A DNA stretch of 64,000 nt from Pseudodesulfovibrio sp. (GTDB lineage: Bacteria > Desulfobacterota > Desulfovibrionia > Desulfovibrionales > Desulfovibrionaceae): NCBI GenBank assembly GCA_016342345.1, contig JAEINO010000003.1, positions 1-64,000 of the forward strand. Direction: 5' to 3'. Shown here piece by piece: positions 1 to 64,000 of the stretch; the stretch's first letter is position 1, and every line of letters begins with the position of its first letter. The notes under the pieces were generated by a model that searched no databases, was not told the DNA's origin, and saw only the letters and a program-made list of their open reading frames with translations. Made by a program: the position numbers and the translations under genes.

Positions 1-515
1 TGCAGCTTGGGAGAAACAGTATCGCCGGAATCATGCCCGCACAGATGCATGCAGACCTGATCCTCGCCAACACCAAGCTTGTTTGCAAGAAATTCGGTAT
101 GCCCTGGAAAATCGAACCCGGCCTTCTGAAGCATGGCCTTGTTGAGCGGGCAGGTCAGCAACCCCTGGGCCAGCCCGGAACGGAGCACGGTTACCGCCAC
201 ATCCAGACTGGTTCCGGCAGCCAGGCCACCCTCCACAGTCGGTTCCCCTTCCGGGAATCCAAGACGGGAAAGTTCCGGTGGTTCAAACAGGTACACTCCC
301 GCATCCTTTTCGAGAATCTCTGACGGGGCCTTGAGCAACTCATAAAAAGGCAATGCACCAAACCGGTCCAACTCACGTTTCAAAGACAATGCCGGACCGA
401 TGAGAAGAATTCGCTCATCTTTAACAGGCTGTGAATCCTGAAAATACCGAACCACCAATTCCGGCCCGAGTCCGCACGGGTCGCCAAGAGTTATACACAA
501 CGTTCTTAATTTCAT
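1..515 (-). CDS. pdxA: 4-hydroxythreonine-4-phosphate dehydrogenase (partial, C-terminus off the window)
   Basis: Reading the minus strand from the ATG at 515 gives an uninterrupted frame to the window edge (171 codons). The start reads MKLRTLCITLGDPCGLGPEL, which fits the PdxA N-terminal motif (ITxGDPxGIGPE); further in are TCPLNKAMLQKAG and FPGHTEFLA, the conserved PdxA segments containing a metal-ligand His. PdxA oxidises 4-phosphohydroxy-L-threonine in the DXP-independent pyridoxal phosphate pathway and acts in the cytoplasm. Roughly half of the usual ~330 residues are present. The rest lies to the left. Family call is firm; the substrate is assumed from the family, as PdxA2-type paralogues exist. 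Confidence 0.9.
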   Translation of the reverse strand, partial: MKLRTLCITLGDPCGLGPELVVRYFQDSQPVKDERILLIGPALSLKRELDRFGALPFYELLKAPSEILEKDAGVYLFEPPELSRLGFPEGEPTVEGGLAAGTSLDVAVTVLRSGLAQGLLTCPLNKAMLQKAGFDFPGHTEFLANKLGVGEDQVCMHLCGHDSGDTVSPKL

Positions 516-704
516 ATCTTCTTGAATCTTTTGATTTTATCAGTTGAAAATTTTAATCCCGAATACGCCCGAGACATGAACACGTCACTATTCCAACAAA
601 GGACTCACAACGCATACGTTGCCGACTCTTCAAGGACGCTCAAAAAAACCGAACTCCCCGATATCACGGCAATCATCCATTTGAGCCTCAAAATACTGAC
701 AAAG

Positions 705-1199
705 TCAATCTGACTGGCGATTGGCAAAAGTTTGATTGAGCCTGTCGTGACAAGCACAAAAATCGTTCAAGATGAGGCCATGATCAAAAGCTGGCTCAGG
801 CCACGTTCCCAGAGCATATACCTTTGCACTGACAGCATCATCCCCGGCCTTGAGTTGGCTGATATCACTGGCAACCCCCGTATAGACAACACTCATGGTG
901 TGATGTCTGGGATCGCGTCCGGGATCGGAGTAGACACCAAGCATGCCTGTCAGGGAGACATCCAGCCCGGTTTCCTCCTTCATCTCGCGGACAGCTGCCT
1001 GCTCGCAGGACTCACCATAATCCACGAATCCTCCGGGAAGAGCCCAGCCAAAAGGCGGGTTCAACCGCTCTATGAGAACCACACCATCACTCCCCGACAC
1101 TCCACCCGGCACGAATATGACCACATCCACCGTGGGCACGGGGTTGCGGTACATGACAATATCCTTGCCGCAATGCGGACACGGCTTTTTCATTTCCAT
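705..1199 (-). CDS. Nudix hydrolase with CPxCG N-terminus
   Basis: 164 residues. The Nudix box is complete: [20 protein letters not shown] followed by ETGL fits GX5EX7REUXEEXGU. The N-terminus carries CPHCG, half of a zinc-ribbon-like motif, as in some NADH-pyrophosphatase-like and ADP-ribose-pyrophosphatase-like members. It probably hydrolyses a nucleoside diphosphate derivative; the substrate cannot be read from sequence. The ATG directly follows the TGA of the small upstream ORF, and its ribosome binding site (AGGAGT) lies inside that ORF, so the two are probably translationally coupled. The pair lies downstream of a sigma-54 promoter. Confidence 0.88.
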
Positions 1200-1352
1200 T
1201 CAGGACTCCTGCTGACTCATTTCCATATGAATATTTCGCAACAAACTGCACGCCAGATCAAATACCAGTTCCACCTGTATCATTTTCTTTACCAGCGTAT
1301 TCCAATGGATTGCGGAATGCCAGCCCATGATGAACAGTGGCAATTTTGTCAT
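1200..1352 (-). CDS. small hypothetical protein coupled to the Nudix gene
   Basis: A 50-codon frame starting MTKLPLFIMGWHSAIHWNTL and ending in TGA immediately before the Nudix ATG. The frame is open further upstream to an ATG at 1499, but that codon lies upstream of the transcription start expected from the sigma-54 promoter and a large hairpin occupies the extra sequence, so I take the internal ATG at 1352. Its upstream sequence offers only a weak Shine-Dalgarno (GGGCG). I recognise no family. Evidence for coding is the position, the zero-gap coupling and the promoter; it could instead be a non-coding leader. Confidence 0.45.
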   Translation of the reverse strand: MTKLPLFIMGWHSAIHWNTLVKKMIQVELVFDLACSLLRNIHMEMSQQES

Positions 1353-1413
1353 CTTCGCCCACGCCCAGACTAGCAACTGTTTGAATTTACAAGTTTTATA
1401 TCTGCAAGGCAAA

Positions 1414-1468
1414 GCATACGAGAAAGGCTTCCTCGGACCATCCGGGGAAGCCTCTGTTTCTCGTGTGC
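1414..1468 (-). other. long leader hairpin ahead of the small ORF
   Basis: A near-palindromic stem: GCA-CGAGAAA-GGCTTCC on one side pairs with GGAAGCC-TTTCTCG-TGC on the other, about 19 pairs with small bulges. On the minus strand it is not followed by a T-run (TTTGCC follows), so a standard intrinsic terminator is doubtful. It sits between the predicted sigma-54 start (~1489) and the ORF at 1352, i.e. in the 5' leader. Confidence 0.6.
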
Positions 1469-1499
1469 AAAAAAAAGGAAGACTGATGTTATTTAACAT

Positions 1500-1516
1500 T
1501 GCAACCAGCGTGCCAA
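1500..1516 (-). promoter_or_regulatory. sigma-54 (RpoN) promoter, exact consensus
   Basis: The minus strand reads TTGGCACGCTGGTTGCA, an exact match to the RpoN consensus TTGGCACGN4TTGCW with correct GG/GC spacing. The predicted start is near 1489. It points at the leader hairpin, the small ORF and the Nudix gene. An RpoN promoter needs an enhancer-binding activator; none is encoded in this window. Confidence 0.85.
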
Positions 1517-1825
1517 ACTTTTATTCATCCAATTTATAAAAAAATAGAATATAAATTCAAACACTTAAAGAACGCACAACATAAAGAGTCAAAAACCCGT
1601 GACCCATAACTCGTACAAAAATTTTAACTTGAAATCAAAAAAGCCCCATTCCCGGTGGTTCGGAGTACAACTTTTTTTACGAGAAGGATTCAACAGGAAA
1701 GGCAAGGCATCTCACCCGGCCAACATTCAGTCGGGCTTGACTGGCACATCCCGGACGCTCTTGGGCAAGGTAAAGCCTTATTCCCCGCCCGCAAGACAGG
1801 AGACTTGGAAGATGAAGGGTATGTA
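1517..1825. other. intergenic stretch without a convincing gene
   Basis: Lies between the tsaC stop and the sigma-54 promoter. Short open frames here show no recognisable family. On the minus strand TTGAAT at 1555-1560 and TATAAA at 1533-1538, spaced 16 nt, could be a weak sigma-70-type promoter, but the stretch is so AT-rich that this may be chance. Confidence 0.35.
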
Positions 1826-2437
1826 TTATGCGTTGAAAAGGGTAACAGAAAAGCCTTTGTCGCACAGCTTCTTCAAGGTCACTGCTCCTTCACGGAGAAT
1901 TTCAAGCCGACTAAGGCCAAGCACCCGGACCACGGTTGACGGATTGCCTCCTTTGGGCCAGGGCGGATCTAAATAAACAGCTTCGGCCTTCTCCAGCAAA
2001 ACAGGATCAAGGTCCGCAGGAAGAGCCACTGGCGACTTGCCACTGACATTGGCACTGGTAGCGACAATGGGTTTTCGAAGCCGCTTGGAAAGTTCCGCAG
2101 CAAAGGGGTGCCCGCTCCATCTGACAGAGACATATCCATCGTCATCGGAGAGGAGATCGGGAAGAGTGGGCAGAGCCTTGACCAAAATGGAAAGCGGACC
2201 AGGCCAAAAGGAGCTGACAAGACTATGCAGTACTTCTGACGATTCATCGGTCACAAGTCCCAACATGCCAACTCCCCCGATGATCAGGGGCAGAGGCTTC
2301 TTCTCGGATCGAGCCTTTATCTCAGCCACCTTCCAGCAGGCAGCCTCATTAGTGGCATCGCAGCCAACGGCATACAGCGTTTCCGTGGGATAAACCACGA
2401 CACCACCAGCCTCCATGGCTTTAAGCAAATCGTGCAA
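1826..2437 (-). CDS. tsaC: L-threonylcarbamoyladenylate synthase (TsaC/Sua5/YrdC family)
   Basis: 203 residues, the short TsaC form without the Sua5 C-terminal domain. It has the family N-terminus GGVVVYPTETLYAVG, the KARSEKKPL substrate segment, the SFWPGPLS core and GGNPSTVVRV near the end. It makes threonylcarbamoyl-AMP from threonine, bicarbonate and ATP for the t6A37 modification of ANN-decoding tRNAs. The start is TTG at 2437, chosen because a strong GGGAGGGAC ribosome binding site lies just upstream and the family motif begins at residue 11. Confidence 0.92.
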   Translation of the reverse strand: MHDLLKAMEAGGVVVYPTETLYAVGCDATNEAACWKVAEIKARSEKKPLPLIIGGVGMLGLVTDESSEVLHSLVSSFWPGPLSILVKALPTLPDLLSDDDGYVSVRWSGHPFAAELSKRLRKPIVATSANVSGKSPVALPADLDPVLLEKAEAVYLDPPWPKGGNPSTVVRVLGLSRLEILREGAVTLKKLCDKGFSVTLFNA

Positions 2438-2648
2438 AAGTCCCTCCCATCCTCATAGTACAACACACCAAAACCACAAAAATTACAAATTCTGGATGAG
2501 TTATATACTTGAAACAAGCACCTTTCAATAAAAAACTCTTCCGACACCCACGTCAACACGCCCTCAAAGGGCCTTTTTTTGCAATTCTCTCGAAAAGCCA
2601 TAATCCGCTAATTCTGCTTGTACATCGGAATTCATTTGTCCCAATCTC

Positions 2649-2917
2649 AACGACGCAATCGACCAGATCCTGACAGGCTGTTCAAAAAGGAGGGAGTGCC
2701 AGGCGCGGTTGGAAGTGCAAGGCCGAAGCGTATTCCCATACGCAAGGATTTACATTTTCATCCGCAACGACGCAATCGACCATCTCCCGACAGGCTGTTC
2801 AAAAAGGGGGGAGTGCTAGGCGCGGTTGGAAGTGCAAGGCCGAAGCGTATTCCCATACGCAAGGATTTGCATTTTCATCCGCAACGACGCAATCGACCAT
2901 TTTTCAACAGCCTGTCA
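2649..2917. repeat. tandem 117-bp REP-like repeat array with inverted outer end
   Basis: Two head-to-tail units of exactly 117 bp (2649-2765 and 2766-2882, differing at a few positions) followed by the first ~18 bp of a third. Each unit holds GACAGGCTGTTCAAAAAG, then an imperfect hairpin whose core is GCGTAT-TCCC-ATACGC and whose flanks (GCGGTTGGAAGTGCAA with TTGCATTTTCATCCGC) also pair. The array ends in TTTTTCAACAGCCTGTCA, the inverted form of the unit's internal motif. No open frame of interest lies in it. The terminal TCA is at the same time the stop codon of trmH on the minus strand. Confidence 0.85.
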
Positions 2918-3505
2918 GCGTTGGTACCAGTCTGTTTTAAGAGCCTCGATTTCCTCGGGGCTGAAGGAAGGAGTGTCGTACATGCCAGCAGCTTGCCGCT
3001 GGATGAAGGCCTGATAGAGAATGATCGCTGCCGCAACCGAAACGTTGAAGCTTTGCACCATACCCTGCATGGGAATATATATTTCATCGGGCACCAATTC
3101 GGCCAATTCCTCGGATGTTCCCCTATGCTCATTGCTCAGGATAATCGCCGTGGGGCGAGTGAAGTCGAAATCCATGGCAGGCCGAGCCGTTTCGGAAAAG
3201 CCTGTTCGCAAGACCTGCCCTCCATTCTGGCGCAACTGGTCAACCATTGCCTGCCCATCAATATGACGAGTTTGCCGAATCCACTTCTTTGCTGAAGCGG
3301 AACTCTTCTTGCCAAGGTCAGGCCATTGGGATGTTGTGTAATAGAGATGAACTTCGGCGATTCCAAAGGCATCGCAACTTCTCAAGACAGCCGAAACATT
3401 ATGGGGATCCCATATGTTATCCATTACCATAGTCAAATCTTTTTGCCGCTTGGCAATAACCTGATCAATCCGTTCCTTTCTCTCTTCGGTAATATTTCGC
3501 TTCAT
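2915..3505 (-). CDS. trmH: SpoU/TrmH-family tRNA 2'-O-methyltransferase
   Basis: 196 residues. SPOUT motifs are visible: motif 1 DPHNVSAVLRSCDAFGI with the catalytic-type Arg, motif 2 IILSNEHRGTSEEL (E/N loop), and motif 3 IPMQGMVQSFNVSVAAAIIL forming the knot. These match TrmH, which methylates the ribose of G18 in tRNA, more closely than the rRNA enzyme RlmB, but the target is inferred. E. coli TrmH is 229 residues; here the C-terminus stops at DWYQR where the frame runs into the repeat array, whose edge supplies the TGA. The protein may therefore have lost a short tail. Confidence 0.87.
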   Translation of the reverse strand: MKRNITEERKERIDQVIAKRQKDLTMVMDNIWDPHNVSAVLRSCDAFGIAEVHLYYTTSQWPDLGKKSSASAKKWIRQTRHIDGQAMVDQLRQNGGQVLRTGFSETARPAMDFDFTRPTAIILSNEHRGTSEELAELVPDEIYIPMQGMVQSFNVSVAAAIILYQAFIQRQAAGMYDTPSFSPEEIEALKTDWYQR

Positions 3506-3851
3506 GCCCGGCTTGGTACACGATTCAATCCCGATTTAGCAAGACCAGAATAGCTGCGAGACTTCGCCCACAGGCCACAAACACGAAGGTCAACAACAAA
3601 CAAGCTGTTAAAAACTCTTTTTTCCTGGTATGTTAAAACCCGCACAGAAGGATGGTTAAGAATAGAAACACTTGATGAGTGCTTCCTACACGCAAAGAAC
3701 CACTCACGTGCAAAACATGCCGCAAACAGACACTGTCAACAGCCTGCCATGCATTATTATTTTTTATCATCATATTGACTTTTTTTTCGATTACATAGGA
3801 AAAGAATAGATGACGTCTCACTTCCACACAGAATTCAAACGGGGGGGCCTG
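3506..3851. other. intergenic region upstream of the phosphorelay genes
   Basis: No gene seen. AGCTGTTAAAAACTC at about 3603 and TGTCAACAGCCTGCC at about 3734 vaguely resemble the termini of the repeats at 2649-2917 and 51381-51547 and could be a decayed copy, but the match is weak. Just before the receiver gene, TTGACT (3775-3780) lies in an AT-rich stretch, without a convincing -10 at the right distance. Confidence 0.3.
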
Positions 3852-4247
3852 ATGCGAGCACTTATTGTCGAAGACGAATTTTTAAGCAGAAAAGTGCTGC
3901 GGTCATTCCTGATGACCCTTTTCGAGGTAGACATCGTAGTCAACGGACGCGAGGCAATTGAGGCATTCAGACTGGCCCATACAGAAAAACACCCTTATGA
4001 CCTGATCCTCATGGATATAATGATGCCCGAAGTGGATGGCATCGAAGCATTGCAGAAAATCCGCAACATGGAAGAAAAGGACAACCTCAAGCCCAAGGTA
4101 AAGGCCATCATGACCACGGCACTGGATGACCCTCAGACAGTCATCAAATCTTTCTACGACGGCGAAGCCTCTGCCTACATCGTCAAGCCGGTTGCCAAGG
4201 ACAAGCTCTACAACGAACTGGAAAAACTCGGCCTCTTGAACAAATAA
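3852..4247 (+). CDS. stand-alone CheY-like response regulator
   Basis: 131 residues from the ATG at 3852, chosen over an in-frame ATG at 3810 because a G-rich Shine-Dalgarno lies just before it and the receiver fold begins there (MRALIVEDE). The acidic pair E7/D8, phospho-acceptor D55 (LILMDIMMPEVDG), T88 and K112 (VKP) are all in place, so it should be phosphorylatable. There is no output domain. First gene of a tight rightward operon with an Hpt/STAS protein and a CheA-like kinase, and so the likely phosphate acceptor of that relay. Confidence 0.92.
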   Translation: MRALIVEDEFLSRKVLRSFLMTLFEVDIVVNGREAIEAFRLAHTEKHPYDLILMDIMMPEVDGIEALQKIRNMEEKDNLKPKVKAIMTTALDDPQTVIKSFYDGEASAYIVKPVAKDKLYNELEKLGLLNK

Positions 4248-4261
4248 AGCAAGGACGATCC

Positions 4262-4987
4262 ATGAGCGAAGATCCTATGGTCGAAGAGTTCTTCTCTGAA
4301 CTCAACGACAAATACTACCCTCAAGTAATGGAGGGGCTTGAAATGCTGGAAAGCGACGATGTCGCCGAAGGCATTGAAATCCTCGCTCGCCCGCTGCATA
4401 CCATCAAAGGCGTGACCGGATTCATGGCCGGTTTCGAGGAAGCGTCTCATTTCACACACAAAATAGAGGATTTCCTAAAAAAGGTTCAATCCCACGAAGT
4501 CGAATCCACCTCGGAGAACCTGACCCTGCTTTCGCGCGGCATCAACATGATTTTCCAGGTTCTCGAACAACTCAGGGAGGGCGACCTTGATGTAACGGAA
4601 CAGGAACAGGTCCTTGCTCTCATCACGGAAGCTTCCAGCAGTGATCAGGTCGAAACCACGACGTCGGGCGCAGGAGTTGATGTTGAAATAAGGGACAATG
4701 TGACCATCATTCGGGTCAATGACCCTCGTGTCCACATTCGCAGCCAGTTCAATCCAATCATATCAGCCATTCTCGTCATCGAACCGGGTGACAGAATCCT
4801 GCTTGATCTTTCAAAAGTTCTGACTTTCGGTTCCTCGGCATGGGGAACAGTGGCCAGTATGGGTACAACCTTCAAGATTGCAGCCTGCGGCCTGACTTCG
4901 GATGCGAAACAATCCCTCTATTCATGGGGTTTTGACAGCATCATCTCAATTTACACTGACGAAGACACCTATTTTACGGCACAATAA
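4262..4987 (+). CDS. Hpt phosphotransfer protein with C-terminal STAS-like domain
   Basis: 241 residues. Residues ~1-105 form an Hpt domain: RPLHTIKGVTGF carries the phosphorylatable His46 in the HxxKG context found in CheA P1 domains. A linker (~110-138) leads to a STAS/anti-anti-sigma-like domain (~139-240) with the strand-turn ILLDLSKVLTFGSSAWG; Ser191/192 sit where anti-anti-sigma factors have their regulatory Ser. The gene starts 14 bp after the receiver gene. It probably supplies in trans the P1 function missing from the neighbouring kinase and may pass a signal to a partner through its STAS part. The STAS call is by fold pattern, less certain than the Hpt. Confidence 0.85.
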   Translation: MSEDPMVEEFFSELNDKYYPQVMEGLEMLESDDVAEGIEILARPLHTIKGVTGFMAGFEEASHFTHKIEDFLKKVQSHEVESTSENLTLLSRGINMIFQVLEQLREGDLDVTEQEQVLALITEASSSDQVETTTSGAGVDVEIRDNVTIIRVNDPRVHIRSQFNPIISAILVIEPGDRILLDLSKVLTFGSSAWGTVASMGTTFKIAACGLTSDAKQSLYSWGFDSIISIYTDEDTYFTAQ

Positions 4988-4996
4988 GGGGAGTTC

Positions 4997-6661
4997 ATGC
5001 AAGACAGCATAATTCAATGCATCGAGGACATGGAAAAACAAATCCTCGACATGGACACATCCGGCTCTGGGGCCGGGGAAACTGTCGATGCGCTCGGCCT
5101 GTCCAACATGCGTCTTTCCTCCGCCGGTGTCATTGCCCTGCTGGACATGCTCACGGAAGGAATCACGCCGCTCAACAACGATATTGTTTCCGCCATGCTC
5201 GGCATCTGTGAAGCACAAAAGAAGTTTTTCTTCGCACTGGGCGGCCTGCTTGAAGGAAGCGGTGAAGCCCTCGGCAAAATCAAGACCAAAACCGCACCTG
5301 TCAGGAAAGAATCGGAAAGCGAAGCCGAAGCCGCCAGGATATTCGATGAAGCGGCAACAGCCGAATCAGAACACCCCGAAGAAGCAACAAAAGACGATCC
5401 AAAAGAAACAGAGGCCAAACCACAGGCCAAAGCAGAACGTATCGCTGCGCCCCAGGCCATCTCCTCCATCCGTGTCGCCACCGACCGCCTGGACCGCGTC
5501 ATAGAGTTGGTAGGCAAACTCATGGTCACATACGCAGTCATTGCTCAGGGCGGTGCACAGAATCTCACCCAGGTGGCCTCATCCCTGCGTGAACTGGACC
5601 ACGTCATCAACAACCTTCAGAAAGAAGTAAATGCCATTCGCCTTGTGCCCCTCAAACAGATTTTCCTGCCCATGCATAGACTGGTGAACAGCCTGAGCCA
5701 AAAAATAGGCAAAAAGATCAACTTCACCGTCAAAGGCGAAGATCTGGCCTTGGATAAAACCATTGTCGAATGCCTCAATGAACCCCTGGTCCACCTGCTA
5801 AGAAACGCCGTGGACCATGGAGTGGAGGACATCGAAGGCCGCAAGACTGCCGGAAAGGTCGAGACTGGCGAGGTGGTTCTGGAAGCATGGCGCAAAGGCG
5901 ACAGCGCATTCATTCAGGTCCGGGACGATGGCAAGGGTCTTCATCCTGACAGAATCCTCAACAAGGCCATCGAAAAAGGACTGGCCGAGCCGGACAAGAA
6001 ATACGAAACCAGCGAAATTCTCCAGTTCGTGCTCCAATCGGGATTCTCCACAGCCGAACAAATCACCGATGTCTCGGGACGCGGCGTGGGCATGGACGCC
6101 GTGGTCAACGCCATCCGCGTCACTCTGGACGGCGACATTGAAATTCAGAGTGAAGTGAGCAAAGGCTCGGCTTTCACCATCTCCATCCCTCTGGATCGCT
6201 CAGCCAACCAAGGCATCGTCGAAGCTCTGGTCTGCAAAGTGGGCGGCGACACGTTCATCGTTCCCAGTCGCGATGTCAGGGAAATATACATGCCGCGAAC
6301 CAATGATGTGGTCCAACTCCCTGATGGTCGTGAAACCGTGGACGTTCGAGGAGAGATCCATTCACTTCTCAGGCTGGCCGACTTGCTCGGTCTCACCGCA
6401 GAGCAGGAAGACATCGAAAAAGCACAGACTATCGTAGTCCGGGTCGGAGACTACAAGGCGGCCATTCTGGTGGATGAAGTCCTCAAACAGCAACAGGTCG
6501 TCATTACCGGCTTCACTGTACCTGTCGAGGAAATATTCCACATCCCCATCCTCGGTTACGGAATGATGGGTGAATCCGATGCGCTGGTCCTCGACACCGA
6601 AAAGATGCTCCAGCACTTCGAAAACAGCATCCACCTCAAATCGACAGCCTCCTTGACATAA
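4997..6661 (+). CDS. cheA: CheA-like histidine kinase lacking the P1 (Hpt) domain
   Basis: 554 residues. The region ~150-215 is the P3 dimerisation domain (IRVATDRLDRVIELVGKLMV). The P4 ATPase follows with N box HLLRNAVDHG (266-275), G1 VRDDGKGL (308-315), F box GFSTAEQITDVSGRGVGMD (349-367) and G2 SKGSAFTISIPL. Residues ~404-545 are a CheW-like P5 domain. The N-terminal ~95 residues are helical but contain no HxxKG motif, and ~100-148 is a charged linker. The kinase must therefore phosphorylate another protein, most simply the Hpt protein encoded 9 bp upstream. No MCP, CheW, CheR or CheB gene is nearby. Confidence 0.93.
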   Translation: MQDSIIQCIEDMEKQILDMDTSGSGAGETVDALGLSNMRLSSAGVIALLDMLTEGITPLNNDIVSAMLGICEAQKKFFFALGGLLEGSGEALGKIKTKTAPVRKESESEAEAARIFDEAATAESEHPEEATKDDPKETEAKPQAKAERIAAPQAISSIRVATDRLDRVIELVGKLMVTYAVIAQGGAQNLTQVASSLRELDHVINNLQKEVNAIRLVPLKQIFLPMHRLVNSLSQKIGKKINFTVKGEDLALDKTIVECLNEPLVHLLRNAVDHGVEDIEGRKTAGKVETGEVVLEAWRKGDSAFIQVRDDGKGLHPDRILNKAIEKGLAEPDKKYETSEILQFVLQSGFSTAEQITDVSGRGVGMDAVVNAIRVTLDGDIEIQSEVSKGSAFTISIPLDRSANQGIVEALVCKVGGDTFIVPSRDVREIYMPRTNDVVQLPDGRETVDVRGEIHSLLRLADLLGLTAEQEDIEKAQTIVVRVGDYKAAILVDEVLKQQQVVITGFTVPVEEIFHIPILGYGMMGESDALVLDTEKMLQHFENSIHLKSTASLT

Positions 6662-6681
6662 GGTCTGACGCAAGCATAAAA

Positions 6682-6845
6682 GGCAACTTCAGGTGTCCTG
6701 AGGGACTTGATAGGGAATCTCGTGTGAATCGGGAGCGGACCCGCCGCCGTGACGTTCTGTTGATCTGTTTTCATTGTGCCACTGGGTACCCCCGGGAAGG
6801 CGAAAACAGGAAGAACCAGCCGGAAGACCTGCCTGAAACCTTGCA
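6682..6845 (+). ncRNA. cobalamin (B12) riboswitch aptamer
   Basis: The hallmark elements occur in order: TAGGGAATC, GTGTGAATCGGGAGCGGACC, GCCACTGGG, GGGAAGGCG and finally the B12 box CCAGCCGGAAGACCTGCC. Closing stem P1 can be drawn between GCAACTTCAGG (~6683-6693) and CCTGAAACCTTGC (~6832-6844). It heads the cbiK/ABC transporter/cobI operon and should lower its expression when adenosylcobalamin or a related corrinoid is abundant. Confidence 0.95.
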
Positions 6846-7012
6846 GACTGCTGAAAACAGGCCCAACCTATTTGTTGCGCACAAGATACAAGACCTGCGT
6901 TTGTATTCGTAACGAATTCACCAGCCTTTTGAAAAGTCTGCAACTTGCAACCAAGTTTGCCTCAATGGTACGAGGGCTTGCCATCAGTAGGTATTCGAAG
7001 GGAAAAAACGGT

Positions 7013-7053
7013 TCCCCTTCCTCACAATTCGTAGAGGAAGGGGACTTTTATTT
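7013..7053 (+). terminator. intrinsic terminator, probable riboswitch expression platform
   Basis: Perfect 11-bp stem TCCCCTTCCTC (7013-7023) with GAGGAAGGGGA (7034-7044), then CTTTTATTT. It lies between the aptamer and the first gene, as expected of a transcription-attenuating platform. An upstream GAAGGG (6998-7003) could instead pair with CCCTTC (7015-7020) and so act as antiterminator; that alternative is inference. The 6846-7012 stretch between the two carries a further small hairpin (GATACAA/TTGTATC-like, ~6890-6912). Confidence 0.82.
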
Positions 7054-7086
7054 CCTGTTAACAAGCCCCTCCGCAACGGAGGAATC

Positions 7087-8076
7087 ATGACACGTTCCCG
7101 GATCAACATCGCTTTCGGCGCACTCCTGTGTGCACTCGTCCTATTCACTTCCGCTCCGGCCGTGGCCGGAGATCACGACAAGGCCCAGGCCAAACAGGCC
7201 ATCGTGCTTGCCGCTTTCGGCACATCCTACCCGGATGCACTGCAATCCATCTTGAACATCAAGAACAAAGTGGAAAAGGCCAACCCCGGCATTCCGGTCA
7301 AGCTGGCCTTCACCTCCAGCATCATCCGCGACATCTGGCAGGAACGCCAAAATGATCCGGCCTGGATAAAAGAGAATCCCGGCATCCCCAAAGAAATCCT
7401 GTTTGTCAAAAACCCACTGGCAACCATTGCAAGCCTGCAAAACGACGGTTTTACCGACATCTCGGTCCAGTCCCTGCATGTCTTCGCGGGAGAAGAATTC
7501 GCAGACCTCAAAGAACTGATGATCGGCCTTCGCTCCATACGCACGGTCAAGGCCAAATCTGTCCCGTTCACACGTCTGCGTCTGGGACGCCCGGCTCTGG
7601 GCATGCCCGGAGACGTCTATCCATACACTGACGACATCGCTGCTGGCGTCAAGGCATTGAAAGCCGATGTGGATGAAGCCAAGAAAATGAACGCCGCCCT
7701 TGTCTACATGGGACACGGAAACGACTTTTTCTCGACCGGCATCTACGCCCAGCTCCAGCGGGAAATGCAGCAGACCTACAAACGCCCGATCTTCATCGGC
7801 TGCGTGGAAGGCTTTCCGAACTTTGATGATCTGCTGGCCGGACTCAAGAAATCCGGAGAGAAAAACATTCTCATGAAACCGCTCATGATAGTGGCAGGAG
7901 ATCACGCCTCCAACGACATGGCCGGAGACGAAGAGGACTCGTGGAAAGTCATGCTGACCAAAGCCGGTTTCAAGGTCAAAACCGACCTGCGTGGTCTGGG
8001 CGTGGTTGACACTTGGGCCGACCTCTACGTCAAGCACCTGAATGATGCCATGACGCAAACGCACATGCTCCCGTAA
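7087..8076 (+). CDS. cbiK: exported sirohydrochlorin cobaltochelatase, CbiK-P type
   Basis: 329 residues. A signal peptide (charged MTRSRINIAF, hydrophobic core, cleavage near APAVAG) precedes a CbiK domain beginning AIVLAAFGTSYPDAL. Active-site residues of the family are present: His210 (YMGHGND), Glu241 (CVEGFP) and His273 (AGDHASND), with the usual 63-residue spacing between the histidines. CbiK inserts Co2+ into sirohydrochlorin. D. vulgaris is known to have such a periplasmic form that binds haem; its physiological role (metal or tetrapyrrole trafficking with the adjoining importer) is unresolved. First gene of the riboswitch operon, 14 bp before the permease. A haem-ligand His is not evident in the segment where I would expect it. 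Confidence 0.93.
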   Translation: MTRSRINIAFGALLCALVLFTSAPAVAGDHDKAQAKQAIVLAAFGTSYPDALQSILNIKNKVEKANPGIPVKLAFTSSIIRDIWQERQNDPAWIKENPGIPKEILFVKNPLATIASLQNDGFTDISVQSLHVFAGEEFADLKELMIGLRSIRTVKAKSVPFTRLRLGRPALGMPGDVYPYTDDIAAGVKALKADVDEAKKMNAALVYMGHGNDFFSTGIYAQLQREMQQTYKRPIFIGCVEGFPNFDDLLAGLKKSGEKNILMKPLMIVAGDHASNDMAGDEEDSWKVMLTKAGFKVKTDLRGLGVVDTWADLYVKHLNDAMTQTHMLP

Positions 8077-8090
8077 CGGATCACGATATA

Positions 8091-9131
8091 ATGACCGCCG
8101 TTCCCCGCATCCGAACAGCCCGCGCAGGGTTGATGATCACACTTCTCGCTCTTGTTTTGGGCGGGCTGGTTGTCATCACCACCAGCATGGGTTTCATCCC
8201 CATATCGCCAGGCGAAACGCTCGGCGTCATGTGGGACGGACTGCGGGGGGCGGCGAATCTTTCTGATCAACTCCACCAGAGCATCATTCTCGAAGTCCGA
8301 TTGCCACGAATCCTGACAGCGGTATCCGTTGGATTCGGTCTGGCCGTGGCAGGTACGGTCTTCCAGGGACTGCTGCTGAATCCACTGGCCGACCCATTCA
8401 CTCTGGGAGTTTCATCCGGGGCAGCCTTTGGCGCGGCCCTGGCCCTCCTTCTCGGCCTGACATTCCTTGGCCCCCCCACTCTCTGTGCCATGGCATTCAT
8501 GGGAGCGGTTGCCACACTTTTTGCGGTCATTACAATGTCCGGACGCGACTCCGAGTTATCACCCACCAATCTCATCCTGTCAGGGGTCATCGTCTCTGCC
8601 ATTCTGTCGGCAGGCCTGAGCCTGATCAAATATCTGGCCGACGATCGTGTATCCGTCATCGTCTTCTGGCTCATGGGCAGCTTCGTATCCAGAACATGGT
8701 ACGATGCCCTGCTCACCACCGTAACCGGACTGTCCGGCTTTGCAATCTGCCTCTACTTTGCCCGCGATCTGAACATCATGAGCCTGGGTTCTCGCTCAGC
8801 CAAAAGCCTTGGCGTGGACACCGGCCGAGTGCGCCTCATCCTTCTCCTCACCGCTTCTCTCATCAGCGCGATGTGCGTCTCTGTTTCAGGCATCATCGGC
8901 TTTGTCGGCCTGATCATCCCGCACCTGATGCGCTTTGTGGTCGGACCGGATAACCGCTGGCTCCTGCCCGCATCCGGCCTGGGCGGAGCCATCCTTCTCC
9001 TCCTGGCTGACACCCTGACCCGCGCAGTACTCCCGCATGAAGTTCCCATCGGCGTACTCACCGCCCTGATCGGCGGTCCCATGTTCTGTTGGATATTCAG
9101 CCGCACCCGCTCCGGGAGACATCGTGGATAA
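8091..9131 (+). CDS. FecCD/BtuC-family ABC transporter permease
   Basis: 346 residues, strongly hydrophobic, with about ten membrane helices and the signatures of the BtuC/FecCD family: RLPRILTAVSVGFGLAVAGT near the N-terminus and GIIGFVGLIIPHLMRF, the segment including the coupling region to the ATPase. Its 3' end overlaps the ATPase gene by 8 bp. With the ATPase and binding protein it makes a complete class II importer. Cobalamin or another corrinoid is the probable substrate given the B12 riboswitch, but the same family also moves haem, ferric siderophores and cobalt complexes. Confidence 0.93.
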   Translation: MTAVPRIRTARAGLMITLLALVLGGLVVITTSMGFIPISPGETLGVMWDGLRGAANLSDQLHQSIILEVRLPRILTAVSVGFGLAVAGTVFQGLLLNPLADPFTLGVSSGAAFGAALALLLGLTFLGPPTLCAMAFMGAVATLFAVITMSGRDSELSPTNLILSGVIVSAILSAGLSLIKYLADDRVSVIVFWLMGSFVSRTWYDALLTTVTGLSGFAICLYFARDLNIMSLGSRSAKSLGVDTGRVRLILLLTASLISAMCVSVSGIIGFVGLIIPHLMRFVVGPDNRWLLPASGLGGAILLLLADTLTRAVLPHEVPIGVLTALIGGPMFCWIFSRTRSGRHRG

Positions 9132-9912
9132 GGTCACCTATGACATCAAGGGACTCAGCTTCGGCTACAGCGAAACATGCGTCCTCAACGACCTTGACCT
9201 GACGTTCGAACCGGGCACGCTCACTGCCATTGTCGGTCCGAACGGCAGCGGCAAATCAACCCTGCTCGACCTCATGTCAGGCCACCATGCTCCGACTGCG
9301 GGAACCGTCCATATCTGCGGCAAATCTGTCAGCAGCTACAATCCAGTCGAACTTGCCCGTTTGACGGCTTTGGTGCCGCAAGAATTCGACTTCAATTTTC
9401 CCTTTACCGTGCGCGAAGCCGTGCTCATGGGACGACATCCTCACATTCCCCGCTTTTCACACCCCTCGGCACACGACATGGCCTTGGTTGACATGGCCAT
9501 GAAAATGACTGACATCGCCCTTCTTGGTGACCGAATTCTGGCCGAACTGTCAGGCGGAGAAAAACAACGAACCATATTTGCCCGGGCATTGGCCCAAGAC
9601 ACACCGGCCCTGTTACTGGACGAGCCGACATCGTCCATGGATATCTGCCACGCCCTCAAGTCGATGACAGAATTAAAAAGACTGACACGAGAAAAACAAC
9701 GCACAGTTGTCACGATTCTTCACGATCTCAATCTGGCCGCAGGATTTTGCGACCGGATTGTCATGCTCAAACATGGCCGCATTCACGCCTGGGGAAACGC
9801 TACAGAAACCATCACTGCCGAAGCCATCAGTAACGTCTTCGGGGTCCATGCCAATGTCATCAACACTGCAACCGGATTACACATCTCATACGGAATAAAG
9901 GAACGACCTTAA
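9124..9912 (+). CDS. BtuD/FepC-type ABC transporter ATPase
   Basis: 262 residues starting at GTG 9124 inside the permease gene. Walker A GPNGSGKST, the Q-loop around LVPQEFDF, signature LSGGEKQR, Walker B ALLLDEPTSSMD and switch His (ILHDLN) are all intact. It powers the importer formed with the permease upstream and the periplasmic protein downstream, whose ATG overlaps its stop codon. Confidence 0.94.
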   Translation: MDKVTYDIKGLSFGYSETCVLNDLDLTFEPGTLTAIVGPNGSGKSTLLDLMSGHHAPTAGTVHICGKSVSSYNPVELARLTALVPQEFDFNFPFTVREAVLMGRHPHIPRFSHPSAHDMALVDMAMKMTDIALLGDRILAELSGGEKQRTIFARALAQDTPALLLDEPTSSMDICHALKSMTELKRLTREKQRTVVTILHDLNLAAGFCDRIVMLKHGRIHAWGNATETITAEAISNVFGVHANVINTATGLHISYGIKERP

Positions 9913-10814
9913 TGCGCCTCATCTGCTCACTCATCTTCACGCTCCTGCTCTGCACCCCGGTTCTTGCGCAAACAATCACCGATGACTCAGGCCGGACAAT
10001 CACATTCGATCATCCGTTCACCCGCATCATCTCGCTGTATGCAGCACACAGCGAGAATCTCTTCAACCTCGGACTGGATGACGAGGTAATCGGCGTCACC
10101 CAGAATGAGGATTATCCTTTGCACGCCAAAGAAAAAACTGCGTACAACGCCCGGGACGGAGTGGAACGATTCCTTGCAGCCAAGCCGGACCTCATCATTA
10201 TCCGCCCCATGCTCAATCAAGGCCATTCCCGACTCTGGGCCGCACTGGAACGCAATGGCATCACCGTGGTTTCCCTGCAACCGAATACTATCGAAGAAAT
10301 GTACGAATACTGGCGGACTCTCGCCAAACTGACAGGTCAGGAAGTTCAGGCGGAATCCATGGTCGCGGACTTCAAGTCCGGACTGGGACGAGTCGAGCAA
10401 CGACTGACGGCCTTTCCGAAAAGCGAACGGCCCGGAGTTTTCTTTGAATCCATCCACCGCAAGCTCTCCACTTTTTCACCCGATTCCATGCCTCTTTTCG
10501 TACTGAAAATGGCGGGCGGCATCAATGTGGCCACCGATGCAAAGTCCCGCAACGGTACCAACATCGCATCCTACGGACTGGAACGTCTCCTCGCCAAATC
10601 CGCTGGCATTGACGTCTACCTGGCGCAATATGGTGCCATGAACGAAGTGGATGTACATACAATCATGAACGGACCTGCTTCATCACGAATCAAGGCGGTC
10701 CGTGACGGCAACGTCTTTCTGGTGGATGAACGGCTGGTGTCAAGACCGACCATGCGACTCCTGACCGGAATCAATACCCTGCATGGCCTTCTGCACCCGA
10801 CCATCACACGCTGA
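9912..10814 (+). CDS. periplasmic binding protein of the corrinoid/iron-type importer (BtuF/FepB-like)
   Basis: 300 residues with a cleavable signal (MRLICSLIFTLLLCTPVLAQ) followed by ITDDSGRTITF, the standard opening of class III (BtuF/FhuD-like) binding proteins, RIISLYAAHSENLFNLG and KPDLIIIRP. The fold delivers a chelate or corrinoid to the FecCD permease. Ligand unknown; the B12 riboswitch and flanking corrin genes favour a corrinoid, cobalt chelate or tetrapyrrole precursor. Confidence 0.9.
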   Translation: MRLICSLIFTLLLCTPVLAQTITDDSGRTITFDHPFTRIISLYAAHSENLFNLGLDDEVIGVTQNEDYPLHAKEKTAYNARDGVERFLAAKPDLIIIRPMLNQGHSRLWAALERNGITVVSLQPNTIEEMYEYWRTLAKLTGQEVQAESMVADFKSGLGRVEQRLTAFPKSERPGVFFESIHRKLSTFSPDSMPLFVLKMAGGINVATDAKSRNGTNIASYGLERLLAKSAGIDVYLAQYGAMNEVDVHTIMNGPASSRIKAVRDGNVFLVDERLVSRPTMRLLTGINTLHGLLHPTITR

Positions 10815-10872
10815 CGCGTACCCGAAACAACATCAAATATTATCCCCTGAATACAGGACTAGGAATCACCAC

Positions 10873-11589
10873 ATGACCACAACTGGCATATTGTACGGCA
10901 TAGGAGTCGGCCCAGGCGACCCGGAACTTCTCACTCTCAAGGCAGTCCGCATCCTGGGCGAGGTGAGCGTGATCTTTGCGGCCGCCTCCACCAAGAACGA
11001 CTATTCCACGGCGTATTCCATTGCCAAACCGCACCTGAAAAATGACGTGCGTGTGGAACAACTCGGTTTTCCCATGACCAAGGATAAGGACGAACTGGAG
11101 AAAGCGTGGCAGGCCAATGCCGAAATCGTGGCAAATGTCCTCAAGAACGGCGAAAATGCAGCCTTCCTGACCTTGGGCGACCCTCTGACCTATTCCACAT
11201 ATGGCTACCTGCAACGGACTCTGCTGGCCCTTGATCCGACAGTCAGACTCCAGGCTATACCAGGGATCACCTCCTTTCAGGCCGCAGCCTCGAAAATCGG
11301 ACTGGTCATGGCCGAATCAAAGGAATCATTGCTCATCACTTCCGGCGTCACCGACCCTGACAAATTGGAAGCACAACTTGACGTGGCTGACAATGCCGTT
11401 ATTCTGAAGGCATACAAGAATTTCGAGGAAATTCGCGATACGCTGACCCGGCTCCGACTGGACGACAAGACCGTACTGATCTCCCGGCTTGGCATGGATG
11501 GCGAATCCATTCTCATGGACATCAAGGACGCACCCAAAACGCCACACTATTTTTCACTGGCACTCGTAACGAAAAACAGGAAGCAATGA
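10873..11589 (+). CDS. cobI: precorrin-2/cobalt-factor II C20-methyltransferase
   Basis: 238 residues from ATG 10873; this start is chosen over an in-frame upstream ATG at 10783, which would overlap the binding-protein gene, because an AGGACTAGGA ribosome binding site precedes it and the family motif begins there (GILYGIGVGPGDPELLTLKA). GDPLTYSTYGYL and the IPGITSFQAAASKIGL segment are typical of CbiL/CobI in the SAM-dependent tetrapyrrole methylase family. In an organism with CbiK (early cobalt insertion) the substrate is cobalt-factor II, so CbiL would be an equally good name. Overlaps the next gene by 4 bp (ATGA). Confidence 0.93.
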   Translation: MTTTGILYGIGVGPGDPELLTLKAVRILGEVSVIFAAASTKNDYSTAYSIAKPHLKNDVRVEQLGFPMTKDKDELEKAWQANAEIVANVLKNGENAAFLTLGDPLTYSTYGYLQRTLLALDPTVRLQAIPGITSFQAAASKIGLVMAESKESLLITSGVTDPDKLEAQLDVADNAVILKAYKNFEEIRDTLTRLRLDDKTVLISRLGMDGESILMDIKDAPKTPHYFSLALVTKNRKQ

Positions 11590-12380
11590 AAACAGCCATA
11601 GTCCTCGCCGCATTCGGCTCCCGCCGCGAAAACGCCATGAATTCGCTTGAGCATATCACCAAACGAGTCCAGGAAGCATACCCGGACGTGCCGGTGCGCG
11701 TCGCATATACATCCAAGACCATCCGCGGGCACATGAAAAAGGCAGGCGAGGAAGTGGACTCCGTTCCCATGGCATTGGACAACCTGCTGGCCGAGGGCGT
11801 GACCCACGTTGCAATCCAGTCCCTGCATCTCATTCCCGGAACCGAATTTCACGAACTGCTTAGCCTTGCCAACGAACAAACTCTCAAGGATGACGGCTTC
11901 AACCGCGTGGAAGTGGGTTTCCCCCTCGTGGCAGGAGAAGCCGGGGTCGAAATGATCGCCGACACTATCCTGTCCATTACCCCGGAAGGTAAAGAAACAA
12001 ATGATGCGGTCCTTTTCATGGGTCATGGCACAAAGCACGATGGCAATATCTATTACGAGATTCTGCACCGGGCCTTCCAGAAACGGGACAGGACGATCCA
12101 TATGGGTGCCATGGAGGCTGAACCGGGCATTGACACGATCATTAAACGGTTCCAAAAGGACGGTGTCAAAAAAGCCTATCTGCTGCCTTTCCTGTTCGGA
12201 ACCGGTTGGCATGCTGCCCGTGACATGGTGGGCGATGACGAAACCAGCTGGAAAAGCCGACTGGAGCAGGCTGGCATCGAATGCGAAGCAATCCTGAAAG
12301 GGGCCGGGGAATACGACCGACTGGTAGACATCTGGCTCAAACATCTGGACGATGCAATGAAACGCATGGCCAAATGCTGA
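11586..12380 (+). CDS. cbiK: cytosolic sirohydrochlorin cobaltochelatase, CbiK
   Basis: 264 residues with no signal peptide: MKTAIVLAAFGSRRENAM opens directly into the chelatase fold. Catalytic-type residues His147 (FMGHGTKHD), Glu177 (AMEAEPG) and His209 (GTGWHAARDMVGDD) are present. It inserts Co2+ into sirohydrochlorin to give cobalt-sirohydrochlorin, the first committed step of the anaerobic B12 pathway and the substrate of CobI/CbiL encoded just upstream. The operon thus encodes two CbiK paralogues for two compartments. Confidence 0.94.
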   Translation: MKTAIVLAAFGSRRENAMNSLEHITKRVQEAYPDVPVRVAYTSKTIRGHMKKAGEEVDSVPMALDNLLAEGVTHVAIQSLHLIPGTEFHELLSLANEQTLKDDGFNRVEVGFPLVAGEAGVEMIADTILSITPEGKETNDAVLFMGHGTKHDGNIYYEILHRAFQKRDRTIHMGAMEAEPGIDTIIKRFQKDGVKKAYLLPFLFGTGWHAARDMVGDDETSWKSRLEQAGIECEAILKGAGEYDRLVDIWLKHLDDAMKRMAKC

Positions 12381-12625
12381 GACCTATATCAAAAGATTTC
12401 CTGCCCATATCAAGACGCCTCTTGAATTCGTCCCGGCTCAAAGGCTGCACATCAAATCGCCAGCCACATCCTGCCACGACATAAAATCATGATAAACAGC
12501 GCATTTTCTGATAATACTCTCAGTAATTCGCACAACGACACCTCACTCGGATATTCTATAGCGGCCAGCAACCATTTACAGGCCAGCACCCATGAGATAG
12601 TCTCCCGACATCAACGGAGAAGAGC

Positions 12626-14173
12626 GTGAGCATAGTCATACACACACACGATAACGACCGGGTGGTCCTTGAACCCCGCCCGGACGACACCCTTGCCAAG
12701 GCGGTCTTTCTCAGCCGTCTCTGGCACGATGTGCCGCTGTGTTCCGGGCTGGGCAAATGCGGGCTGTGTCGCGTGCGCTATATCTCGGAAGCTCCCGAGG
12801 CCAACCTCGATGAATTAAAGAAACTCGGAAAGGACAGTCTGGCTGACGGCTGGAGGCTTTCCTGCCTTCACCCCGCAGATGACTGCGAAATCGAATTGCC
12901 CGAGCCGGTCCGCAGTCAACACGCCGTACATACCCTGACCGAAAAAACCGGAAATTTCAGGCTGGCCGTGGACCTTGGCACCACTTCAATACACTGGACC
13001 GCGCTCATTGATGACACCCCCGTTGCATCGGGACAGGAACTCAACCCGCAAATGGGTATGGGCAGCGAGGTCATGACCCGACTGGCAGCGACTGGCACTG
13101 CCGAAGGCCGCTTTGTCCTGCGCGAGTTGATCACAAGCCGTCTCGCACACCTTGCGGCCATGACAGCAGACAGGACTGGCGGACAATGCACAGCCCTTGC
13201 CGTATCCGGCAACTCTGCCATGATCTATATCCTGCTCGGCAAAAAGCCAGATGATCTGGCCACCGCACCCTACACGCTCTCCTATGTCGGAGGCGATGAA
13301 AGGGAGTTGAGCCCAAGCCTGCCACCTGCCTACATCCCGCCCCTTCTGGCCCCCTTTGTGGGCGCGGATTTGAGTGCCGGCCTGACTGCCATAGAATACG
13401 ACACAAACCCAATGTATCCCTTTCTCCTGGCCGACCTCGGCACCAACGGAGAATTCATTCTGGCCTTGTCACCCACAAAACGACTCTGCGCCAGCGTGCC
13501 CATGGGACCGGCTCTGGAAGGCGTCGGGCTTTCATTCGGACGCACGGCAGGCCCCGGCGCCATTACCGGCTTCACCCTGACGCCCAAAGGGCTTGAATTC
13601 AATTATTTCGACATCTCCCAAAATGGTCATCCGGGTATAAGCGGCACTGGCTACCTGTCGTTGACAGCCATTCTGCTCAGGCACGGCGTGCTTGACGAAA
13701 CAGGCCATTTCGGGCAGGGAAAAACCCCGCTTGCCGCCAAACTGGCCGCCAAACTAACAACCATTGCCGATGAGCCAACCCTTGCCATTGCCAACGGATT
13801 GCATTTCCCGGCATCGGATGTGGAAGAAATCCTCAAAGTCAAGGCTGCATTCAACCTGGCAATGTCTGCACTACTGGACAGAGCCGGATTCGGTCCATCA
13901 GGGCTGAACGCAATCCATATTGCAGGTGCACTGGGCGAGCATGTCAGTCTGGACGATCTGGAAACTCTCGGGTTTCTCCCAGCCGGCTGCAAGACGAAAA
14001 CGACCAAAGCCGGCAACACGTCACTCAAGGGCACGGAACTGATTTTGACCAAACCCGGAGCGCGGGCTTTTGCCGAGACGCTACCGGACACCATAACCGC
14101 TCTGGATCTGGCCGCCGACACCACATTCGGCACCCGGTATCTGGAAAGGATGCGATTCACCTATGTCGATTGA
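12626..14173 (+). CDS. RACo-like 2Fe-2S/ASKHA-domain protein (DUF4445 family)
   Basis: 515 residues from GTG 12626, preceded by GGAGAAGAG. Residues 1-90 are a plant-type ferredoxin domain with cysteines 39, 45, 48 and 80 (PLCSGLGKCGLC ... LSC), fitting a [2Fe-2S] cluster. The remainder is an ASKHA-type ATPase-like fold (LAVDLGTTSIHW; LADLGTNGEFIL; HIAGALGEHV). This is the layout of RACo, the reductive activator of corrinoid/iron-sulfur proteins and methyltransferases. No corrinoid protein is encoded beside it. The 245 bp upstream show no clear promoter or riboswitch. The 3' end overlaps the Rsm22-like gene by 11 bp. Confidence 0.85.
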   Translation: MSIVIHTHDNDRVVLEPRPDDTLAKAVFLSRLWHDVPLCSGLGKCGLCRVRYISEAPEANLDELKKLGKDSLADGWRLSCLHPADDCEIELPEPVRSQHAVHTLTEKTGNFRLAVDLGTTSIHWTALIDDTPVASGQELNPQMGMGSEVMTRLAATGTAEGRFVLRELITSRLAHLAAMTADRTGGQCTALAVSGNSAMIYILLGKKPDDLATAPYTLSYVGGDERELSPSLPPAYIPPLLAPFVGADLSAGLTAIEYDTNPMYPFLLADLGTNGEFILALSPTKRLCASVPMGPALEGVGLSFGRTAGPGAITGFTLTPKGLEFNYFDISQNGHPGISGTGYLSLTAILLRHGVLDETGHFGQGKTPLAAKLAAKLTTIADEPTLAIANGLHFPASDVEEILKVKAAFNLAMSALLDRAGFGPSGLNAIHIAGALGEHVSLDDLETLGFLPAGCKTKTTKAGNTSLKGTELILTKPGARAFAETLPDTITALDLAADTTFGTRYLERMRFTYVD

Positions 14174-15296
14174 TCTGCTTTTCCCCAACATCACGGACGC
14201 CAATGCGGCAGAGCTTGAACGCTTCGGCGACATTCTGAAAAAAGTCTGGCCCATGAAAGCCAAGCACCGCGATCACCTCAGATACGATATCAAGGACATG
14301 TCGCGCAGCCTTACCTCCGAACGATCAGAACGTCGGTTGGATTACATGACCGACGCCAAATTTCTTTCACCCTACCTGTGCTATTTCCTGCCATGGAATC
14401 TCTACCGCATGTCCAGACTGTTCACGGGCATGGAACTGGATATCCCGGACAACGGAGAGATCGTGGACATCGGTTCCGGGCCACTGACTGCGGTCATCGC
14501 CCTGTGGATGTCACGGCCCCACCTGCGCGAACGCAAACTCAATTTTACCTGCATGGACCTGTCAGCCAAAGCCATGCAAGCCGGACTCAGTTTATTCAAG
14601 GCCATGGCTGGTGACGATACGAAATGGCGCATCAAGACAGCCAAGGCTTCCTTTACCGACCAGATCAAGCGCAAAGCCGACCTGATCATCGCAGCCAATG
14701 CCTTCAACGAACTGGACTGGTCGGGCAGAACCAGCCGCCCGCAAGCCGAAAAGCTGACACGGCACCTCATCAAATCCACCAAGGAATCAGGCCGAATCCT
14801 GATCGTCGAGACCGGTGTCAGGCTGTCGGGCCGTATTATCTCGGAAGTACGCACACAGATGCTTGAACAGGGATTCAACCCTCTCGCACCATGCCCGCAC
14901 GTTGGAACATGCCCCATGCCCGCTACCGGAAAGGGAGCCCCATGGTGCCATTTCAATTTCTCGGTCAAGGGCGCACCCAAATGGCTCCAGATGCTGTCTG
15001 CCGAGGCAGAACTGCAAAAAGAAGGCGTTTCACTCAACTTTCTCTATCTTTCGCGCAAGGGGGGCAAGGACTGGGGTGCCGTGCGTACCATCTCAGAACC
15101 GTTCGACCTGCACGGAGGCAAAGCACAGTATGCATGTTCCGACAGAGGGCTCACCCTGGTGGACTACGGCCTGAGACATCGGCCGCTCTACCCCGGACAG
15201 ACCATTGTCCCGGACTGGCCCGACAAGCCCAAAGTTGATGTCAAATCCGGCGCGCTCATCCTCACATTCAAGGAACAGCCAGCCAAAAAACAATGA
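14163..15296 (+). CDS. Rsm22-like SAM-dependent methyltransferase with Cys cluster
   Basis: 377 residues. The SAM motif VDIGSGPLT (101-109), NAFNELDW (179-186) and the cysteine set APCPHVGTCPM (Cys244, Cys250) plus PWCHF (Cys262) match the Rsm22/METTL17 family, linked to assembly of the ribosomal small subunit and, in the mitochondrial relative, to a 4Fe-4S cluster. I see three of the expected Cys ligands in this segment. The gene overlaps its upstream neighbour and lipB (4 bp), so all appear to be co-translated. Confidence 0.82.
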   Translation: MSIDLLFPNITDANAAELERFGDILKKVWPMKAKHRDHLRYDIKDMSRSLTSERSERRLDYMTDAKFLSPYLCYFLPWNLYRMSRLFTGMELDIPDNGEIVDIGSGPLTAVIALWMSRPHLRERKLNFTCMDLSAKAMQAGLSLFKAMAGDDTKWRIKTAKASFTDQIKRKADLIIAANAFNELDWSGRTSRPQAEKLTRHLIKSTKESGRILIVETGVRLSGRIISEVRTQMLEQGFNPLAPCPHVGTCPMPATGKGAPWCHFNFSVKGAPKWLQMLSAEAELQKEGVSLNFLYLSRKGGKDWGAVRTISEPFDLHGGKAQYACSDRGLTLVDYGLRHRPLYPGQTIVPDWPDKPKVDVKSGALILTFKEQPAKKQ

Positions 15297-15952
15297 ACAT
15301 CATCGATCTTGGACTGATCAGCTACAGGCAAGCCGAAGCCCTGCAACTTGAGACCCTCAAAGGTGTTACTTCCGGCGAAAAGGAAAATACCCTTTTCCTG
15401 CTGGAACACCCCGCAGTCATCACACTGGGGCGTCAGGGCGGAGCCGAGAACCTGCTGGCGGACGAAACATGGCTCGCCTCGCAAGGCATAGAACTCGCCC
15501 AGACATCCAGGGGCGGAAACATTACCTGTCATTTCCCCGGACAACTGGTGGCCTACCCCATCTGGCGGGTTGAAAAACGACTCGGCGGCATGAAAAAATT
15601 CTTCCACGACATGGAAGAGGCGGTCATGAACACCTGCGCACATTTCGACGTCACAACAAAACGACGAGTCGGACATCCCGGTGTGTGGGTGGACGAATCA
15701 CGGAAAATATGCTCAATGGGCATCGGCGTCCGTCGCTGGGTCACATACCATGGCCTGTCTCTCAATGTGAAACGCGACGTCAGCCTGTTCGAAAAAATAA
15801 CCCTGTGCGGCATTCAGGGAGCGGTACCCACATCGCTCAGCGCAGAAGCCGAACAAGACGTAACACTCAAGGATGCCAAGGATGCCTTTGCCCAAGAATT
15901 CAGAAAAGCCTTTGCGGATTCCACCGTGGCTTCGGATAAAACTCCCAAATAG
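15293..15952 (+). CDS. lipB: octanoyl-[ACP]:protein N-octanoyltransferase LipB
   Basis: 219 residues. Conserved blocks RGGNITCHFPGQLVAYPIW, GHPGVWVDESRKICSMGIGV and TYHGLSLNV are typical of LipB; Lys138 and Cys172 (TLCGIQGAVPTSL) occupy the positions of the catalytic Lys and thioester-forming Cys. It transfers octanoate from acyl carrier protein to lipoyl domains, after which LipA inserts sulfur. Its 3' end overlaps the likely lipA start by about 80 bp. Confidence 0.95.
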   Translation: MNIIDLGLISYRQAEALQLETLKGVTSGEKENTLFLLEHPAVITLGRQGGAENLLADETWLASQGIELAQTSRGGNITCHFPGQLVAYPIWRVEKRLGGMKKFFHDMEEAVMNTCAHFDVTTKRRVGHPGVWVDESRKICSMGIGVRRWVTYHGLSLNVKRDVSLFEKITLCGIQGAVPTSLSAEAEQDVTLKDAKDAFAQEFRKAFADSTVASDKTPK

Positions 15953-16751
15953 CAGGAATTTTTCCTGTACCTCCGGCCTGATAGAGGACCTGAACCTGAG
16001 CACGGTCTGTTCTTCGGCCAAATGCCCGAACATGTGGGAGTGCTATTCAAGAAACGTGGCTACTTTTCTGGTCATGGGCGAAATATGCACTCGCAATTGT
16101 GCGTATTGCAATATCACCTCAGGAGATCTCGAAGCCATTGATCCGGGCGAACCAGCCCGAGTTGCCGAGGCCGCAAAACGACTCGAACTGAAGCATGTGG
16201 TCGTCACATCTGTAACCCGCGACGATCTGCCTGATGGCGGGGCAGAGCATTTTGCATCCATCATCAAGACCGTTCGTTCGGAATTGCCAACCTGCACCAT
16301 CGAAGTGCTCATTCCAGATTTTCAAGGCAATGAAAACGCATTGAAAACCGTGCTCGATGCAAAACCAAACGTTCTCAATCACAATCTTGAGACCGTCCCG
16401 GACCTCTATGATACGATCCGCCCCCAGGCAAACTACCAACAAAGCCTGGACCTGCTGACAAACTCCAAACGGCTGGCACCGGGCATTCCCACCAAAAGTG
16501 GCCTCATGGTCGGTCTGGGCGAAACAGACGAACAGATCATGACCGTGCTCGACGATCTCGCGGCCATTGGGTGCGACATAGTGACCATCGGCCAATACAT
16601 GCAGCCCACCCGCCATCACCCGTTGGTGAAACGGTATGTGGAGCCTGAAATCTTTGATAAATACGCAGAGGCAGGACACGCCAAAGGCATCCGAAACATG
16701 TTCAGCGCACCGCTGGTCAGATCAAGCTATAATGCGGACAAGTTCGTTTAG
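15873..16751 (+). CDS. lipA: lipoyl synthase LipA (radical SAM)
   Basis: 292 residues. Auxiliary cluster cysteines 46, 51 and 57 (VCSSAKCPNMWEC), radical SAM cysteines 72, 76 and 79 (CTRNCAYC) and the C-terminal RSSY serine that ligates the auxiliary cluster are all present. It inserts two sulfur atoms into the octanoyl chain. The start is uncertain: ATG at 15873 or 15882 both lie inside lipB. The stop overlaps the stop region of the convergent recJ by 4 bp. Confidence 0.95.
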   Translation: MPRMPLPKNSEKPLRIPPWLRIKLPNSRNFSCTSGLIEDLNLSTVCSSAKCPNMWECYSRNVATFLVMGEICTRNCAYCNITSGDLEAIDPGEPARVAEAAKRLELKHVVVTSVTRDDLPDGGAEHFASIIKTVRSELPTCTIEVLIPDFQGNENALKTVLDAKPNVLNHNLETVPDLYDTIRPQANYQQSLDLLTNSKRLAPGIPTKSGLMVGLGETDEQIMTVLDDLAAIGCDIVTIGQYMQPTRHHPLVKRYVEPEIFDKYAEAGHAKGIRNMFSAPLVRSSYNADKFV

Positions 16752-18457
16752 AAATTCCAGTCCCGGATTCGCAGATCTATCTTGGGAATCCCCCGGAACC
16801 GGTCGATTTTCGGGGTAAAGGCAAAACGCATGACCCTGCCCTGAAGAGAACGGGGAAGCTTGTCAGCCATTCGCCATGCCTTGCCAGGCAATCGCGCACC
16901 GGTTTCCTCGTCAGCCAGAACCAGCTTGACGTGCTCTCGATCACGCCCGAAAGTGGTATGTTCGGCAACGGTCACCGGCTTGGTGGCAAAAACAGGCTCA
17001 GGATTTCCCATGCCGAAAGGCTGTAACATTTCCAGCTCGTTGAGCAGGACATTGTTGATATTTGAAAACGCCAGTTCATGGTCAAGCTTCAACGTCGGGG
17101 TCAACAAATCCGGTCCCAACTGCCTGATGACCTGAGCATTGAACTGGTCGCGCAGGGCGTGTAAATTATCCGACAGAAGCGACATGCCAGCCGCCTGCCT
17201 GTGCCCGCCAAAACCATTGAGAATCGGACTGAGTGCCTTTAATCCCTCATATAAATCAAACTCTGAAATGCTTCGTCCCGACCCCTTGAGCATTCCTTCA
17301 GAACTCTCTGGCGAGCAAAGGATGAGAGTCGGACGATAATACTTCTCGGCAACTCGTGAGGCCACAATGCCAATGATGCCGGGATGCCAATGATCCGCGT
17401 AAAGCACCAGTCCGGGCATATGCTTCATGGACTCGGCCTGGGCAAAGGCTTCCTCCGATATTTCCTGCTCCTGACGGCGGCGTTCCAGATTAATGGAATT
17501 GAGTTCCTCGGCAATGGGCATGGCCGTGTCAAAACTATCGGTCAGCAAAAGATCAAGAGCCTTGCCCGGATCACCCATACGCCCGGCAGCATTGATACGG
17601 GGGGCAAGATTAAACCCGATCTGCCCGGCCCCAAGTTCGGCCTGCCGTTCATAATCACTGACCACCTTCAGGGCTGCCATGCCGGGCCGTTTGGCCTCCT
17701 TGATAAGCAAAAGACCGTTCTTGACCAGGATACGATTCTGCTCCGTGAGACTGACCACATCGGCAATGGTTCCAAGAGCTACAAGATCAAGGAGGGGCCG
17801 GACGTCCACCGGTTCGCCAGGCATCAGCTTGTTGAGGGCAATCATGAGCATGAAGGCCACACCGACACCAGCCAGATCAGCACACGGGCCGCCTTCCTTC
17901 AGACGAGGATTGCACACGGCATGAGCATCAGGAAGCTCGTCACCTGGCGTATGATGATCGGTAACCACCACCATCATGCCCAGTTCACGAGCTCGTGCGA
18001 CCGATTCAATGTCGGAGACGCCACAATCCACGGTCAGGAGAATCTGTGCGCCATCGGCAGCCAATTGCTCCACGCCGGCAATATTCACGCCGTACCCTTC
18101 CTCCATCCGATTTGGCAGATGATACATGATTTCAATGCCATGCATGGAAAAAAATTGTTTGACCACAGCCGTTGCCGTGATGCCGTCCACATCATAATCC
18201 CCCCAGACGGCCAAAGTACGACCTTCGGCTATGCCTTTGGCAAGGACTTCGGCAGCATCGGTGAGTCCTGGTATCTCGGCAGGGCTGGCCATGTGCCGCA
18301 ACAATGGACTGAGAAACTTGTCCATGCTTTCGACGCTTGTCAGCCCTCTGTTCCATAGGATTTCGACAATAAGCGGAGAGACTGACAACTCCTCGGCCAT
18401 GGACACGACAGACGGCGGCGTGGAATCCGCGTTGCGGGGCTTCCAGATACAAGGCAA
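16748..18457 (-). CDS. recJ: single-stranded-DNA-specific 5'-3' exonuclease RecJ
   Basis: 569 residues. The DHH phosphoesterase motifs are intact: GDYDVDG (motif I, ~86-92), TVDCG (142-146), DHH (167-169), followed by the DHHA1 part with GSGRSIS and GFGGHRQAAG and the C-terminal OB-like domain. Length matches RecJ. It degrades ssDNA in RecF-type recombination and mismatch repair. The start is TTG at 18457 with an AGGAAG site 7-8 nt upstream. Last gene of a long leftward cluster. Confidence 0.95.
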   Translation of the reverse strand: MPCIWKPRNADSTPPSVVSMAEELSVSPLIVEILWNRGLTSVESMDKFLSPLLRHMASPAEIPGLTDAAEVLAKGIAEGRTLAVWGDYDVDGITATAVVKQFFSMHGIEIMYHLPNRMEEGYGVNIAGVEQLAADGAQILLTVDCGVSDIESVARARELGMMVVVTDHHTPGDELPDAHAVCNPRLKEGGPCADLAGVGVAFMLMIALNKLMPGEPVDVRPLLDLVALGTIADVVSLTEQNRILVKNGLLLIKEAKRPGMAALKVVSDYERQAELGAGQIGFNLAPRINAAGRMGDPGKALDLLLTDSFDTAMPIAEELNSINLERRRQEQEISEEAFAQAESMKHMPGLVLYADHWHPGIIGIVASRVAEKYYRPTLILCSPESSEGMLKGSGRSISEFDLYEGLKALSPILNGFGGHRQAAGMSLLSDNLHALRDQFNAQVIRQLGPDLLTPTLKLDHELAFSNINNVLLNELEMLQPFGMGNPEPVFATKPVTVAEHTTFGRDREHVKLVLADEETGARLPGKAWRMADKLPRSLQGRVMRFAFTPKIDRFRGIPKIDLRIRDWNF

Positions 18458-18475
18458 ATCAGACTTCCTATGTGG

Positions 18476-19336
18476 TTATGAGAGCAATTTGACGAACTGC
18501 TCTATTTCTTCGGATTCAGCCAATTCCTCGGCAATTTCCATGATTTCATCCATTTCGACCTCGACATCCGCACACAACGATTCGACCTTGGCTGCATGCA
18601 AGCCATCCGGATCTTCCACGGTATGAGCCACACAGTCGGCAAGGCATATTATTGCGGATTCGTTGGAATGCTCGGGTGCAAGGGCCGGGGAATGATGCCA
18701 ATTAACCGGCTCAACCAGATCAGCGGGCAGGTCCCAGGACCTGAGCACCAGAGAGCCGACCACTGCATGGTCAAGCCCCCAGTATTCATCCTCGGCTTCG
18801 GCATCGAGCATCTCTTCCCGCTCTGCCAGATTATACATGGCCTGCCAATCATCAGGACGCCGCATGGCAGTAATCAGCTTGCCGAGATCATGCAACAGAC
18901 CAACGGTAAAGAGATTATCCGGATTGCCTATTTCGGTCATGCGGGAAAGTTCCTTGCCTATCATGGCAACGAAAAACTGGTGCTTCCAATACTCACCAAG
19001 ATTAAAATCCCCGGGCATGTCGTATTTGGCTGTCAAACCGTTCACGCCCAGTGTGAGCACAATATTTCTGATCTCGGCCATACCAAGCACAGCGGCAGCG
19101 CGAGGTACTGATTTCACTTCAGCCTGAAGGCCATAATAGGCAGAATTAGCCAAGCTCAAAACGCGCGTGGTAAGCCCCTGATCCTTGCTAAGTGTCTCGC
19201 CCACATCTTGAAGGGACGCCATGGAGCCTCCCCCGGTCTGGACGAACAAGGTCTTCAAAACTTCCATGGAGAAGGGCAAATCCTCCCGCATCTGGGGAAG
19301 CTCCCGAAGAAAACTCTGAATACTTGACTGATTCAT
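18476..19336 (-). CDS. HDOD-domain signalling protein
   Basis: 286 residues from ATG 19336, preferred over one six codons upstream because AGGGAG lies correctly spaced before it. The protein is one HDOD domain: LPFSMEVLKTLF, RVLSLANSAYYGL, AAAVLGMAEIRNIVLTLGV and the HD-like LLHDLGKLI. HDOD proteins are non-catalytic relatives of HD-GYP phosphodiesterases that often act in signalling and motility. The C-terminus is very acidic. 18 bp upstream of recJ and in the same direction. Confidence 0.85.
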   Translation of the reverse strand: MNQSSIQSFLRELPQMREDLPFSMEVLKTLFVQTGGGSMASLQDVGETLSKDQGLTTRVLSLANSAYYGLQAEVKSVPRAAAVLGMAEIRNIVLTLGVNGLTAKYDMPGDFNLGEYWKHQFFVAMIGKELSRMTEIGNPDNLFTVGLLHDLGKLITAMRRPDDWQAMYNLAEREEMLDAEAEDEYWGLDHAVVGSLVLRSWDLPADLVEPVNWHHSPALAPEHSNESAIICLADCVAHTVEDPDGLHAAKVESLCADVEVEMDEIMEIAEELAESEEIEQFVKLLS

Positions 19337-19398
19337 GGAGACTCCCTGCCTCAATTTTCAGAACCGAGGCCATGCGACGCCAGAAGGCATCACGCCGA

Positions 19399-20337
19399 TC
19401 AATCCAGATTTAACAAAACAGGACCAGAAGAGGTTTGTCCTGCAGACTGCTCATCCGAGGCAGATTCCTCTGAGGGCTGTTCCCCGGAAGCCTTTTTCAC
19501 AACCGGTTTTTCAGCTCCGTCTTTCGACTCAATGGTTATATCCGGACCTTCATTCTCGCTGACATGTCCTTGATTTTTAAGGAATTCCCAGAACTGTTTG
19601 CTTTCCTTGAGATTCGGATTCACCTGCAAGCTCTTAATCAGGTATTTCTTGCAGCCATTGACATCGCCTTTCTCGTAATAACACCGCGCAATATTGTGAA
19701 AAAGGTGCTCATCGTTGGCGACCAGCCCCTCGGCACGAAGATAGTACTGCAACGCCTGTTCATACATCTTGTTCTTACGCATATTGATGCCAAAATCGTT
19801 GAAGAGATGCTTGTGCTCTTCTTCAAAGGCGGCTTCCAAATCCACCAGACGCTCGAAAATGTCATTGGCCTTTATCTGATCCCCACGATCCAGATATGTC
19901 AACCCCAGACCGAAGTTGGCACGAACATTTTCCTCGTCGATGGCCATGGCCTGCTTGTACTCGAATTCAGCACTGTAGGCTGCACCGCGCCCCCGATGCT
20001 TTTCGCCGCGCACAATGGCTCCATCCATCTCCTTGATGGCGGGAAACACGGTACTGACATAAAACTCCGGTTCGGGATTGAATTTGGTGAGAAAATCGTC
20101 GCGATCTATGTTGCGCTTGGGGCCGGAAGGAACGTAATTCTTGTTGAGCGGCTGAACGGAAACCCGACCATCGTCAAGCTCCTCGCCGCTCCAATACGTT
20201 TTTTGGATGGTTCTTCGCTGAGTCGTTCCGGTACCGATTTTGGCAACAGACTGCGTGGAAAAAATCCCTTTGATCTTCTCCGCGCCATCTCGGACTATTT
20301 CCTGCCCGCCAACAACCTTCTCTTCCTGCTCCGACAT
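19399..20337 (-). CDS. TPR-repeat protein, unknown function
   Basis: 312 residues from ATG 20337 (AAGGAG site 9 nt upstream; an in-frame TTG precedes it). An N-terminal ~90 residues of basic, low-complexity character are followed by tetratricopeptide repeats (~110-240; e.g. NVRANFGLGLTYLDRGDQIK and EQALQYYLRAEGLVANDEHL) and an acidic, Ser/Glu-rich tail. No signal peptide, so cytoplasmic. Similar TPR proteins are common in Desulfovibrio, and I assign no role. It sits 12 bp downstream of pyrF. Confidence 0.75.
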   Translation of the reverse strand: MSEQEEKVVGGQEIVRDGAEKIKGIFSTQSVAKIGTGTTQRRTIQKTYWSGEELDDGRVSVQPLNKNYVPSGPKRNIDRDDFLTKFNPEPEFYVSTVFPAIKEMDGAIVRGEKHRGRGAAYSAEFEYKQAMAIDEENVRANFGLGLTYLDRGDQIKANDIFERLVDLEAAFEEEHKHLFNDFGINMRKNKMYEQALQYYLRAEGLVANDEHLFHNIARCYYEKGDVNGCKKYLIKSLQVNPNLKESKQFWEFLKNQGHVSENEGPDITIESKDGAEKPVVKKASGEQPSEESASDEQSAGQTSSGPVLLNLD

Positions 20338-20349
20338 CAAGAAAACTCC

Positions 20350-21054
20350 TTACTCAGCCGACAGCATCTCCTCAACAATTGTGACAGCCGCATCCCGCGG
20401 GGATGATGCTCCTGTGACAGGCCTGCCAACTACCAGAAAATCCGAGCCGTTATGCACAGCCTGGGCCGGAGTGACAACCCGTCTCTGGTCATCGCCGCTC
20501 AATGTAGCGGGCCGGATGCCAGGAGTGAGGCAAATATATTCAGATCCGCAGGCAGACTTGATGTCCACAACCTCAAGACCAGAACAGACCACTCCATTTA
20601 GCCCATATTGCTTGGCTTTCACAGCTAGGTCAAGGGCCATCTCCGAAGGAGCGGGAGCACCGTCCACCGGGAGATCACCTGCAGCCATGCTGGTCAGCAT
20701 GGTCACGGCCAGGATAAGCGGCGGTTTTGCACCTGAAATTACTCCCTCGACACAGCCGACCATGGCGGCTTGCGCCATGCGTTCTCCCCCCAGAGCGTGG
20801 ATATTGACCATGTCCGCCCCGAGTCGTGCAGCCGAACGAACAGCGCCCTGAACGGTATTGGGAATATCAAAGAACTTCAGATCCAAAAAGACATTGAACC
20901 CCATATCCTTGAGGCCGGAAACAACCGCAGGCCCTTCGGCAGTGAACAATTCCAATCCTACTTTCATCCACGAGACAGCCCCCTTGAGGGAGCGAGCCAT
21001 GGACAGGGCGCGCGCGGCGTCCTTGAAATCAAGTGCTACAACCAGTTGTGCCAT
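20350..21054 (-). CDS. pyrF: orotidine 5'-phosphate decarboxylase
   Basis: 234 residues. [12 protein letters not shown], the substrate-binding KVGLELFT and the catalytic [14 protein letters not shown] (DxKxxD tetrad segment) identify PyrF, as does the phosphate loop VVGRPVTGA. It catalyses the last step of UMP synthesis. The ATG lies 26 bp inside the gmk gene, pointing to coupled translation. Confidence 0.96.
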
Positions 21055-21688
21055 TGTCTTCCCAGGTTCCCATTATGTTATCTAAAATGCCGGAACGCAA
21101 CGACGGCTTGCAGCGTCCTGCCAAATATACGGCCCGAAGTTCCTGATACGCCATCTCCAGATCGTCATTGATGATCCAATAGTCGAAATTCGTGGCCTGC
21201 TCCATTTCACCGAGCGCATTCCCCAAACGACAGAGAATGGATTCATTGGAATCCATGCCACGCCCTCTGAGCCTGCGAACCAGTTCCTCACGAGATGGAG
21301 GCAGGACAAAGACGAAAGTCCCCTTGTAAAAGGTCTTCTTGAGTTGTCTCGCGCCCTGAACATCAATGTCAAAAAGGACGTCCTTGCCCGCATCAAGCAT
21401 CCTCTCCACCGGCTTGGTGGCCGTACCATAAAAATTGCCGTGGACTTCGGCCCATTCACAAAAATCGCCACGACTGCGCATGGCGACAAATTTATCACGG
21501 CTCACGAAGTTGTATTCGCGCCCATCCTTCTCTTCACCACGTGGAGCGCGAGTGGTGAAGGATACGGAAAATGCAAAATTGGGAAATTCCCTGCGAAGCA
21601 TCTCTATGAGTGTGCTTTTCCCGGTACCACTGGGTGCACAAACAACCAAAACCTGCCCCAGTCGAAAAGTATGATCGTGGATGCTCAA
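21029..21688 (-). CDS. gmk: guanylate kinase
   Basis: 219 residues. P-loop APSGTGKST, the GMP-binding [20 protein letters not shown] segment and [12 protein letters not shown] are diagnostic. It converts GMP to GDP. The start is a TTG right after the TAA of the remA-like gene, with GAGGGGG upstream. Compared with the usual gmk-rpoZ pairing, here gmk is followed by pyrF and no rpoZ is in the window. Confidence 0.96.
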
Positions 21689-21943
21689 TTAATCCCCCTC
21701 TTCCGCACTAAAACGCTGGCCGATGGTCTCGGCCTGGATGGCGGACAGGATGACATGATTGGAATCCGTAACAATGATTGCCCTGGTTTTACGGCCCTGA
21801 GTCGCATCAATGAGTCGTCCTTCCTGACGAGCGTCTTCCCTGAGACGACGCATGGGCGCGCTCGTGGGATTGACGATTGAAACAACCCGGCCAAGGACCA
21901 CGAAATTACCAAAACCAACGTTGAGTAATCCCTGTTTCTGCAT
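21689..21943 (-). CDS. remA: RemA-like (DUF370) regulatory protein
   Basis: 84 residues: [40 protein letters not shown] and the [20 protein letters not shown] segment are the conserved body of the DUF370/RemA family. In Bacillus subtilis RemA is a DNA-binding activator of biofilm matrix genes; the family is widely conserved next to yicC and gmk, as here. Function in this lineage is not known to me. Confidence 0.9.
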
Positions 21944-21992
21944 AGTTACCTGCCAATCAGTTTATGAAAATTTTCCTGACGGTTTCGAAAAT

Positions 21993-22033
21993 CCCGAATG
22001 GCTCGCCTGTATGTCACGGGCACGCCATTCGGG
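21993..22033 (-). terminator. terminator-like hairpin between yicC and remA
   Basis: Stem CCCGAATGGC (21993-22002) with GCCATTCGGG (22024-22033), continued inside the loop by GCCTGT pairing with ACGGGC. On the minus strand it is followed by ATTTTC, a weak T-tract. It could partly terminate transcription from yicC into remA-gmk-pyrF, or act as a processing site. Confidence 0.55.
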
Positions 22034-22050
22034 TTCATTTCAGCAAAGAA

Positions 22051-22932
22051 TTATTCTATGTTCTGTACCTGCTCACGACATTTTTCCAATTCAGCCTTGA
22101 AATCCACCACCAGACGACTGCACGTGGTGTCCTGAGCCTTGTTGCCACAGGTATTGATCTCGCGGAAAGTTTCCTGCAAGAGAAAATCAAGCTTCTTGCC
22201 GACATCGCCCTTGGAATTGAGAACCTCACGAAGTCGCTCAAGGTGAGCATCCAGCCGGGTCAACTCCTCGGAAACATCCAGCTTGTCGGTCAGATGTGCC
22301 ACTTCCTGAAGCATCCGATCCTCGGAAAATTCAGCACCAGCAGACTCAAGCATATCAACGATACGCTGCGTCAGATTGGTCTTCTTTTCTTCCAGGATAT
22401 CAGGAATACGCACGGCGATCTTATCGGCAGTTTCACGAAGAACGTCCAGACGCGACAGCATGTCGGCAACCATGGCATCGCCCTCCACGGAACGAGAACC
22501 AACCCAATCCTTGAGCGCAACTTTCAGGCCGGCGGTCAGGCTCGCGGCCAGACCCGGATCCGGTTCACTACCGGTATCACGCCACAACGACGACATTGTC
22601 AGCAGCCTGTTGTAATCAGGCTCGAAACTGCGCCCCTGGCTCAAGGCCAGCTTATCCATCTGCCCGCACATGGCATTGGCCATTGTTTCATTGAATGTGA
22701 CACCAAGTATCGCAGCATTCAAAACATCCAGATTCAGGGAAATATCCACACGACCACGCGAAGCGTATTTGCGGACAACCTTTTCCCAACCGTTTTCCAG
22801 GCCGCGAAGAGATCCGGGCATTCTCCACTTTACGTCGAGAAACCGTCCATTGACGCTTTTTATTTCCCAAACATGAGTCCATGAATCTTCATTGGTCTCA
22901 CACCGGCCAAAACCTGTCATGCTAACGGGCAT
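22051..22932 (-). CDS. yicC: YicC-family endoribonuclease
   Basis: 293 residues. The start MTGFGRCE and WEIKSVNGRFLD match the N-terminal block of YicC; the C-terminal DUF1732 part is visible in GKKLDFLLQETFREINTCGN and the conserved end AELEKCREQVQNIE. E. coli YicC is an RNase acting on small RNAs such as RyhB. Clustered with remA and gmk as in many bacteria. Confidence 0.92.
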   Translation of the reverse strand: MPVSMTGFGRCETNEDSWTHVWEIKSVNGRFLDVKWRMPGSLRGLENGWEKVVRKYASRGRVDISLNLDVLNAAILGVTFNETMANAMCGQMDKLALSQGRSFEPDYNRLLTMSSLWRDTGSEPDPGLAASLTAGLKVALKDWVGSRSVEGDAMVADMLSRLDVLRETADKIAVRIPDILEEKKTNLTQRIVDMLESAGAEFSEDRMLQEVAHLTDKLDVSEELTRLDAHLERLREVLNSKGDVGKKLDFLLQETFREINTCGNKAQDTTCSRLVVDFKAELEKCREQVQNIE

Positions 22933-22936
22933 ATGA

Positions 22937-23473
22937 TTATTCCTTATGTTTATTGAGCTTGGTCTTATACGACAGACGCAATTTTGTCAGCCGCGATTTC
23001 ATATCCCCCCCCGCATAGTCCGGGAAGGTCCATGGAAAATCAACCCACTGTTTTTTCTGCCAAATCAAAGTCAGATCGGCCCATATGCCGTCTTTCAAAT
23101 ATATTCGATGAGAAAAATTCTTTCCGGTTGCAAGCACCAGGCTCTGCATGGTGATGAACCCGGGATCAAGATTGAACACCCTTTTCCCGTTCAACTCGTA
23201 CCTGCCTTCAAGGGAGTTGGTAAACAATTTGATGTCAGCCAACTCTTCCAACGGACGCAACGACTTGAACTCGAGAATCCGCCGGGTAATGGGCGTACCA
23301 AGCTCCTCGTCATAGTAGCCGGTCTGGTCAAAGGAAAACTCTTTCGACACACCATCGGCAGGACCGAACTGCGCTTCCAGTTCCTGCAGCAAATCAGGCC
23401 AGAACTCGACCCAACGGGCACTGAGAATGGAAATAACCAGAAGACCGGGATCGGGAATCTTCGGCATACTCAC
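22937..23473 (-). CDS. DUF4416-family protein
   Basis: 178 residues. The sequence opens MSMPKIPDPGLLVISILSAR and contains FGPADGVSKEFSFDQTGYYD, features I associate with the DUF4416 family of deltaproteobacteria and related groups. Function unknown. The GTG start overlaps the mtaB stop by 4 bp and yicC begins 4 bp after its stop, so it belongs to the same transcript. Confidence 0.75.
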   Translation of the reverse strand: MSMPKIPDPGLLVISILSARWVEFWPDLLQELEAQFGPADGVSKEFSFDQTGYYDEELGTPITRRILEFKSLRPLEELADIKLFTNSLEGRYELNGKRVFNLDPGFITMQSLVLATGKNFSHRIYLKDGIWADLTLIWQKKQWVDFPWTFPDYAGGDMKSRLTKLRLSYKTKLNKHKE

Positions 23474-24777
23474 GATGCCTTCTCCGTGGATTCCACCAGC
23501 ACGATGCCCTTTTCAAGACCGACAGGCCGTGCCCGAATCAGCGAACGAAGCTTGGCACCGGCAGGCAACTCGGTAAACCTGCACGCGGCGTAATACTCGC
23601 TAACCCCGCGCCCCTGAACATCCTGAATAAGGACATCAAGATGCGGCAATTCCAGAAGACTTTCCTGAAAACACTGTCTCTTTCCATTTACCAATTTCCG
23701 AAGTTGAGCAGCACGCTGCTTGCGAATAGGAACTTCCACCGGATTGTCCATATTGGCCGCCCTGGTATCGGGACGCTCGGAATAGGGAAAAACATGGGCA
23801 TATGTCAACGGCAGCTTTCGACAAAACTCCAGAGTAGTCTCGAACTGCGCCTCTGTCTCACCGGGAAATCCGGCAATGATATCAGCACCAAGCCCCATGA
23901 CCGGCCAGACCTTTTTCATGCGAGCCATGAAATCCAACGCACTCTGGGGGCTGTAATGCCCACGCCCCATTGCCTTGAGAATATCCGAGTCGCCACTTTG
24001 CAGGGAAATATGAAATTGGGGGCACACCATGGTGGAGGCAGACAGAATATCCACGGCCTTGTCAGTGAGTTGCCCCGGTTCAACAGAGGAAATGCGGAAT
24101 CGTGCCCGACCGGCCCAATCCAGGCCAAACTCACGCTCAAGTCTCGTGATCAGATCCCAAAAATCGGGCCGTCCCTCAAGATCTCGCCCAAAATGACGCA
24201 AATTGATGCCACTCAGGATAAATTCGCGAAACCCACCTGCCAGTAACCGGGAAACCTCGGCCACCACATCGTCCATGGGACGACTGACGGACTTGCCGCG
24301 AGTCAAGGGAACAATGCAATATGTACAATAGTGGGAACATCCGTCCTGAACCTTGACCACGGCTCGCGATCGCCCGTACCCGTTGATGGAAAATGGGGCA
24401 AACCGGGGTTTGTCATTTCCCGGAAGAGCCTTTGCATCAGGACCGGCCAGCAACAATGCCTTGTCTTCCTGAGAGACCACCCGAATAATTCCCGGCAGTT
24501 GCCAAAGCTCTTCAGACATGACCTGGGCAGCACACCCGGTGATGATAATTCCAGCCTCTGGATTGTCACGGTTCAGTCGACGCACGGACTGACGAAGATC
24601 GGCCACGGCATTGGCTGTCACAGCGCAGGAGTTGACGAGAATGATGTCAGCCTTTTCCGGCGAATCAACCTCATGGGCCTCATGCCCATTTCCCTTCCTG
24701 GCCCAAGCCTCGGAAATGGAACGTGTTTCATATTGGTTGATCTTGCAACCCAGGGTAGCGGTATAAAAGGTAATCAT
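23470..24777 (-). CDS. mtaB: tRNA t6A37 methylthiotransferase MtaB
   Basis: 435 residues. An N-terminal MTTase domain with Cys ligands (TLGCKINQYET; VNSCAV; ITGCAAQ) precedes the radical SAM motif CSHYCTYC and a C-terminal TRAM-like domain. This layout with the CKxNQ start is MtaB/YqeV, which turns t6A37 into ms2t6A37. It uses the product of the t6A pathway that the tsaC gene at 1.8 kb begins. First gene of the leftward cluster; the 59 bp upstream are shared with the divergent lipoprotein gene. Confidence 0.93.
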   Translation of the reverse strand: MITFYTATLGCKINQYETRSISEAWARKGNGHEAHEVDSPEKADIILVNSCAVTANAVADLRQSVRRLNRDNPEAGIIITGCAAQVMSEELWQLPGIIRVVSQEDKALLLAGPDAKALPGNDKPRFAPFSINGYGRSRAVVKVQDGCSHYCTYCIVPLTRGKSVSRPMDDVVAEVSRLLAGGFREFILSGINLRHFGRDLEGRPDFWDLITRLEREFGLDWAGRARFRISSVEPGQLTDKAVDILSASTMVCPQFHISLQSGDSDILKAMGRGHYSPQSALDFMARMKKVWPVMGLGADIIAGFPGETEAQFETTLEFCRKLPLTYAHVFPYSERPDTRAANMDNPVEVPIRKQRAAQLRKLVNGKRQCFQESLLELPHLDVLIQDVQGRGVSEYYAACRFTELPAGAKLRSLIRARPVGLEKGIVLVESTEKAS

Positions 24778-24836
24778 GTATTGTGGGCCTGTTGCCTTGA
24801 TGAACTATTCAACATTTTAGAGGATATTGGCATTCA

Positions 24837-25340
24837 ATGACAAAAATATTTCTGAGCCTGACCCTTGCCTTGGTCCTTCTCGCCGGTTGTGGAGCACCAT
24901 CCCCCAAGCTTGCAGGAAATCTCTCCATGACGGTCAAGGATTACCAGCAGGCAGCCGACTACTATGAAAAAGCCCTGAAAGACGACCCTGATTCAGTAAT
25001 GCTGCTGACCAACCTTGGTCGTGCGTACTACAATCTCGGTGAATACGACAAGGCCGAAACGAACTTCAAGGGAGCCACCCAGGTACAAAATGGCTACCCC
25101 ACCGCTGACTTCTACCTGGGCCTGTGTGCCATCGCCAAAGGAGACAGGCAGGCCGGATTCGATATTTTCGACAAGTTCCGGTACATTGGCAAATCCCATG
25201 TTACCAAGTCCGTCAGGAGCATGTCCAAGCAGTTGACTGACAACACGGACGACTCCAACGACTACCTCATCCAAAAGATGTTCCAGGCCTGGAACGATGG
25301 CATGCAGGCGGAGCATCAGGCAGAGACCGGCAGAAATTAG
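24837..25340 (+). CDS. TPR lipoprotein
   Basis: 167 residues. A lipoprotein signal ends in LLAGC (Cys19). Two TPRs follow (YQQAADYYEKALKDDPDSVM and LGRAYYNLGEYDKAETNFKG), then a third helical pair. It should be anchored in a membrane facing the periplasm. With the next gene it forms a pair of small TPR lipoproteins of the same layout, possibly scaffolds for an envelope complex. No specific role can be assigned. Confidence 0.8.
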   Translation: MTKIFLSLTLALVLLAGCGAPSPKLAGNLSMTVKDYQQAADYYEKALKDDPDSVMLLTNLGRAYYNLGEYDKAETNFKGATQVQNGYPTADFYLGLCAIAKGDRQAGFDIFDKFRYIGKSHVTKSVRSMSKQLTDNTDDSNDYLIQKMFQAWNDGMQAEHQAETGRN

Positions 25341-25400
25341 CCACAAACAACGCCCTGCAGTTAGTGGGGCCTAATCCATTCTCTCACAAGGGTCAATGGA

Positions 25401-25901
25401 ATGAACAGGATGGTTTTATTTCTCCTATTCCTGCTGACAAGCAGCGGGTGCATGGTCTCCCAGACCAGTGTAGGCATTGGCACGACCGGGGGCATGGGAG
25501 TTTCATTCAGTTCTTACGGAGACTTCCTGTACAGCGGACCTGGTCCGGCGTACTCCAACAACAGGCTCGGCCTGCAAAAACTCCTTGCCAAAGAGTATCC
25601 CTCGGCCCAAAAGGTGTTTGAAAAAACACTTGAGCAATACCCGGACAACCCCGATGCAACCTATTATCTGGGCCTGACGCTCATCCATCAGAAAAAACGC
25701 AAAGAAGGTTTCGCGTTTCTGCGAAAATACCACGACCCACTGCAATACAGAATGACCCGTGCGGTTCAATGGTGGGCTGATTATTTGGAGAAAAAACCGG
25801 AACTGACACCTCGCAAAATCCAGGAAACCATGAACAAGAACCGTGTGGATGCCTACAACAGAGACTCGAGGGAACGCAGGGGGCTCTCCGGGGAGTGGTA
25901 A
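25401..25901 (+). CDS. second TPR-containing lipoprotein
   Basis: 166 residues. Signal peptide with lipobox-like SSGC (Cys17), a glycine/serine-rich segment (~20-50), then a TPR-like pair (YPSAQKVFEKTLEQYPDNPD; ATYYLGLTLIHQKKRKEGFA) that aligns in style with the preceding lipoprotein's GLCAIAKGDRQAGFDIFDKF. Both genes may descend from one ancestor. Starts 60 bp after its neighbour, same strand; its stop abuts the convergent mnmA stop. Confidence 0.75.
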   Translation: MNRMVLFLLFLLTSSGCMVSQTSVGIGTTGGMGVSFSSYGDFLYSGPGPAYSNNRLGLQKLLAKEYPSAQKVFEKTLEQYPDNPDATYYLGLTLIHQKKRKEGFAFLRKYHDPLQYRMTRAVQWWADYLEKKPELTPRKIQETMNKNRVDAYNRDSRERRGLSGEW

Positions 25902-26942
25902 TTACGATGTCTTTTCGATAATGCCACCGCCCAGAACAATGCCAGCTTCGGTATAGACCGCCGCAACCTGCCCAGGGGTGGGTTTTTCATTGGGTTCCAG
26001 AAAACAAAAAACGAGCTTGCCGTCCCTGATCTCGACACGGCTCGGAATGACCTTCTTGCGATACCGCGTTTGCAGCATCACCACTTCCGGCCAACGGTCC
26101 ATACCAACCATCAGATTGACATGCCCGGCCACACATTCTCGTGACTCCAACTCACTCTTCGGCCCCACGACAAGCCTATTTGCAACCACATCCTTGTCCA
26201 GGACATAAAGTGCTTCCTTCCAGGGAAGAGCCAGTCCGCGCCTCTGACCATGAGTGTACCGCCACAAGCCCTTGTGCCTACCAACGACCGTGCCGTTTGA
26301 CAGCACAGCCTGACCACCGCCCGGCATGGGTTGCCGATTCTCCAGAAAGGCATGGTAATCGTCGTCGGGAACAAAACAGATTTCCTGACTCTCCTTGGAC
26401 AATGGCGGCTTCAGACCGTTCTCCGCCAACAGGGCCAGCACGTCCTTCTTGTGGACTCCAGCCAATGGGAACCGGGCCTGTCGCAGGATATCAATGGGCA
26501 CCAGACAAAGAAAATAACTCTGATCCTTTGACGCATCCGCCGCACTCACCAACATGGACCCCATGCCCTCACATTCCTCGAACCCCACATAATGACCTGT
26601 TGCCATGCGGTCCGCACCCAATTTTCTGGCCGCCTCAAACAGCAGATCGAACTTCATATGCAGATTGCACATGGCGCACGGATTTGGTGTCAGGCCCGCC
26701 CTGTAATCCCTGGCAAAAGGCGACACCACACATGCATCGAACGCCTCATGCAGATCCAGCGCGTAAAACGTCACACCAAGGGTCGAGCAGGCTTGCACCA
26801 GGCCATCTGCAACCCGCTTCGAATCAGGGCTGGGCGGCAGAAAATGCCCGTGCACTGCCATTATATCATGCCCCTGCTCCTTGAGCAGAACCAGTGAGAG
26901 CAAACTGTCCATGCCGCCGCTAACGGCCACGGCTATTGTCAT
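25902..26942 (-). CDS. mnmA: tRNA-specific 2-thiouridylase MnmA
   Basis: 346 residues from ATG 26942, where GGAGG lies 8 nt upstream; the in-frame extension to 27053 is not needed by the family. PP-loop AVSGGMDSLLSL, NPCAMCN and TGHYVGF, KDQSYFLCLV, the sulfur-handling QEICFVPDDDYHAF and YTHGQRRGL are all MnmA hallmarks; the two redox Cys (NPCAMCN and EICF) are present. It makes s2U34 in Glu, Gln and Lys tRNAs. Confidence 0.93.
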   Translation of the reverse strand: MTIAVAVSGGMDSLLSLVLLKEQGHDIMAVHGHFLPPSPDSKRVADGLVQACSTLGVTFYALDLHEAFDACVVSPFARDYRAGLTPNPCAMCNLHMKFDLLFEAARKLGADRMATGHYVGFEECEGMGSMLVSAADASKDQSYFLCLVPIDILRQARFPLAGVHKKDVLALLAENGLKPPLSKESQEICFVPDDDYHAFLENRQPMPGGGQAVLSNGTVVGRHKGLWRYTHGQRRGLALPWKEALYVLDKDVVANRLVVGPKSELESRECVAGHVNLMVGMDRWPEVVMLQTRYRKKVIPSRVEIRDGKLVFCFLEPNEKPTPGQVAAVYTEAGIVLGGGIIEKTS

Positions 26943-27119
26943 GAAAATGCCTCCGGCAACTTGAAAACAATTGTACCGGCGCAAGAACATCCCGCGCAGG
27001 CAGATGCCTATTCTAAAGAAGGGGCAATTGAAAGAAAAGGATTTATAAGACACGATTCATGAGGATATGATATCAAAAATACAAGAACAGGAATATCTCA
27101 AAAAAACCGGAGACGGAAT

Positions 27120-28862
27120 ATGAAACATTTTCAGTACATTCTCATTAGTAGCGCACTGATTACAGTCCTGGCCGCTTCTCAGGTCTTTGCCTGCACAACC
27201 ATGATCGTCACGCCAAAAGCCAGCAGGGACGGGTCCATGATGGTGGCCCATTCCGATGATGACGAACTGGCAGACCAGCGGCTTGTCTACGTGCCATCCA
27301 AGGTTCAGAAAGGCGAACGAAAAATATTCCACGAGGCTTACCCATATCCGCGTTTCGTCACCGATGATCGTGGTCCGGCCTATAATACCAAAGGATATGC
27401 ACAGACCGAACCTGTCGCCCAAATCCCATACAAGGCCATCTGGAAAATCCTGGGACATGAGCAACAGACTTCCTTTTCCTATTTCGACGGAAACTACGGC
27501 ATCATGAACGAAAAGAACCTGATGATGGGCGAATGCACCAACGGCGCAAACTTTCAACCGAAATCCAACGCCAAAAAGAGCAGAAACAAACCACAACGCA
27601 TTTTCTACAGTTCCGAACTATCCCGAATCGCCCTGGAGAATTGCACCACAGCCCGCGATGCCATCAAGCTCATGGGTGGACTCATTGAGAAATACGGCTA
27701 TTACTCCACAGGTGAAACCCTTCTTGTAGCCGATGAAAACGAGGCCTGGGTGTTTGAGATGTGCGCCCTGCCTGACGCGACCTACCACTCGGCCTGGGTT
27801 GCCAAACGTGTTCCCAATGGCGAATATTTCGTGGCCGCCAACACCTTCCGCATTCGTGATGTAATCAAGAACGATCCTGACAACTTTCAATATTCGGCAA
27901 ACCTCATCCCCGGTCTGAAAAAGCTCAAGTGGTGGGACGAAAAAAAGCAAGGCCCGGTGGATTGGTTGCGTGCGGTCAGCCCCGGTGAATACAACCATCC
28001 ATACTATTCACTGCGTCGCGTCTGGCGGGCCATGGACCGCGTCAACCCGGACCTTGGCCTCTCTCCATGGGTCAAGGACACGTATACCAAAGACTATCCC
28101 TTCTCCATCAAGCCTCGCACACCCTTGTCCCCGTTGAACGTCTTTGCCCTGTACCGCGACCACTACGAAGGCACCGAATTCGATCTAACCAAGGGCGTTG
28201 CCGCCGGGCCATATGGCGATCCACACCGGTTTGTGGGACCATATGATGGCAATCAGAACAATATTGATGCGGATAAAAAATTCTATGGAGCCTGGGAACG
28301 GGCCATATCGGTCTTCTATCAGGGATATACATTTGTCTGCCAAACCAGACCCAAGGCCCCGGACTTTACCAAGGGAGTTCTCTGGTTCGGCCCGGATGTC
28401 TCCTACACCACATGTTTCACACCATTCTTCTCGAAGATGGCGCAATTGCCAAAGCCCTATCAGACAGGCAACCCGCAAAAGTTCGACCCCAACTCGGCAT
28501 GGTGGCATTTTGACCTGCTGGGTAATTGGTCGCGCCTCAACTTCCAACGCATGACCAAAGTCGACATCCAGCCCGTGCAACGCGAGCTCGAGAACAAGGC
28601 CCTGTCCGGCGTCTACGCCATGGACATGGTGGTCGCAAACAAGTCACCAAAAGAAGCTCAAGAACTCATCACCGAGTTCAGCTTCAAAACCGCAGGCAAA
28701 GCACTGACTCGTTGGCGCGAACTGACTTTTGAACTTTTTGCCAAATATTCGGATGGTTATCTCAACATTGCAGGAAGTCCAGCCCAAGACCTGGGTTATC
28801 CAGCCACATGGTTAAACGAGACAGAATACCACAACGGACCGACCTCATATGACATGAAATAA
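27120..28862 (+). CDS. exported C69-family peptidase (Ntn-hydrolase dipeptidase type)
   Basis: 580 residues. A signal peptide ends in ASQVFA, placing Cys25 (CTTMIVTPKAS) as the new N-terminal residue, the catalytic nucleophile of peptidase family C69/U34. The DGSMMVAHSDD and YVP segments, the GNYGIMNEKNLMMGECT block and the ENxTARDAIKLMGGLIEKYG part fit the family. It would act in the periplasm on small peptides. Followed by a strong bidirectional terminator. Confidence 0.9.
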   Translation: MKHFQYILISSALITVLAASQVFACTTMIVTPKASRDGSMMVAHSDDDELADQRLVYVPSKVQKGERKIFHEAYPYPRFVTDDRGPAYNTKGYAQTEPVAQIPYKAIWKILGHEQQTSFSYFDGNYGIMNEKNLMMGECTNGANFQPKSNAKKSRNKPQRIFYSSELSRIALENCTTARDAIKLMGGLIEKYGYYSTGETLLVADENEAWVFEMCALPDATYHSAWVAKRVPNGEYFVAANTFRIRDVIKNDPDNFQYSANLIPGLKKLKWWDEKKQGPVDWLRAVSPGEYNHPYYSLRRVWRAMDRVNPDLGLSPWVKDTYTKDYPFSIKPRTPLSPLNVFALYRDHYEGTEFDLTKGVAAGPYGDPHRFVGPYDGNQNNIDADKKFYGAWERAISVFYQGYTFVCQTRPKAPDFTKGVLWFGPDVSYTTCFTPFFSKMAQLPKPYQTGNPQKFDPNSAWWHFDLLGNWSRLNFQRMTKVDIQPVQRELENKALSGVYAMDMVVANKSPKEAQELITEFSFKTAGKALTRWRELTFELFAKYSDGYLNIAGSPAQDLGYPATWLNETEYHNGPTSYDMK

Positions 28863-28887
28863 AACAATCAATCTACAATAAAAAAAG

Positions 28888-28927
28888 CCGGTTGCGAACG
28901 AGTGTTCGCAACCGGCCTTGTTTTTTA
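28888..28927. terminator. bidirectional intrinsic terminator
   Basis: Perfect 13-bp stem GCCGGTTGCGAAC (28888-28900) with GTTCGCAACCGGC (28905-28917), flanked by A7 on the left and CTTGTTTTTT on the right. It serves both the C69 peptidase gene and the convergent gatA. Confidence 0.95.
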
Positions 28928-28942
28928 TCTTAAACCGGGATT

Positions 28943-30400
28943 CTACAGTTTTGCCATGGGCATCGGTTCCAAATTTCTCTCAAGACAATCGGCAACCGAG
29001 AGCATTTCAGCCTCGGAAAAAGCCGGGCCCATGAACTGAAGACCCACGGGCATGCCGGAATCACCACCAAGCCCTACAGGCAGACTCATTCCGGGCAAGC
29101 CTGCGAGGTTAGCGGAAATAGTGAAGATATCCATGAGGTACATCTGCAAAGGATCAGCCTTGTCACCCGCCTTGAAAGCCGTGGTCGGGCAGACAGGTCC
29201 GGCAATTATGTCACACTGCTCGAACGCCTTTTCAAAATCCTCTCGCAGCAGACGACGGACCTTGGCGGCCTTGTTGTAATAGGCATCGTAATAGCCGGAC
29301 GAAAGAACGTAGGTACCCATGATGATACGGCGTTGCACCTCGTCGCCAAACCCCTCGGTACGGCTTGAAGTGTACATGTCGATGAGTTCTTCGGCATCCT
29401 TGTTGCGATGCCCGAAGCGCACACCATCGAAACGCGACAGGTTGGAAGATGCTTCAGCCATGGCAATGATGTAATAGGTGGCAATGGCATAATCAGTCAG
29501 AGCCATCTTGACCGGAACGGTCTTGGCTCCAAGGGCTTCGGCCTTGGCTATGGCTGCCTTGCAGGCGGCCTCGACTTCATTGTCCAGCCCTTTGCCCCAG
29601 TATTCCTCAGGCAGACCAATAGTCGTGCCTTCCAGTGAATTTCTGCCAAGTCCGACCAGATAATCCGGCACTGGAACATCCACGGAAGTCGAATCATTGG
29701 GATCATGACCGGCCAGAACCTGAAGAATGCGGGCAGAATCCTCGACACTCCTAGTCATGGGACCAATCTGATCAAGCGACGAGCCATAGGCGATGAGTCC
29801 AAAACGGGAAACGCGTCCATAAGTGGGTTTGAGCCCAACAATGCCACAGAAGGAAGCGGGCAGACGGATGGAACCGCCGGTATCGGTCCCCAGAGCGGCA
29901 AAGCACTGACCTGCAGCCACAGTCGCCCCGGAACCACCGGAAGATCCGCCGGGAACGCAATCGGCATCCCATGGATTGCTGGTCTGAAAAAATGCGGAAT
30001 TCTCCGTGGAAGAGCCCATGGCGAATTCATCCATATTGGCCTTGCCGATAATCACGGCCCCGGCTTTACGCAGCCTGACCACAGCGGTGCCATCATAAAA
30101 AGGAACAAAATTTTCAAGAATCTTCGAACCACAAGTAGTTCTGGTTCCCTTGGTAACAAGCAAATCCTTGAGGACAATGGGAACGCCCCACAGCGGCTTG
30201 CTTGCGTCCGGACCTTCCTGATCCATAACCTCGGCCTGCTTCAGGGCCTCGTCACTCATGACGGTGATAAGTGCCTTGACCGTGGGTTCGGTAGCCTCAA
30301 TGCGATCCAGGCAGTCCTTGACCGCCTCGGCGACCGTCACTTCCCTGCTTTGCAGCAGCCCAGCCATTTCGGTGAGCGTTTTCGTATACAATTCAGACAT
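28943..30400 (-). CDS. gatA: Glu-tRNA(Gln)/Asp-tRNA(Asn) amidotransferase subunit A
   Basis: 485 residues. The amidase Ser-cisSer-Lys triad is present: Lys78 (IVLKDLL), Ser153 (GGSSGGSGA) and Ser177 ([11 protein letters not shown]). GatA releases ammonia from glutamine for transamidation of mischarged tRNA with GatB and GatC. gatC lies just upstream; gatB is not in the window. Confidence 0.97.
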
Positions 30401-30484
30401 TATAAATCCTAAGATGTAGTGCGTAAGCCAACAGTCGGATATTCTTCCAATGCGGGTTCAAAAAAACTGCTTTCAAACATCCTG

Positions 30485-30769
30485 TCAGACAATTTTGGGG
30501 ACAATGAAAAACTTTCCGTCCTGCTCGGGAGCGTTGGAAAGCACTTCCTCACGCGTGTAGTCCTTTTTCAATTCATCCTTGCGAAGCACTGTGGTGTGCT
30601 GCACAGGGCTGTACATGGGGTCGACATTATCCGTGTCCAGCTCGCCGAGCTTTTCCATGTAACCCAATATGTCCCCGAGCTGCCCGGCGAACAATTCGAG
30701 CTTTTCCTTTGGCAGATCAAGCCGTGAAAGCTTGGCAACCTTGGCCACTTCTTCCGGTGTGATTTTCAT
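30485..30769 (-). CDS. gatC: Glu-tRNA(Gln)/Asp-tRNA(Asn) amidotransferase subunit C
   Basis: 94 residues, the usual GatC length. MKITPEEVAKVAKLSRLDLP, the FAGQLGDILGYMEKLGELDT helix and DNVDPMYSP match the family. It stabilises GatA and GatB. Located 84 bp upstream of gatA on the same strand. Confidence 0.95.
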   Translation of the reverse strand: MKITPEEVAKVAKLSRLDLPKEKLELFAGQLGDILGYMEKLGELDTDNVDPMYSPVQHTTVLRKDELKKDYTREEVLSNAPEQDGKFFIVPKIV

Positions 30770-30801
30770 GTTCCATAACTCCTTGATATCCGAACGGTCC
30801 G

Positions 30802-32835
30802 CTATTGTTGCGGCGCAAACATGTTCTCTTCCTGCTTGACCTTGTCTTCTTCGATTCGCGTTTCATAAGCTTCCACGCGCTTTTCACGGCGAATCCTAGC
30901 GCGAGCAATGCGAGCAGCCATCTTTTCGACATCCACCAATTTCTTGCCATTCCTCACAGGACTGAAAAGATAGAGATTCTGACTGGCAACGCCCTGTTGA
31001 TCCCAAGTCATGCGCGCCATGCTGAAATCCATTCCCTGCGCTACCATGATACGTCGGTTGACCTCGTCGGCAGTCCAGTTGGATGGCAAGGCACCAAACC
31101 TTCCGGCAAAACGAATGAAGTCGAAACCGAGTGCCACCCAGAAGTCTGCCTGTCCGAGGCCTTCCTCGGCAAGGGATGACTGGAGTGCCCGCCCGCCTTC
31201 GGAACCTTCCCACCATGCACCGGGACACACGGCCAATCGATAGTAATGCTCGTCCACATCCTTGGCCGAATCCAGAGCGCGACTCCACAGGCCGGGACCG
31301 AGGAAAAGAAGCTGGTCGCCTTCATAATAAAAGAAATTCGGAAGCAGGGTCTGAGCCTGACTCCACCCGTCCGGGATAAACACGGCCCCGAAATCAGGCA
31401 AGGCAAGAGGAACGTCCTTGTTGTCGCTGAAATCGTCAGGCACATTCAGAAGCTTGCCCACCCGCTTGCCCCACTCCTTGAGCTCCCTGGACGGATAGGA
31501 TTGCATGCCCTTAATCCGGCCACCAAGAGAAGCGGCTTCCTTGTAAAAAGTCTGAGCCATGGTTCTTCCGAATTTGTCTTCCGGGTAGAAAACAGCCAGA
31601 TCCCTGATGTTCAATCCATCTGCGGCCAGGGACACAAGGCTTCGGACCTCGTCATTACGACTGGTGAAGAACCGCCATGCGTCACGCCCTTCTTCCTGTT
31701 GCCCCAGGGTTGAGAGAAAGGCAAAGACAGCCCGTTTCTTCAAGACATCTTCGCCAGGGGAATTCAATTCATAAAGCCGCTTGAAGGCTTCCACTCTTAA
31801 AGGACCACCCACCACGGAATAATGTCCGGGCAATTCCGCCAACCGCTTGTCCCAGCCGGGAGCCTCGGTATTGATAATCCGCAGGTCGACATCCACGCCA
31901 TCCTGAGCCAGACGCCATTGGGCAAGCCCTGCTCCACGCAAAATCTTGATGCCCACCTTGCCATAGGGACCGGTAAGCGGCAGGGCAAGAGCCAATCCAA
32001 TTTGTGGCAGACCATATCTTGATTCCAGCTCGGCCAGTCTGTTCTCAAGAGGTTTCACATCAGCAAGATTCGCGTTTGAGGACAAGTTCCGCAAGGTCCG
32101 CCAGACCAGTGACCAGGAATCCTTGTCAGAAGCGTCACGGACTCCTCGCTCAAAACCGACAAGAACATACGGGAACTTCCACTGGTTTGCAGTGGTCACC
32201 GCTTTGGAAAGATCCTTGACGAGCTTGTTGTCCCAAGTCTGCATTTTCTGTGTGAATTCATGCTCGAAAGAGAGCTTGGCCGCCACATCCGGTGCCTGTT
32301 TGTAAAATCCATCCAGCACGTCCAAAGCTCTTTCGTAGTCGCCGTTTTCCTGAAAATAGGAAGAATACCACAAAGCCACGTCAAGACGAGTGGCCCAGGA
32401 AAGCTTGTAGTTTTCCAACACCCACTTGAGATGATTCCTGAGCCGCTCGGTCTTGCCGAGAGCCGCCATGGTGTTGAGATATGTGCGTTCCCATGAGACA
32501 AGATCAAGAGCTGACGAGTCCATGTTCGCCCAATTTTCCAAGGCAATCCTGGCCTGATGATGATGTCCATTCAGGAACGCGGACTCGGCCAACCGGGCGT
32601 AGATGGTCGGCATCTCGCTCCTGACCAAATCCTGCCGTTCAAGGACTGCTGTGTAATACAGCTCGCAGGCCTCGTACCGTTTGGCCTTCCAGGACGCATC
32701 AGCTTCAACCAGCAGATTGGGCGTGGAAAGCAGATCAACACTCTTGATGGTCTGTTTCTGAGCACATCCCCAAACAAACAGTGAAAGCAGGGCCAGAAGC
32801 AAAATAGATCGCATAAGCTGTGGTATTGTATTCAT
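30802..32835 (-). CDS. LpoA/LppC-like lipoprotein with periplasmic-binding fold
   Basis: About 677 residues from ATG 32835; earlier in-frame ATGs at 32883 and 32853 exist, but this start places the signal peptide properly (SILLLALLSLFVWGC, Cys24). The N-terminal ~200 residues are helical and TPR-like (ELYYTAVLERQDLV); the C-terminal part has type I periplasmic-binding-protein character (IGLALALPLTGPYGKVGIKI; VVGGPLRVEAFKRLYELNSP; LAVFYPEDKFGRTMAQTFYK). That is the layout of LpoA/LppC, which activates penicillin-binding proteins; similar folds also bind amino acids. Ends with a charged, Arg/Glu-rich helix. Confidence 0.75.
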   Translation of the reverse strand: MNTIPQLMRSILLLALLSLFVWGCAQKQTIKSVDLLSTPNLLVEADASWKAKRYEACELYYTAVLERQDLVRSEMPTIYARLAESAFLNGHHHQARIALENWANMDSSALDLVSWERTYLNTMAALGKTERLRNHLKWVLENYKLSWATRLDVALWYSSYFQENGDYERALDVLDGFYKQAPDVAAKLSFEHEFTQKMQTWDNKLVKDLSKAVTTANQWKFPYVLVGFERGVRDASDKDSWSLVWRTLRNLSSNANLADVKPLENRLAELESRYGLPQIGLALALPLTGPYGKVGIKILRGAGLAQWRLAQDGVDVDLRIINTEAPGWDKRLAELPGHYSVVGGPLRVEAFKRLYELNSPGEDVLKKRAVFAFLSTLGQQEEGRDAWRFFTSRNDEVRSLVSLAADGLNIRDLAVFYPEDKFGRTMAQTFYKEAASLGGRIKGMQSYPSRELKEWGKRVGKLLNVPDDFSDNKDVPLALPDFGAVFIPDGWSQAQTLLPNFFYYEGDQLLFLGPGLWSRALDSAKDVDEHYYRLAVCPGAWWEGSEGGRALQSSLAEEGLGQADFWVALGFDFIRFAGRFGALPSNWTADEVNRRIMVAQGMDFSMARMTWDQQGVASQNLYLFSPVRNGKKLVDVEKMAARIARARIRREKRVEAYETRIEEDKVKQEENMFAPQQ

Positions 32836-32889
32836 TATATATAATCGGCGCATGATATGTTCCGTTGCAGCACTCTGGAGCAACTAGAT

Positions 32890-32923
32890 AAAAAAACCCG
32901 GTCCGCAGGGATGCGGACCGGGT
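32890..32923 (-). terminator. intrinsic terminator of the grpE-dnaK unit
   Basis: On the minus strand ACCCGGTCCGC pairs with GCGGACCGGGT (11 bp; plus-strand positions 32913-32923 and 32896-32906), loop of 6, followed by seven T. It lies 38 bp beyond the dnaK stop. Confidence 0.93.
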
Positions 32924-32961
32924 AATGCTATACTGTGCTTGGCCTCGTAAGGCAAGTTGGA

Positions 32962-34869
32962 TTACTTGACCTCGGTGTAGTCTGCATCGACCACATCGTC
33001 GTCATCCTTGGGAGCCGCACCGGCTTCGCCACCTGCAGCACCGGCGTCAGAACCACCCGGTTCTGCATTCTGCTGAGCATAGAGCTGTTCAGCCAGCTTG
33101 TGGGAAGCCTGGGCCAACTCTTCGGTCTTGGCCTTGATTTCGGCGATATCATCAGTCTCAAGAGCCTTCTTCAAGGTCTCCATCTTGGACTCGATATCAG
33201 CCTTGAGCGTACTATCAACCTTGTCGCCAAGTTCGCGTATGGACTTCTCGGATGTATAGACAAGCGTGTCAGCCTGGTTGCGAGTCTCAATGAGCTCCTG
33301 CTTCAACTTGTCATCATCGGCATGGGCCTCGGCGTCCTTGACCATCTGATCAATCTCGTCATCACTCAGACCCGAGGATGCAGTAATCTGAATGGACTGC
33401 TCACGACCGGTTCCCATATCCTTGGCCTGGACGTGGACAATGCCGTTGGCATCGATATCAAAAGCGACCTCAATCTGCGGCACGCCACGTGATGCCGGCG
33501 GAATTCCGGACAGTTCGAAGTTACCCAGCAGCTTGTTGTCAGCACACATGGGCCGCTCACCCTGGAAGACCCTGATGGACACGGACGGCTGGTTGTCAGC
33601 TGCAGTGGTGAAAACCTGGGACTTCTTGGTCGGGATGGTGGTGTTGCGCTCGATCAGATGCGTCATCACGCCGCCCATGGTCTCAATGCCCAGCGACAGC
33701 GGGGTCACATCGAGAAGCAGAACGTCCTTGACGTCACCGGCGAGGATACCGCCCTGAATGGCTGCACCCATGGCAACAACTTCATCGGGGTTCACAGAGC
33801 GGTTAGGCTCCTTGCCGAAGAAACTCTTCACCTTTTGCTGAACCAGAGGCATACGGGTCATGCCACCGACAAGAATGACTTCATCTATATCAGCTGCGGA
33901 CAGACCTGCGTCCTTGAGAGCCTTCTTGCACGGCCCGGCAGTCCGCTCCACCAAATCGTCAACGAGCTTTTCAAGCTTGCCACGGCTGATCTTGACCATC
34001 ATGTGCTTGGGACCATTCTGGTCAGCAGTGATAAACGGCAGGTTGACCTCGGATTCCATGGAACTGGACAGGTCATGCTTGACCTTTTCAGCAGCTTCCT
34101 TAAGACGCTGCAGGGCCATGCGATCCTGGGCCAGATCAATGCCGTTTTCCTTCTTGAATTCATCCACCAGATACTCGATGATGCGATGATCGAAGTCCTC
34201 GCCGCCGAGGAAAGTGTCGCCGTTGGTGGCACGAACTTCCACGACATTGTCACCGACTTCAAGGATGGAGATATCAAAAGTACCACCACCGAGGTCGAAA
34301 ACCGCGATCTTTTCGTTGGCTTTCTTGTCAAAACCGTAGGCCAACGATGCAGCGGTGGGCTCGTTGATAATGCGCTTGACCTCAAGGCCGGCGATCTTGC
34401 CTGCATCCTTGGTGGCCTGACGCTGGGAATCATTAAAATAGGCCGGAACAGTGATAACTGCTTCGGTAACGTCCTCGCCCAGGTATATCTCGGCATCCTT
34501 CTTCAATTTCTGAAGGATAATGGCCGAAACTTCAGGCGGACTGAACTTCTTTCCGTCAATCTCAACCCAGGCATCGTTGCCATTACCGGCCACGATGTCA
34601 TACGGACAATGCTTCTGCCACTTCTTGACTTCCGGGGCATTGGCGTTGCGGCCCATGAGGCGTTTGATTGCAAAAACAGTCTTTTCCGGGTTGGTAACAG
34701 ACTGGCGTTTGGCGATGTCGCCCACCAGGCGTTCCTTATCGGTGAATGCCACGACTGATGGCGTTGTACGGCCACCTTCGGGGTTAGTAATGCACTTCGG
34801 ATCCTTTCCCTCCATGACGTAAACACAGGAGTTGGTAGTTCCGAGGTCGATACCAATGATCTTACCCAT
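32962..34869 (-). CDS. dnaK: Hsp70 chaperone DnaK
   Basis: 635 residues. It has the phosphate-1 motif [11 protein letters not shown], the [20 protein letters not shown] segment, [15 protein letters not shown], the linker [16 protein letters not shown] and the C-terminal Gly/Ala-rich region ending in [12 protein letters not shown], the DnaK tail that ends in an EEVD-like acidic sequence in relatives. Works with GrpE (upstream) and J-proteins such as the CbpA-like protein at 44 kb. Confidence 0.98.
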
Positions 34870-34984
34870 ATGTATATCCTCCTAAAATCTTCTATTTGCA
34901 ATGTCGTAACATTGTTTGATTTGCGTTCTTTCTTCAATAATCACGCGTTCGGGCTTGTAAAGAGCCAGAGCGCAAAAACTTGCA

Positions 34985-35611
34985 CTAAGCTTTGCTGACC
35001 ATCACCTTGGCTGGCCGGATGAGACGTCCCTTGAGGATGTATCCGCGCTGGGTAATTTTGGCTATCCGGTTATCTCCGAGGTCATCATCTTCAACGGTAC
35101 CCACAGCTTCATGGATCTCCGGGTTGAACTCTCCGCCGGGTATGGCTTCGACAGCCTCCAGCCCATGGCTCTTTACGGCATCGAGAAACAACTTGCGAGT
35201 CATGTCAACGCCAATGACAAAATTCTTGCAGGCATCATCAAGTCCATCGGTATAAGCGAGGGCAAGATCAAGATTATCCAAAACCGGCAGCAGATCAGCC
35301 AGGATGGATTCACCTGCGTATTTCTTCATTTCCTCGGTTTCCCGCAACAGTCGTTTCTTGACATTTTCGGAATCAGCCAAGGCGCGTAAACGAATTTCCT
35401 CGGCCGCCTTATGCACATCGCACTCAGGACAGACGGACTCACGACACAGTGCGGTCAGTTCTTCCAAACTCAGGGAAACTTCGTTTTCCTCTTTGCCTTC
35501 AAAACCAACAGATTCATCGTCTCCAGCCTCGCCTTCCGGGGTGCCAAAGAGCTTTCCTTCATCATCGTACAACCCGTTGATAGGGCCTTCCACATTCTTT
35601 TTATTCGCCAT
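34985..35611 (-). CDS. grpE: nucleotide exchange factor GrpE
   Basis: 208 residues with an acidic N-terminal ~65 residues, then a coiled coil (VHKAAEEIRLRALADSENVK) and the beta-domain GEFNPEIHEAVGTVEDDDLG with GYILKGRLIRPAKVMVSK. These are the conserved GrpE C-terminal motifs. It releases ADP from DnaK. It has an unusual CPECD before the coiled coil. 115 bp separate it from dnaK. No hrcA gene or CIRCE element (TTAGCACTC-N9-GAGTGCTAA) is found in front. Confidence 0.95.
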   Translation of the reverse strand: MANKKNVEGPINGLYDDEGKLFGTPEGEAGDDESVGFEGKEENEVSLSLEELTALCRESVCPECDVHKAAEEIRLRALADSENVKKRLLRETEEMKKYAGESILADLLPVLDNLDLALAYTDGLDDACKNFVIGVDMTRKLFLDAVKSHGLEAVEAIPGGEFNPEIHEAVGTVEDDDLGDNRIAKITQRGYILKGRLIRPAKVMVSKA

Positions 35612-35643
35612 TGATTATGTTTCCTTGGGAATGGATTGGTCAT

Positions 35644-35666
35644 AAAAAAACCCCGCCCAAGCGAGG
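35644..35666 (-). terminator. hairpin plus T-run in front of grpE
   Basis: Minus strand: CCTCGC-TTGG-GCGGGG, six pairs with one G-U, then seven T, ending only 33 nt before the grpE start. It can be the terminator of the TPR pseudo-receiver gene 235 bp upstream. If so, a grpE promoter would have little room; a TTGACA at 35698-35703 lies upstream of the hairpin (with only a poor -10, TATTTG), which would place the hairpin at the very start of the grpE transcript. Confidence 0.65.
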
Positions 35667-35900
35667 CATGTTTGACAAATAATCATAGGGATGAGCTTGT
35701 CAATGCCTGAGAAAAGAAGAATTCACTCTCTTTTGAATCAGCCGGAACAACCAACTGCCAAAGAATTCCAAACAAAAAATCGAAAAAACCAGCAGACTGA
35801 ATCAAAGAATTATCAACAAGCACCCTCTCATTGATGTTTCGACAATAAAATCACATGAAACACTCATGCTTCAAACTGACACAACAGGAGCACGAGCAAC

Positions 35901-37433
35901 TCACCCCACTCTCGTAACCATTGATAGCCCATTGGTTTTCAGTTCCCTGAGGAGGTCTTCGCAGTCCTTAAAACCCGGCGATATTTCATGAAGATGCATC
36001 AGACAGGTCACGGCCTCTCGCGTCTTGTGAGCTTTCGCGAATGCATGCCCCATGTTGTAGGCCAGATCCGGATTGCCTGCATACATCTCCGGGTTGATAC
36101 ACAATGCCTGGTACATTTTCTGTGCGCTCTCGACGTGCTTGCCGCCTTCTGCCAGGGCAAGGCCCATATTGTACTGAATATTTTCGTCCTTGGGAGAATA
36201 CTTTGCAGCTTCGCCATACGCCTCAACCGCCTCGTTCCACAGCCCCTGTTTTCGAAGGGAAATACCAAGCCGGTTATATATATTCATGGCCATCTGACTC
36301 TTGGAATTTTTCACAAACTCAAGGCTCTGACGATAATACTTCACCGCAAGTTCAGGATCGTGGCTCGCGACCATCTCCGCAATGTCGAGGGACATCTCGC
36401 CGACCACGGCCATAGCTTCTTCCTTGGCCGAACCAATGGCGTTGTCAAAATATTTTTCCGCTGATTGTGCATCGCCCTGATCATAATGCATCTCGGCAAT
36501 CTTTATCTTGCGATGACAGTTGAGCGGCGACATGCGATCCAATTTGACCAGATACTTCAAGGCTTCGCGCTGGTTGTCGTCTTCGGCATGAATAAGAACA
36601 ATTTTTTTGAGCGGTTCCAGATAATTATCCGAATTACGCTCTGCCCTGACATAGGCACTCAGGGCCTCGCTCCGCATTGCAAGACCTTTTTTCGCATCCC
36701 CCAGCACAACCATGGCAGCCGCATTCTTCGGCCACTTGAGCAAGACCTTTTCTGCCAAATCGACAGCCTCTTCAAAACGATTGTTACAAACATGCTCCTG
36801 CCCTTCCTGAACAAGAGAATCCGCTTCGCATTGCGGTTTCAGCATGAACGCCGCTTTTTTGATAATGGAATTGGCACAGGCCGGTTTCTTCAAAAAGGAA
36901 TCAGCTCCTTCTTCATAAAACTGGAAGAGTCTTTCCCTGCTCAATTCACGGGAAAGAATGGCAACCTTCATCTTCCTGTACGTCGATTTGGCATATCGCA
37001 AAAACGACAAGGTCAGCTCGGAATCGAGAGCGTGTTCCATGAAAAGAAAAGGCACGACACCTTTTTCAGAAAAATGTTGCAGGACCTCGGCAGCACGGCC
37101 AAGATCTGCAACAACTTGAATATAATCGAGTTCAATACCCAATTCGTGCGAAATGGTGGATTTGAAAACCTTGTAAAAGGCCTTGTCCCTCGTGACCAAG
37201 ATGAAAACACCTGGCTCATCAACAAAATCGTAAATTACATCACAGTACTTATTGATGATTTCATCATTGGTCCTGACGACATACAGATTCTTTGTCTCGG
37301 ATTTCTTTTTTGCCTCAAGATCCTTGAGTTCAGAACCACACGCCTTGATAACGTACAGGCTCTTACTATTTCGCTCTCTTTTCGCCATTACAGGAATTCC
37401 CATTTCAAGAAATTTCAATTTACCTTTCAACAT
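35901..37433 (-). CDS. TPR protein with degenerate N-terminal receiver domain
   Basis: Up to 510 residues; the start is uncertain (ATGs at 37433, 37403 and 37388, none with a convincing Shine-Dalgarno; GGGA precedes the last). Residues ~70-200 look like a receiver: VFILVTRDKAFYKVFK, then VVPFLFMEHALDSEL where the phospho-acceptor Asp position reads Glu133, and SFLKKPA with the conserved Lys-Pro. Residues ~205-480 are at least six TPRs (e.g. IYNRLGISLRKQGLWNEAVE and AAKYSPKDENIQYNMGLALA). Probably a cytoplasmic signalling scaffold that does not depend on phosphorylation. No operon partner; transcribed away from the M29 peptidase's 3' end. Confidence 0.75.
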   Translation of the reverse strand: MLKGKLKFLEMGIPVMAKRERNSKSLYVIKACGSELKDLEAKKKSETKNLYVVRTNDEIINKYCDVIYDFVDEPGVFILVTRDKAFYKVFKSTISHELGIELDYIQVVADLGRAAEVLQHFSEKGVVPFLFMEHALDSELTLSFLRYAKSTYRKMKVAILSRELSRERLFQFYEEGADSFLKKPACANSIIKKAAFMLKPQCEADSLVQEGQEHVCNNRFEEAVDLAEKVLLKWPKNAAAMVVLGDAKKGLAMRSEALSAYVRAERNSDNYLEPLKKIVLIHAEDDNQREALKYLVKLDRMSPLNCHRKIKIAEMHYDQGDAQSAEKYFDNAIGSAKEEAMAVVGEMSLDIAEMVASHDPELAVKYYRQSLEFVKNSKSQMAMNIYNRLGISLRKQGLWNEAVEAYGEAAKYSPKDENIQYNMGLALAEGGKHVESAQKMYQALCINPEMYAGNPDLAYNMGHAFAKAHKTREAVTCLMHLHEISPGFKDCEDLLRELKTNGLSMVTRVG

Positions 37434-37538
37434 TCTATATAATCAATATTCTTAAAAGATATCAATCAAAAAACATTGTTCAGCAACATGAACAATATAA
37501 AAATGAAAAAGAAAGACGCAAGACAAGGCCTGTATCAA

Positions 37539-38744
37539 TCAGATTTTAAATGTCCCGTTCTCGTAAATCAACACGGGCTTTCCGGTCTTGAGCATCGCAG
37601 TCACGCGCTTGGGTTCCGTGTTCACCAAATCCCAATGCATATCCGACGAATTGAATCCGAGTTCATAGAGAAGCTCAGGGGTCAGCATTTCCACGGGGCC
37701 GGTAAAACTTTCCAGCACAGACCCGCCTAACGCAATATGACAATTCCCGTGGTCACCACCGAGATTTTCATCAAGCAACGTATGTGCCATGAACTTGTCC
37801 ACACGGGAAAACCGTTTATCCGTAAGCGAAAACTCACCCACCCTGCGCGAACCGGAATCCGAATACATCTGATTTTGAAGAAATACCTGTCCCTTATCGG
37901 CTTCCACGCGAACGGCAATGCCATCAAAAAAATCAAAAGATGCACCGACCACCCAATGACCATGGCGAAGCGTAGGCTGATCGGCATAATATGTACCGTT
38001 CACATTGCGCGCATCAGGTGCAAAATAAATCTCGTAGCCGGGAATATTTGTCCCACTCACGCCCACAAAACATCGATTTTCTCCCAATGGCACCTTGAGA
38101 TTAATATTCTCGGATTCCACTCGCAGACTTCGTATTTCAAGAGAATCCAACCAATTGCAGACTTCACCCACCTCTCTCCCGAGCCGCTTCCACTCCTTGA
38201 CCGGATCGGGCATATTCAGCCAACAGGCGCGTTGCAAGGCATAGGCATAGTCCTCCATGGACATGCCGCTGGCTGCTGCCAAGGCTTCAGTCGGATACAC
38301 GCAGGTGGTCCACCCCAATGATCCGGCCTGCTTGCGAAGCTCCAGAATGCGCCTGTTGGGACCATCGGCCTTGCGAGCCTCGGCAATGGTGCGCGGGTCC
38401 ACTGTTTGAAGGTGGGTCAAATTTTCTGGAGCCAGGATATTGATAACCCCAGCGGATCTGGAATAGAGTTCAGCCAATCCAGGCGGCTGAGCAACGAGCT
38501 GACCGTAACTGGAATTGAGATACCGCTCCATCTCCATATACGGCGTGGGCCTGGCCATGGGGACCGGTACCAGATGAGCTTCCATGAGCCGCGAGTAAAC
38601 CGCTTCAGCCAAGGCCAATCCAGGAATGTCGTAGCGGACAAGAACCACATCCTGATTCTGGAACTTCTTTTCGCGCGTCTGTCTCAAGGCCCAAAGCATG
38701 ACATCGGCATAACTTTCAAGGTCCGCGAATTCAAAAAGCGACAA
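37539..38744 (-). CDS. M29-family aminopeptidase
   Basis: 401 residues from TTG 38744, preceded by AAGGAA. Family M29 (AmpS/AmpT, aminopeptidase T) metal-binding pattern: Glu in NIPGYEIYFAPD, Glu in RRVGEFSL, His in LGGDHGNCHIALGG, and His/Asp in SDMHWDLV. It should be a cytoplasmic dinuclear-metal leucyl-type aminopeptidase. Divergent from the YheT gene across 139 bp. Confidence 0.88.
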   Translation of the reverse strand: MSLFEFADLESYADVMLWALRQTREKKFQNQDVVLVRYDIPGLALAEAVYSRLMEAHLVPVPMARPTPYMEMERYLNSSYGQLVAQPPGLAELYSRSAGVINILAPENLTHLQTVDPRTIAEARKADGPNRRILELRKQAGSLGWTTCVYPTEALAAASGMSMEDYAYALQRACWLNMPDPVKEWKRLGREVGEVCNWLDSLEIRSLRVESENINLKVPLGENRCFVGVSGTNIPGYEIYFAPDARNVNGTYYADQPTLRHGHWVVGASFDFFDGIAVRVEADKGQVFLQNQMYSDSGSRRVGEFSLTDKRFSRVDKFMAHTLLDENLGGDHGNCHIALGGSVLESFTGPVEMLTPELLYELGFNSSDMHWDLVNTEPKRVTAMLKTGKPVLIYENGTFKI

Positions 38745-38883
38745 GGCAATTCCTTTTTATTGTTTCACGTGCCTCAAATTCAAGACATACTGCGTAAACT
38801 ACAAAAACATGGGGGGCATGCGCAACAATTTTTACCCTCATGTGCATTTTGACTTCCTCTGATGTTAGCCGTACACAAATCGG

Positions 38884-39861
38884 ATGCCAATTCTTCCAAC
38901 ACCCGACTACTCACCTCCACTCCCGTTTCGTAACGGCAACCTCGCCACACTCTACCCGCCGGTTTTCCGGACAACGCCAGGGACCAATCCTTGCCATGAA
39001 CGCATCGAAACACCGGACAATGACTTTCTGGACATGGATTGGCACGCCTGTCGAATCGGCAAATCACGACGACTGGCAATCATCAGCCACGGTCTGGAAG
39101 GTCATTCACGGAAAAAATACATACTGGGAATGGCCCGGATGGTCACCGGTCTCGGATATGACGCAGCCTGCTGGACGCAACGGGGCTGTGGAAAGGCAAT
39201 AAACCGGCATGCACGATTCTATCACTCGGGCGAAACCGATGATCTGCACGCAGTCGTCACCCACTGCCTGAAAACCAGGAACTACGACGAAATAATGCTT
39301 ATCGGATTCAGCATGGGGGGCAACCAGATTCTCAAGTATCTCGGAAAAAATGCGAGCCGGGTTCCTGCGGAGATCACAACGGCGGCAACCTTTTCCGTAC
39401 CTTGCGATCTGGGCGCAACCGAACGATTGATCAGCAAGCCGACCATGCGCATCTATTTCGAATATTTCATGCTTGGCCTGCGCCAGAAGATCCGCGCCAA
39501 AGGCAGAATGTTCCCGGACGTTGTGAACCCGGCAGAGTTAAATGGCATCAACAGCCTGCGCCAATTCGATGACCGGTTCACGGCACCGCTCAACGGATTC
39601 AAGGACGCAGAAGAGTATTACACCCGATCAAGCTGCAAACAGTTCCTCAAGAGCATCCGCATACCCACCCTGCTCGTCAATGCTCAGAATGATCCATTCC
39701 TGCCGCACGAATGCTACCCCATGGACGAAGCCGAAACCAATTCCAATCTGTTTCTGGAAATGCCGAAACACGGTGGACACGTTGGCTTCGTACTCAACCA
39801 CGGGGACAATGTCTATTGGTCGGAAAACAGAATCAAAAAATTTCTGGAAACAGGCAAATAA
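38884..39861 (+). CDS. YheT-family alpha/beta hydrolase
   Basis: 325 residues. SHGLEGHSRKKYILGMARMV, the nucleophile elbow GFSMGGNQILKYLGK (Ser143), NAQNDPFLP (Asp) and KHGGHVGF (His) define the catalytic triad; the N-terminal PLPFRNGNLATLYP is typical of YheT/ABHD1-3. Probably a carboxylesterase or lipase-like enzyme; substrate unknown. Confidence 0.9.
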   Translation: MPILPTPDYSPPLPFRNGNLATLYPPVFRTTPGTNPCHERIETPDNDFLDMDWHACRIGKSRRLAIISHGLEGHSRKKYILGMARMVTGLGYDAACWTQRGCGKAINRHARFYHSGETDDLHAVVTHCLKTRNYDEIMLIGFSMGGNQILKYLGKNASRVPAEITTAATFSVPCDLGATERLISKPTMRIYFEYFMLGLRQKIRAKGRMFPDVVNPAELNGINSLRQFDDRFTAPLNGFKDAEEYYTRSSCKQFLKSIRIPTLLVNAQNDPFLPHECYPMDEAETNSNLFLEMPKHGGHVGFVLNHGDNVYWSENRIKKFLETGK

Positions 39862-39921
39862 GACATACTGTTGGACTCTCCCCAAAACACCTGACGCAAC
39901 AGTTACTCCCACCAAGCGACT

Positions 39922-40050
39922 AGGAAAGCACTGCATAATTGCCCTCTGGCTTCGTTGCTGCAAAAAAATCAAACCCTAGCGTGCAGGAAGCACTCGTCAG
40001 CCTTGACTTTTTTGCGCGCCTTGCCAGCGAACAATTCTACAGCACTTCCT
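39922..40050. repeat. 129-nt near-palindrome (REP-like) between convergent genes
   Basis: The arms AGGAAAGCACTGCATAATTG... and ...CAATTCTACAGCACTTCCT pair through most of their length; further in, GCAAAAAAATCAAACCC pairs with GGCTTGACTTTTTTGC-like sequence, and the centre is GTGC-AGGAA-GCAC (39981-39993), within one base of the geometric midpoint. It fills most of the gap between the YheT stop (39861) and the solute-binding protein stop (40076). It may act as a bidirectional terminator or be a dispersed repeat. Confidence 0.8.
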
Positions 40051-40075
40051 GAAGATTGAATTAATCAGCGTTTCC

Positions 40076-40948
40076 CTAGGATTCGCGCCTGCCCCTGAAG
40101 AATGGGAACAATGCCGCCACGAGCAATCCCGTAAACCCGATTACGACAACCAAAATCAACCACTGCCTAATTTGATTGCTGTCACCAACAACCCATCGAT
40201 TAAAAATATTGTCTCGCTCATCCTTATCAATACGACTCAGACCTTCCTCAATCATCCCGAGCAATTTGACATTGCCCTTGACAACTGCTGCCCGAAAGTT
40301 CTGATGCGAAAAAAATTCGATAGTCTTGACGTCCTTGGCTTTCCCCAAGGCCCCCACAGAAAACATCAGTGTCGGATAATCGGCCAGAAACCCATCCAAC
40401 TCGCCACAAAAAAAAGCTTCCAACAATTCGGCAACGGTCTCCATGGGCACGGCCTTGAGTGCCGGATATTTCCTATTAATCAAATCCTCATAAAAGCTAT
40501 TGGCTATGACACCCACAGGTCGTCCCCGCAACTCAGACACACGGGTTATGCCTGAGTCGGCCTTGACAAACATCCCACCTTTGGATGGGAAAATCGGATT
40601 GGTAAGATCAAGATACTTGTCACGTTCAGAAGTAAAAAACAACCCCCCGTGAACATCGGCCTGTCCACTCCGAACAGCATTCAAGGTATTGGCCCATTCC
40701 GTAAGGTAAAAGGTCACGGGCACTCCGGTTTCAGCCGACCATTTACGCCACAGATCGATGATATATCCCTTGGGGTCACCATTGACTTCCCTGTAGGACA
40801 TGGGAGCCATGCCGGATTCCTGAGCCACAACGATACCCCGTTCCCGATACCCCTCAAAAATGTCATTCTCGGCCCTTGTGACCTGCGCAAGGGAAACAGG
40901 CCATACGATCAACAAGAAGAACACGGACAAAAAGAAACGATTCATCAT
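40076..40948 (-). CDS. membrane-anchored family 3 solute-binding protein, sensor-like
   Basis: 290 residues (start ATG 40948 or the adjacent 40945). Signal peptide MMNRFFLSVFFLLIVWPVSL, then a PBPb/SBP_bac_3 domain (PMSYREVNGDPKGYIIDLWR; VRSGQADVHGGLFFTSERDK; LDLTNPIF; VSELRGRPVGVIANSF; GELDGFLADYP), then a C-terminal membrane helix (QWLILVVVIGFTGLLVAALF) and a short basic tail FFRGRRES. This is the front half of many sensor kinases and diguanylate cyclases, but no output domain follows. No ABC transporter genes are adjacent. It could be a tethered binding protein or a truncated sensor. Confidence 0.82.
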   Translation of the reverse strand: MMNRFFLSVFFLLIVWPVSLAQVTRAENDIFEGYRERGIVVAQESGMAPMSYREVNGDPKGYIIDLWRKWSAETGVPVTFYLTEWANTLNAVRSGQADVHGGLFFTSERDKYLDLTNPIFPSKGGMFVKADSGITRVSELRGRPVGVIANSFYEDLINRKYPALKAVPMETVAELLEAFFCGELDGFLADYPTLMFSVGALGKAKDVKTIEFFSHQNFRAAVVKGNVKLLGMIEEGLSRIDKDERDNIFNRWVVGDSNQIRQWLILVVVIGFTGLLVAALFPFFRGRRES

Positions 40949-41241
40949 ACCTCACGATTAAAAGGCCACAATGCGTTATACGCAAATTTGCCTTTTCTGC
41001 GACATAAAGACAATGGCGTTATAACTGTTTATGGGCATACAATTCATCCCAGCCCCGGACTTTTCACCTTTGGCAAAAACAAGTCCAATGAAGCCTGCAA
41101 GATGTGAACGCAACCCAAGGGCGTTCCCGGAATAAAATCTCCAGTAAAACAGCAGCCTGATCACCAGTGTGCACAGGGGTTAAAGACCAATGTGTTCACT
41201 GCGGGAACAGGCTGCCACTCACCAAACAATTGGCCTCATAC
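40949..41241. other. intergenic region between clpB and the solute-binding protein gene
   Basis: With the terminator at its right end this gap is about 350 bp. Only short frames without recognisable content are present. I see no RNA gene. It should hold the promoter for the leftward solute-binding protein gene, but I cannot fix one. Confidence 0.4.
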
Positions 41242-41275
41242 AAAAACGGACGCTCAGCACAATGCAAAACGTCCG
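41242..41275 (-). terminator. intrinsic terminator after clpB
   Basis: Minus strand CGGACG (plus 41270-41275) pairs with CGTCCG (plus 41247-41252) across a 17-nt loop and is followed by five T. It lies 26 bp past the clpB stop. Confidence 0.65.
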
Positions 41276-41300
41276 GTTACAATACGGAATATCTGTCAAA

Positions 41301-43898
41301 TCAGCCTATAACCAACGCGCCGTCCTTCTCGTCCACAGTCACATTTGCGCCGTCCGCCAGCATGCCACCGATGAGCAGCTTGGCCAACGGGGTCTCCAGA
41401 TGGGACTGAAGGTAGCGATGCAGCGGGCGGGCACCGAAGTGCGGATCATAGGCCGCCTCGGCAATAAATGACTTGGCCGAATCAGTGAGCGTCAGCCCGA
41501 TCTTGCGATCTTCCAGGCGAGTCCTGAGCCCGGCCACCAGCAGGTCGATAATCTTCATGAGCTGGTCAATGTGCAACGGCTTGAACAATACGGTCTCATC
41601 CACCCGATTAAGGAACTCGGGACGGAAATGACGCCGCAGGACATCCATGACCTGCTCGGTCACGCCATCCTTGAAATTGCCATCTTTGTCGATGCCTTCA
41701 AGCATGAATTCGGCACCAAGGTTGGAGGTCATGATGATAATGCTGTTCTTGAAATCCACGGTCCGCCCATGGGAATCGGTCAGCCGTCCATCGTCGAGAA
41801 TCTGAAGGAGCACGTTGAACACGTCGTGGTGCGCCTTTTCAATTTCGTCGAACAGGACCACGGAATACGGCTTGCGACGCACGGCCTCGGTGAGCTGACC
41901 GCCTTCGTCATACCCGATATAGCCGGGAGGCGCGCCTATCAGACGGGCCACAGTATGCTTTTCCATGTACTCGGACATGTCAATGCGGATCAAATTGCCC
42001 TCTGAGTCGAACAGGGCCGAAGCCAGAGTTTTGCACAATTCCGTTTTGCCGACACCTGTAGGGCCAAGAAAAATGAACGAGCCTATTGGTCTCGACGGGT
42101 CCTTGAGCCCGGCACGGGCACGCAACACGGCGTCTGCCACGGCCTGGACAGCCTGATCCTGGCCTATGACGCGCTCATGCAATTGCTCGCCAAGCTTGAG
42201 AAGCTTTTCGCGTTCCCCTTCCAGAAGTTTGGAAACAGGAATCCCGGTCCACTTGGCGATGACCTGAGCCACATCATCAGGGCCGACTTCTTCCTTGACC
42301 ATGCGCGGGGTGTCACCTGATTCCAGGGATGCGTTGCGATCATTCAGTTCTTTTTCGAGCGATGCCAGCGTGCCGTATTCCAGTTCCGCAACACGGTTGT
42401 AATCATGTACACGCTTGGCTTCCTCGATTCCCCGACGGGTGGACTCGATATCTTCCTTGAGAGAACGCAGCCGCTCGATGCCGCCCTTTTCATTCTCCCA
42501 CTGGGCCAGGAGTGCCGTCTGCAGCTCCTTGACCTCGGCCAACTTCTTTTCCAGCTTCTTGAGACGCTCCTTGGACGCCTTGTCCGACTCGCGCTTCAGG
42601 GCCTCGCGTTCTATCTCGAACTGCATGACCTGACGGTTGGCCCTATCCAATTCATACGGTTGGGAGTCGATTTCGGTACGAATAAGGGCTGCAGCCTCGT
42701 CGATAAGGTCAATGGCCTTGTCAGGCAACTGGCGATCGGAAATATAACGATTGGAAAGCACGGCAGCCTCAACCACCGCACCATCGGAAATTCGCACACC
42801 ATGATGGACTTCGAACCGCTCTCGCAGACCACGCAGGATGGAAATAGTATCTTCCACCGAGGGTTCCTCGACAACAATAGTCTGGAATCGACGTTCCAGG
42901 GCCGGGTCCTTTTCAATATACTTGCGATACTCATCAGTGGTGGTCGCGCCAATGCAATGCAGCTCGCCACGTGCCAGCAGAGGTTTGAGAATGTTGCCTG
43001 CGTCCATGGCCCCATCGCTCTTGCCTGCGCCGACAATAGTGTGCAATTCATCGATGAACATGATGATCTGTCCGGCGGATTCCTGCACTTCCTTGAGCAC
43101 TGCCTTGAGCCGCTCTTCAAACTCTCCACGATATTTTGCACCGGCAATGAGCGAACTCATGTCCAGACTGAAAACTACCTTGTCCTTGAGTCCTTCGGGC
43201 ACATCACCCTTGACGATGCGTTGGGCCAGGCCCTCGGCAATGGCCGTCTTGCCAACGCCAGCCTCGCCTATGAGAACCGGGTTGTTCTTGGTACGACGGG
43301 ACAGAATGCGAATGACGCGGCGAATCTCGGAATCCCGCCCGATGACAGGGTCAAGCTTGCCGGACCGCGCCTCTTCCACAAGATCACGACCATATTTCTG
43401 GAGGGATTCATATGTGGCTTCAGGATTGTCCGAGGTCACACGCTGCTTGCCACGCACCTCTTCCAGCACCCCAAGGACCTTGTTCTTGTCCAGATTAAAT
43501 TGCTTGTTGACCCGCCCCACGCCAGTTGACCGGGACTCTTCCATGAGAGCAAGAAAAACATGTTCCACTGAAACGAACTCGTCTTTCATGCGCTTTCTCA
43601 TGTCATCGGCTGCCACCAGCACAGTTTGCAACCGCTGGGTAACCATGATCTGATCGGCGCGAGCACCAGGCCCTGAGACCTTGGGCATTTTGCTGATTTC
43701 AGCATCCACGGCACCCATATAAATATCCGGTGCCACATTGAGCTTGCGAAGGATCTGAGGGACCAGTCCTTGTTCCTGAGCAATCAGGGCATGCATGACA
43801 TGCTCGCAGTCTATCTGCTGCTGCCCATTGCGAATGGCGAGATTCTGAGCCTCTGAAACAGCGTCCTGCGTTTTGCGTGTAAATGTATTCGGGTCCAT
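41301..43898 (-). CDS. clpB: disaggregase ClpB (Hsp100)
   Basis: 865 residues. Clp-N repeats, then AAA1 with [15 protein letters not shown], the coiled-coil middle domain (~410-520, with [20 protein letters not shown]) that separates ClpB from ClpA/ClpC, then AAA2 with [15 protein letters not shown]. It rescues aggregated proteins with DnaK. AGGAGG precedes the ATG. It is the last gene of a heat-shock type operon cbpA-cbpM-clpB. Confidence 0.98.
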
Positions 43899-43931
43899 GG
43901 GGAACCTCCTGTGTGAATTTGAGATTGAGTG

Positions 43932-44267
43932 CTATACCAATCGCTTCAATTCTTCGATTTCCGTTTCCAGCTCCTCAACGCGCTCCAAAAGATCAACAAT
44001 GATACTGCCGCTGTTGAACGAAACATCGAGATCCTTGGACAGACGCATCAATTTATGGATGCGATATACATCCCGAAAATTGAAAAGGTACTCGTTGGCA
44101 TTGGTTTTGCCCGGAGATATCCAGCCGAGATCAATCAGTTCGGCCACTTCGGATGGTTGAATACTGGTCAATTCCACCAACTGTGCCCAGGCCACACATC
44201 CAGACCGTTCCGGCAAATTAAGGCCGGGCAGTCGCATCAACACTTCTTCGAGTCTTTTGGTCGTCAT
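43932..44267 (-). CDS. cbpM: CbpM-like chaperone modulator (MerR-type HTH)
   Basis: 111 residues: a MerR-like winged-helix core (QLVELTSIQPSEVAELIDLG; NFRDVYRIHKLMRLSKDLDV) followed by a C-terminal coiled coil (IIVDLLERVEELETEIEELK). In E. coli CbpM binds the J-domain of CbpA and inhibits it. Position between the cbpA-like gene (12 bp upstream) and clpB supports the same role here; a DNA-binding heat-shock regulator is the alternative. Confidence 0.85.
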   Translation of the reverse strand: MTTKRLEEVLMRLPGLNLPERSGCVAWAQLVELTSIQPSEVAELIDLGWISPGKTNANEYLFNFRDVYRIHKLMRLSKDLDVSFNSGSIIVDLLERVEELETEIEELKRLV

Positions 44268-44279
44268 GCTTCACTGTCC

Positions 44280-45224
44280 CTAAAAATTTCTCGGGTTAAA
44301 TTCCGATTTTTCCTGAAGCTCCTCCCACAACCGCCGTTCATCACTGGAAATACGATCTGGAGCCTGAATCATGATACGCACGAACTGATCGCCACGCTTT
44401 GCACCGCTTCCAAGCCCCTTGTTTTTGATACGAAGTTTCTTTCCCGACCCGATACCGGGCGGAATCTTCATTTCAACCGCGCCATCCAGAGTGGGAATGC
44501 GCAAAGTCACACCCAATGCCGCCTCCCATGGGGCCAAAGGCAAATCAAGAATGATATCCGAATCACTGACCTTGAACAAAGAGTGAGGCATAAGCTTGAT
44601 CTTGAGGTACAGGTCGCCCTTTGCACCACCGGCCATGCCAGGATTTCCCTGACCAGCCAAACGGATTTTTTGACCATCCTTGATACCTACGGGTACCTTG
44701 ATTTCCAGCGTCTTGGTGGTCATGCGCGGGAAACCGTCCGGTCCGGCAGTCTGCTCCTGAAGCGTGACGGATTTCGAACCTCCCTTAAAGGCTTCATCCA
44801 GAGTCAGCTCATAGGTGGCCTCAGAATCAGAACCCCGCCTCGGGCGTTGCTGGTAACCACCCCCACCAAAACCGCCACGGAAGGAACCGCCACGGCCACC
44901 GCCAAAAGCGGTCTCGAAAAAGTCGGAAAAACCACCGCCGCCACCGCCACCACCAAATTGCATATTCTCGTAACCGGGCGGGGGCTGAAAATTCTGTCCA
45001 TGCTCCCAGTTTGAGCCAAACTGATCGTACAGCTTACGCTTCTTCGCATCCTTGAGAACTTCATACGCCTCGTTGATTTCCTTGAACTTGTCCTCGGCAC
45101 CCTTGTCGTTGGGATTGAGGTCGGGATGAAATTTGCGCGCCAGCTTCTTGAAAGCCTTGGCAATGTCTTCTTTGGACGAAGACCGGGAAACCCCGAGGAG
45201 TTTGTAATAATCTTTATATTCCAT
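44280..45224 (-). CDS. cbpA: DnaJ-class co-chaperone CbpA (no zinc finger)
   Basis: 314 residues from ATG 45224 (AAAGGA upstream; the in-frame ATG at 45302 lies within the predicted promoter). J-domain with HPD at 33-35 (KFHPDLNPN), a Gly/Phe-rich linker (~80-125 with long glycine runs), then the C-terminal peptide-binding domains. There are no CxxCxGxG repeats, so it is a type B J-protein (CbpA/DnaJ2). It delivers clients to DnaK; the operon partners CbpM and ClpB fit a disaggregation set. Confidence 0.93.
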
Positions 45225-45274
45225 GCAAAAAAATCCTTTAAGCAAACAAAAAGCATTTATTGATTCAGGACAAT

Positions 45275-45302
45275 AAGATAATGTGCTTTGGTCCCGTGTC
45301 AA
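45275..45302 (-). promoter_or_regulatory. predicted promoter of the cbpA-cbpM-clpB operon
   Basis: Minus strand: TTGACA (plus 45297-45302), 16-nt spacer, TATCTT (plus 45275-45280), 50 nt ahead of the ATG at 45224. The -35 is a perfect sigma-70 match and the -10 matches at four of six. CTTGACAC also loosely resembles a sigma-32 -35 box, but I see no CCCCAT-type -10. Confidence 0.55.
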
Positions 45303-45374
45303 GCTACGGACAACAAATGGAATAACATTTTTTAAACAGTTTTTTCCACAGCTTGCAAATTCAAGGAGAGTATA

Positions 45375-45932
45375 ATGAAACCGAGCCTCAGACTGATCCT
45401 ATGCCTAACCATCATCAGCTTTGCCATGATAAGTGTTGCCTGGACCCCATGGGGAGCGATCTACGATAGTGCTCGAGACGAACGAAGTGTTGGCGATCAG
45501 GCCATTGACAAGCAAATATCACTATCCATCAAGAGCAAACTGGCCGACCGGGACACCAAGATGGCCCTCAAGGTGCATGTCTATTGTTTCATGCGCCACG
45601 TCTATCTGATCGGTGCAATTGACGACACGACATTCAGGGGCTTTGCCGTGGGAACCGCCACAACAACCAAGGATGTAAAAGAGGTAATCAAGTATTTCGT
45701 CAGTGAGACCGACACACTGACGGCTGACCTTGCGGTCGCAACAAAAGTCCGGGCCATGCTCATCGCAGACAAGAACTTGAGTTCCACACAGGTTGAAACC
45801 GAAGTTGCCAATGGTGAAGTCATCATGGTCGGCATGGTCAGAGACAAGGCTGATGCCGAGCTTGCAATCAACATTGCCAAAGGCGTGGAAGGGGTACGGA
45901 AAGTGACAACATTTCTAACTCCGCCCCAATAG
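45375..45932 (+). CDS. exported BON-domain protein
   Basis: 185 residues, AAGGAG ribosome binding site. N-terminal signal or anchor ([19 protein letters not shown]) followed by two BON-like modules (~45-110, [20 protein letters not shown]; ~118-183, [20 protein letters not shown] ... [12 protein letters not shown]). BON proteins (OsmY, DolP) act in the periplasm and bind phospholipid. Divergent from cbpA. Confidence 0.82.
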
Positions 45933-45962
45933 ATATCCGTTGGGAAAGATACTATTCCACTG

Positions 45963-46006
45963 TTCACTGAGCGGGATGCGCAGGGGCTCACCAGCCGCTC
46001 AGTGAA
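45963..46006. repeat. perfect 12-bp inverted repeat between convergent genes
   Basis: TTCACTGAGCGG (45963-45974) and CCGCTCAGTGAA (45995-46006) with a 20-nt loop, then A7 and a short T-tract (GGCTTTTTCC). It lies 31 bp after the BON gene stop and ahead of the PHP gene stop on the other strand. Probably a terminator for one or both, although the T-tract is displaced. Confidence 0.6.
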
Positions 46007-46034
46007 AAAAAGAGGCTTTTTCCCAATACAGTGG

Positions 46035-46637
46035 TCAGGCAACTTGAAGGGAACAGAATGCGGGCTCGCAACACCCCTGATTCAGAGCGCGGACCAGATC
46101 AATTCGATTTGTAACGGGAACAGTGAACCGGGTCGGACACCTTCCGAGTTCGACCAGACTGTGTGCATCGGAACCGGACACGGCAGTCAGCGAACGTTTG
46201 AAGGCAAGGGCCGAGGCCAATTCATCTTCACGCCGACTGTTGCGCCCGTTTTCCACTTCAACCAACGAACACAGGCATTGGTCGAAAATGGAAATATCCG
46301 TAGGACGCCATCCACGATAGGGATGCGCCGCTATGGCAGCACCACCCATCTGCCTGACCGATGCCAGCAGTTCAGGAGCATCAAGCCCCATCAACAAAGC
46401 CTCAACGTGCCCGAATACCAGAAAATCACCTTGCGATGTCGTGTATTCCATACCTACGAGGACAAGAAGACCGTCGGACTGGAATCCTTCGGAAATTTGT
46501 GACAAGACTTGAGTAGAGTCGTGATCGGTAATACACACTCCATCCAGCCCTTTGGATCGGGCCTCGGATAGAATGTCCATCGACAGCAGCTCGCTACATG
46601 ACGAATGGGTTGAATGAACATGAAGATCAATCAGCAT
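46035..46637 (-). CDS. PHP-domain phosphoesterase
   Basis: 200 residues from the ATG at 46637, where the PHP fold begins: MLIDLHVHSTHSSCSELL (HxH metal ligands), then GVCITDHDST, GDFLVFGH, IAAHPYRG and VSGSDAHSL. These are the metal-binding motifs of the PHP family (TrpH/YciV type, nucleoside 3',5'-bisphosphate or RNA oligonucleotide phosphatases). Exact substrate unknown. Confidence 0.87.
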   Translation of the reverse strand: MLIDLHVHSTHSSCSELLSMDILSEARSKGLDGVCITDHDSTQVLSQISEGFQSDGLLVLVGMEYTTSQGDFLVFGHVEALLMGLDAPELLASVRQMGGAAIAAHPYRGWRPTDISIFDQCLCSLVEVENGRNSRREDELASALAFKRSLTAVSGSDAHSLVELGRCPTRFTVPVTNRIDLVRALNQGCCEPAFCSLQVA

Positions 46638-46775
46638 GGAAACATCATGCCTGTGCCTGTCACACAAGGCAAAGAGCTTGTATTGATACAATCCATGTTT
46701 TTAATAGATACGATCTATTCGCCTGATTGTTCCTGAAACACTGAGCGAATCAGTCATAGATAAACGGAGTCAAAC

Positions 46776-48104
46776 ATGCCAAAGACATGCGTTCTCATAT
46801 TGCTCGACGGCCTGGGAGATCGATCCCACCCAGAACTGGACCACAAGACCCCGCTCCAGGTAGCCCACACACCCTGTCTGGACCGGCTGGCATCCATGGG
46901 TGGCACAGGACTTTACCACGCCGGGAAAATCGGCCAGCCGCTCCCAAGCGAAAACGCCCACTTTTCCATGTTCGGAAACCTCGAATCCGAATTCCCGGGT
47001 CGAGGTCCTCTGGAAGCCCTTGGCGCAAACATCCCCCTGGGAGAAAATGATGTGGCTGTTCTCGCCCATTTCACCAGCGTCCTGCCGACTCTGGAAAACC
47101 AGCTCATCATCAAGTACAATCGAATCTGCGGCACACCGTCTGAAATCGACGGCTTGTACTCGGTACTGGAAAACTATGAAAGAGACGGTATTGCCATTGA
47201 CCTGCACAAAACAGGCGGCATGTTCAGCGTTTTGACCATGCGCGGAGATGTCTCTCCCTACATCACGGATTCCGATCCCATGATAAACGGGCGATTCATT
47301 TCCGAAATCACTCCGTTGGAAGCGTACAGGAACGATCCGGCCACCATTCGCACGGCACAAGCTCTCACCCACTATCTGGACTGGGCCTTCCATCAAATGA
47401 CCGACGAACCGCAAAACATGCTGCGCAAGAAACAGAAGCTCCCGACCATCAACGGTCTTGTTACCCAACGCGCCGGACGGCTCCGGCAGTGTGTTTCCAT
47501 GCGCGACCGCTACGGCCTGTGCGGTCTCTTGATCGCCAGCGGCGTCATGTACAAAGGGTTGGCACAATATATCGGAATGAACTTCCACAAGGCCACTGAA
47601 AGCCGCGACCCAGGCCGCGATCTGGCCCAACGCATCGACTATGCTGCAAACGCCATAAATGATTTCGATTTCATTCACGTTCACACCAAGGCCCCGGATC
47701 AGGCAGCCCATTCCAAAAACCCAAAGGCCAAGATAAAAGCCATCGAATCCCTGGACAGGGGGCTGGCCGAATCCATCGACCAGTTGCTCAACAATGACAA
47801 GGTGCTCCTGGCAGTTGCAGCAGACCACTCAACACCGAGTTGCGGTACCCTGATCCATTCCGGCGAGCCTGTACCCCTCATGTTCGTGGGAGACGGCGTT
47901 CGACGCGATGCAGTCAGTCAATTCGATGAGATCAGCGTGGCAGGCGGTGCGCTCGGCTGTTTGCGCGGAGATGAAATGATCCACACGATACTGAACTATC
48001 TGGACAGGGCAAGGATGGCAGGCATTCACGATTCACCCATGCAACAAGAATTCTGGCCCGGTGATTACGAGCCACTCCTGATCACCCCGAAATCACGAGA
48101 CTGA
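46776..48104 (+). CDS. 2,3-bisphosphoglycerate-independent phosphoglycerate mutase, archaeal type (ApgM-like)
   Basis: 442 residues of the alkaline-phosphatase superfamily: LILLDGLGDRSHPELDHKTP (metal Asp11), QPLPSENAHFSMFGN with the probable phospho-Ser58, HVHTKAPDQAAHSKN (metal ligands) and AVAADHSTPSCG (DH pair). This is the ApgM/DUF-type layout common in archaea and deltaproteobacteria rather than GpmI. The next gene begins 1 bp after its stop. Confidence 0.82.
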   Translation: MPKTCVLILLDGLGDRSHPELDHKTPLQVAHTPCLDRLASMGGTGLYHAGKIGQPLPSENAHFSMFGNLESEFPGRGPLEALGANIPLGENDVAVLAHFTSVLPTLENQLIIKYNRICGTPSEIDGLYSVLENYERDGIAIDLHKTGGMFSVLTMRGDVSPYITDSDPMINGRFISEITPLEAYRNDPATIRTAQALTHYLDWAFHQMTDEPQNMLRKKQKLPTINGLVTQRAGRLRQCVSMRDRYGLCGLLIASGVMYKGLAQYIGMNFHKATESRDPGRDLAQRIDYAANAINDFDFIHVHTKAPDQAAHSKNPKAKIKAIESLDRGLAESIDQLLNNDKVLLAVAADHSTPSCGTLIHSGEPVPLMFVGDGVRRDAVSQFDEISVAGGALGCLRGDEMIHTILNYLDRARMAGIHDSPMQQEFWPGDYEPLLITPKSRD

Positions 48105-48105
48105 T

Positions 48106-48660
48106 ATGAAACATCCGGTCGGTATCATTCATGGTCGATTCCAGGTGCTCCACCTTGATCACCTAAAATATCTTCTTGCAGGCAAGGCTCTGTGCGAACA
48201 CCTTGTGGTTGGCATAACCAACCCGGACCCGACCGCGACAACACCGGAAGACTCGGCCCCGGACCGTTCGCACAGGAAAAACAACCCACTGACCTACTAC
48301 GAACGGTGCAGGATGGTTCGAGCCGCACTCATGGAGGCAGACGTTCCTCCGCAGGATTTCAGCATTGTTCCCTTTCCCATCTGCCACCCGCTACTACTCA
48401 GAAACTACGCCCCGGAAGACGCAGTCTACTACCTGACCATCTATGATGAATGGGGACACGAAAAAATGAAGCGGCTGAAATCTCTTGACCTGCAAACGTA
48501 CGTCATATGGGAAAAGCCACTGTCACAAAAAGGATTGAATGGCTCAAATGTACGCCAGGCCATCAGTCAAAACAACGACTGGGAGACCATGGTTCCGGCC
48601 TCGGTAGCCGACATGATCATGAAGTGGGATATTCAGAAACGACTTGAAAACTTTTCCTGA
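48106..48660 (+). CDS. nucleotidyltransferase, NMN adenylyltransferase-like
   Basis: 184 residues. GIIHGRFQVLHLDHLKYLLA carries the GRFQxxHxxH motif of the NadM/NadR-type nucleotidylyltransferases; LVVGITNPDPTAT, NPLTYYERCRMV and the C-terminal LNGSNVRQAI (ISGTxIR-like) fit the same family. The most likely reaction is ATP + NMN to NAD+, but other small-molecule adenylyl- or cytidylyltransferases share this pattern. It is directly downstream of the ApgM-like gene and its 3' end overlaps the convergent rhomboid gene by 28 bp. Confidence 0.78.
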   Translation: MKHPVGIIHGRFQVLHLDHLKYLLAGKALCEHLVVGITNPDPTATTPEDSAPDRSHRKNNPLTYYERCRMVRAALMEADVPPQDFSIVPFPICHPLLLRNYAPEDAVYYLTIYDEWGHEKMKRLKSLDLQTYVIWEKPLSQKGLNGSNVRQAISQNNDWETMVPASVADMIMKWDIQKRLENFS

Positions 48661-49385
48661 CTCTCTTCCGGGTCATAATCCCTGGTCTCCGGGTTGTAAC
48701 AATACCGGCATGTTCCCCGTTTCCGAAACCAACCTATCAGCACTATTCCAGCCACGAATCCACCGACGTGTGCCCACCAGGCGACCTCTACGGCCGCCGG
48801 CATTGCCTTGGCCAAAATGCCAGACACAATTTGCGACAAAAACCAGATGCCAAGAAACAGATAGGACGGAATCCGCAGAAACAAGGGGATGATGATTATC
48901 GGCACCAGGGTCAGCACCCTCCCATGAGGGTATAAGACAATATATGCCCCCATGACCCCGGCCACGGCCCCGGAAGCTCCTATGACAGGCGTGGGAGAAG
49001 TCTGCTCAAAAAACATATGCACAGCCACGGCAGCCAGTCCGCATAGCAAGTAGAAGACCAAAAACCCGAAATGCCCAGTGACATCCTCGATGTTGTCGCC
49101 AAAGATCCACAGCATCCACATGTTCAAAATGACATGCAGCCACCCGCCATGCAGAAACATGTAGGAAACAAGCGGCCATCCAAAAGTCTGGGGATAACCA
49201 GCCCAGGACGCCCATTCCGGTTCAAGAAACCGGGCCGGGACCACCCCGAGCAAATGGTACAAATAAACCACATCCCGAGGGTCCAGGCTCTTGATATAAA
49301 GGAAAGCCAATGCATTGAAAAGGATGATCCCCACCACGACAATGGGCGGGGTCACCCGTGGCACATTATCCCTTATCGGGATCAC
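48633..49385 (-). CDS. rhomboid-family intramembrane serine protease
   Basis: 250 residues from GTG 49385, which overlaps the stop of the upstream gene (GTGA). About six membrane helices, GASGAVAG with catalytic Ser138, WWAHVGGF with His206, and HVILNMWMLWIFGDNIED in the L1/TM2 region. The C-terminal cytoplasmic tail has CRYC followed by acidic residues. Active-site dyad intact, so it is probably a functional protease; substrate unknown. Confidence 0.92.
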   Translation of the reverse strand: MIPIRDNVPRVTPPIVVVGIILFNALAFLYIKSLDPRDVVYLYHLLGVVPARFLEPEWASWAGYPQTFGWPLVSYMFLHGGWLHVILNMWMLWIFGDNIEDVTGHFGFLVFYLLCGLAAVAVHMFFEQTSPTPVIGASGAVAGVMGAYIVLYPHGRVLTLVPIIIIPLFLRIPSYLFLGIWFLSQIVSGILAKAMPAAVEVAWWAHVGGFVAGIVLIGWFRKRGTCRYCYNPETRDYDPEESQEKFSSRF

Positions 49386-51067
49386 TCATCGTCTCCCTCG
49401 CTACCGAATTCCTCGGCTAGGTCAGGCCAAAGCCCTTCAAGCCAACTGCCAAACTCGGCATTGCGCTGTCTCGAATATTCCACAGTCTTTTCATGCAACA
49501 GATCAGCTTCTCCCTGCAACGCATCCAGGTCCTTACTGTTGTCCAGAACAACTGTGCACTGTTTGAGTTTTTCCTCTTCGGGCCATTGCCATGAATCAAA
49601 AATCGCCAAAACTTCATGACTCAACCCACGGGCCTCACGCAACGCGCCAGTTCGCTTCTCGGCAGGGCACCTGACTCCGGCCACGTAGTCCACCTGCCCG
49701 TCCTTGTGCCAACCGCCCTCAAGCAAAAGCGGTATCTCGGCAAAAGCCACAGGTTCGTCTCGATGCAACCTGAAAAATTCCTCGCATTCATGCCGTACCA
49801 TGGGATGAATCATGTCCATGACTTCGCGACGCAGATTTTCCGACTCCTTCATGGCCTTGAACAGGACCGGCTTGTTCACCGAGCCATCATCGAGAGAGTA
49901 CGCACCACCAAAACGTTGACGGATCATTGCCGAGCCATCGCCATCCGGGCCGTACAGAACAGCCACGCTATCGTCCGCACTGAATGTTGGCAGACCTTTT
50001 TCACGCAGGAATCCAAGCACGGAAGACTTGCCGCACACAGGCATGCCCACGATTCCAACACGCAGACACTCACGCGGCAGTGCAGCCAGAAGTGTACAAA
50101 AATCCTCGGGCGGCTTGCGCCAAAGAGTAATCCGCTCCTCAGAATCGGGGTGGGTGAAGGAAAGATAAAATGCATGGAGCATCTGACGCGGAGCAAGGCT
50201 GCCCAAACTATCAGTCCGCCGCGACCATTCCGAACTCTCACGCGGCCCATAAGCCCTGTCGCCCAACAAGGGATGACCGATATGCGCCATGTGAACGCGG
50301 ACCTGATGAGTACGACCAGTATGAATACGCACGGCCACCAGACTTGCCAATCCTCGGGGACCGGTCCACAAAACACGATATTCGCTTTTGGCCTCACGTC
50401 CACCCTTCTCTACCACCGCCATCTTTGTCTTCTGACTAGGATGCCTGCCAATGGGCGCATCAATCTTGCCGATCTTCCCAGTCTTTGGAACAGGGCAGCC
50501 ATGGACAATCGCAAGGTAGACCTTTTTCACCCGCCGCTCGGCAAAATCGGTGGACAGCTTCAGACGATCGCCCTCAGTACGTGCCACGGCAATAAGTCCA
50601 GATGTGTCCTTGTCCAGCCGATGCACGATACCAGGCCGCTGTTCGTTCATGCCGGAAACGTCCCCGGCAATATCCGGCCATTGATGCAGAAGAAGATTGA
50701 CCAGTGTCGGACCGGGCTCAGCCGGAGCGGGGTGGGTTGTCAATCCCGCGGGCTTGTCCACGACCAGAATATGCTCATCCTCAAACAGGACTTCAAGTTC
50801 ACCGGCAACGGCACAAGGCGCGTCATCCCCTGCTTCGTTCTCCGCCGCACCAATAAGGAGCCTCTCAAGACCTATGAGCCTGTACTTGCCCTTGACGACA
50901 GACTTGCCATCAACAAGAGCCAGACCACTTTCGATCCACTCCTTGACCCGACCGCGCGATACACCCTCGTCTTCGAGTTCGCGGCCCCAAAATTTATCCA
51001 GGCGGATACCATGATCAGATGGTCCCGCAATTCGCTCCCAGACACTCTTTTTTTTCTTTTCGTCCAT
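49382..51067 (-). CDS. fusion: RluD-type pseudouridine synthase + dephospho-CoA kinase
   Basis: 561 residues. Residues ~17-70 form an S4 RNA-binding domain and ~90-320 an RluA/RluD pseudouridine synthase with catalytic Asp152 in HRLDKDTSG and GRTHQVRVHM. From ~335 a dephospho-CoA kinase begins: RVGIVGMPVCGKSSVLGFLR (P-loop), FSADDSVAVLYGP, then FAEIPLLLEGGWHKDGQVDY. So one polypeptide would modify 23S rRNA and complete CoA synthesis. I believe the fusion is known in Desulfovibrionales. The Walker A lacks the common second Lys context (GKSS) but is usable. Confidence 0.9.
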   Translation of the reverse strand: MDEKKKKSVWERIAGPSDHGIRLDKFWGRELEDEGVSRGRVKEWIESGLALVDGKSVVKGKYRLIGLERLLIGAAENEAGDDAPCAVAGELEVLFEDEHILVVDKPAGLTTHPAPAEPGPTLVNLLLHQWPDIAGDVSGMNEQRPGIVHRLDKDTSGLIAVARTEGDRLKLSTDFAERRVKKVYLAIVHGCPVPKTGKIGKIDAPIGRHPSQKTKMAVVEKGGREAKSEYRVLWTGPRGLASLVAVRIHTGRTHQVRVHMAHIGHPLLGDRAYGPRESSEWSRRTDSLGSLAPRQMLHAFYLSFTHPDSEERITLWRKPPEDFCTLLAALPRECLRVGIVGMPVCGKSSVLGFLREKGLPTFSADDSVAVLYGPDGDGSAMIRQRFGGAYSLDDGSVNKPVLFKAMKESENLRREVMDMIHPMVRHECEEFFRLHRDEPVAFAEIPLLLEGGWHKDGQVDYVAGVRCPAEKRTGALREARGLSHEVLAIFDSWQWPEEEKLKQCTVVLDNSKDLDALQGEADLLHEKTVEYSRQRNAEFGSWLEGLWPDLAEEFGSEGDDE

Positions 51068-51380
51068 GCCATCTAGGATATACTGGTAATAGGTGGAAAG
51101 TAAATTTCAATTTCAGCACAAATATCACCGCATAAACTCTACATTTTTTCATGTTTGCCACTCAAGACAAATCCAAACATGAATCACAAAAAAGCTGGAC
51201 CGAAGCATAGTTACATATGTAGACACCAGACGCTTTCTTTTTGACACGAGAATCAAACAGCTTTCAACAGCCGATGAACCAGAAATTGGACCTTGACCCG
51301 GATGGGGCTTCGGAATAGAAATAGAAAGTTTTGTGCAATTGAAACATCGGTTAACAGGGCACTGGAAAACAATTTCTGCC
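51068..51380. other. intergenic region upstream of upp, left part
   Basis: AT-rich spacer between the divergent RluD-CoaE and upp genes, with no gene seen. AACAGCTTTCAACAGCC at ~51258-51274 again resembles the AACAGCCTG repeat ends. Confidence 0.4.
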
Positions 51381-51553
51381 GACTGTTCAAAAAAGTTTAA
51401 AAACCATGCGCAAGGAAATCAGGATCGACAGGCACTTCCAACCTGCGCGAAGCTGACTTCCAAAACCCAATTGATGCCTGAGAAATGCAAACGTGAGAAA
51501 TCACCACAGCAACTCGCAGAACGCAGCAATCAAACTTTTTTCAACAGCCTGTT
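51381..51553. repeat. ~170-bp element with 16-bp terminal inverted repeats
   Basis: CTGTTCAAAAAAGTTT (51383-51398) and AAACTTTTTTCAACAG (51532-51547) are inverted copies at 15 of 16 positions. The right end continues CCTGTTAA, so it shares the AACAGCCTGT terminus with the array at 2649-2917. The interior codes for nothing recognisable. It could be a MITE-like or REP-like element; it separates the RluD-CoaE promoter region from upp. Confidence 0.7.
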
Positions 51554-51591
51554 AATATACCCAACAACTTTTATTCCATGAGAGGTAGCCT

Positions 51592-52218
51592 GTGGCCCTA
51601 CACGTAGTTGACCACCCGCTTGTTCGACACAAAGTCGGTATCTTGAGAAAACACGACATCAGCACCAGCCGCTTCCGTCAGCTGGCAAACGAAATCACCA
51701 GACTCCTTACATATGAAGCCACGAAGGACTTCGAGACCGAAAAGGTCAGTATCGAAGGGTGGGCCGGTGAGGTCGAGGTTGATTCCATCAAGGGCAAGAA
51801 AGTCACAGTGGTCCCCATCCTGCGTGCCGGTCTCGGCATGATGGACGGCGTCTTTGACATGATTCCGGGAGCCAAGGCCTCGGTCGTTGGTTTCTACCGC
51901 GACGAGGAAACTCTGGAACCTGTCCAGTATTACGTCAAACTCGCCAGCAAGATGGATGAGCGAGTGGCCCTGATCCTCGACCCCATGCTGGCAACCGGCG
52001 GTACTCTGGATGCCACCATCAAACTTCTGAAGGATTCCGGCTGCAAAAGCATTCGCGGATTGTTCCTGTGCGCTGCTCCCGAGGGCGTCGAGCGCATCAT
52101 GAAAAGCCACCCGGATGTAGACATTTACGTGGCATCAATCGATGAGCGGCTCAATGACATTGGATACATCATTCCCGGTCTCGGAGATGCGGGAGATAAG
52201 ATATTCGGTACCAAATAG
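51592..52218 (+). CDS. upp: uracil phosphoribosyltransferase
   Basis: 208 residues from GTG 51592, preceded by [24 protein letters not shown] at the N-terminus, the PRPP loop [20 protein letters not shown] and uracil-binding [20 protein letters not shown] are diagnostic. It salvages uracil to UMP. uraA follows after an intrinsic terminator, so the two are probably functionally linked but only partly co-transcribed. Confidence 0.97.
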
Positions 52219-52225
52219 GATTTTG

Positions 52226-52253
52226 GGCACGCTGCAAAGCGTGCCTTTTTTTT
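52226..52253 (+). terminator. intrinsic terminator after upp
   Basis: GGCACGCT-GCAA-AGCGTGCC (52226-52245), eight perfect pairs with a tetraloop, followed by eight T. Located 8 bp after the upp stop and ahead of uraA. Confidence 0.95.
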
Positions 52254-52354
52254 GGGGGGCAACATTTCATGAGGCCGGGGCAAAACCAAACGTTCGCACT
52301 CGCTGCTGCAAACGGTTTCGCCAACGGTTCCACAAACCGAGGAGGAGTTGAGAG

Positions 52355-53725
52355 ATGAGTGACTTGCATTCCACAGAGTACAATTTCAGACCCAAGGACG
52401 CGCTTCTGGGCGCACAGATGCTTTTCGTGGCTTTCGGGGCACTGGTTCTGGTGCCGCTGTTGACAGGCCTTGACGCCAATGTGGCCCTGTTCACTGCCGG
52501 TGTGGGAACACTGGTCTTCCAGGTCATCACCCGAGGCAAGGTTCCCGTCTTTCTGGCGTCGAGCTTCGCATTCATCGCACCCATCATCTACGGCGTGCAA
52601 ACCTGGGGCATACCGTCCACCATGTGCGGCCTGTTTGGTGCCGGCATACTGTATATCATCCTCAGTTTCCTGATTCGCATTTTCGGCGTCGAAATGCTTC
52701 GCCGCGTCCTGCCCCCCATCGTCACCGGACCTGTCATCATGGTCATCGGCCTGATACTGGCCCCTGTGGCCGTGCATATGGCCATGGGGCGTACCGGCGA
52801 CGGTTCCGCATGGCTCGTGCCCAACACGACGGCCATGATCCTCGCTGGCGTTGCACTCCTGACCACCATATTCGCTTCGCTGCTGGGCAAGGGCTGGATC
52901 AAACTGATTCCCATCCTTCTCGGCATTGTGGCTGGTTACGTGACCGCACTCCTCCTTGACGCAACCGGTTTTACCGCCGCAACGCAAGCCGCTTTCGATC
53001 CGGGAACCCTCCAGAACTGGACTGCTCCAAGTCTGGTCAACTTCGGCAAGATCACCGAAGCACCACTGCTGTCCATTCCGAACTTCGTGTTCCCCACATG
53101 GAACCTGGAAGCCATCCTGTTCATTGTTCCCGTTGCCATTGCTCCGGCCATTGAGCATTTTGGTGATGTTCTGGCCATCGGCAGCATCTCAGGCAAAGAC
53201 TATGTGAAAGACCCCGGCATCCAGAACACCCTGCTCGGTGATGGCGTGGCAACTTCCATTGCAGCCGTACTTGGCGGCCCCCCGAACACCACGTACTCCG
53301 AGGTTTCCGGCGCAGTTGCCCTGACCCGTGCCTTCAACCCGGCCATCATGACCTGGGCAGCCATTGCCGCCATCATCCTGGCCTTCGTGGGCAAGCTCGG
53401 TTCCGTGCTGAACACCATCCCGGTCCCGGTCATGGGCGGCATCATGATCCTGCTCTTCGGTGCCATCACCGTCATCGGTATCAATACCCTGGTCCGCGCC
53501 GGTAACGACCTGATGCTTCCGCGCAACCTCGCCATCGTCTCCATCATCCTTGTCTTCGGCATTGGCGGCATGAGCTTCGATCTGCTCATCGTCAAGCTCG
53601 GCGGCATCGGCCTGGCCGGTATCATCGGCGTAATCATGAACCTCGTCCTGCCATGCAAGGAATGCAACGAACCCTTGCCAGATGAAGTCAATCCGTCCGC
53701 ACCGGATCACCATACCGACCTGTAG
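52355..53725 (+). CDS. uraA: uracil permease (UraA/nucleobase:cation symporter-2 family)
   Basis: 456 residues, about fourteen hydrophobic segments. QMLFVAFGALVLVPLLTGLD, VPVFLASSFAFIAPI, the AIAPAIEHFGDVLAIGSISG block with the substrate-binding Glu/His pair, and GGPPNTTYSEVSGAVALTRA are typical of UraA. A strong GAGGAGG precedes the ATG. Imports uracil by proton symport for Upp. Confidence 0.94.
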   Translation: MSDLHSTEYNFRPKDALLGAQMLFVAFGALVLVPLLTGLDANVALFTAGVGTLVFQVITRGKVPVFLASSFAFIAPIIYGVQTWGIPSTMCGLFGAGILYIILSFLIRIFGVEMLRRVLPPIVTGPVIMVIGLILAPVAVHMAMGRTGDGSAWLVPNTTAMILAGVALLTTIFASLLGKGWIKLIPILLGIVAGYVTALLLDATGFTAATQAAFDPGTLQNWTAPSLVNFGKITEAPLLSIPNFVFPTWNLEAILFIVPVAIAPAIEHFGDVLAIGSISGKDYVKDPGIQNTLLGDGVATSIAAVLGGPPNTTYSEVSGAVALTRAFNPAIMTWAAIAAIILAFVGKLGSVLNTIPVPVMGGIMILLFGAITVIGINTLVRAGNDLMLPRNLAIVSIILVFGIGGMSFDLLIVKLGGIGLAGIIGVIMNLVLPCKECNEPLPDEVNPSAPDHHTDL

Positions 53726-53740
53726 ACTTATAAAAACCAA

Positions 53741-53764
53741 GCCCCCCTTCGCATGAAGGGGGGC
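53741..53764 (+). terminator. intrinsic terminator after uraA
   Basis: GCCCCCCTTC-GCAT-GAAGGGGGGC, ten perfect pairs with a tetraloop, followed by TTCATCATT, a weak T-tract. 15 bp past the uraA stop. Confidence 0.8.
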
Positions 53765-53847
53765 TTCATCATTGATAGACGGGGTTTTCCAATGGACCAG
53801 TTCAAAGGAAAAAGCTATGTTGTCCCAGCTTTTCAAGGGAGAAAAAC

Positions 53848-54606
53848 ATGCGTGAATCCGTGACAGGACTGGTACTGACATTTAACGGCGAACGGTTGCT
53901 CGAAAAATGCCTCAAATCGCTCGACTTCTGCGATCAATTGCTGGTGGTCGATTCCGAATCCACGGATCGCACCCGCGAGATAGCCGAAGCATGCGGCGCA
54001 CATGTCCTTGTCAGACCCTGGCCCGGACCGGTTGACCAATTCAAGTTTGCACTCCAGCATGTCAAGACAACCTGGGTCATCTCTCTGGATCAGGATGAAT
54101 ACCTCACGGACGAACTCAGCGATTCCATAAAGAACAGACTTGGCAAATCCGAACATGTAGCTGGCTATTACGTGCCGCGCAGTTCGTTCTATTTCAACCG
54201 TTTCATGAAGCATTCGGGCTGGTACCCGGACTATCTCTTCCGCATTTTCCGACACGGCAAAGTGGAAATTACTGCCAGCGGTGCTCATTACCATTTCAAA
54301 CCACGCGGTGAGACCATCAAGCTGACTGGAGACATCCTCCACTACCCTTACGAGAACTTTCGACAGCATATGGAAAAAATCAACTACTACGCTGAAGAAG
54401 GCGCGAAATCATTACGAGATAAAGGCAAAAAGGGCGGCTTGACCATTGCCCTGCTCCACGCCCAGATGCGCTTCATAAAGCTCTACCTTCTCAAGCTCGG
54501 ATTCCTTGATGGCAAGGCCGGATTCTACAACGCCATGGCCGGATTCTACTACACCTTCCAAAAGTATATCCGGGTCGAAGAAACCCATAATTGGGGAGAA
54601 AAATAA
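53848..54606 (+). CDS. family 2 glycosyltransferase (WaaE/KdtX-like)
   Basis: 252 residues. GT-A fold signatures: GLVLTFNGERLLEKCLKSL, LLVVDSESTDRTREIAEACG, WVISLDQDEYLTDEL (DxD) and the YVPRSSFYFNRFMKHSGWYP block with LFRIFRHG found in lipopolysaccharide-core beta-1,4-glucosyltransferases of the WaaE/KdtX type. Probably adds a sugar to LPS core or another envelope glycan. Overlaps the upstream extension of the mscS frame, but the mscS start proposed here lies 83 bp downstream. Confidence 0.87.
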   Translation: MRESVTGLVLTFNGERLLEKCLKSLDFCDQLLVVDSESTDRTREIAEACGAHVLVRPWPGPVDQFKFALQHVKTTWVISLDQDEYLTDELSDSIKNRLGKSEHVAGYYVPRSSFYFNRFMKHSGWYPDYLFRIFRHGKVEITASGAHYHFKPRGETIKLTGDILHYPYENFRQHMEKINYYAEEGAKSLRDKGKKGGLTIALLHAQMRFIKLYLLKLGFLDGKAGFYNAMAGFYYTFQKYIRVEETHNWGEK

Positions 54607-54689
54607 CCTTCACGTCCCCGTTATTTCCACGCATCTCCAGTATGGAAATCCAAATTCAATCAAATCAGCCCTTGTTTTCAGGAGGACCC

Positions 54690-55526
54690 ATGGAATTATT
54701 TGACCCACAAACCATTCAGACCCTTATTGAAAAAGGTATCGCCTACCTCTCCATCCACGGACTCAAGATTCTGATAGCGTTCGTAATTTTCGTCATCGGA
54801 CGATTAATCGCGAAAAAAATCGCAGAACTTTCCCGAACCCTCATGATCAAGGCACACATGGATGAAACCCTGCGCACCTTTCTGCGCAACCTCATCTATT
54901 ACGTCCTTCTCGCCGCTGTGGTTATCGCGGCAATCGGTCAGGCAGGAATCAACGTCACTTCCTTCCTGGCAATACTTGGTGCCGCAGGTCTGGCCGTTGG
55001 CCTCGCTCTCAAGGACTCTTTGTCCAATTTCGCGGCAGGCGTCATGCTTATCATGCTGAAATTTTTCAAAAAAGGTGATTACATTACTGCCGCAGGCAAA
55101 TCAGGGACAGTGTCAGCCATCAATATTTTCAACACCCTCATGACCACGCCTGACAACAAGGTAATTATTATACCCAACGCCTCGATCCTGTCCGACACCA
55201 TCATAAATTTCTCGGCCAACGAAACACGTCGTGTGGACCTCGTCATGGGCATCGGCTACGACGACGACTTGCTCAAGGCCAAGGAATTGCTCGAAAAGAT
55301 TGTCTCGGAAGATTCACGGGTGCTCACTGAGCCAGCCCCGCTGATAGCCGTCTCCGAACTGGCCGACTCATCTGTCAATTTCGTGGTTCGCCCCTGGGTC
55401 AAGGCATCGGACTACTGGCCTGTCTACTACTCACTAACCGAAAAGGTGAAGCTCGCTTTTGACCAGGAAGGCATCTCCATCCCATACCCCCAGACCGATG
55501 TTCATTTATACAAGATGGACAAGTAG
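54690..55526 (+). CDS. mscS: small-conductance mechanosensitive channel MscS
   Basis: 278 residues from ATG 54690 with GGAGG 5 nt upstream; an in-frame ATG at 54591 would overlap the glycosyltransferase gene. Three membrane helices with the pore-lining TM3 FLAILGAAGLAVGLALKDSL, then the beta-domain (GDYITAAGKSGTVSAINIFN, VIIIPNASILSDTIINFS) as in MscS. Length matches E. coli MscS (286). It opens on hypo-osmotic shock. Confidence 0.93.
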   Translation: MELFDPQTIQTLIEKGIAYLSIHGLKILIAFVIFVIGRLIAKKIAELSRTLMIKAHMDETLRTFLRNLIYYVLLAAVVIAAIGQAGINVTSFLAILGAAGLAVGLALKDSLSNFAAGVMLIMLKFFKKGDYITAAGKSGTVSAINIFNTLMTTPDNKVIIIPNASILSDTIINFSANETRRVDLVMGIGYDDDLLKAKELLEKIVSEDSRVLTEPAPLIAVSELADSSVNFVVRPWVKASDYWPVYYSLTEKVKLAFDQEGISIPYPQTDVHLYKMDK

Positions 55527-55548
55527 GCACACGTCCCCTTTCGACCAT

Positions 55549-55585
55549 AAAAAAAGCCCTTCTCATATTGAGAAGGGCTTTTTTT
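55549..55585. terminator. bidirectional intrinsic terminator
   Basis: A7 - GCCCTTCTC (55556-55564) - ATATT - GAGAAGGGC (55570-55578) - T7. It serves mscS rightward and hisA leftward. Confidence 0.95.
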
Positions 55586-55601
55586 GGAATCAGTATAATA
55601 G

Positions 55602-56330
55602 TTACTGTGCATCAATCCAGGCGTTAGCCTCTTTGACATCCAGAGTCCCGACGTAGATGGCACGACCGGATATCGCCCCTTCAAGCCCTTTCTTGGAAAC
55701 AGGATAGAGATTCTTGATGTCGTCCAAGGTGTGAACGCCACCCGCCGCGATGACCGGGATGCTTGTCTTGGAGCACAAAGACTCCAAAGCTTCATAGTTG
55801 ACGCCAGTCTGCATTCCGTCACGGGAAATATCCGTATAGACAATAAAACGAATACCGTCCCTTTCCAAACGCGGAAGGACATCATCGATAGTCAAACCGG
55901 AATCTGCGACCCATCCCTTGGTCTTGAGCTTGCCGCCCACCGCATCCAGAGAAACACCAATCCTGCCGGGCAGAGCCTTGCACAATTCGGAAAAAAGTTC
56001 AGGATTTTCCAGCGCCATGGTGCCAATGATCAGTCGATGCACACCGGCCTCAATATACTTTTCGGCAGTCGCAATGTCACGAATACCACCACCAAGCTGA
56101 ACAGGAATGTCTATCTCGGAACAGATGGATTTAATCAGATCAAAATTCTTGGGCAAACCTGAAAAGGCACCGTCAAGATCAACAACATGTAAATACCGAG
56201 CACCAAGATCAGCCCAGGATCGAGCCTGAGCAACTGGATCAGAGGCAAACACGGTGACCTGATCCTCCTTGCCCTGGGCAAGTCGCACGCATTCACCGTT
56301 CTTTATATCAACAGCGGGAAAAAGAATCAT
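55602..56330 (-). CDS. hisA: phosphoribosylformimino-5-aminoimidazole carboxamide ribotide isomerase
   Basis: 242 residues from ATG 56330 (4-bp overlap with the upstream lipoprotein gene). [20 protein letters not shown] with catalytic Asp8, [19 protein letters not shown], the second acid in [12 protein letters not shown] and [11 protein letters not shown] match HisA (TIM barrel). Catalyses the fourth step of histidine synthesis. Confidence 0.96.
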
Positions 56331-56977
56331 AATCCGAGTTCCATGAGTTTTTCTTCGATACCGTCCGAGGCCAGTCGGGTTGCAGTCACCCATTTCCCGC
56401 CACGTGCCGCAAATTTGCTGGCCGTTAGCAGGTTGTCGATAAGTGCTTCCTGGGTTTCCTCGTAACGAGAACGAATCATACGTTCATTTTTCACATCGAT
56501 CAGATAGAAATCGAGCGCAACCGATGCAGGAGATTCCACTCCGGCGGTACTGCCCACACGTTCATTCCAATTGGTGATCTGAGGGACAAGCAAAAGGTCG
56601 GCCTGAATGCATTTGCCAACACCGAGCCAGTATTTCCATGCGGATACCTTGGGCAACCCGGACTCCTCAAAAACAACCACTTCCTCGCACTGCTTAACAG
56701 CGGCCGGGGTGATGTAGTCAAAGACCTGATGCCGCTGCAGAGTATCAAGCAGAATGGAATCAAGAGCTGTCAACGCTCCATCAGGAGCAGGATTGCCCTC
56801 TTCTTCGAGATATCCAGCCAGTACCTGCCAATTATAAACAGGATTGGTGAACCCGGCCACAGCAAGCTTTCCCTCGGGACGAGGCACGGCGGCTGTACGT
56901 TTTGTTCCGCAACCGGCTACCAAAAACAGGGAAAGACAAAGAACGGCCAATCCGGAAAACAGGAAAATGCGTTTCAT
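56327..56977 (-). CDS. lipoprotein of unknown function between hisB and hisA
   Basis: 216 residues. Signal peptide with lipobox LVAGC (Cys23). The mature part ([78 protein letters not shown]) has the pattern of TolB-N/CsgG-like or DUF799/GNA1162-like envelope lipoproteins: an N-terminal FTNxxxN segment, a predicted resistance to fold-diagnosis by eye, and a conserved LIDxxxxxxI strand. It is translationally overlapped with hisB (1 bp) and hisA (4 bp), yet nothing suggests a role in histidine synthesis. Confidence 0.7.
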
Positions 56978-57564
56978 TAGTCAAGACTCCCTTTGGTACT
57001 GGAAACACCCTTTCGTCCGACCTGCACTGCCTTGGCAAGAGCTAAGCCCATGGCCTTGAAGACCGCTTCCAAAAGATGGTGCCCATTCTGACCGTATTCA
57101 TATTTGACATGCAGATTCATGCCAGCCTTGAAGGCAAAAGATTTGAGGAATTCACGCCAGACGTCTTTCTCGTCACCCGCGATAATATCGGGCAAAAGGG
57201 CATCGTCGTAGACAATAAAAGGTCTGCCGGAAATATCAATGACGACCTCGGCCAGAGCCTCATCCATGGGAACCTTGGCAGATGCCACACGCACAATGCC
57301 CCTCTTGTCCCCAAGCGCCTCAGACAATGCCTGCCCTAAGCAGAGTCCAATGTCTTCCAGACTGTGATGCGTGTCTATCTCAAGATCGCCCTTGCAGGTC
57401 AGGTCAAGATCAAACCCGGCCCAGAAAGCGCACAGGGTCAACATGTGATCCGCAAAACCGATACCGGTTTCAACGTTCACCTTGCCCTCGCCTTCCAACG
57501 TAAGGGTCAACTTGATATCTGTTTCATTGGTGGTCCGAACCACGGTGGCTTGGCGCTTGCCCAT
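56977..57564 (-). CDS. hisB: imidazoleglycerol-phosphate dehydratase
   Basis: 195 residues from ATG 57564 (GGAGAG upstream; the frame is open further but the extra residues are unlike HisB). [49 protein letters not shown] and [17 protein letters not shown] contain the metal-binding His/Glu motifs. Monofunctional HisB without the phosphatase domain. Confidence 0.96.
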
Positions 57565-57629
57565 GCGCTCTCCTTTTTCAACAGTAGAGTAAAGCGTACT
57601 GTGTGTGACTGTATAGGAAAACTCTAGAA

Positions 57630-57674
57630 AAGAAAACCGGGTAGGCATCGCCATATTGAGGCTCTCCCTACCCG
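57630..57674 (-). terminator. intrinsic terminator after tatC
   Basis: Minus strand CCGGGTAGG pairs with CCTACCCGG (plus 57666-57674 and 57636-57644), nine perfect pairs with a 21-nt loop, followed by TTTTCTTTTC. Starts 12 bp after the tatC stop and upstream of the hisB promoter region. Confidence 0.85.
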
Positions 57675-57685
57675 GATCAGTATAT

Positions 57686-58957
57686 CTATGCTTTTGTCGC
57701 TTCCTTTTCAGCGTCCTTTTCAGCTTCCTCTGCAACAGCGTCCATCTCGGCCTGTGCGGCGGCCTCGGCTTCAGCCTGCTTCCTGAGATGCCTCTTTTCC
57801 TTCTTGCCGAAGAAATAGGCTACCCAGACACCGACCTCGTACAAAATGATCAAAGGTCCGGCCATCAGGCATTGCGTGAACGGATCTGGCGGAGTCAGTA
57901 TGGCTGCAATGACGAATCCGACGAGAATGGCATATTTGCGTTTCTTCCGCAGCCCCATGGAAGAGACCATGCCCATGCGAGCAAGGAAGAATATGAACAA
58001 TGGCAATTCAAATACAAACCCGAATGCAAAAAGCAACTTCAGGCAGAAACTCAGATATTCATTCAACTTCGGAGTAAACTGAATACCCTCTGTCGAAAAA
58101 CTCGCAAAGAACTCAAAACCATAGGGGAAAACTACAAAATAACCGAACAAGGCGCCTGATGTGAAAAACAAAGCCGATATGATGGCCATGGGAATCATCC
58201 ACTTGCGCTCGCTGGAGTACAATCCGGGCGCAATGAACCCCCAAATCTGAGCGAAAACATATGGACTGACCAGAAACAGACCGGCTACAACAGATATCTT
58301 GATATGCGAAAAAAATGCTTCAGCCGGGTAGGTGTACTGGAAGTGCCCTTCCTGGGCCACCTGCAAGAGGGATTGCTGCAACGAATTGACGAACAAGTCG
58401 ATCTTGTCCATATGCGCGAACCCCCGCTCGCCCAACACCTCGGTAAGCACCCTGCTAAAATCTTCATAAAAGCCCGGAGGCAACATGGGTTTGTCTGCCA
58501 CCTGCTTCTGAAAAATCGTGATCATTGGTTCCATGAGGATGTCAAACATCTGCGGGGCAAAGCCGTAACAGGCCACCATGCCCACTGCAATGGCAATGAA
58601 TGCACGAGTCAGTCGAATACGAAGCTCGCCCAGATGATCAAGGAGGCTCATCTGTGCGCCATCGCCATCCTCATCAGAGTCGCCCTCATCGTCGGATTCA
58701 TCAGATTCATCGAATCCTTCCGGCTCCTCGGCCTGGTCATGAGGATCAGCAGACGTATCCGCGCTTTCGGCATCAGGATTTGCACCCTCTTCTGCCAATT
58801 TCCTTTCAGCCTCGGCCAAATCCTCTTTGGACGCCACGGGCATTTCCGCGTCTTCAAGGGAAGGATCATCCGATGGGTTCTCTTGAGAATCAGCCACCGA
58901 TCCTTCTGTTTCAGTGGCTTTTACTTCGTCTTTATCTTCGTCCTTGCCGGGGGTCAT
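57686..58957 (-). CDS. tatC: Sec-independent translocase TatC with large acidic extension
   Basis: 423 residues versus 258 in E. coli. Residues 1-102 are low-complexity, very acidic ([20 protein letters not shown]). The TatC core starts at [20 protein letters not shown] and has six membrane helices; the C-terminal ~30 residues are an Ala/Glu-rich charged tail. The first periplasmic loop is long (~75 residues, [20 protein letters not shown] ... [20 protein letters not shown]) compared with E. coli, whose loop is roughly half that. TatC binds twin-arginine signal peptides. Overlaps tatB by 4 bp. Confidence 0.93.
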
Positions 58958-59313
58958 GCGGACTCCTTGGCCTCGTCTGTACTGTTCTGAGCCTTGGTCT
59001 TCTCAAGCTCGGCCTTGGCGGTTTCGACTTCGGCCTTGGCCGTTTCAGCCTCTAACTTGGCAGCCTCGGCCTCCAGCTTGGCCTTATCGGCCTTGCGGCG
59101 AGCAAGCTCTTCGTCCACTTCCTGTTTGCGGACATCGGCTTCGGCCTTGTTGACTTCCTTATCAAGAGTGCTCTTGACGTCATTGCCCACACGCTTGAAC
59201 TCAGCCACTCCCTTGCCTAGGGAACGCAGCATTTCAGGCAACTTCTTTGGGCCAATAACGATAAGCGCAACCACACAGATGATCAAAAGTTCAGGTCCAC
59301 CAATTCCAAACAT
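58954..59313 (-). CDS. tatB: Sec-independent translocase TatB
   Basis: 119 residues. N-terminal membrane helix with Glu8 ([20 protein letters not shown]), the GPKKLPEML hinge and amphipathic helix ([20 protein letters not shown]), then a long Glu/Lys/Ala coiled coil. Glu8 and the length favour TatB over TatA. No tatA gene is adjacent. Confidence 0.9.
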
Positions 59314-59346
59314 ATCTTCGCCTTTTTCAAAGGAAGTTAATCCAGA

Positions 59347-60891
59347 CTATTCCCACTCAATGGTGCTCGGGGGTTTCGAGGAAATATCCAACACCACCCG
59401 GTTGACGCCCTTGACTTCGTTAATGATCCGGTTGGATATCCGGGCCAACAGCTCGGACGGCAGCCTCGACCAGTCAGCGGTCATGGCGTCGAGGGAATCC
59501 ACGACACGCAAGGCTATGACATTCTCGTAAGTGCGGTCATCGCCCATGACACCAACTGTCTTGAGCGGCAACAGCACGGCAAATCCCTGCCAGACCTTGC
59601 GATACCAGTCTGACGCTACCATCTCGTTCTGCACGATCCGATCTGCAAGGCGCAGAATTTCCAGACGCTCATCAGTCACTTCACCAATGATACGAATGGA
59701 CAAGCCCGGTCCTGGGAACGGCTGACGCCAAATGATATGCTCCGGCAAGCCCAACTCGTAAGCAGCCCGGCGCACTTCGTCCTTGAACAATTCACGTAGT
59801 GGCTCAACCAGTTTGAGATTCATTTTATCGGGCAATCCGCCGACATTGTGGTGACTCTTGATAATTGCCGATGGTCCCTTGAAGGACTCGGACTCGATAA
59901 CGTCCGGGTACAAGGTGCCTTGACCAAGGAACTCCACACCCTCAATGGCCTTGGCTTCACGGTCAAATATCTCGATAAAAGTATACCCGATGATCTTGCG
60001 CTTCTGTTCAGGGTCTTTCACACCCTCAAGCTTGTCCAGAAACTCGCGAGTGGCATCAACAAACTTGACGTTGAGATCAAAATGTTCAGCCAGGAAACCA
60101 ACGACTTCCTCTTTCTCGCCCATGCGCAAAAGTCCGTTATCCACGAAAATGCAGTGCAGATTCTTGCCGATGGCTCGGTGCAGCAGCACTGCAGCCACAG
60201 TGGAATCGATTCCACCGGACAAGCCAAGTACCACCTTGGAATCCCCTACCTGTTTCTTCAAATCATCGATAGCCGTGTCCACGAAGCTGGCCATGGACCA
60301 GGAGGCTTGAAGGCCGGCTACCTTGAACAGGAAGTTCTGGATGATGATAGCCCCGTCCGTTGTGTGAGCCACCTCGGGATGGAATTGCAGGGCGTATATC
60401 TTCTTATCCACGTTGCCCATGGCACCAAACTCAATGGAATCGGTCTTGCCCATGGAAACGAACCCATCAGGAATTGCCTCGACACGGTCGCCGTGGGACA
60501 TCCAGACAGTCAGATCGTCCTTTTCCTCAATCCCATCAAACAGGATGCAATCATTCTGGGCTGTGAATTTGGCGCGACCGTACTCGCGGTCTGTCGATGC
60601 CACGACCTTGCCCCCCATATTGTGAGCAAGAAGCTGCATGCCGTAGCAAATTCCGAGAACAGGAATGCCCATTTCGAGATATTCCTTGTTCAAATCGGGG
60701 CAACCCCCTTCCAGCACGCTGGACGGGCCGCCAGACAGAATCAGGGCTGACGGCTTGAAAGCCTTGACCCGTTCAGGGTCCACATTGCAGGGGTGAATCT
60801 CGGAATAAATACCGGCCTCACGCACGCGTCGTGCTATGAGCTGGGTAAACTGACTACCGAAATCCAGGATGAGTACTCTATCTTTATGCAT
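59347..60891 (-). CDS. guaA: GMP synthase (glutamine-hydrolysing)
   Basis: 514 residues. Class I glutamine amidotransferase half with [17 protein letters not shown] and the nucleophile [11 protein letters not shown]; then PP-loop [16 protein letters not shown] and the C-terminal dimerisation domain ending [18 protein letters not shown]. Converts XMP to GMP. Together with guaB just upstream it covers both steps from IMP. Confidence 0.98.
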
Positions 60892-60962
60892 ATTGCTCTC
60901 TCTAATTCACAACCGGAAAAATGAAAAGATCAAATCAATGACCAACAGTATTACACCAGAAT

Positions 60963-62417
60963 CTAACTATCACCGCGATAATTGGGCGACTGCTTGGTAA
61001 TGGTCACGTCATGAACATGGGATTCCTTGAGACCTGCCGTGGAAATCTGCACCATTTTCGATTTCTCGAACAGGGCCTCCAGATTTTCCGAACCGGTGTA
61101 GCCCATGCCGGAACGCAGGCCTCCGATGAACTGGTACAGGGAGTCACCCACCTTGCCACGATACGGGACCCGACCGACAATCCCTTCGGGAACCAGCTTC
61201 TTGGATTTCTCCTGGAAGTAACGGTCCGAGCTCCCCTTCTTCATGGCATCAATGGAACCCATGCCGCGATACTGCTTATAGGTCCGACCTTGATACAGAA
61301 TTGTTTCACCGGGGCTTTCGTCAGTACCGGCAAGGACAGAGCCCATCATGCAGGTGTGAGCTCCAACGGCCAGGGCCTTGACCACGTCACCGGAATATTT
61401 GATTCCACCGTCCGCGATGACACACTTGCCCGCTTCGCGGGCTGCACGAGCGGCCTCCATGACAGCCGTGATCTGCGGCACACCCACACCAGCCACAACG
61501 CGGGTGGTGCAGATGGAACCAGGACCGATACCGACCTTGACGGTGTCCACACCGGCCTCGATGAGAGCCTTGGCTCCCTCGTATGTGGCGATGTTGCCAC
61601 CGACGAGCTGAAGATCCGGAAACGCCGCACGCAAGTCGCGGGTGGATTGCAGAATATTTTCGGAATGGCCATGAGCAGAATCCAGCACCAGAAAATCGGC
61701 ACCAGCGCGAAGCAAAGCTTCGGAACGACTCAGGCAGTCACGCCCAACCCCAATGGCAGCTCCCACAAGCAGGCGCCCCTTGGAATCCTTGACGGCATCC
61801 GGGTATTTCTTGTGCTTGTTGATATCCTTGATGGTAATCAGACCCTTGAGGCGGTTATCTCCGTCAACGACCAGCAGCTTCTCGATGCGGTGCTGATGCA
61901 GTTTGCGCTTGGCCTCTTCGTTGTCGATACCCTCAGGGACGGTAATAAGGTCGCGACTGGTCATCAATTCGGAAACAAGGACATTGTCATCCTTGACAAA
62001 ACGAATGTCACGGTTGGTAATGATACCGACCAGAAGATCACCCTTGACCACGGGCAGGCCGGAAATCCTGTACTCGGCCATGATTGACTTGACCTTGCCC
62101 AGATCATCATCAGGATGAACAATGATGGGGTCCGAAATCATGCCGGACTCGGATTTCTTGACCCGGTCGATTTCACGAGACTGCTCGCGAACGGACATGT
62201 TCTTGTGAATGACACCCGTACCGCCGTGACGAGCCATCGAAATGGCCATGCGCGATTCGGTGACGGTATCCATGGCTGCGGCAATCAGCGGAATGTTCAA
62301 TTTGATTTCCGGAGTCAGATACGTGGATACGTCCACAGCATCGGGCAATACATTTGAATAGCCCGGTAGCAACAGGACATCGTCAAAGGTCAGGGCCTTA
62401 TCAAGTATTTTGCTCAT
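60963..62417 (-). CDS. guaB: IMP dehydrogenase
   Basis: 484 residues. Catalytic loop [13 protein letters not shown] with the nucleophilic Cys, two CBS domains at ~95-205 ([33 protein letters not shown]), and the flap segment [21 protein letters not shown] site precedes the ATG. Oxidises IMP to XMP. 71 bp upstream of guaA. Confidence 0.98.
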
Positions 62418-62454
62418 GTCATTCCTCCAGAGCGTTGTTATGCTATATATGCTT

Positions 62455-62479
62455 GAGGCCGAATGTTACACCCGGCCTC
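62455..62479 (-). terminator. hairpin between livF and guaB
   Basis: GAGGCCG (62455-62461) and CGGCCTC (62473-62479), seven pairs with an 11-nt loop. It follows the livF stop by 13 bp, but on the minus strand no T-run follows (AAGCATATA), so it may be a weak or Rho-assisted terminator. Confidence 0.5.
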
Positions 62480-62491
62480 ACTGTTTATCCA

Positions 62492-63208
62492 TTATAGACC
62501 CAAGTAGGCCTTTTTAACCTGTTCGTCTGCAAGGAGTTTATCACAAGTGCCGGTGAGCACGATCCTCCCGTTCTCCATGACATATCCCCGATCACCTATC
62601 TTGAGAGCCAGATTCGCATTTTGTTCCACAAGAAAAATGGTTGTGTTATTTTCAGCGTTGACTTTCTTGATGATTTCAAAAATCTGCTTCACGACCAGAG
62701 GAGCCAGCCCCATTGAAGGCTCATCCAGAAGCAAAAGCTTCGGTCTGGACATCAAGGCGCGACCAATGGCCAGCATCTGCTGCTCGCCACCAGAAAGAGT
62801 ACCACCCTGCTGTGTACGTCGCTGGGCCAGGATGGGAAACAAATCATAACAGTATTCCATGTCCCGCTTGATGCCGTCCTTGTCCTTGCGCAAGAACGCG
62901 CCCATGTCCAGATTTTCCTGCACAGTCAGTTCAGGAAAGATCAATCGCCCTTCCGGAACCTGGCAGATGCCTTGGGCCACGATCTTGTTGGGACTCATTC
63001 TGGTAATGGGTTCATCCCGATACAGCACATCGCCATCACGGGCCTGAACCACACCGCACACGGTCATGAGCGTAGTGGATTTGCCCGCACCATTGGCACC
63101 GATAAGAGTGATTATCTCGCCCTGATCAATGTAGAGATTAACATCATACAGGGCCTGGATATTCCCGTAAAAACTATTGACGCTCTTGAGTTCCATTATT
63201 CTAGGCAT
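62492..63208 (-). CDS. livF: branched-chain amino acid ABC transporter ATPase LivF
   Basis: 238 residues from ATG 63208, where GGGGAGG lies 6 nt upstream; other in-frame ATGs at 63214, 63211 and 63196 are possible. Walker A GANGAGKST, signature LSGGEQQML, Walker B KLLLLDEPSMGLAPL, and the LivF-type N-terminus LKSVNSFYGNIQALYDVNLY. Overlaps the livG 3' end by 8 bp. Confidence 0.95.
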   Translation of the reverse strand: MPRIMELKSVNSFYGNIQALYDVNLYIDQGEIITLIGANGAGKSTTLMTVCGVVQARDGDVLYRDEPITRMSPNKIVAQGICQVPEGRLIFPELTVQENLDMGAFLRKDKDGIKRDMEYCYDLFPILAQRRTQQGGTLSGGEQQMLAIGRALMSRPKLLLLDEPSMGLAPLVVKQIFEIIKKVNAENNTTIFLVEQNANLALKIGDRGYVMENGRIVLTGTCDKLLADEQVKKAYLGL

Positions 63209-63995
63209 CATCATCCTCCCCAAGGTAGGCCTTGATGACGGCCGGATTGTTGGCAATTTCCTGCGGCGTGCCTTCCGCGATCATCCGTCCGTATTCAAGG
63301 ACGTAGATACGATCAGACATGGACATGACCATCTTCATGTCGTGCTCAATGAGCATGATGGAAATCTGGAACAGCTCCCGAATTTGATTGATCAGTTCCT
63401 CCAGTTCAAGCGTCTCCTGCGGGTTCATGCCCGCTGCTGGCTCATCCAGCAAAAGAAGAAACGGATCAGTGGCCAGAGCCCTGGCAATTTCCAGCCTGCG
63501 CTGCTTGCCGTAGGGCATATTGGAAGACAATTCGTTGACGAATTCATCCAGACCAACGAGCTTGAGAAGCTCATAGCTCCGCTCCACGACAGCCCGCTCT
63601 TCCGCACGGGTCGCCTTGTTGCGGGAAATGGCTCCCCATACGGCTGACTTGGTGCGGCAATGCATACCTATCATGACATTCTCGAGAGCGGTCATGGATG
63701 GAAACAACCGAATATTCTGAAATGTACGAGCCATTCCCAATTCGGTAACAATGTTGGGCTTCTTGCCATTGATGCGAAGAGCGTCGCCTTTTGCTCCGGG
63801 GTCAATGAGCACATCGCCGCTGGTGGGTGTGTATATACCGGTAATGCAGTTGAAAAACGTCGTCTTTCCTGCACCGTTTGGCCCGATCAGGGCCACTATT
63901 TCCTTGTCATTGACCACGAGGTCGGCTTCGTCCAGGGCACGAATGCCCCCGAAGTCCTTGCTCACGCTCTTGACGTTCAAAACTGGATTATTCAT
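63201..63995 (-). CDS. livG: branched-chain amino acid ABC transporter ATPase LivG
   Basis: 264 residues. LNVKSVSKDFGGIRALDEAD, Walker A GPNGAGKTT, the extended TPTSGDVLI ... GMARTFQNIRLFPSM insertion, signature PYGKQRRLEIARA and Walker B LLLLDEPAAGMNP are typical of LivG. It pairs with LivF to drive the LivHM channel, whose genes should lie just to the right, outside the window. The signature lacks the usual Ser-Gly-Gly, as is normal in LivG (SYGxQRRLEI). Confidence 0.95.
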   Translation of the reverse strand: MNNPVLNVKSVSKDFGGIRALDEADLVVNDKEIVALIGPNGAGKTTFFNCITGIYTPTSGDVLIDPGAKGDALRINGKKPNIVTELGMARTFQNIRLFPSMTALENVMIGMHCRTKSAVWGAISRNKATRAEERAVVERSYELLKLVGLDEFVNELSSNMPYGKQRRLEIARALATDPFLLLLDEPAAGMNPQETLELEELINQIRELFQISIMLIEHDMKMVMSMSDRIYVLEYGRMIAEGTPQEIANNPAVIKAYLGEDDDA

Positions 63996-64000
63996 TGCCC

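Follow-up and report, generated by a model that had tools for sequence, protein, structure and literature searches.

A putative split CheA relay in Pseudodesulfovibrio with a phosphotransfer protein fused to a STAS domain

Positions 3852–6661 on the forward strand of a 64,000-nucleotide stretch of Pseudodesulfovibrio sp. DNA (the window) of a sulfate-reducing bacterium, encode a single receiver, a 241-residue protein joining Hpt and STAS domains (Hpt-STAS), and a kinase of the CheA type that has no phosphorylatable P1 domain, which raises the question of whether these three proteins form a phosphorelay and, if so, what the STAS domain contributes to it. The open reading frames and coordinates of the original prediction for this locus were found to be correct (Table 1). 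An in-frame ATG is present upstream of the receiver at 3810, and relatives start at the position corresponding to 3852.

Table 1. Coordinates of the receiver, Hpt-STAS, and kinase genes and of their domains in the window.
Feature	Position	Strand	Evidence
Single-domain receiver, 131 aa, CheY-like	3852..4247	+	Pfam Response_reg 1.3e-20
Hpt-STAS protein, 241 aa	4262..4987	+	Model pLDDT 86.9; both halves match known folds
Hpt half, residues 1–125, CheA P1 fold	4262..4636	+	Pfam Hpt 3.3e-6; 1i5n_D Z 15.8
STAS half, residues 136–241	4667..4984	+	Foldseek/VIA-align to SpoIIAA; profile alignment to 1th8_B
Kinase of the CheA type, 554 aa, lacking both P2 and a phosphorylatable P1	4997..6661	+	Pfam; PDB matches to CheA P3–P5
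Kinase N-terminal domain, residues 1–90, four helices, conserved, probable P1 remnant without His helix	4997..5266	+	Model; profile register
P3 dimerization region, residues 154–212, approximate borders	5456..5632	+	H-kinase_dim 2.2e-5 at 156–212
P4 ATP-binding domain, residues 213–400, approximate borders	5633..6196	+	HATPase_c 1.6e-13
P5/CheW-like domain, residues 401–540, approximate borders	6197..6616	+	CheW 1.9e-18 at 410–540

The kinase was predicted to contain P3, P4, and P5 but no HxxKG histidine, and this description held. The Pfam models H-kinase_dim, HATPase_c, and CheW all scored over their cut-offs, the Pfam search of the kinase returned no Hpt match, and PDB matches to CheA P3–P5 covered residues 157–522 (best E-value 8.2e-69). 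The P4 domain displays the motifs HLLRNAVDHG (N box), DDGxG (G1), and SGRGVGMD, and residues H266, R269, N270, D273, H274, G275, D310, D311, G312, G314, and S360–D367 are kept in 56 of 56 alignment rows. Residues 1–153 of the window kinase include a single histidine, His126, located in the linker, and no HxxKG motif; a search for a cryptic phosphorylatable histidine in this region found none, as no histidine is invariant there among the 56 rows. In a tree with 11 complete CheAs, the split kinases fall on one side of a branch (99/98).

The HxxKG motif was instead located, as predicted, in the neighboring 241-residue protein. The Hpt half of this protein scored over the Pfam cut-off (27.7 bits against 24.6) and presents its phospho-acceptor, His46, within the sequence HTIKG (codon 4397–4399), with H46, T47, K49, and G50 kept in all 55 rows having the column. 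An AlphaFold2 model of the whole Hpt-STAS protein (mean pLDDT 86.9, pTM 0.53) was aligned over residues 3–136 with the CheA P1 domain 1i5n_D (VIA-align Z 15.8, 127 residues, rmsd 2.6), identifying a complete Hpt domain of the CheA P1 type. This P1 chain comprises an Hpt domain (HxxKG) without P3 and P4 and, as its 241 residues gave no CheW-domain match, without P5, the C-terminus being STAS. The receiver, with phospho-acceptor Asp55 (codon 4014–4016) as well as Asp8 and Lys112, retains D8, D55, and K112 in 55/55 rows and T88 in 54/55 of an alignment that leaves out row L036.

The conservation of the trio shows that the arrangement is not due to chance. Hpt-STAS proteins were identified in 83 of the 348 genomes covered from the order, and 12 genera of the family retain the trio, with receiver, Hpt-STAS, and kinase genes in the same order and on the same strand in all 54 family loci fetched (L037–L090). 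Among the 51 loci measured (L039, L041, and L046 are left out), the receiver-to-Hpt gap is 8–34 nt and the Hpt-to-kinase gap is −4 to 18 nt in 50 loci; the value of 152 nt in the remaining one reflects a start position that was read off a partial BLAST match. A kinase search of 199 genomes of the order gave high-scoring full-length matches only in the family and in G044, a genome from another family. Among the matches listed for 395 genomes of the phylum, full-length Hpt-STAS proteins were present only in G000, G060, and G088, all from the same family; the next best of the listed matches cover the Hpt part, mostly in open frames of CheA size. Rows L041 and L052 are left out of alignments A1 and A3, rows L039, L046, L052, and L090 out of alignment A2, and L039, L041, L046, and L090 out of the domain statistics.

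The kinase had been described as P1-less, which is accurate functionally, but residues 1–90 form a conserved helical domain that is probably a degenerate P1, shrunken by the loss of approximately 13 residues around the phospho-histidine. The model of the N-terminus has a mean pLDDT of 83.9 over residues 1–105. With a profile of the N-terminus, six of the 11 complete CheAs gave a match at a single register within P1, with low scores (best 8.8 bits); among the other five, three matched at an offset 13 residues away, one gave a one-residue alignment, and one gave no match. In 100 column-shuffled controls, clusters of six were obtained in none and clusters of five in one, and the best score was reached in one. 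This register test supports a P1 remnant, and the other routes do not. Comparison of the N-terminus with the Hpt half by hhalign gave a probability of 0.3 and an E-value of 0.24 (control against the STAS half, probability 0.5), the profile found no CheA among PDB sequences, Foldseek of the N-terminal model returned no match under an E-value of 2.7, and the VIA-align result against 1i5n_D (Z 4.7, rmsd 2.8, 69 aligned residues, 25% identity) does not rise above the noise level of helical bundles. A hidden phosphorylatable P1 in the N-terminus was considered and rejected. The candidate position, column 37 in the alignment of the kinases, holds His in 32 of 56 rows, Cys in 10, and Asn in the window, and it is situated 13 residues downstream of where the P1 histidine maps.

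The predicted fusion of Hpt to a STAS-like domain was borne out by structure, with a sequence score under the Pfam cut-off (17.5 bits against 22.6). A profile of relatives reaches 3t6o at an E-value of 0.005, the best Foldseek matches of the Hpt-STAS model are STAS proteins of the SpoIIAA/RsbV/RsbS type (best E-value 6.5e-5), and residues 137–241 of the model align with SpoIIAA (1thn_B; VIA-align Z 14.4, 103 residues, rmsd 1.9). At the level of the predicted structure, the C-terminal half is therefore confirmed as a real STAS fold of the SpoIIAA/RsbV type. In a profile alignment to 1th8_B, Ser191 (codon 4832–4834) coincides with the first serine of the SpoIIAA DSSG motif, directly after Asp, which is the phosphorylated one in SpoIIAA and RsbV. 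The serines of this domain had been called conserved, which is true of Ser191 (Ser in 55 and Thr in one of 56 rows) but not of Ser192 (Ser or Thr in 27 of 56). In six further rows, Pro and Arg occupy the Ser191 position in two, G603 and G604 (genus g292). The preceding Asp is not retained (Gly 46, Asn 7, Ser 2, Ala 1), and STAS is the most variable domain, with a mean identity across genera of 26% compared to 56% for Hpt.

A kinase without HxxKG, a neighboring Hpt with His46, a genuine STAS fold, and close co-conservation of these genes with the receiver therefore make a relay in trans the simplest reading, as originally proposed. We assign a rough probability of 0.72 to a split CheA relay running from the kinase through Hpt-STAS to the receiver, with the STAS and input roles outlined here. 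The kinase (degenerate P1-P3-P4-P5) would bind ATP, would be unable to self-phosphorylate on a P1 histidine, and would phosphorylate His46 of the separate Hpt-STAS protein, from which the phosphate would be passed to Asp55 of the receiver, whose gene lies immediately upstream. The STAS domain would take the place of the P5 by which Rhodobacter CheA3 joins its complex, most likely tethering Hpt-STAS to the kinase or to a different complex (compare CheS binding CheA), and in some lineages it may also act as an anti-anti-sigma-type output. The input would probably be a chemoreceptor acting via P5, with or without CheW. We infer the phosphotransfer itself from the domains, catalytic residues, missing kinase histidine, and co-linear operon seen in the sequence and in structure prediction.

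Several observations count against this relay. The frame is broken within the Hpt half in G032 and between the kinase N-terminus and P3 in G001, and the kinase open reading frame of G008 starts only at residue 51. These isolated breaks would fit a broken and functionless CheA gene, an explanation that was already disfavored and is extremely improbable given that the locus is kept across 12 family genera with invariant catalytic residues. A free receiver was not matched in G603 within the fetched 18 kb, and the nearest receiver in G589, a member of the same family, is fused to a SpoIIE phosphatase encoded on the other strand, convergent with the Hpt-STAS locus. In addition, receiver-containing hybrid histidine kinases are encoded next to the locus in G603, G604, and G044 and could be alternative donors to Hpt. 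Hpt-STAS might then work mainly in the relays of hybrid kinases encoded elsewhere in the genome, with the CheA-like kinase acting in regulation or as a phosphatase, but this appears improbable, as the ATP motifs of the kinase are invariant, the Hpt is of the CheA P1 type, and kinase and Hpt-STAS are adjacent in 54/54 family loci, of which hybrid kinases are not a general feature.

The role of the STAS half within the proposed split CheA relay is less certain. A tentative but reasonable explanation is that it serves purely for docking or oligomerization in the manner of CheS, bringing Hpt to the kinase or biasing receiver choice with no serine chemistry. CheS, a single STAS domain, is described in a review as binding CheA and altering CheA–CheY handling (PMC12654446), something else must bring Hpt-STAS to the kinase if it has no P5, and both the quick divergence of STAS and the serine loss in g292 fit this explanation. 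The near-invariance of Ser191 elsewhere does not, nor do the RsbW/SpoIIE genes adjoining in two divergent relatives, in G044, where a SpoIIE phosphatase, an RsbW-like HATPase_c_2 protein, Hpt-STAS, and the kinase are encoded in a row, and in G589, where an RsbW-like protein with a STAS-like C-terminus precedes Hpt-STAS and the kinase. These gene sets raise the more doubtful possibility that Hpt-STAS combines the His46 relay with a Ser191 switched by an RsbW-type kinase and SpoIIE-type phosphatase, linking the CheA relay with a partner switch of the sigma-factor or a similar kind. The conservation of Ser191 in 56/56 rows and the match of the STAS half to SpoIIAA solved with SpoIIAB are in keeping with this possibility, as is the presence of an RsbW-like match (E ≤ 1e-12) in 80 of 82 family carriers compared to 123 of 206 non-carriers, counts that are uncorrected for kinship or genome size. 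The genome of the window itself encodes RsbW-like proteins (C120, C59). Against it stand the lost Asp, the variability of STAS, the Pro or Arg in g292, and the lack of relatives of the G044/G589-type RsbW/SpoIIE queries in the fetched flanks of the window locus and of 53 further loci from the family. RsbW as an obligate partner was rejected on the basis of two carriers, G031 and G206 (~99% complete), in which HATPase_c_2 matches lie only inside open frames of at least 368 aa and no stand-alone RsbW-like protein was found at the threshold used; with these carriers and the serine loss in g292, RsbW coupling is not universal. At E ≤ 1e-10, no RsbW-STAS relative was found among 297 genomes of the phylum, a set that did not include the genomes known to hold one. 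Plasmid records gave no match. The fuller version of this scheme is unlikely. In it, a CheA lacking the histidine helix of its own P1 would feed His46, an RsbW-type kinase would write Ser191, and a SpoIIE-type phosphatase, perhaps in its turn a receiver target (G589), would erase it. If the two-chemistry scheme were true, a chemosensory array could directly set a sigma-factor or similar partner switch, and the version in the window, which has only the receiver, would be a pared-down one that retains STAS as a docking or partner-switch arm.

As predicted, no receptor or CheW gene accompanies the locus: the 167-kb contig of the window gave no MCP match and no second CheW-domain match, and neither cytoplasmic receptors nor adaptation proteins were found at the window locus. 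Other contigs of the same genome encode approximately 20 MCP-type proteins, further CheW-domain proteins, and two complete CheAs. The original prediction could name no input, but the relatives with hybrid kinases and G604, in which the kinase is followed after 15 nt by an MCP gene (an MCP neighbor seen in one genome only), offer candidates. With the G604 chemoreceptor gene and the RsbW/SpoIIE sets of G044 and G589, both input and partner-switch output therefore become testable, and the latter sets are a concrete link between CheA-type signaling and partner switching, which are usually studied apart.

The original prediction regarded the architecture as undescribed. A P1-less CheA with P1 in trans is known from CheA4/CheA3 of Rhodobacter sphaeroides (PMC3591291, PMC6829392), for which phosphotransfer in trans is established (PMC3591291), and a CheA-binding STAS protein is known as CheS of Sinorhizobium meliloti (PMC12654446), but the literature search found no paper on a trans P1 fused to STAS, and PMC2829493 held nothing relevant on split CheA, Desulfovibrio, or STAS. 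Split CheAs are rare (11 split and 470 complete in a study cited in PMC3591291), and Rhodobacter is the case discussed in that source. The STAS half shares its fold with SpoIIAA/RsbV and has a Ser at the place of the DSSG serine, but it is fused to Hpt, lacks the preceding Asp, and is not flanked by RsbW/SpoIIE genes in the window. The HptB-HsbR-HsbA chain of Pseudomonas aeruginosa, as presented in PMC6482189, similarly unites an Hpt, a receiver-PP2C regulator, and a STAS-type anti-sigma antagonist and resembles the G589 set, but its Hpt and STAS are separate, hybrid kinases act upstream, and no CheA-type kinase takes part. CheS likewise couples a STAS domain to CheA and CheY handling; according to the review (PMC12654446), it is a free STAS beside a complete CheA, whereas here STAS is fused to Hpt and the kinase has no working P1, the putative likeness being one of role. 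The closest parallel in layout is CheA3/CheA4, where one chain is a kinase without phosphorylatable P1, the P1 histidine domain is on a second protein, and CheY is the target (PMC3591291, PMC6829392). As described in these sources, the Rhodobacter cluster also includes cytoplasmic receptors and adaptation proteins, and CheA3 has its own P5 and a phosphatase domain, in contrast to the P1 protein of the window. The new part is thus a P1 in trans fused to STAS, without P5. The window trio represents a second form of split CheA, family-wide and co-linear, whose second chain differs. It allows separate tests of what STAS, the dead N-terminal domain that is still kept, and the lack of P5 contribute.

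The receiver, the Hpt-STAS protein and the CheA-type kinase constitute a real, conserved split-CheA operon, with spacers of 14 nt between the receiver and Hpt-STAS genes and 9 nt before the kinase gene. As predicted, Hpt resides in the kinase's neighbor: the Pfam match in the 241-aa protein is above cut-off, and the same search found none in the kinase. Sequence searches matched the Hpt half to CheA P1 (E 1e-8) and kinase residues 157–522 to solved CheA P3–P5 (E 8e-69). Directly past the kinase stop, a cobalamin riboswitch precedes genes of CbiK-like and metal-uptake ABC type and is probably unrelated to the operon.

Coordinates of operon genes and other features (unlabelled, window; L-prefixed, fetched loci)
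Feature	Position	Strand	Details
Receiver	3852-4247	+	131 aa; Pfam receiver match
Hpt-STAS protein	4262-4987	+	241 aa; Pfam Hpt above cut-off, STAS below cut-off
CheA-type kinase	4997-6661	+	554 aa; Pfam H-kinase_dim, HATPase_c, CheW
Cobalamin riboswitch	6676-6850	+	RF00174; 96.6 bits
RsbW-like, window's genome	L127:7911-10861	-	
RsbW-like, window's genome	L128:5488-8194	+	
RsbW-like HATPase_c_2, G589	L129:8048-8851		267 aa
RsbW-like HATPase_c_2, G044	L036:6878-7690		270 aa
MCP, G604	L131:10482-12110		Tll0287-like sensor, HAMP
Hpt-STAS, G032	L041:8382-9109		Two overlapping frames
Kinase, G001	L046:6472-8176		Broken frame

Hpt-STAS matches (E<=1e-18) occurred in 83 of 348 Desulfovibrionales genomes and 13 of 59 genera, 82 of the carriers belonging to the window's family and one (G044) to another; among the matches listed from a phylum search (395 genomes), only three genomes, all of the window's family, had the full-length protein. 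Named relatives are Pseudodesulfovibrio records, and 34 of 35 same-genus genomes have a match, at Hpt-STAS length in all but G032; the genome without one (G007) is 82% complete. G032, a one-contig genome, has the gene in two pieces with a break near residue 93, which may be a sequencing error. In 54/54 family loci selected for an Hpt-STAS or kinase match (L037–L090), the order is receiver, Hpt-STAS, kinase on one strand (strand checked in 51). Of six further loci taken for divergent members (L129–L134), L131, L132 and L133 contain all three genes, L130 gave a receiver hit only within a hybrid kinase, L134 is truncated by the contig end, and L129 holds the G589 gene set given below. In G001, a frame break splits the kinase gene past the N-terminal domain and ahead of P3, and P3–P5 keep their own open frame.

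Receiver D8, D55 and K112 are kept in 55/55 aligned sequences, Hpt H46, K49 and G50 in all 55 having the column, and the N-box, G1 and SGRGVGMD motif residues of the kinase in 56/56. Mean identity of the window's proteins to 19 other-genus relatives is 66% for the receiver, 56% for Hpt and 26% for STAS, and 44%, 65% and 59% for the kinase N-terminus, P4 and P5.

The predicted STAS-like half was borne out by an AlphaFold2 model built from 54 relatives (mean pLDDT 86.9), whose halves match CheA P1 (Z 15.8, 127 residues) and SpoIIAA (Z 14.4, 103 residues); the pTM of 0.53 leaves their relative placement unsure. All 11 Foldseek hits at E<=0.001 were STAS proteins, and a STAS-half profile weakly matched PDB sequences (best E 0.005), four of six being named STAS proteins or anti-sigma antagonists. 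By these model matches, the STAS domain is real despite its Pfam score. Ser191 aligns with the first Ser of DSSG in SpoIIAA by profile alignment; the position is Ser in 55/56 aligned sequences and Thr in one, and, read by eye in the six further loci, Ser in L129, L132 and L134, Thr in L133, Pro in L130 and Arg in L131.

The original prediction of a "P1-less" kinase holds insofar as Hpt is lacking and the conserved, predicted-helical residues 1–90 contain no invariant His among aligned relatives, but this segment is likely a P1 remnant that lost its His helix. When its profile was aligned at full sensitivity to 11 complete CheAs, six aligned best at one register within P1, directly past the phospho-His helix, a cluster recovered in 0/100 column shuffles. 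Three others align 13 residues off, and the L140 CheA bridges both registers through a 13-residue insert at the histidine. This reading falls short of proof because PDB-sequence profile search, Foldseek, structural alignment and hhalign gave no support. In a P3–P5 tree, one branch (support 99/98) separates 24 split kinases from the 11 CheAs; the divergent G044 and G589 kinases form long branches whose joint placement is unsure.

Relatives' neighborhoods offer input and output clues. In G604, a hybrid kinase, two receivers, Hpt-STAS and kinase are followed after 15 nt by an MCP, the best receptor candidate. The G044 locus encodes a NIT-HAMP kinase, hybrid kinase, receiver, HD protein, SpoIIE phosphatase, RsbW-like HATPase_c_2 protein, Hpt-STAS and kinase; that of G589, an RsbW-like protein, Hpt-STAS and kinase, with a receiver-SpoIIE protein on the opposite strand. 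These two RsbW-like proteins (41% identity over ~225 aa) are apparently anti-sigma kinases fused to a STAS-like domain, their C-terminal stretch resembling G044 Hpt-STAS (31% over 83 residues). No MCP or RsbW/SpoIIE relatives were detected by the queries used in the regions flanking the other loci. The window's genome encodes ~20 MCP-type proteins, several CheW-domain proteins and two complete CheAs. It also has two stand-alone RsbW-like proteins, candidate partners of the STAS half; as the ORFs read, both have neighbors of phosphatase kind: a SpoIIE-type phosphatase, together with a STAS-like protein, for one, and a phosphatase-like protein for the other. Within the family, 80/82 carriers and 123/206 non-carriers have an RsbW-like match (E<=1e-12; uncorrected for kinship or genome size). 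A universal RsbW link is contradicted by G031 and G206 (~99% complete), two operon carriers in which every such match lies in a frame of at least 368 aa.

Parts, residues and gene order are shown here; all phosphotransfer, docking and output steps are inferred. Most likely, a chemoreceptor would activate the kinase via P5, the kinase would phosphorylate His46 in trans, and the receiver would accept the phosphate from Hpt-STAS. The STAS half may recruit or retain the protein and, in the G044/G589 type, would additionally face the RsbW/SpoIIE pair.

The architecture had been put forward as one not known from a described system. A literature search, with most subscription papers beyond its reach, returned no paper on an Hpt-STAS protein, but P1 in trans is itself established for Rhodobacter CheA3/CheA4 (PMC3591291, PMC6829392). 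There the P1 chain has P5, whereas here P1-type Hpt is fused to STAS. CheS illustrates that a STAS protein can serve CheA (review PMC12654446), and HptB-HsbR-HsbA joins an Hpt protein, a receiver-PP2C protein and a STAS protein within a single signaling chain (PMC6482189). The Hpt-STAS form is moderately surprising.
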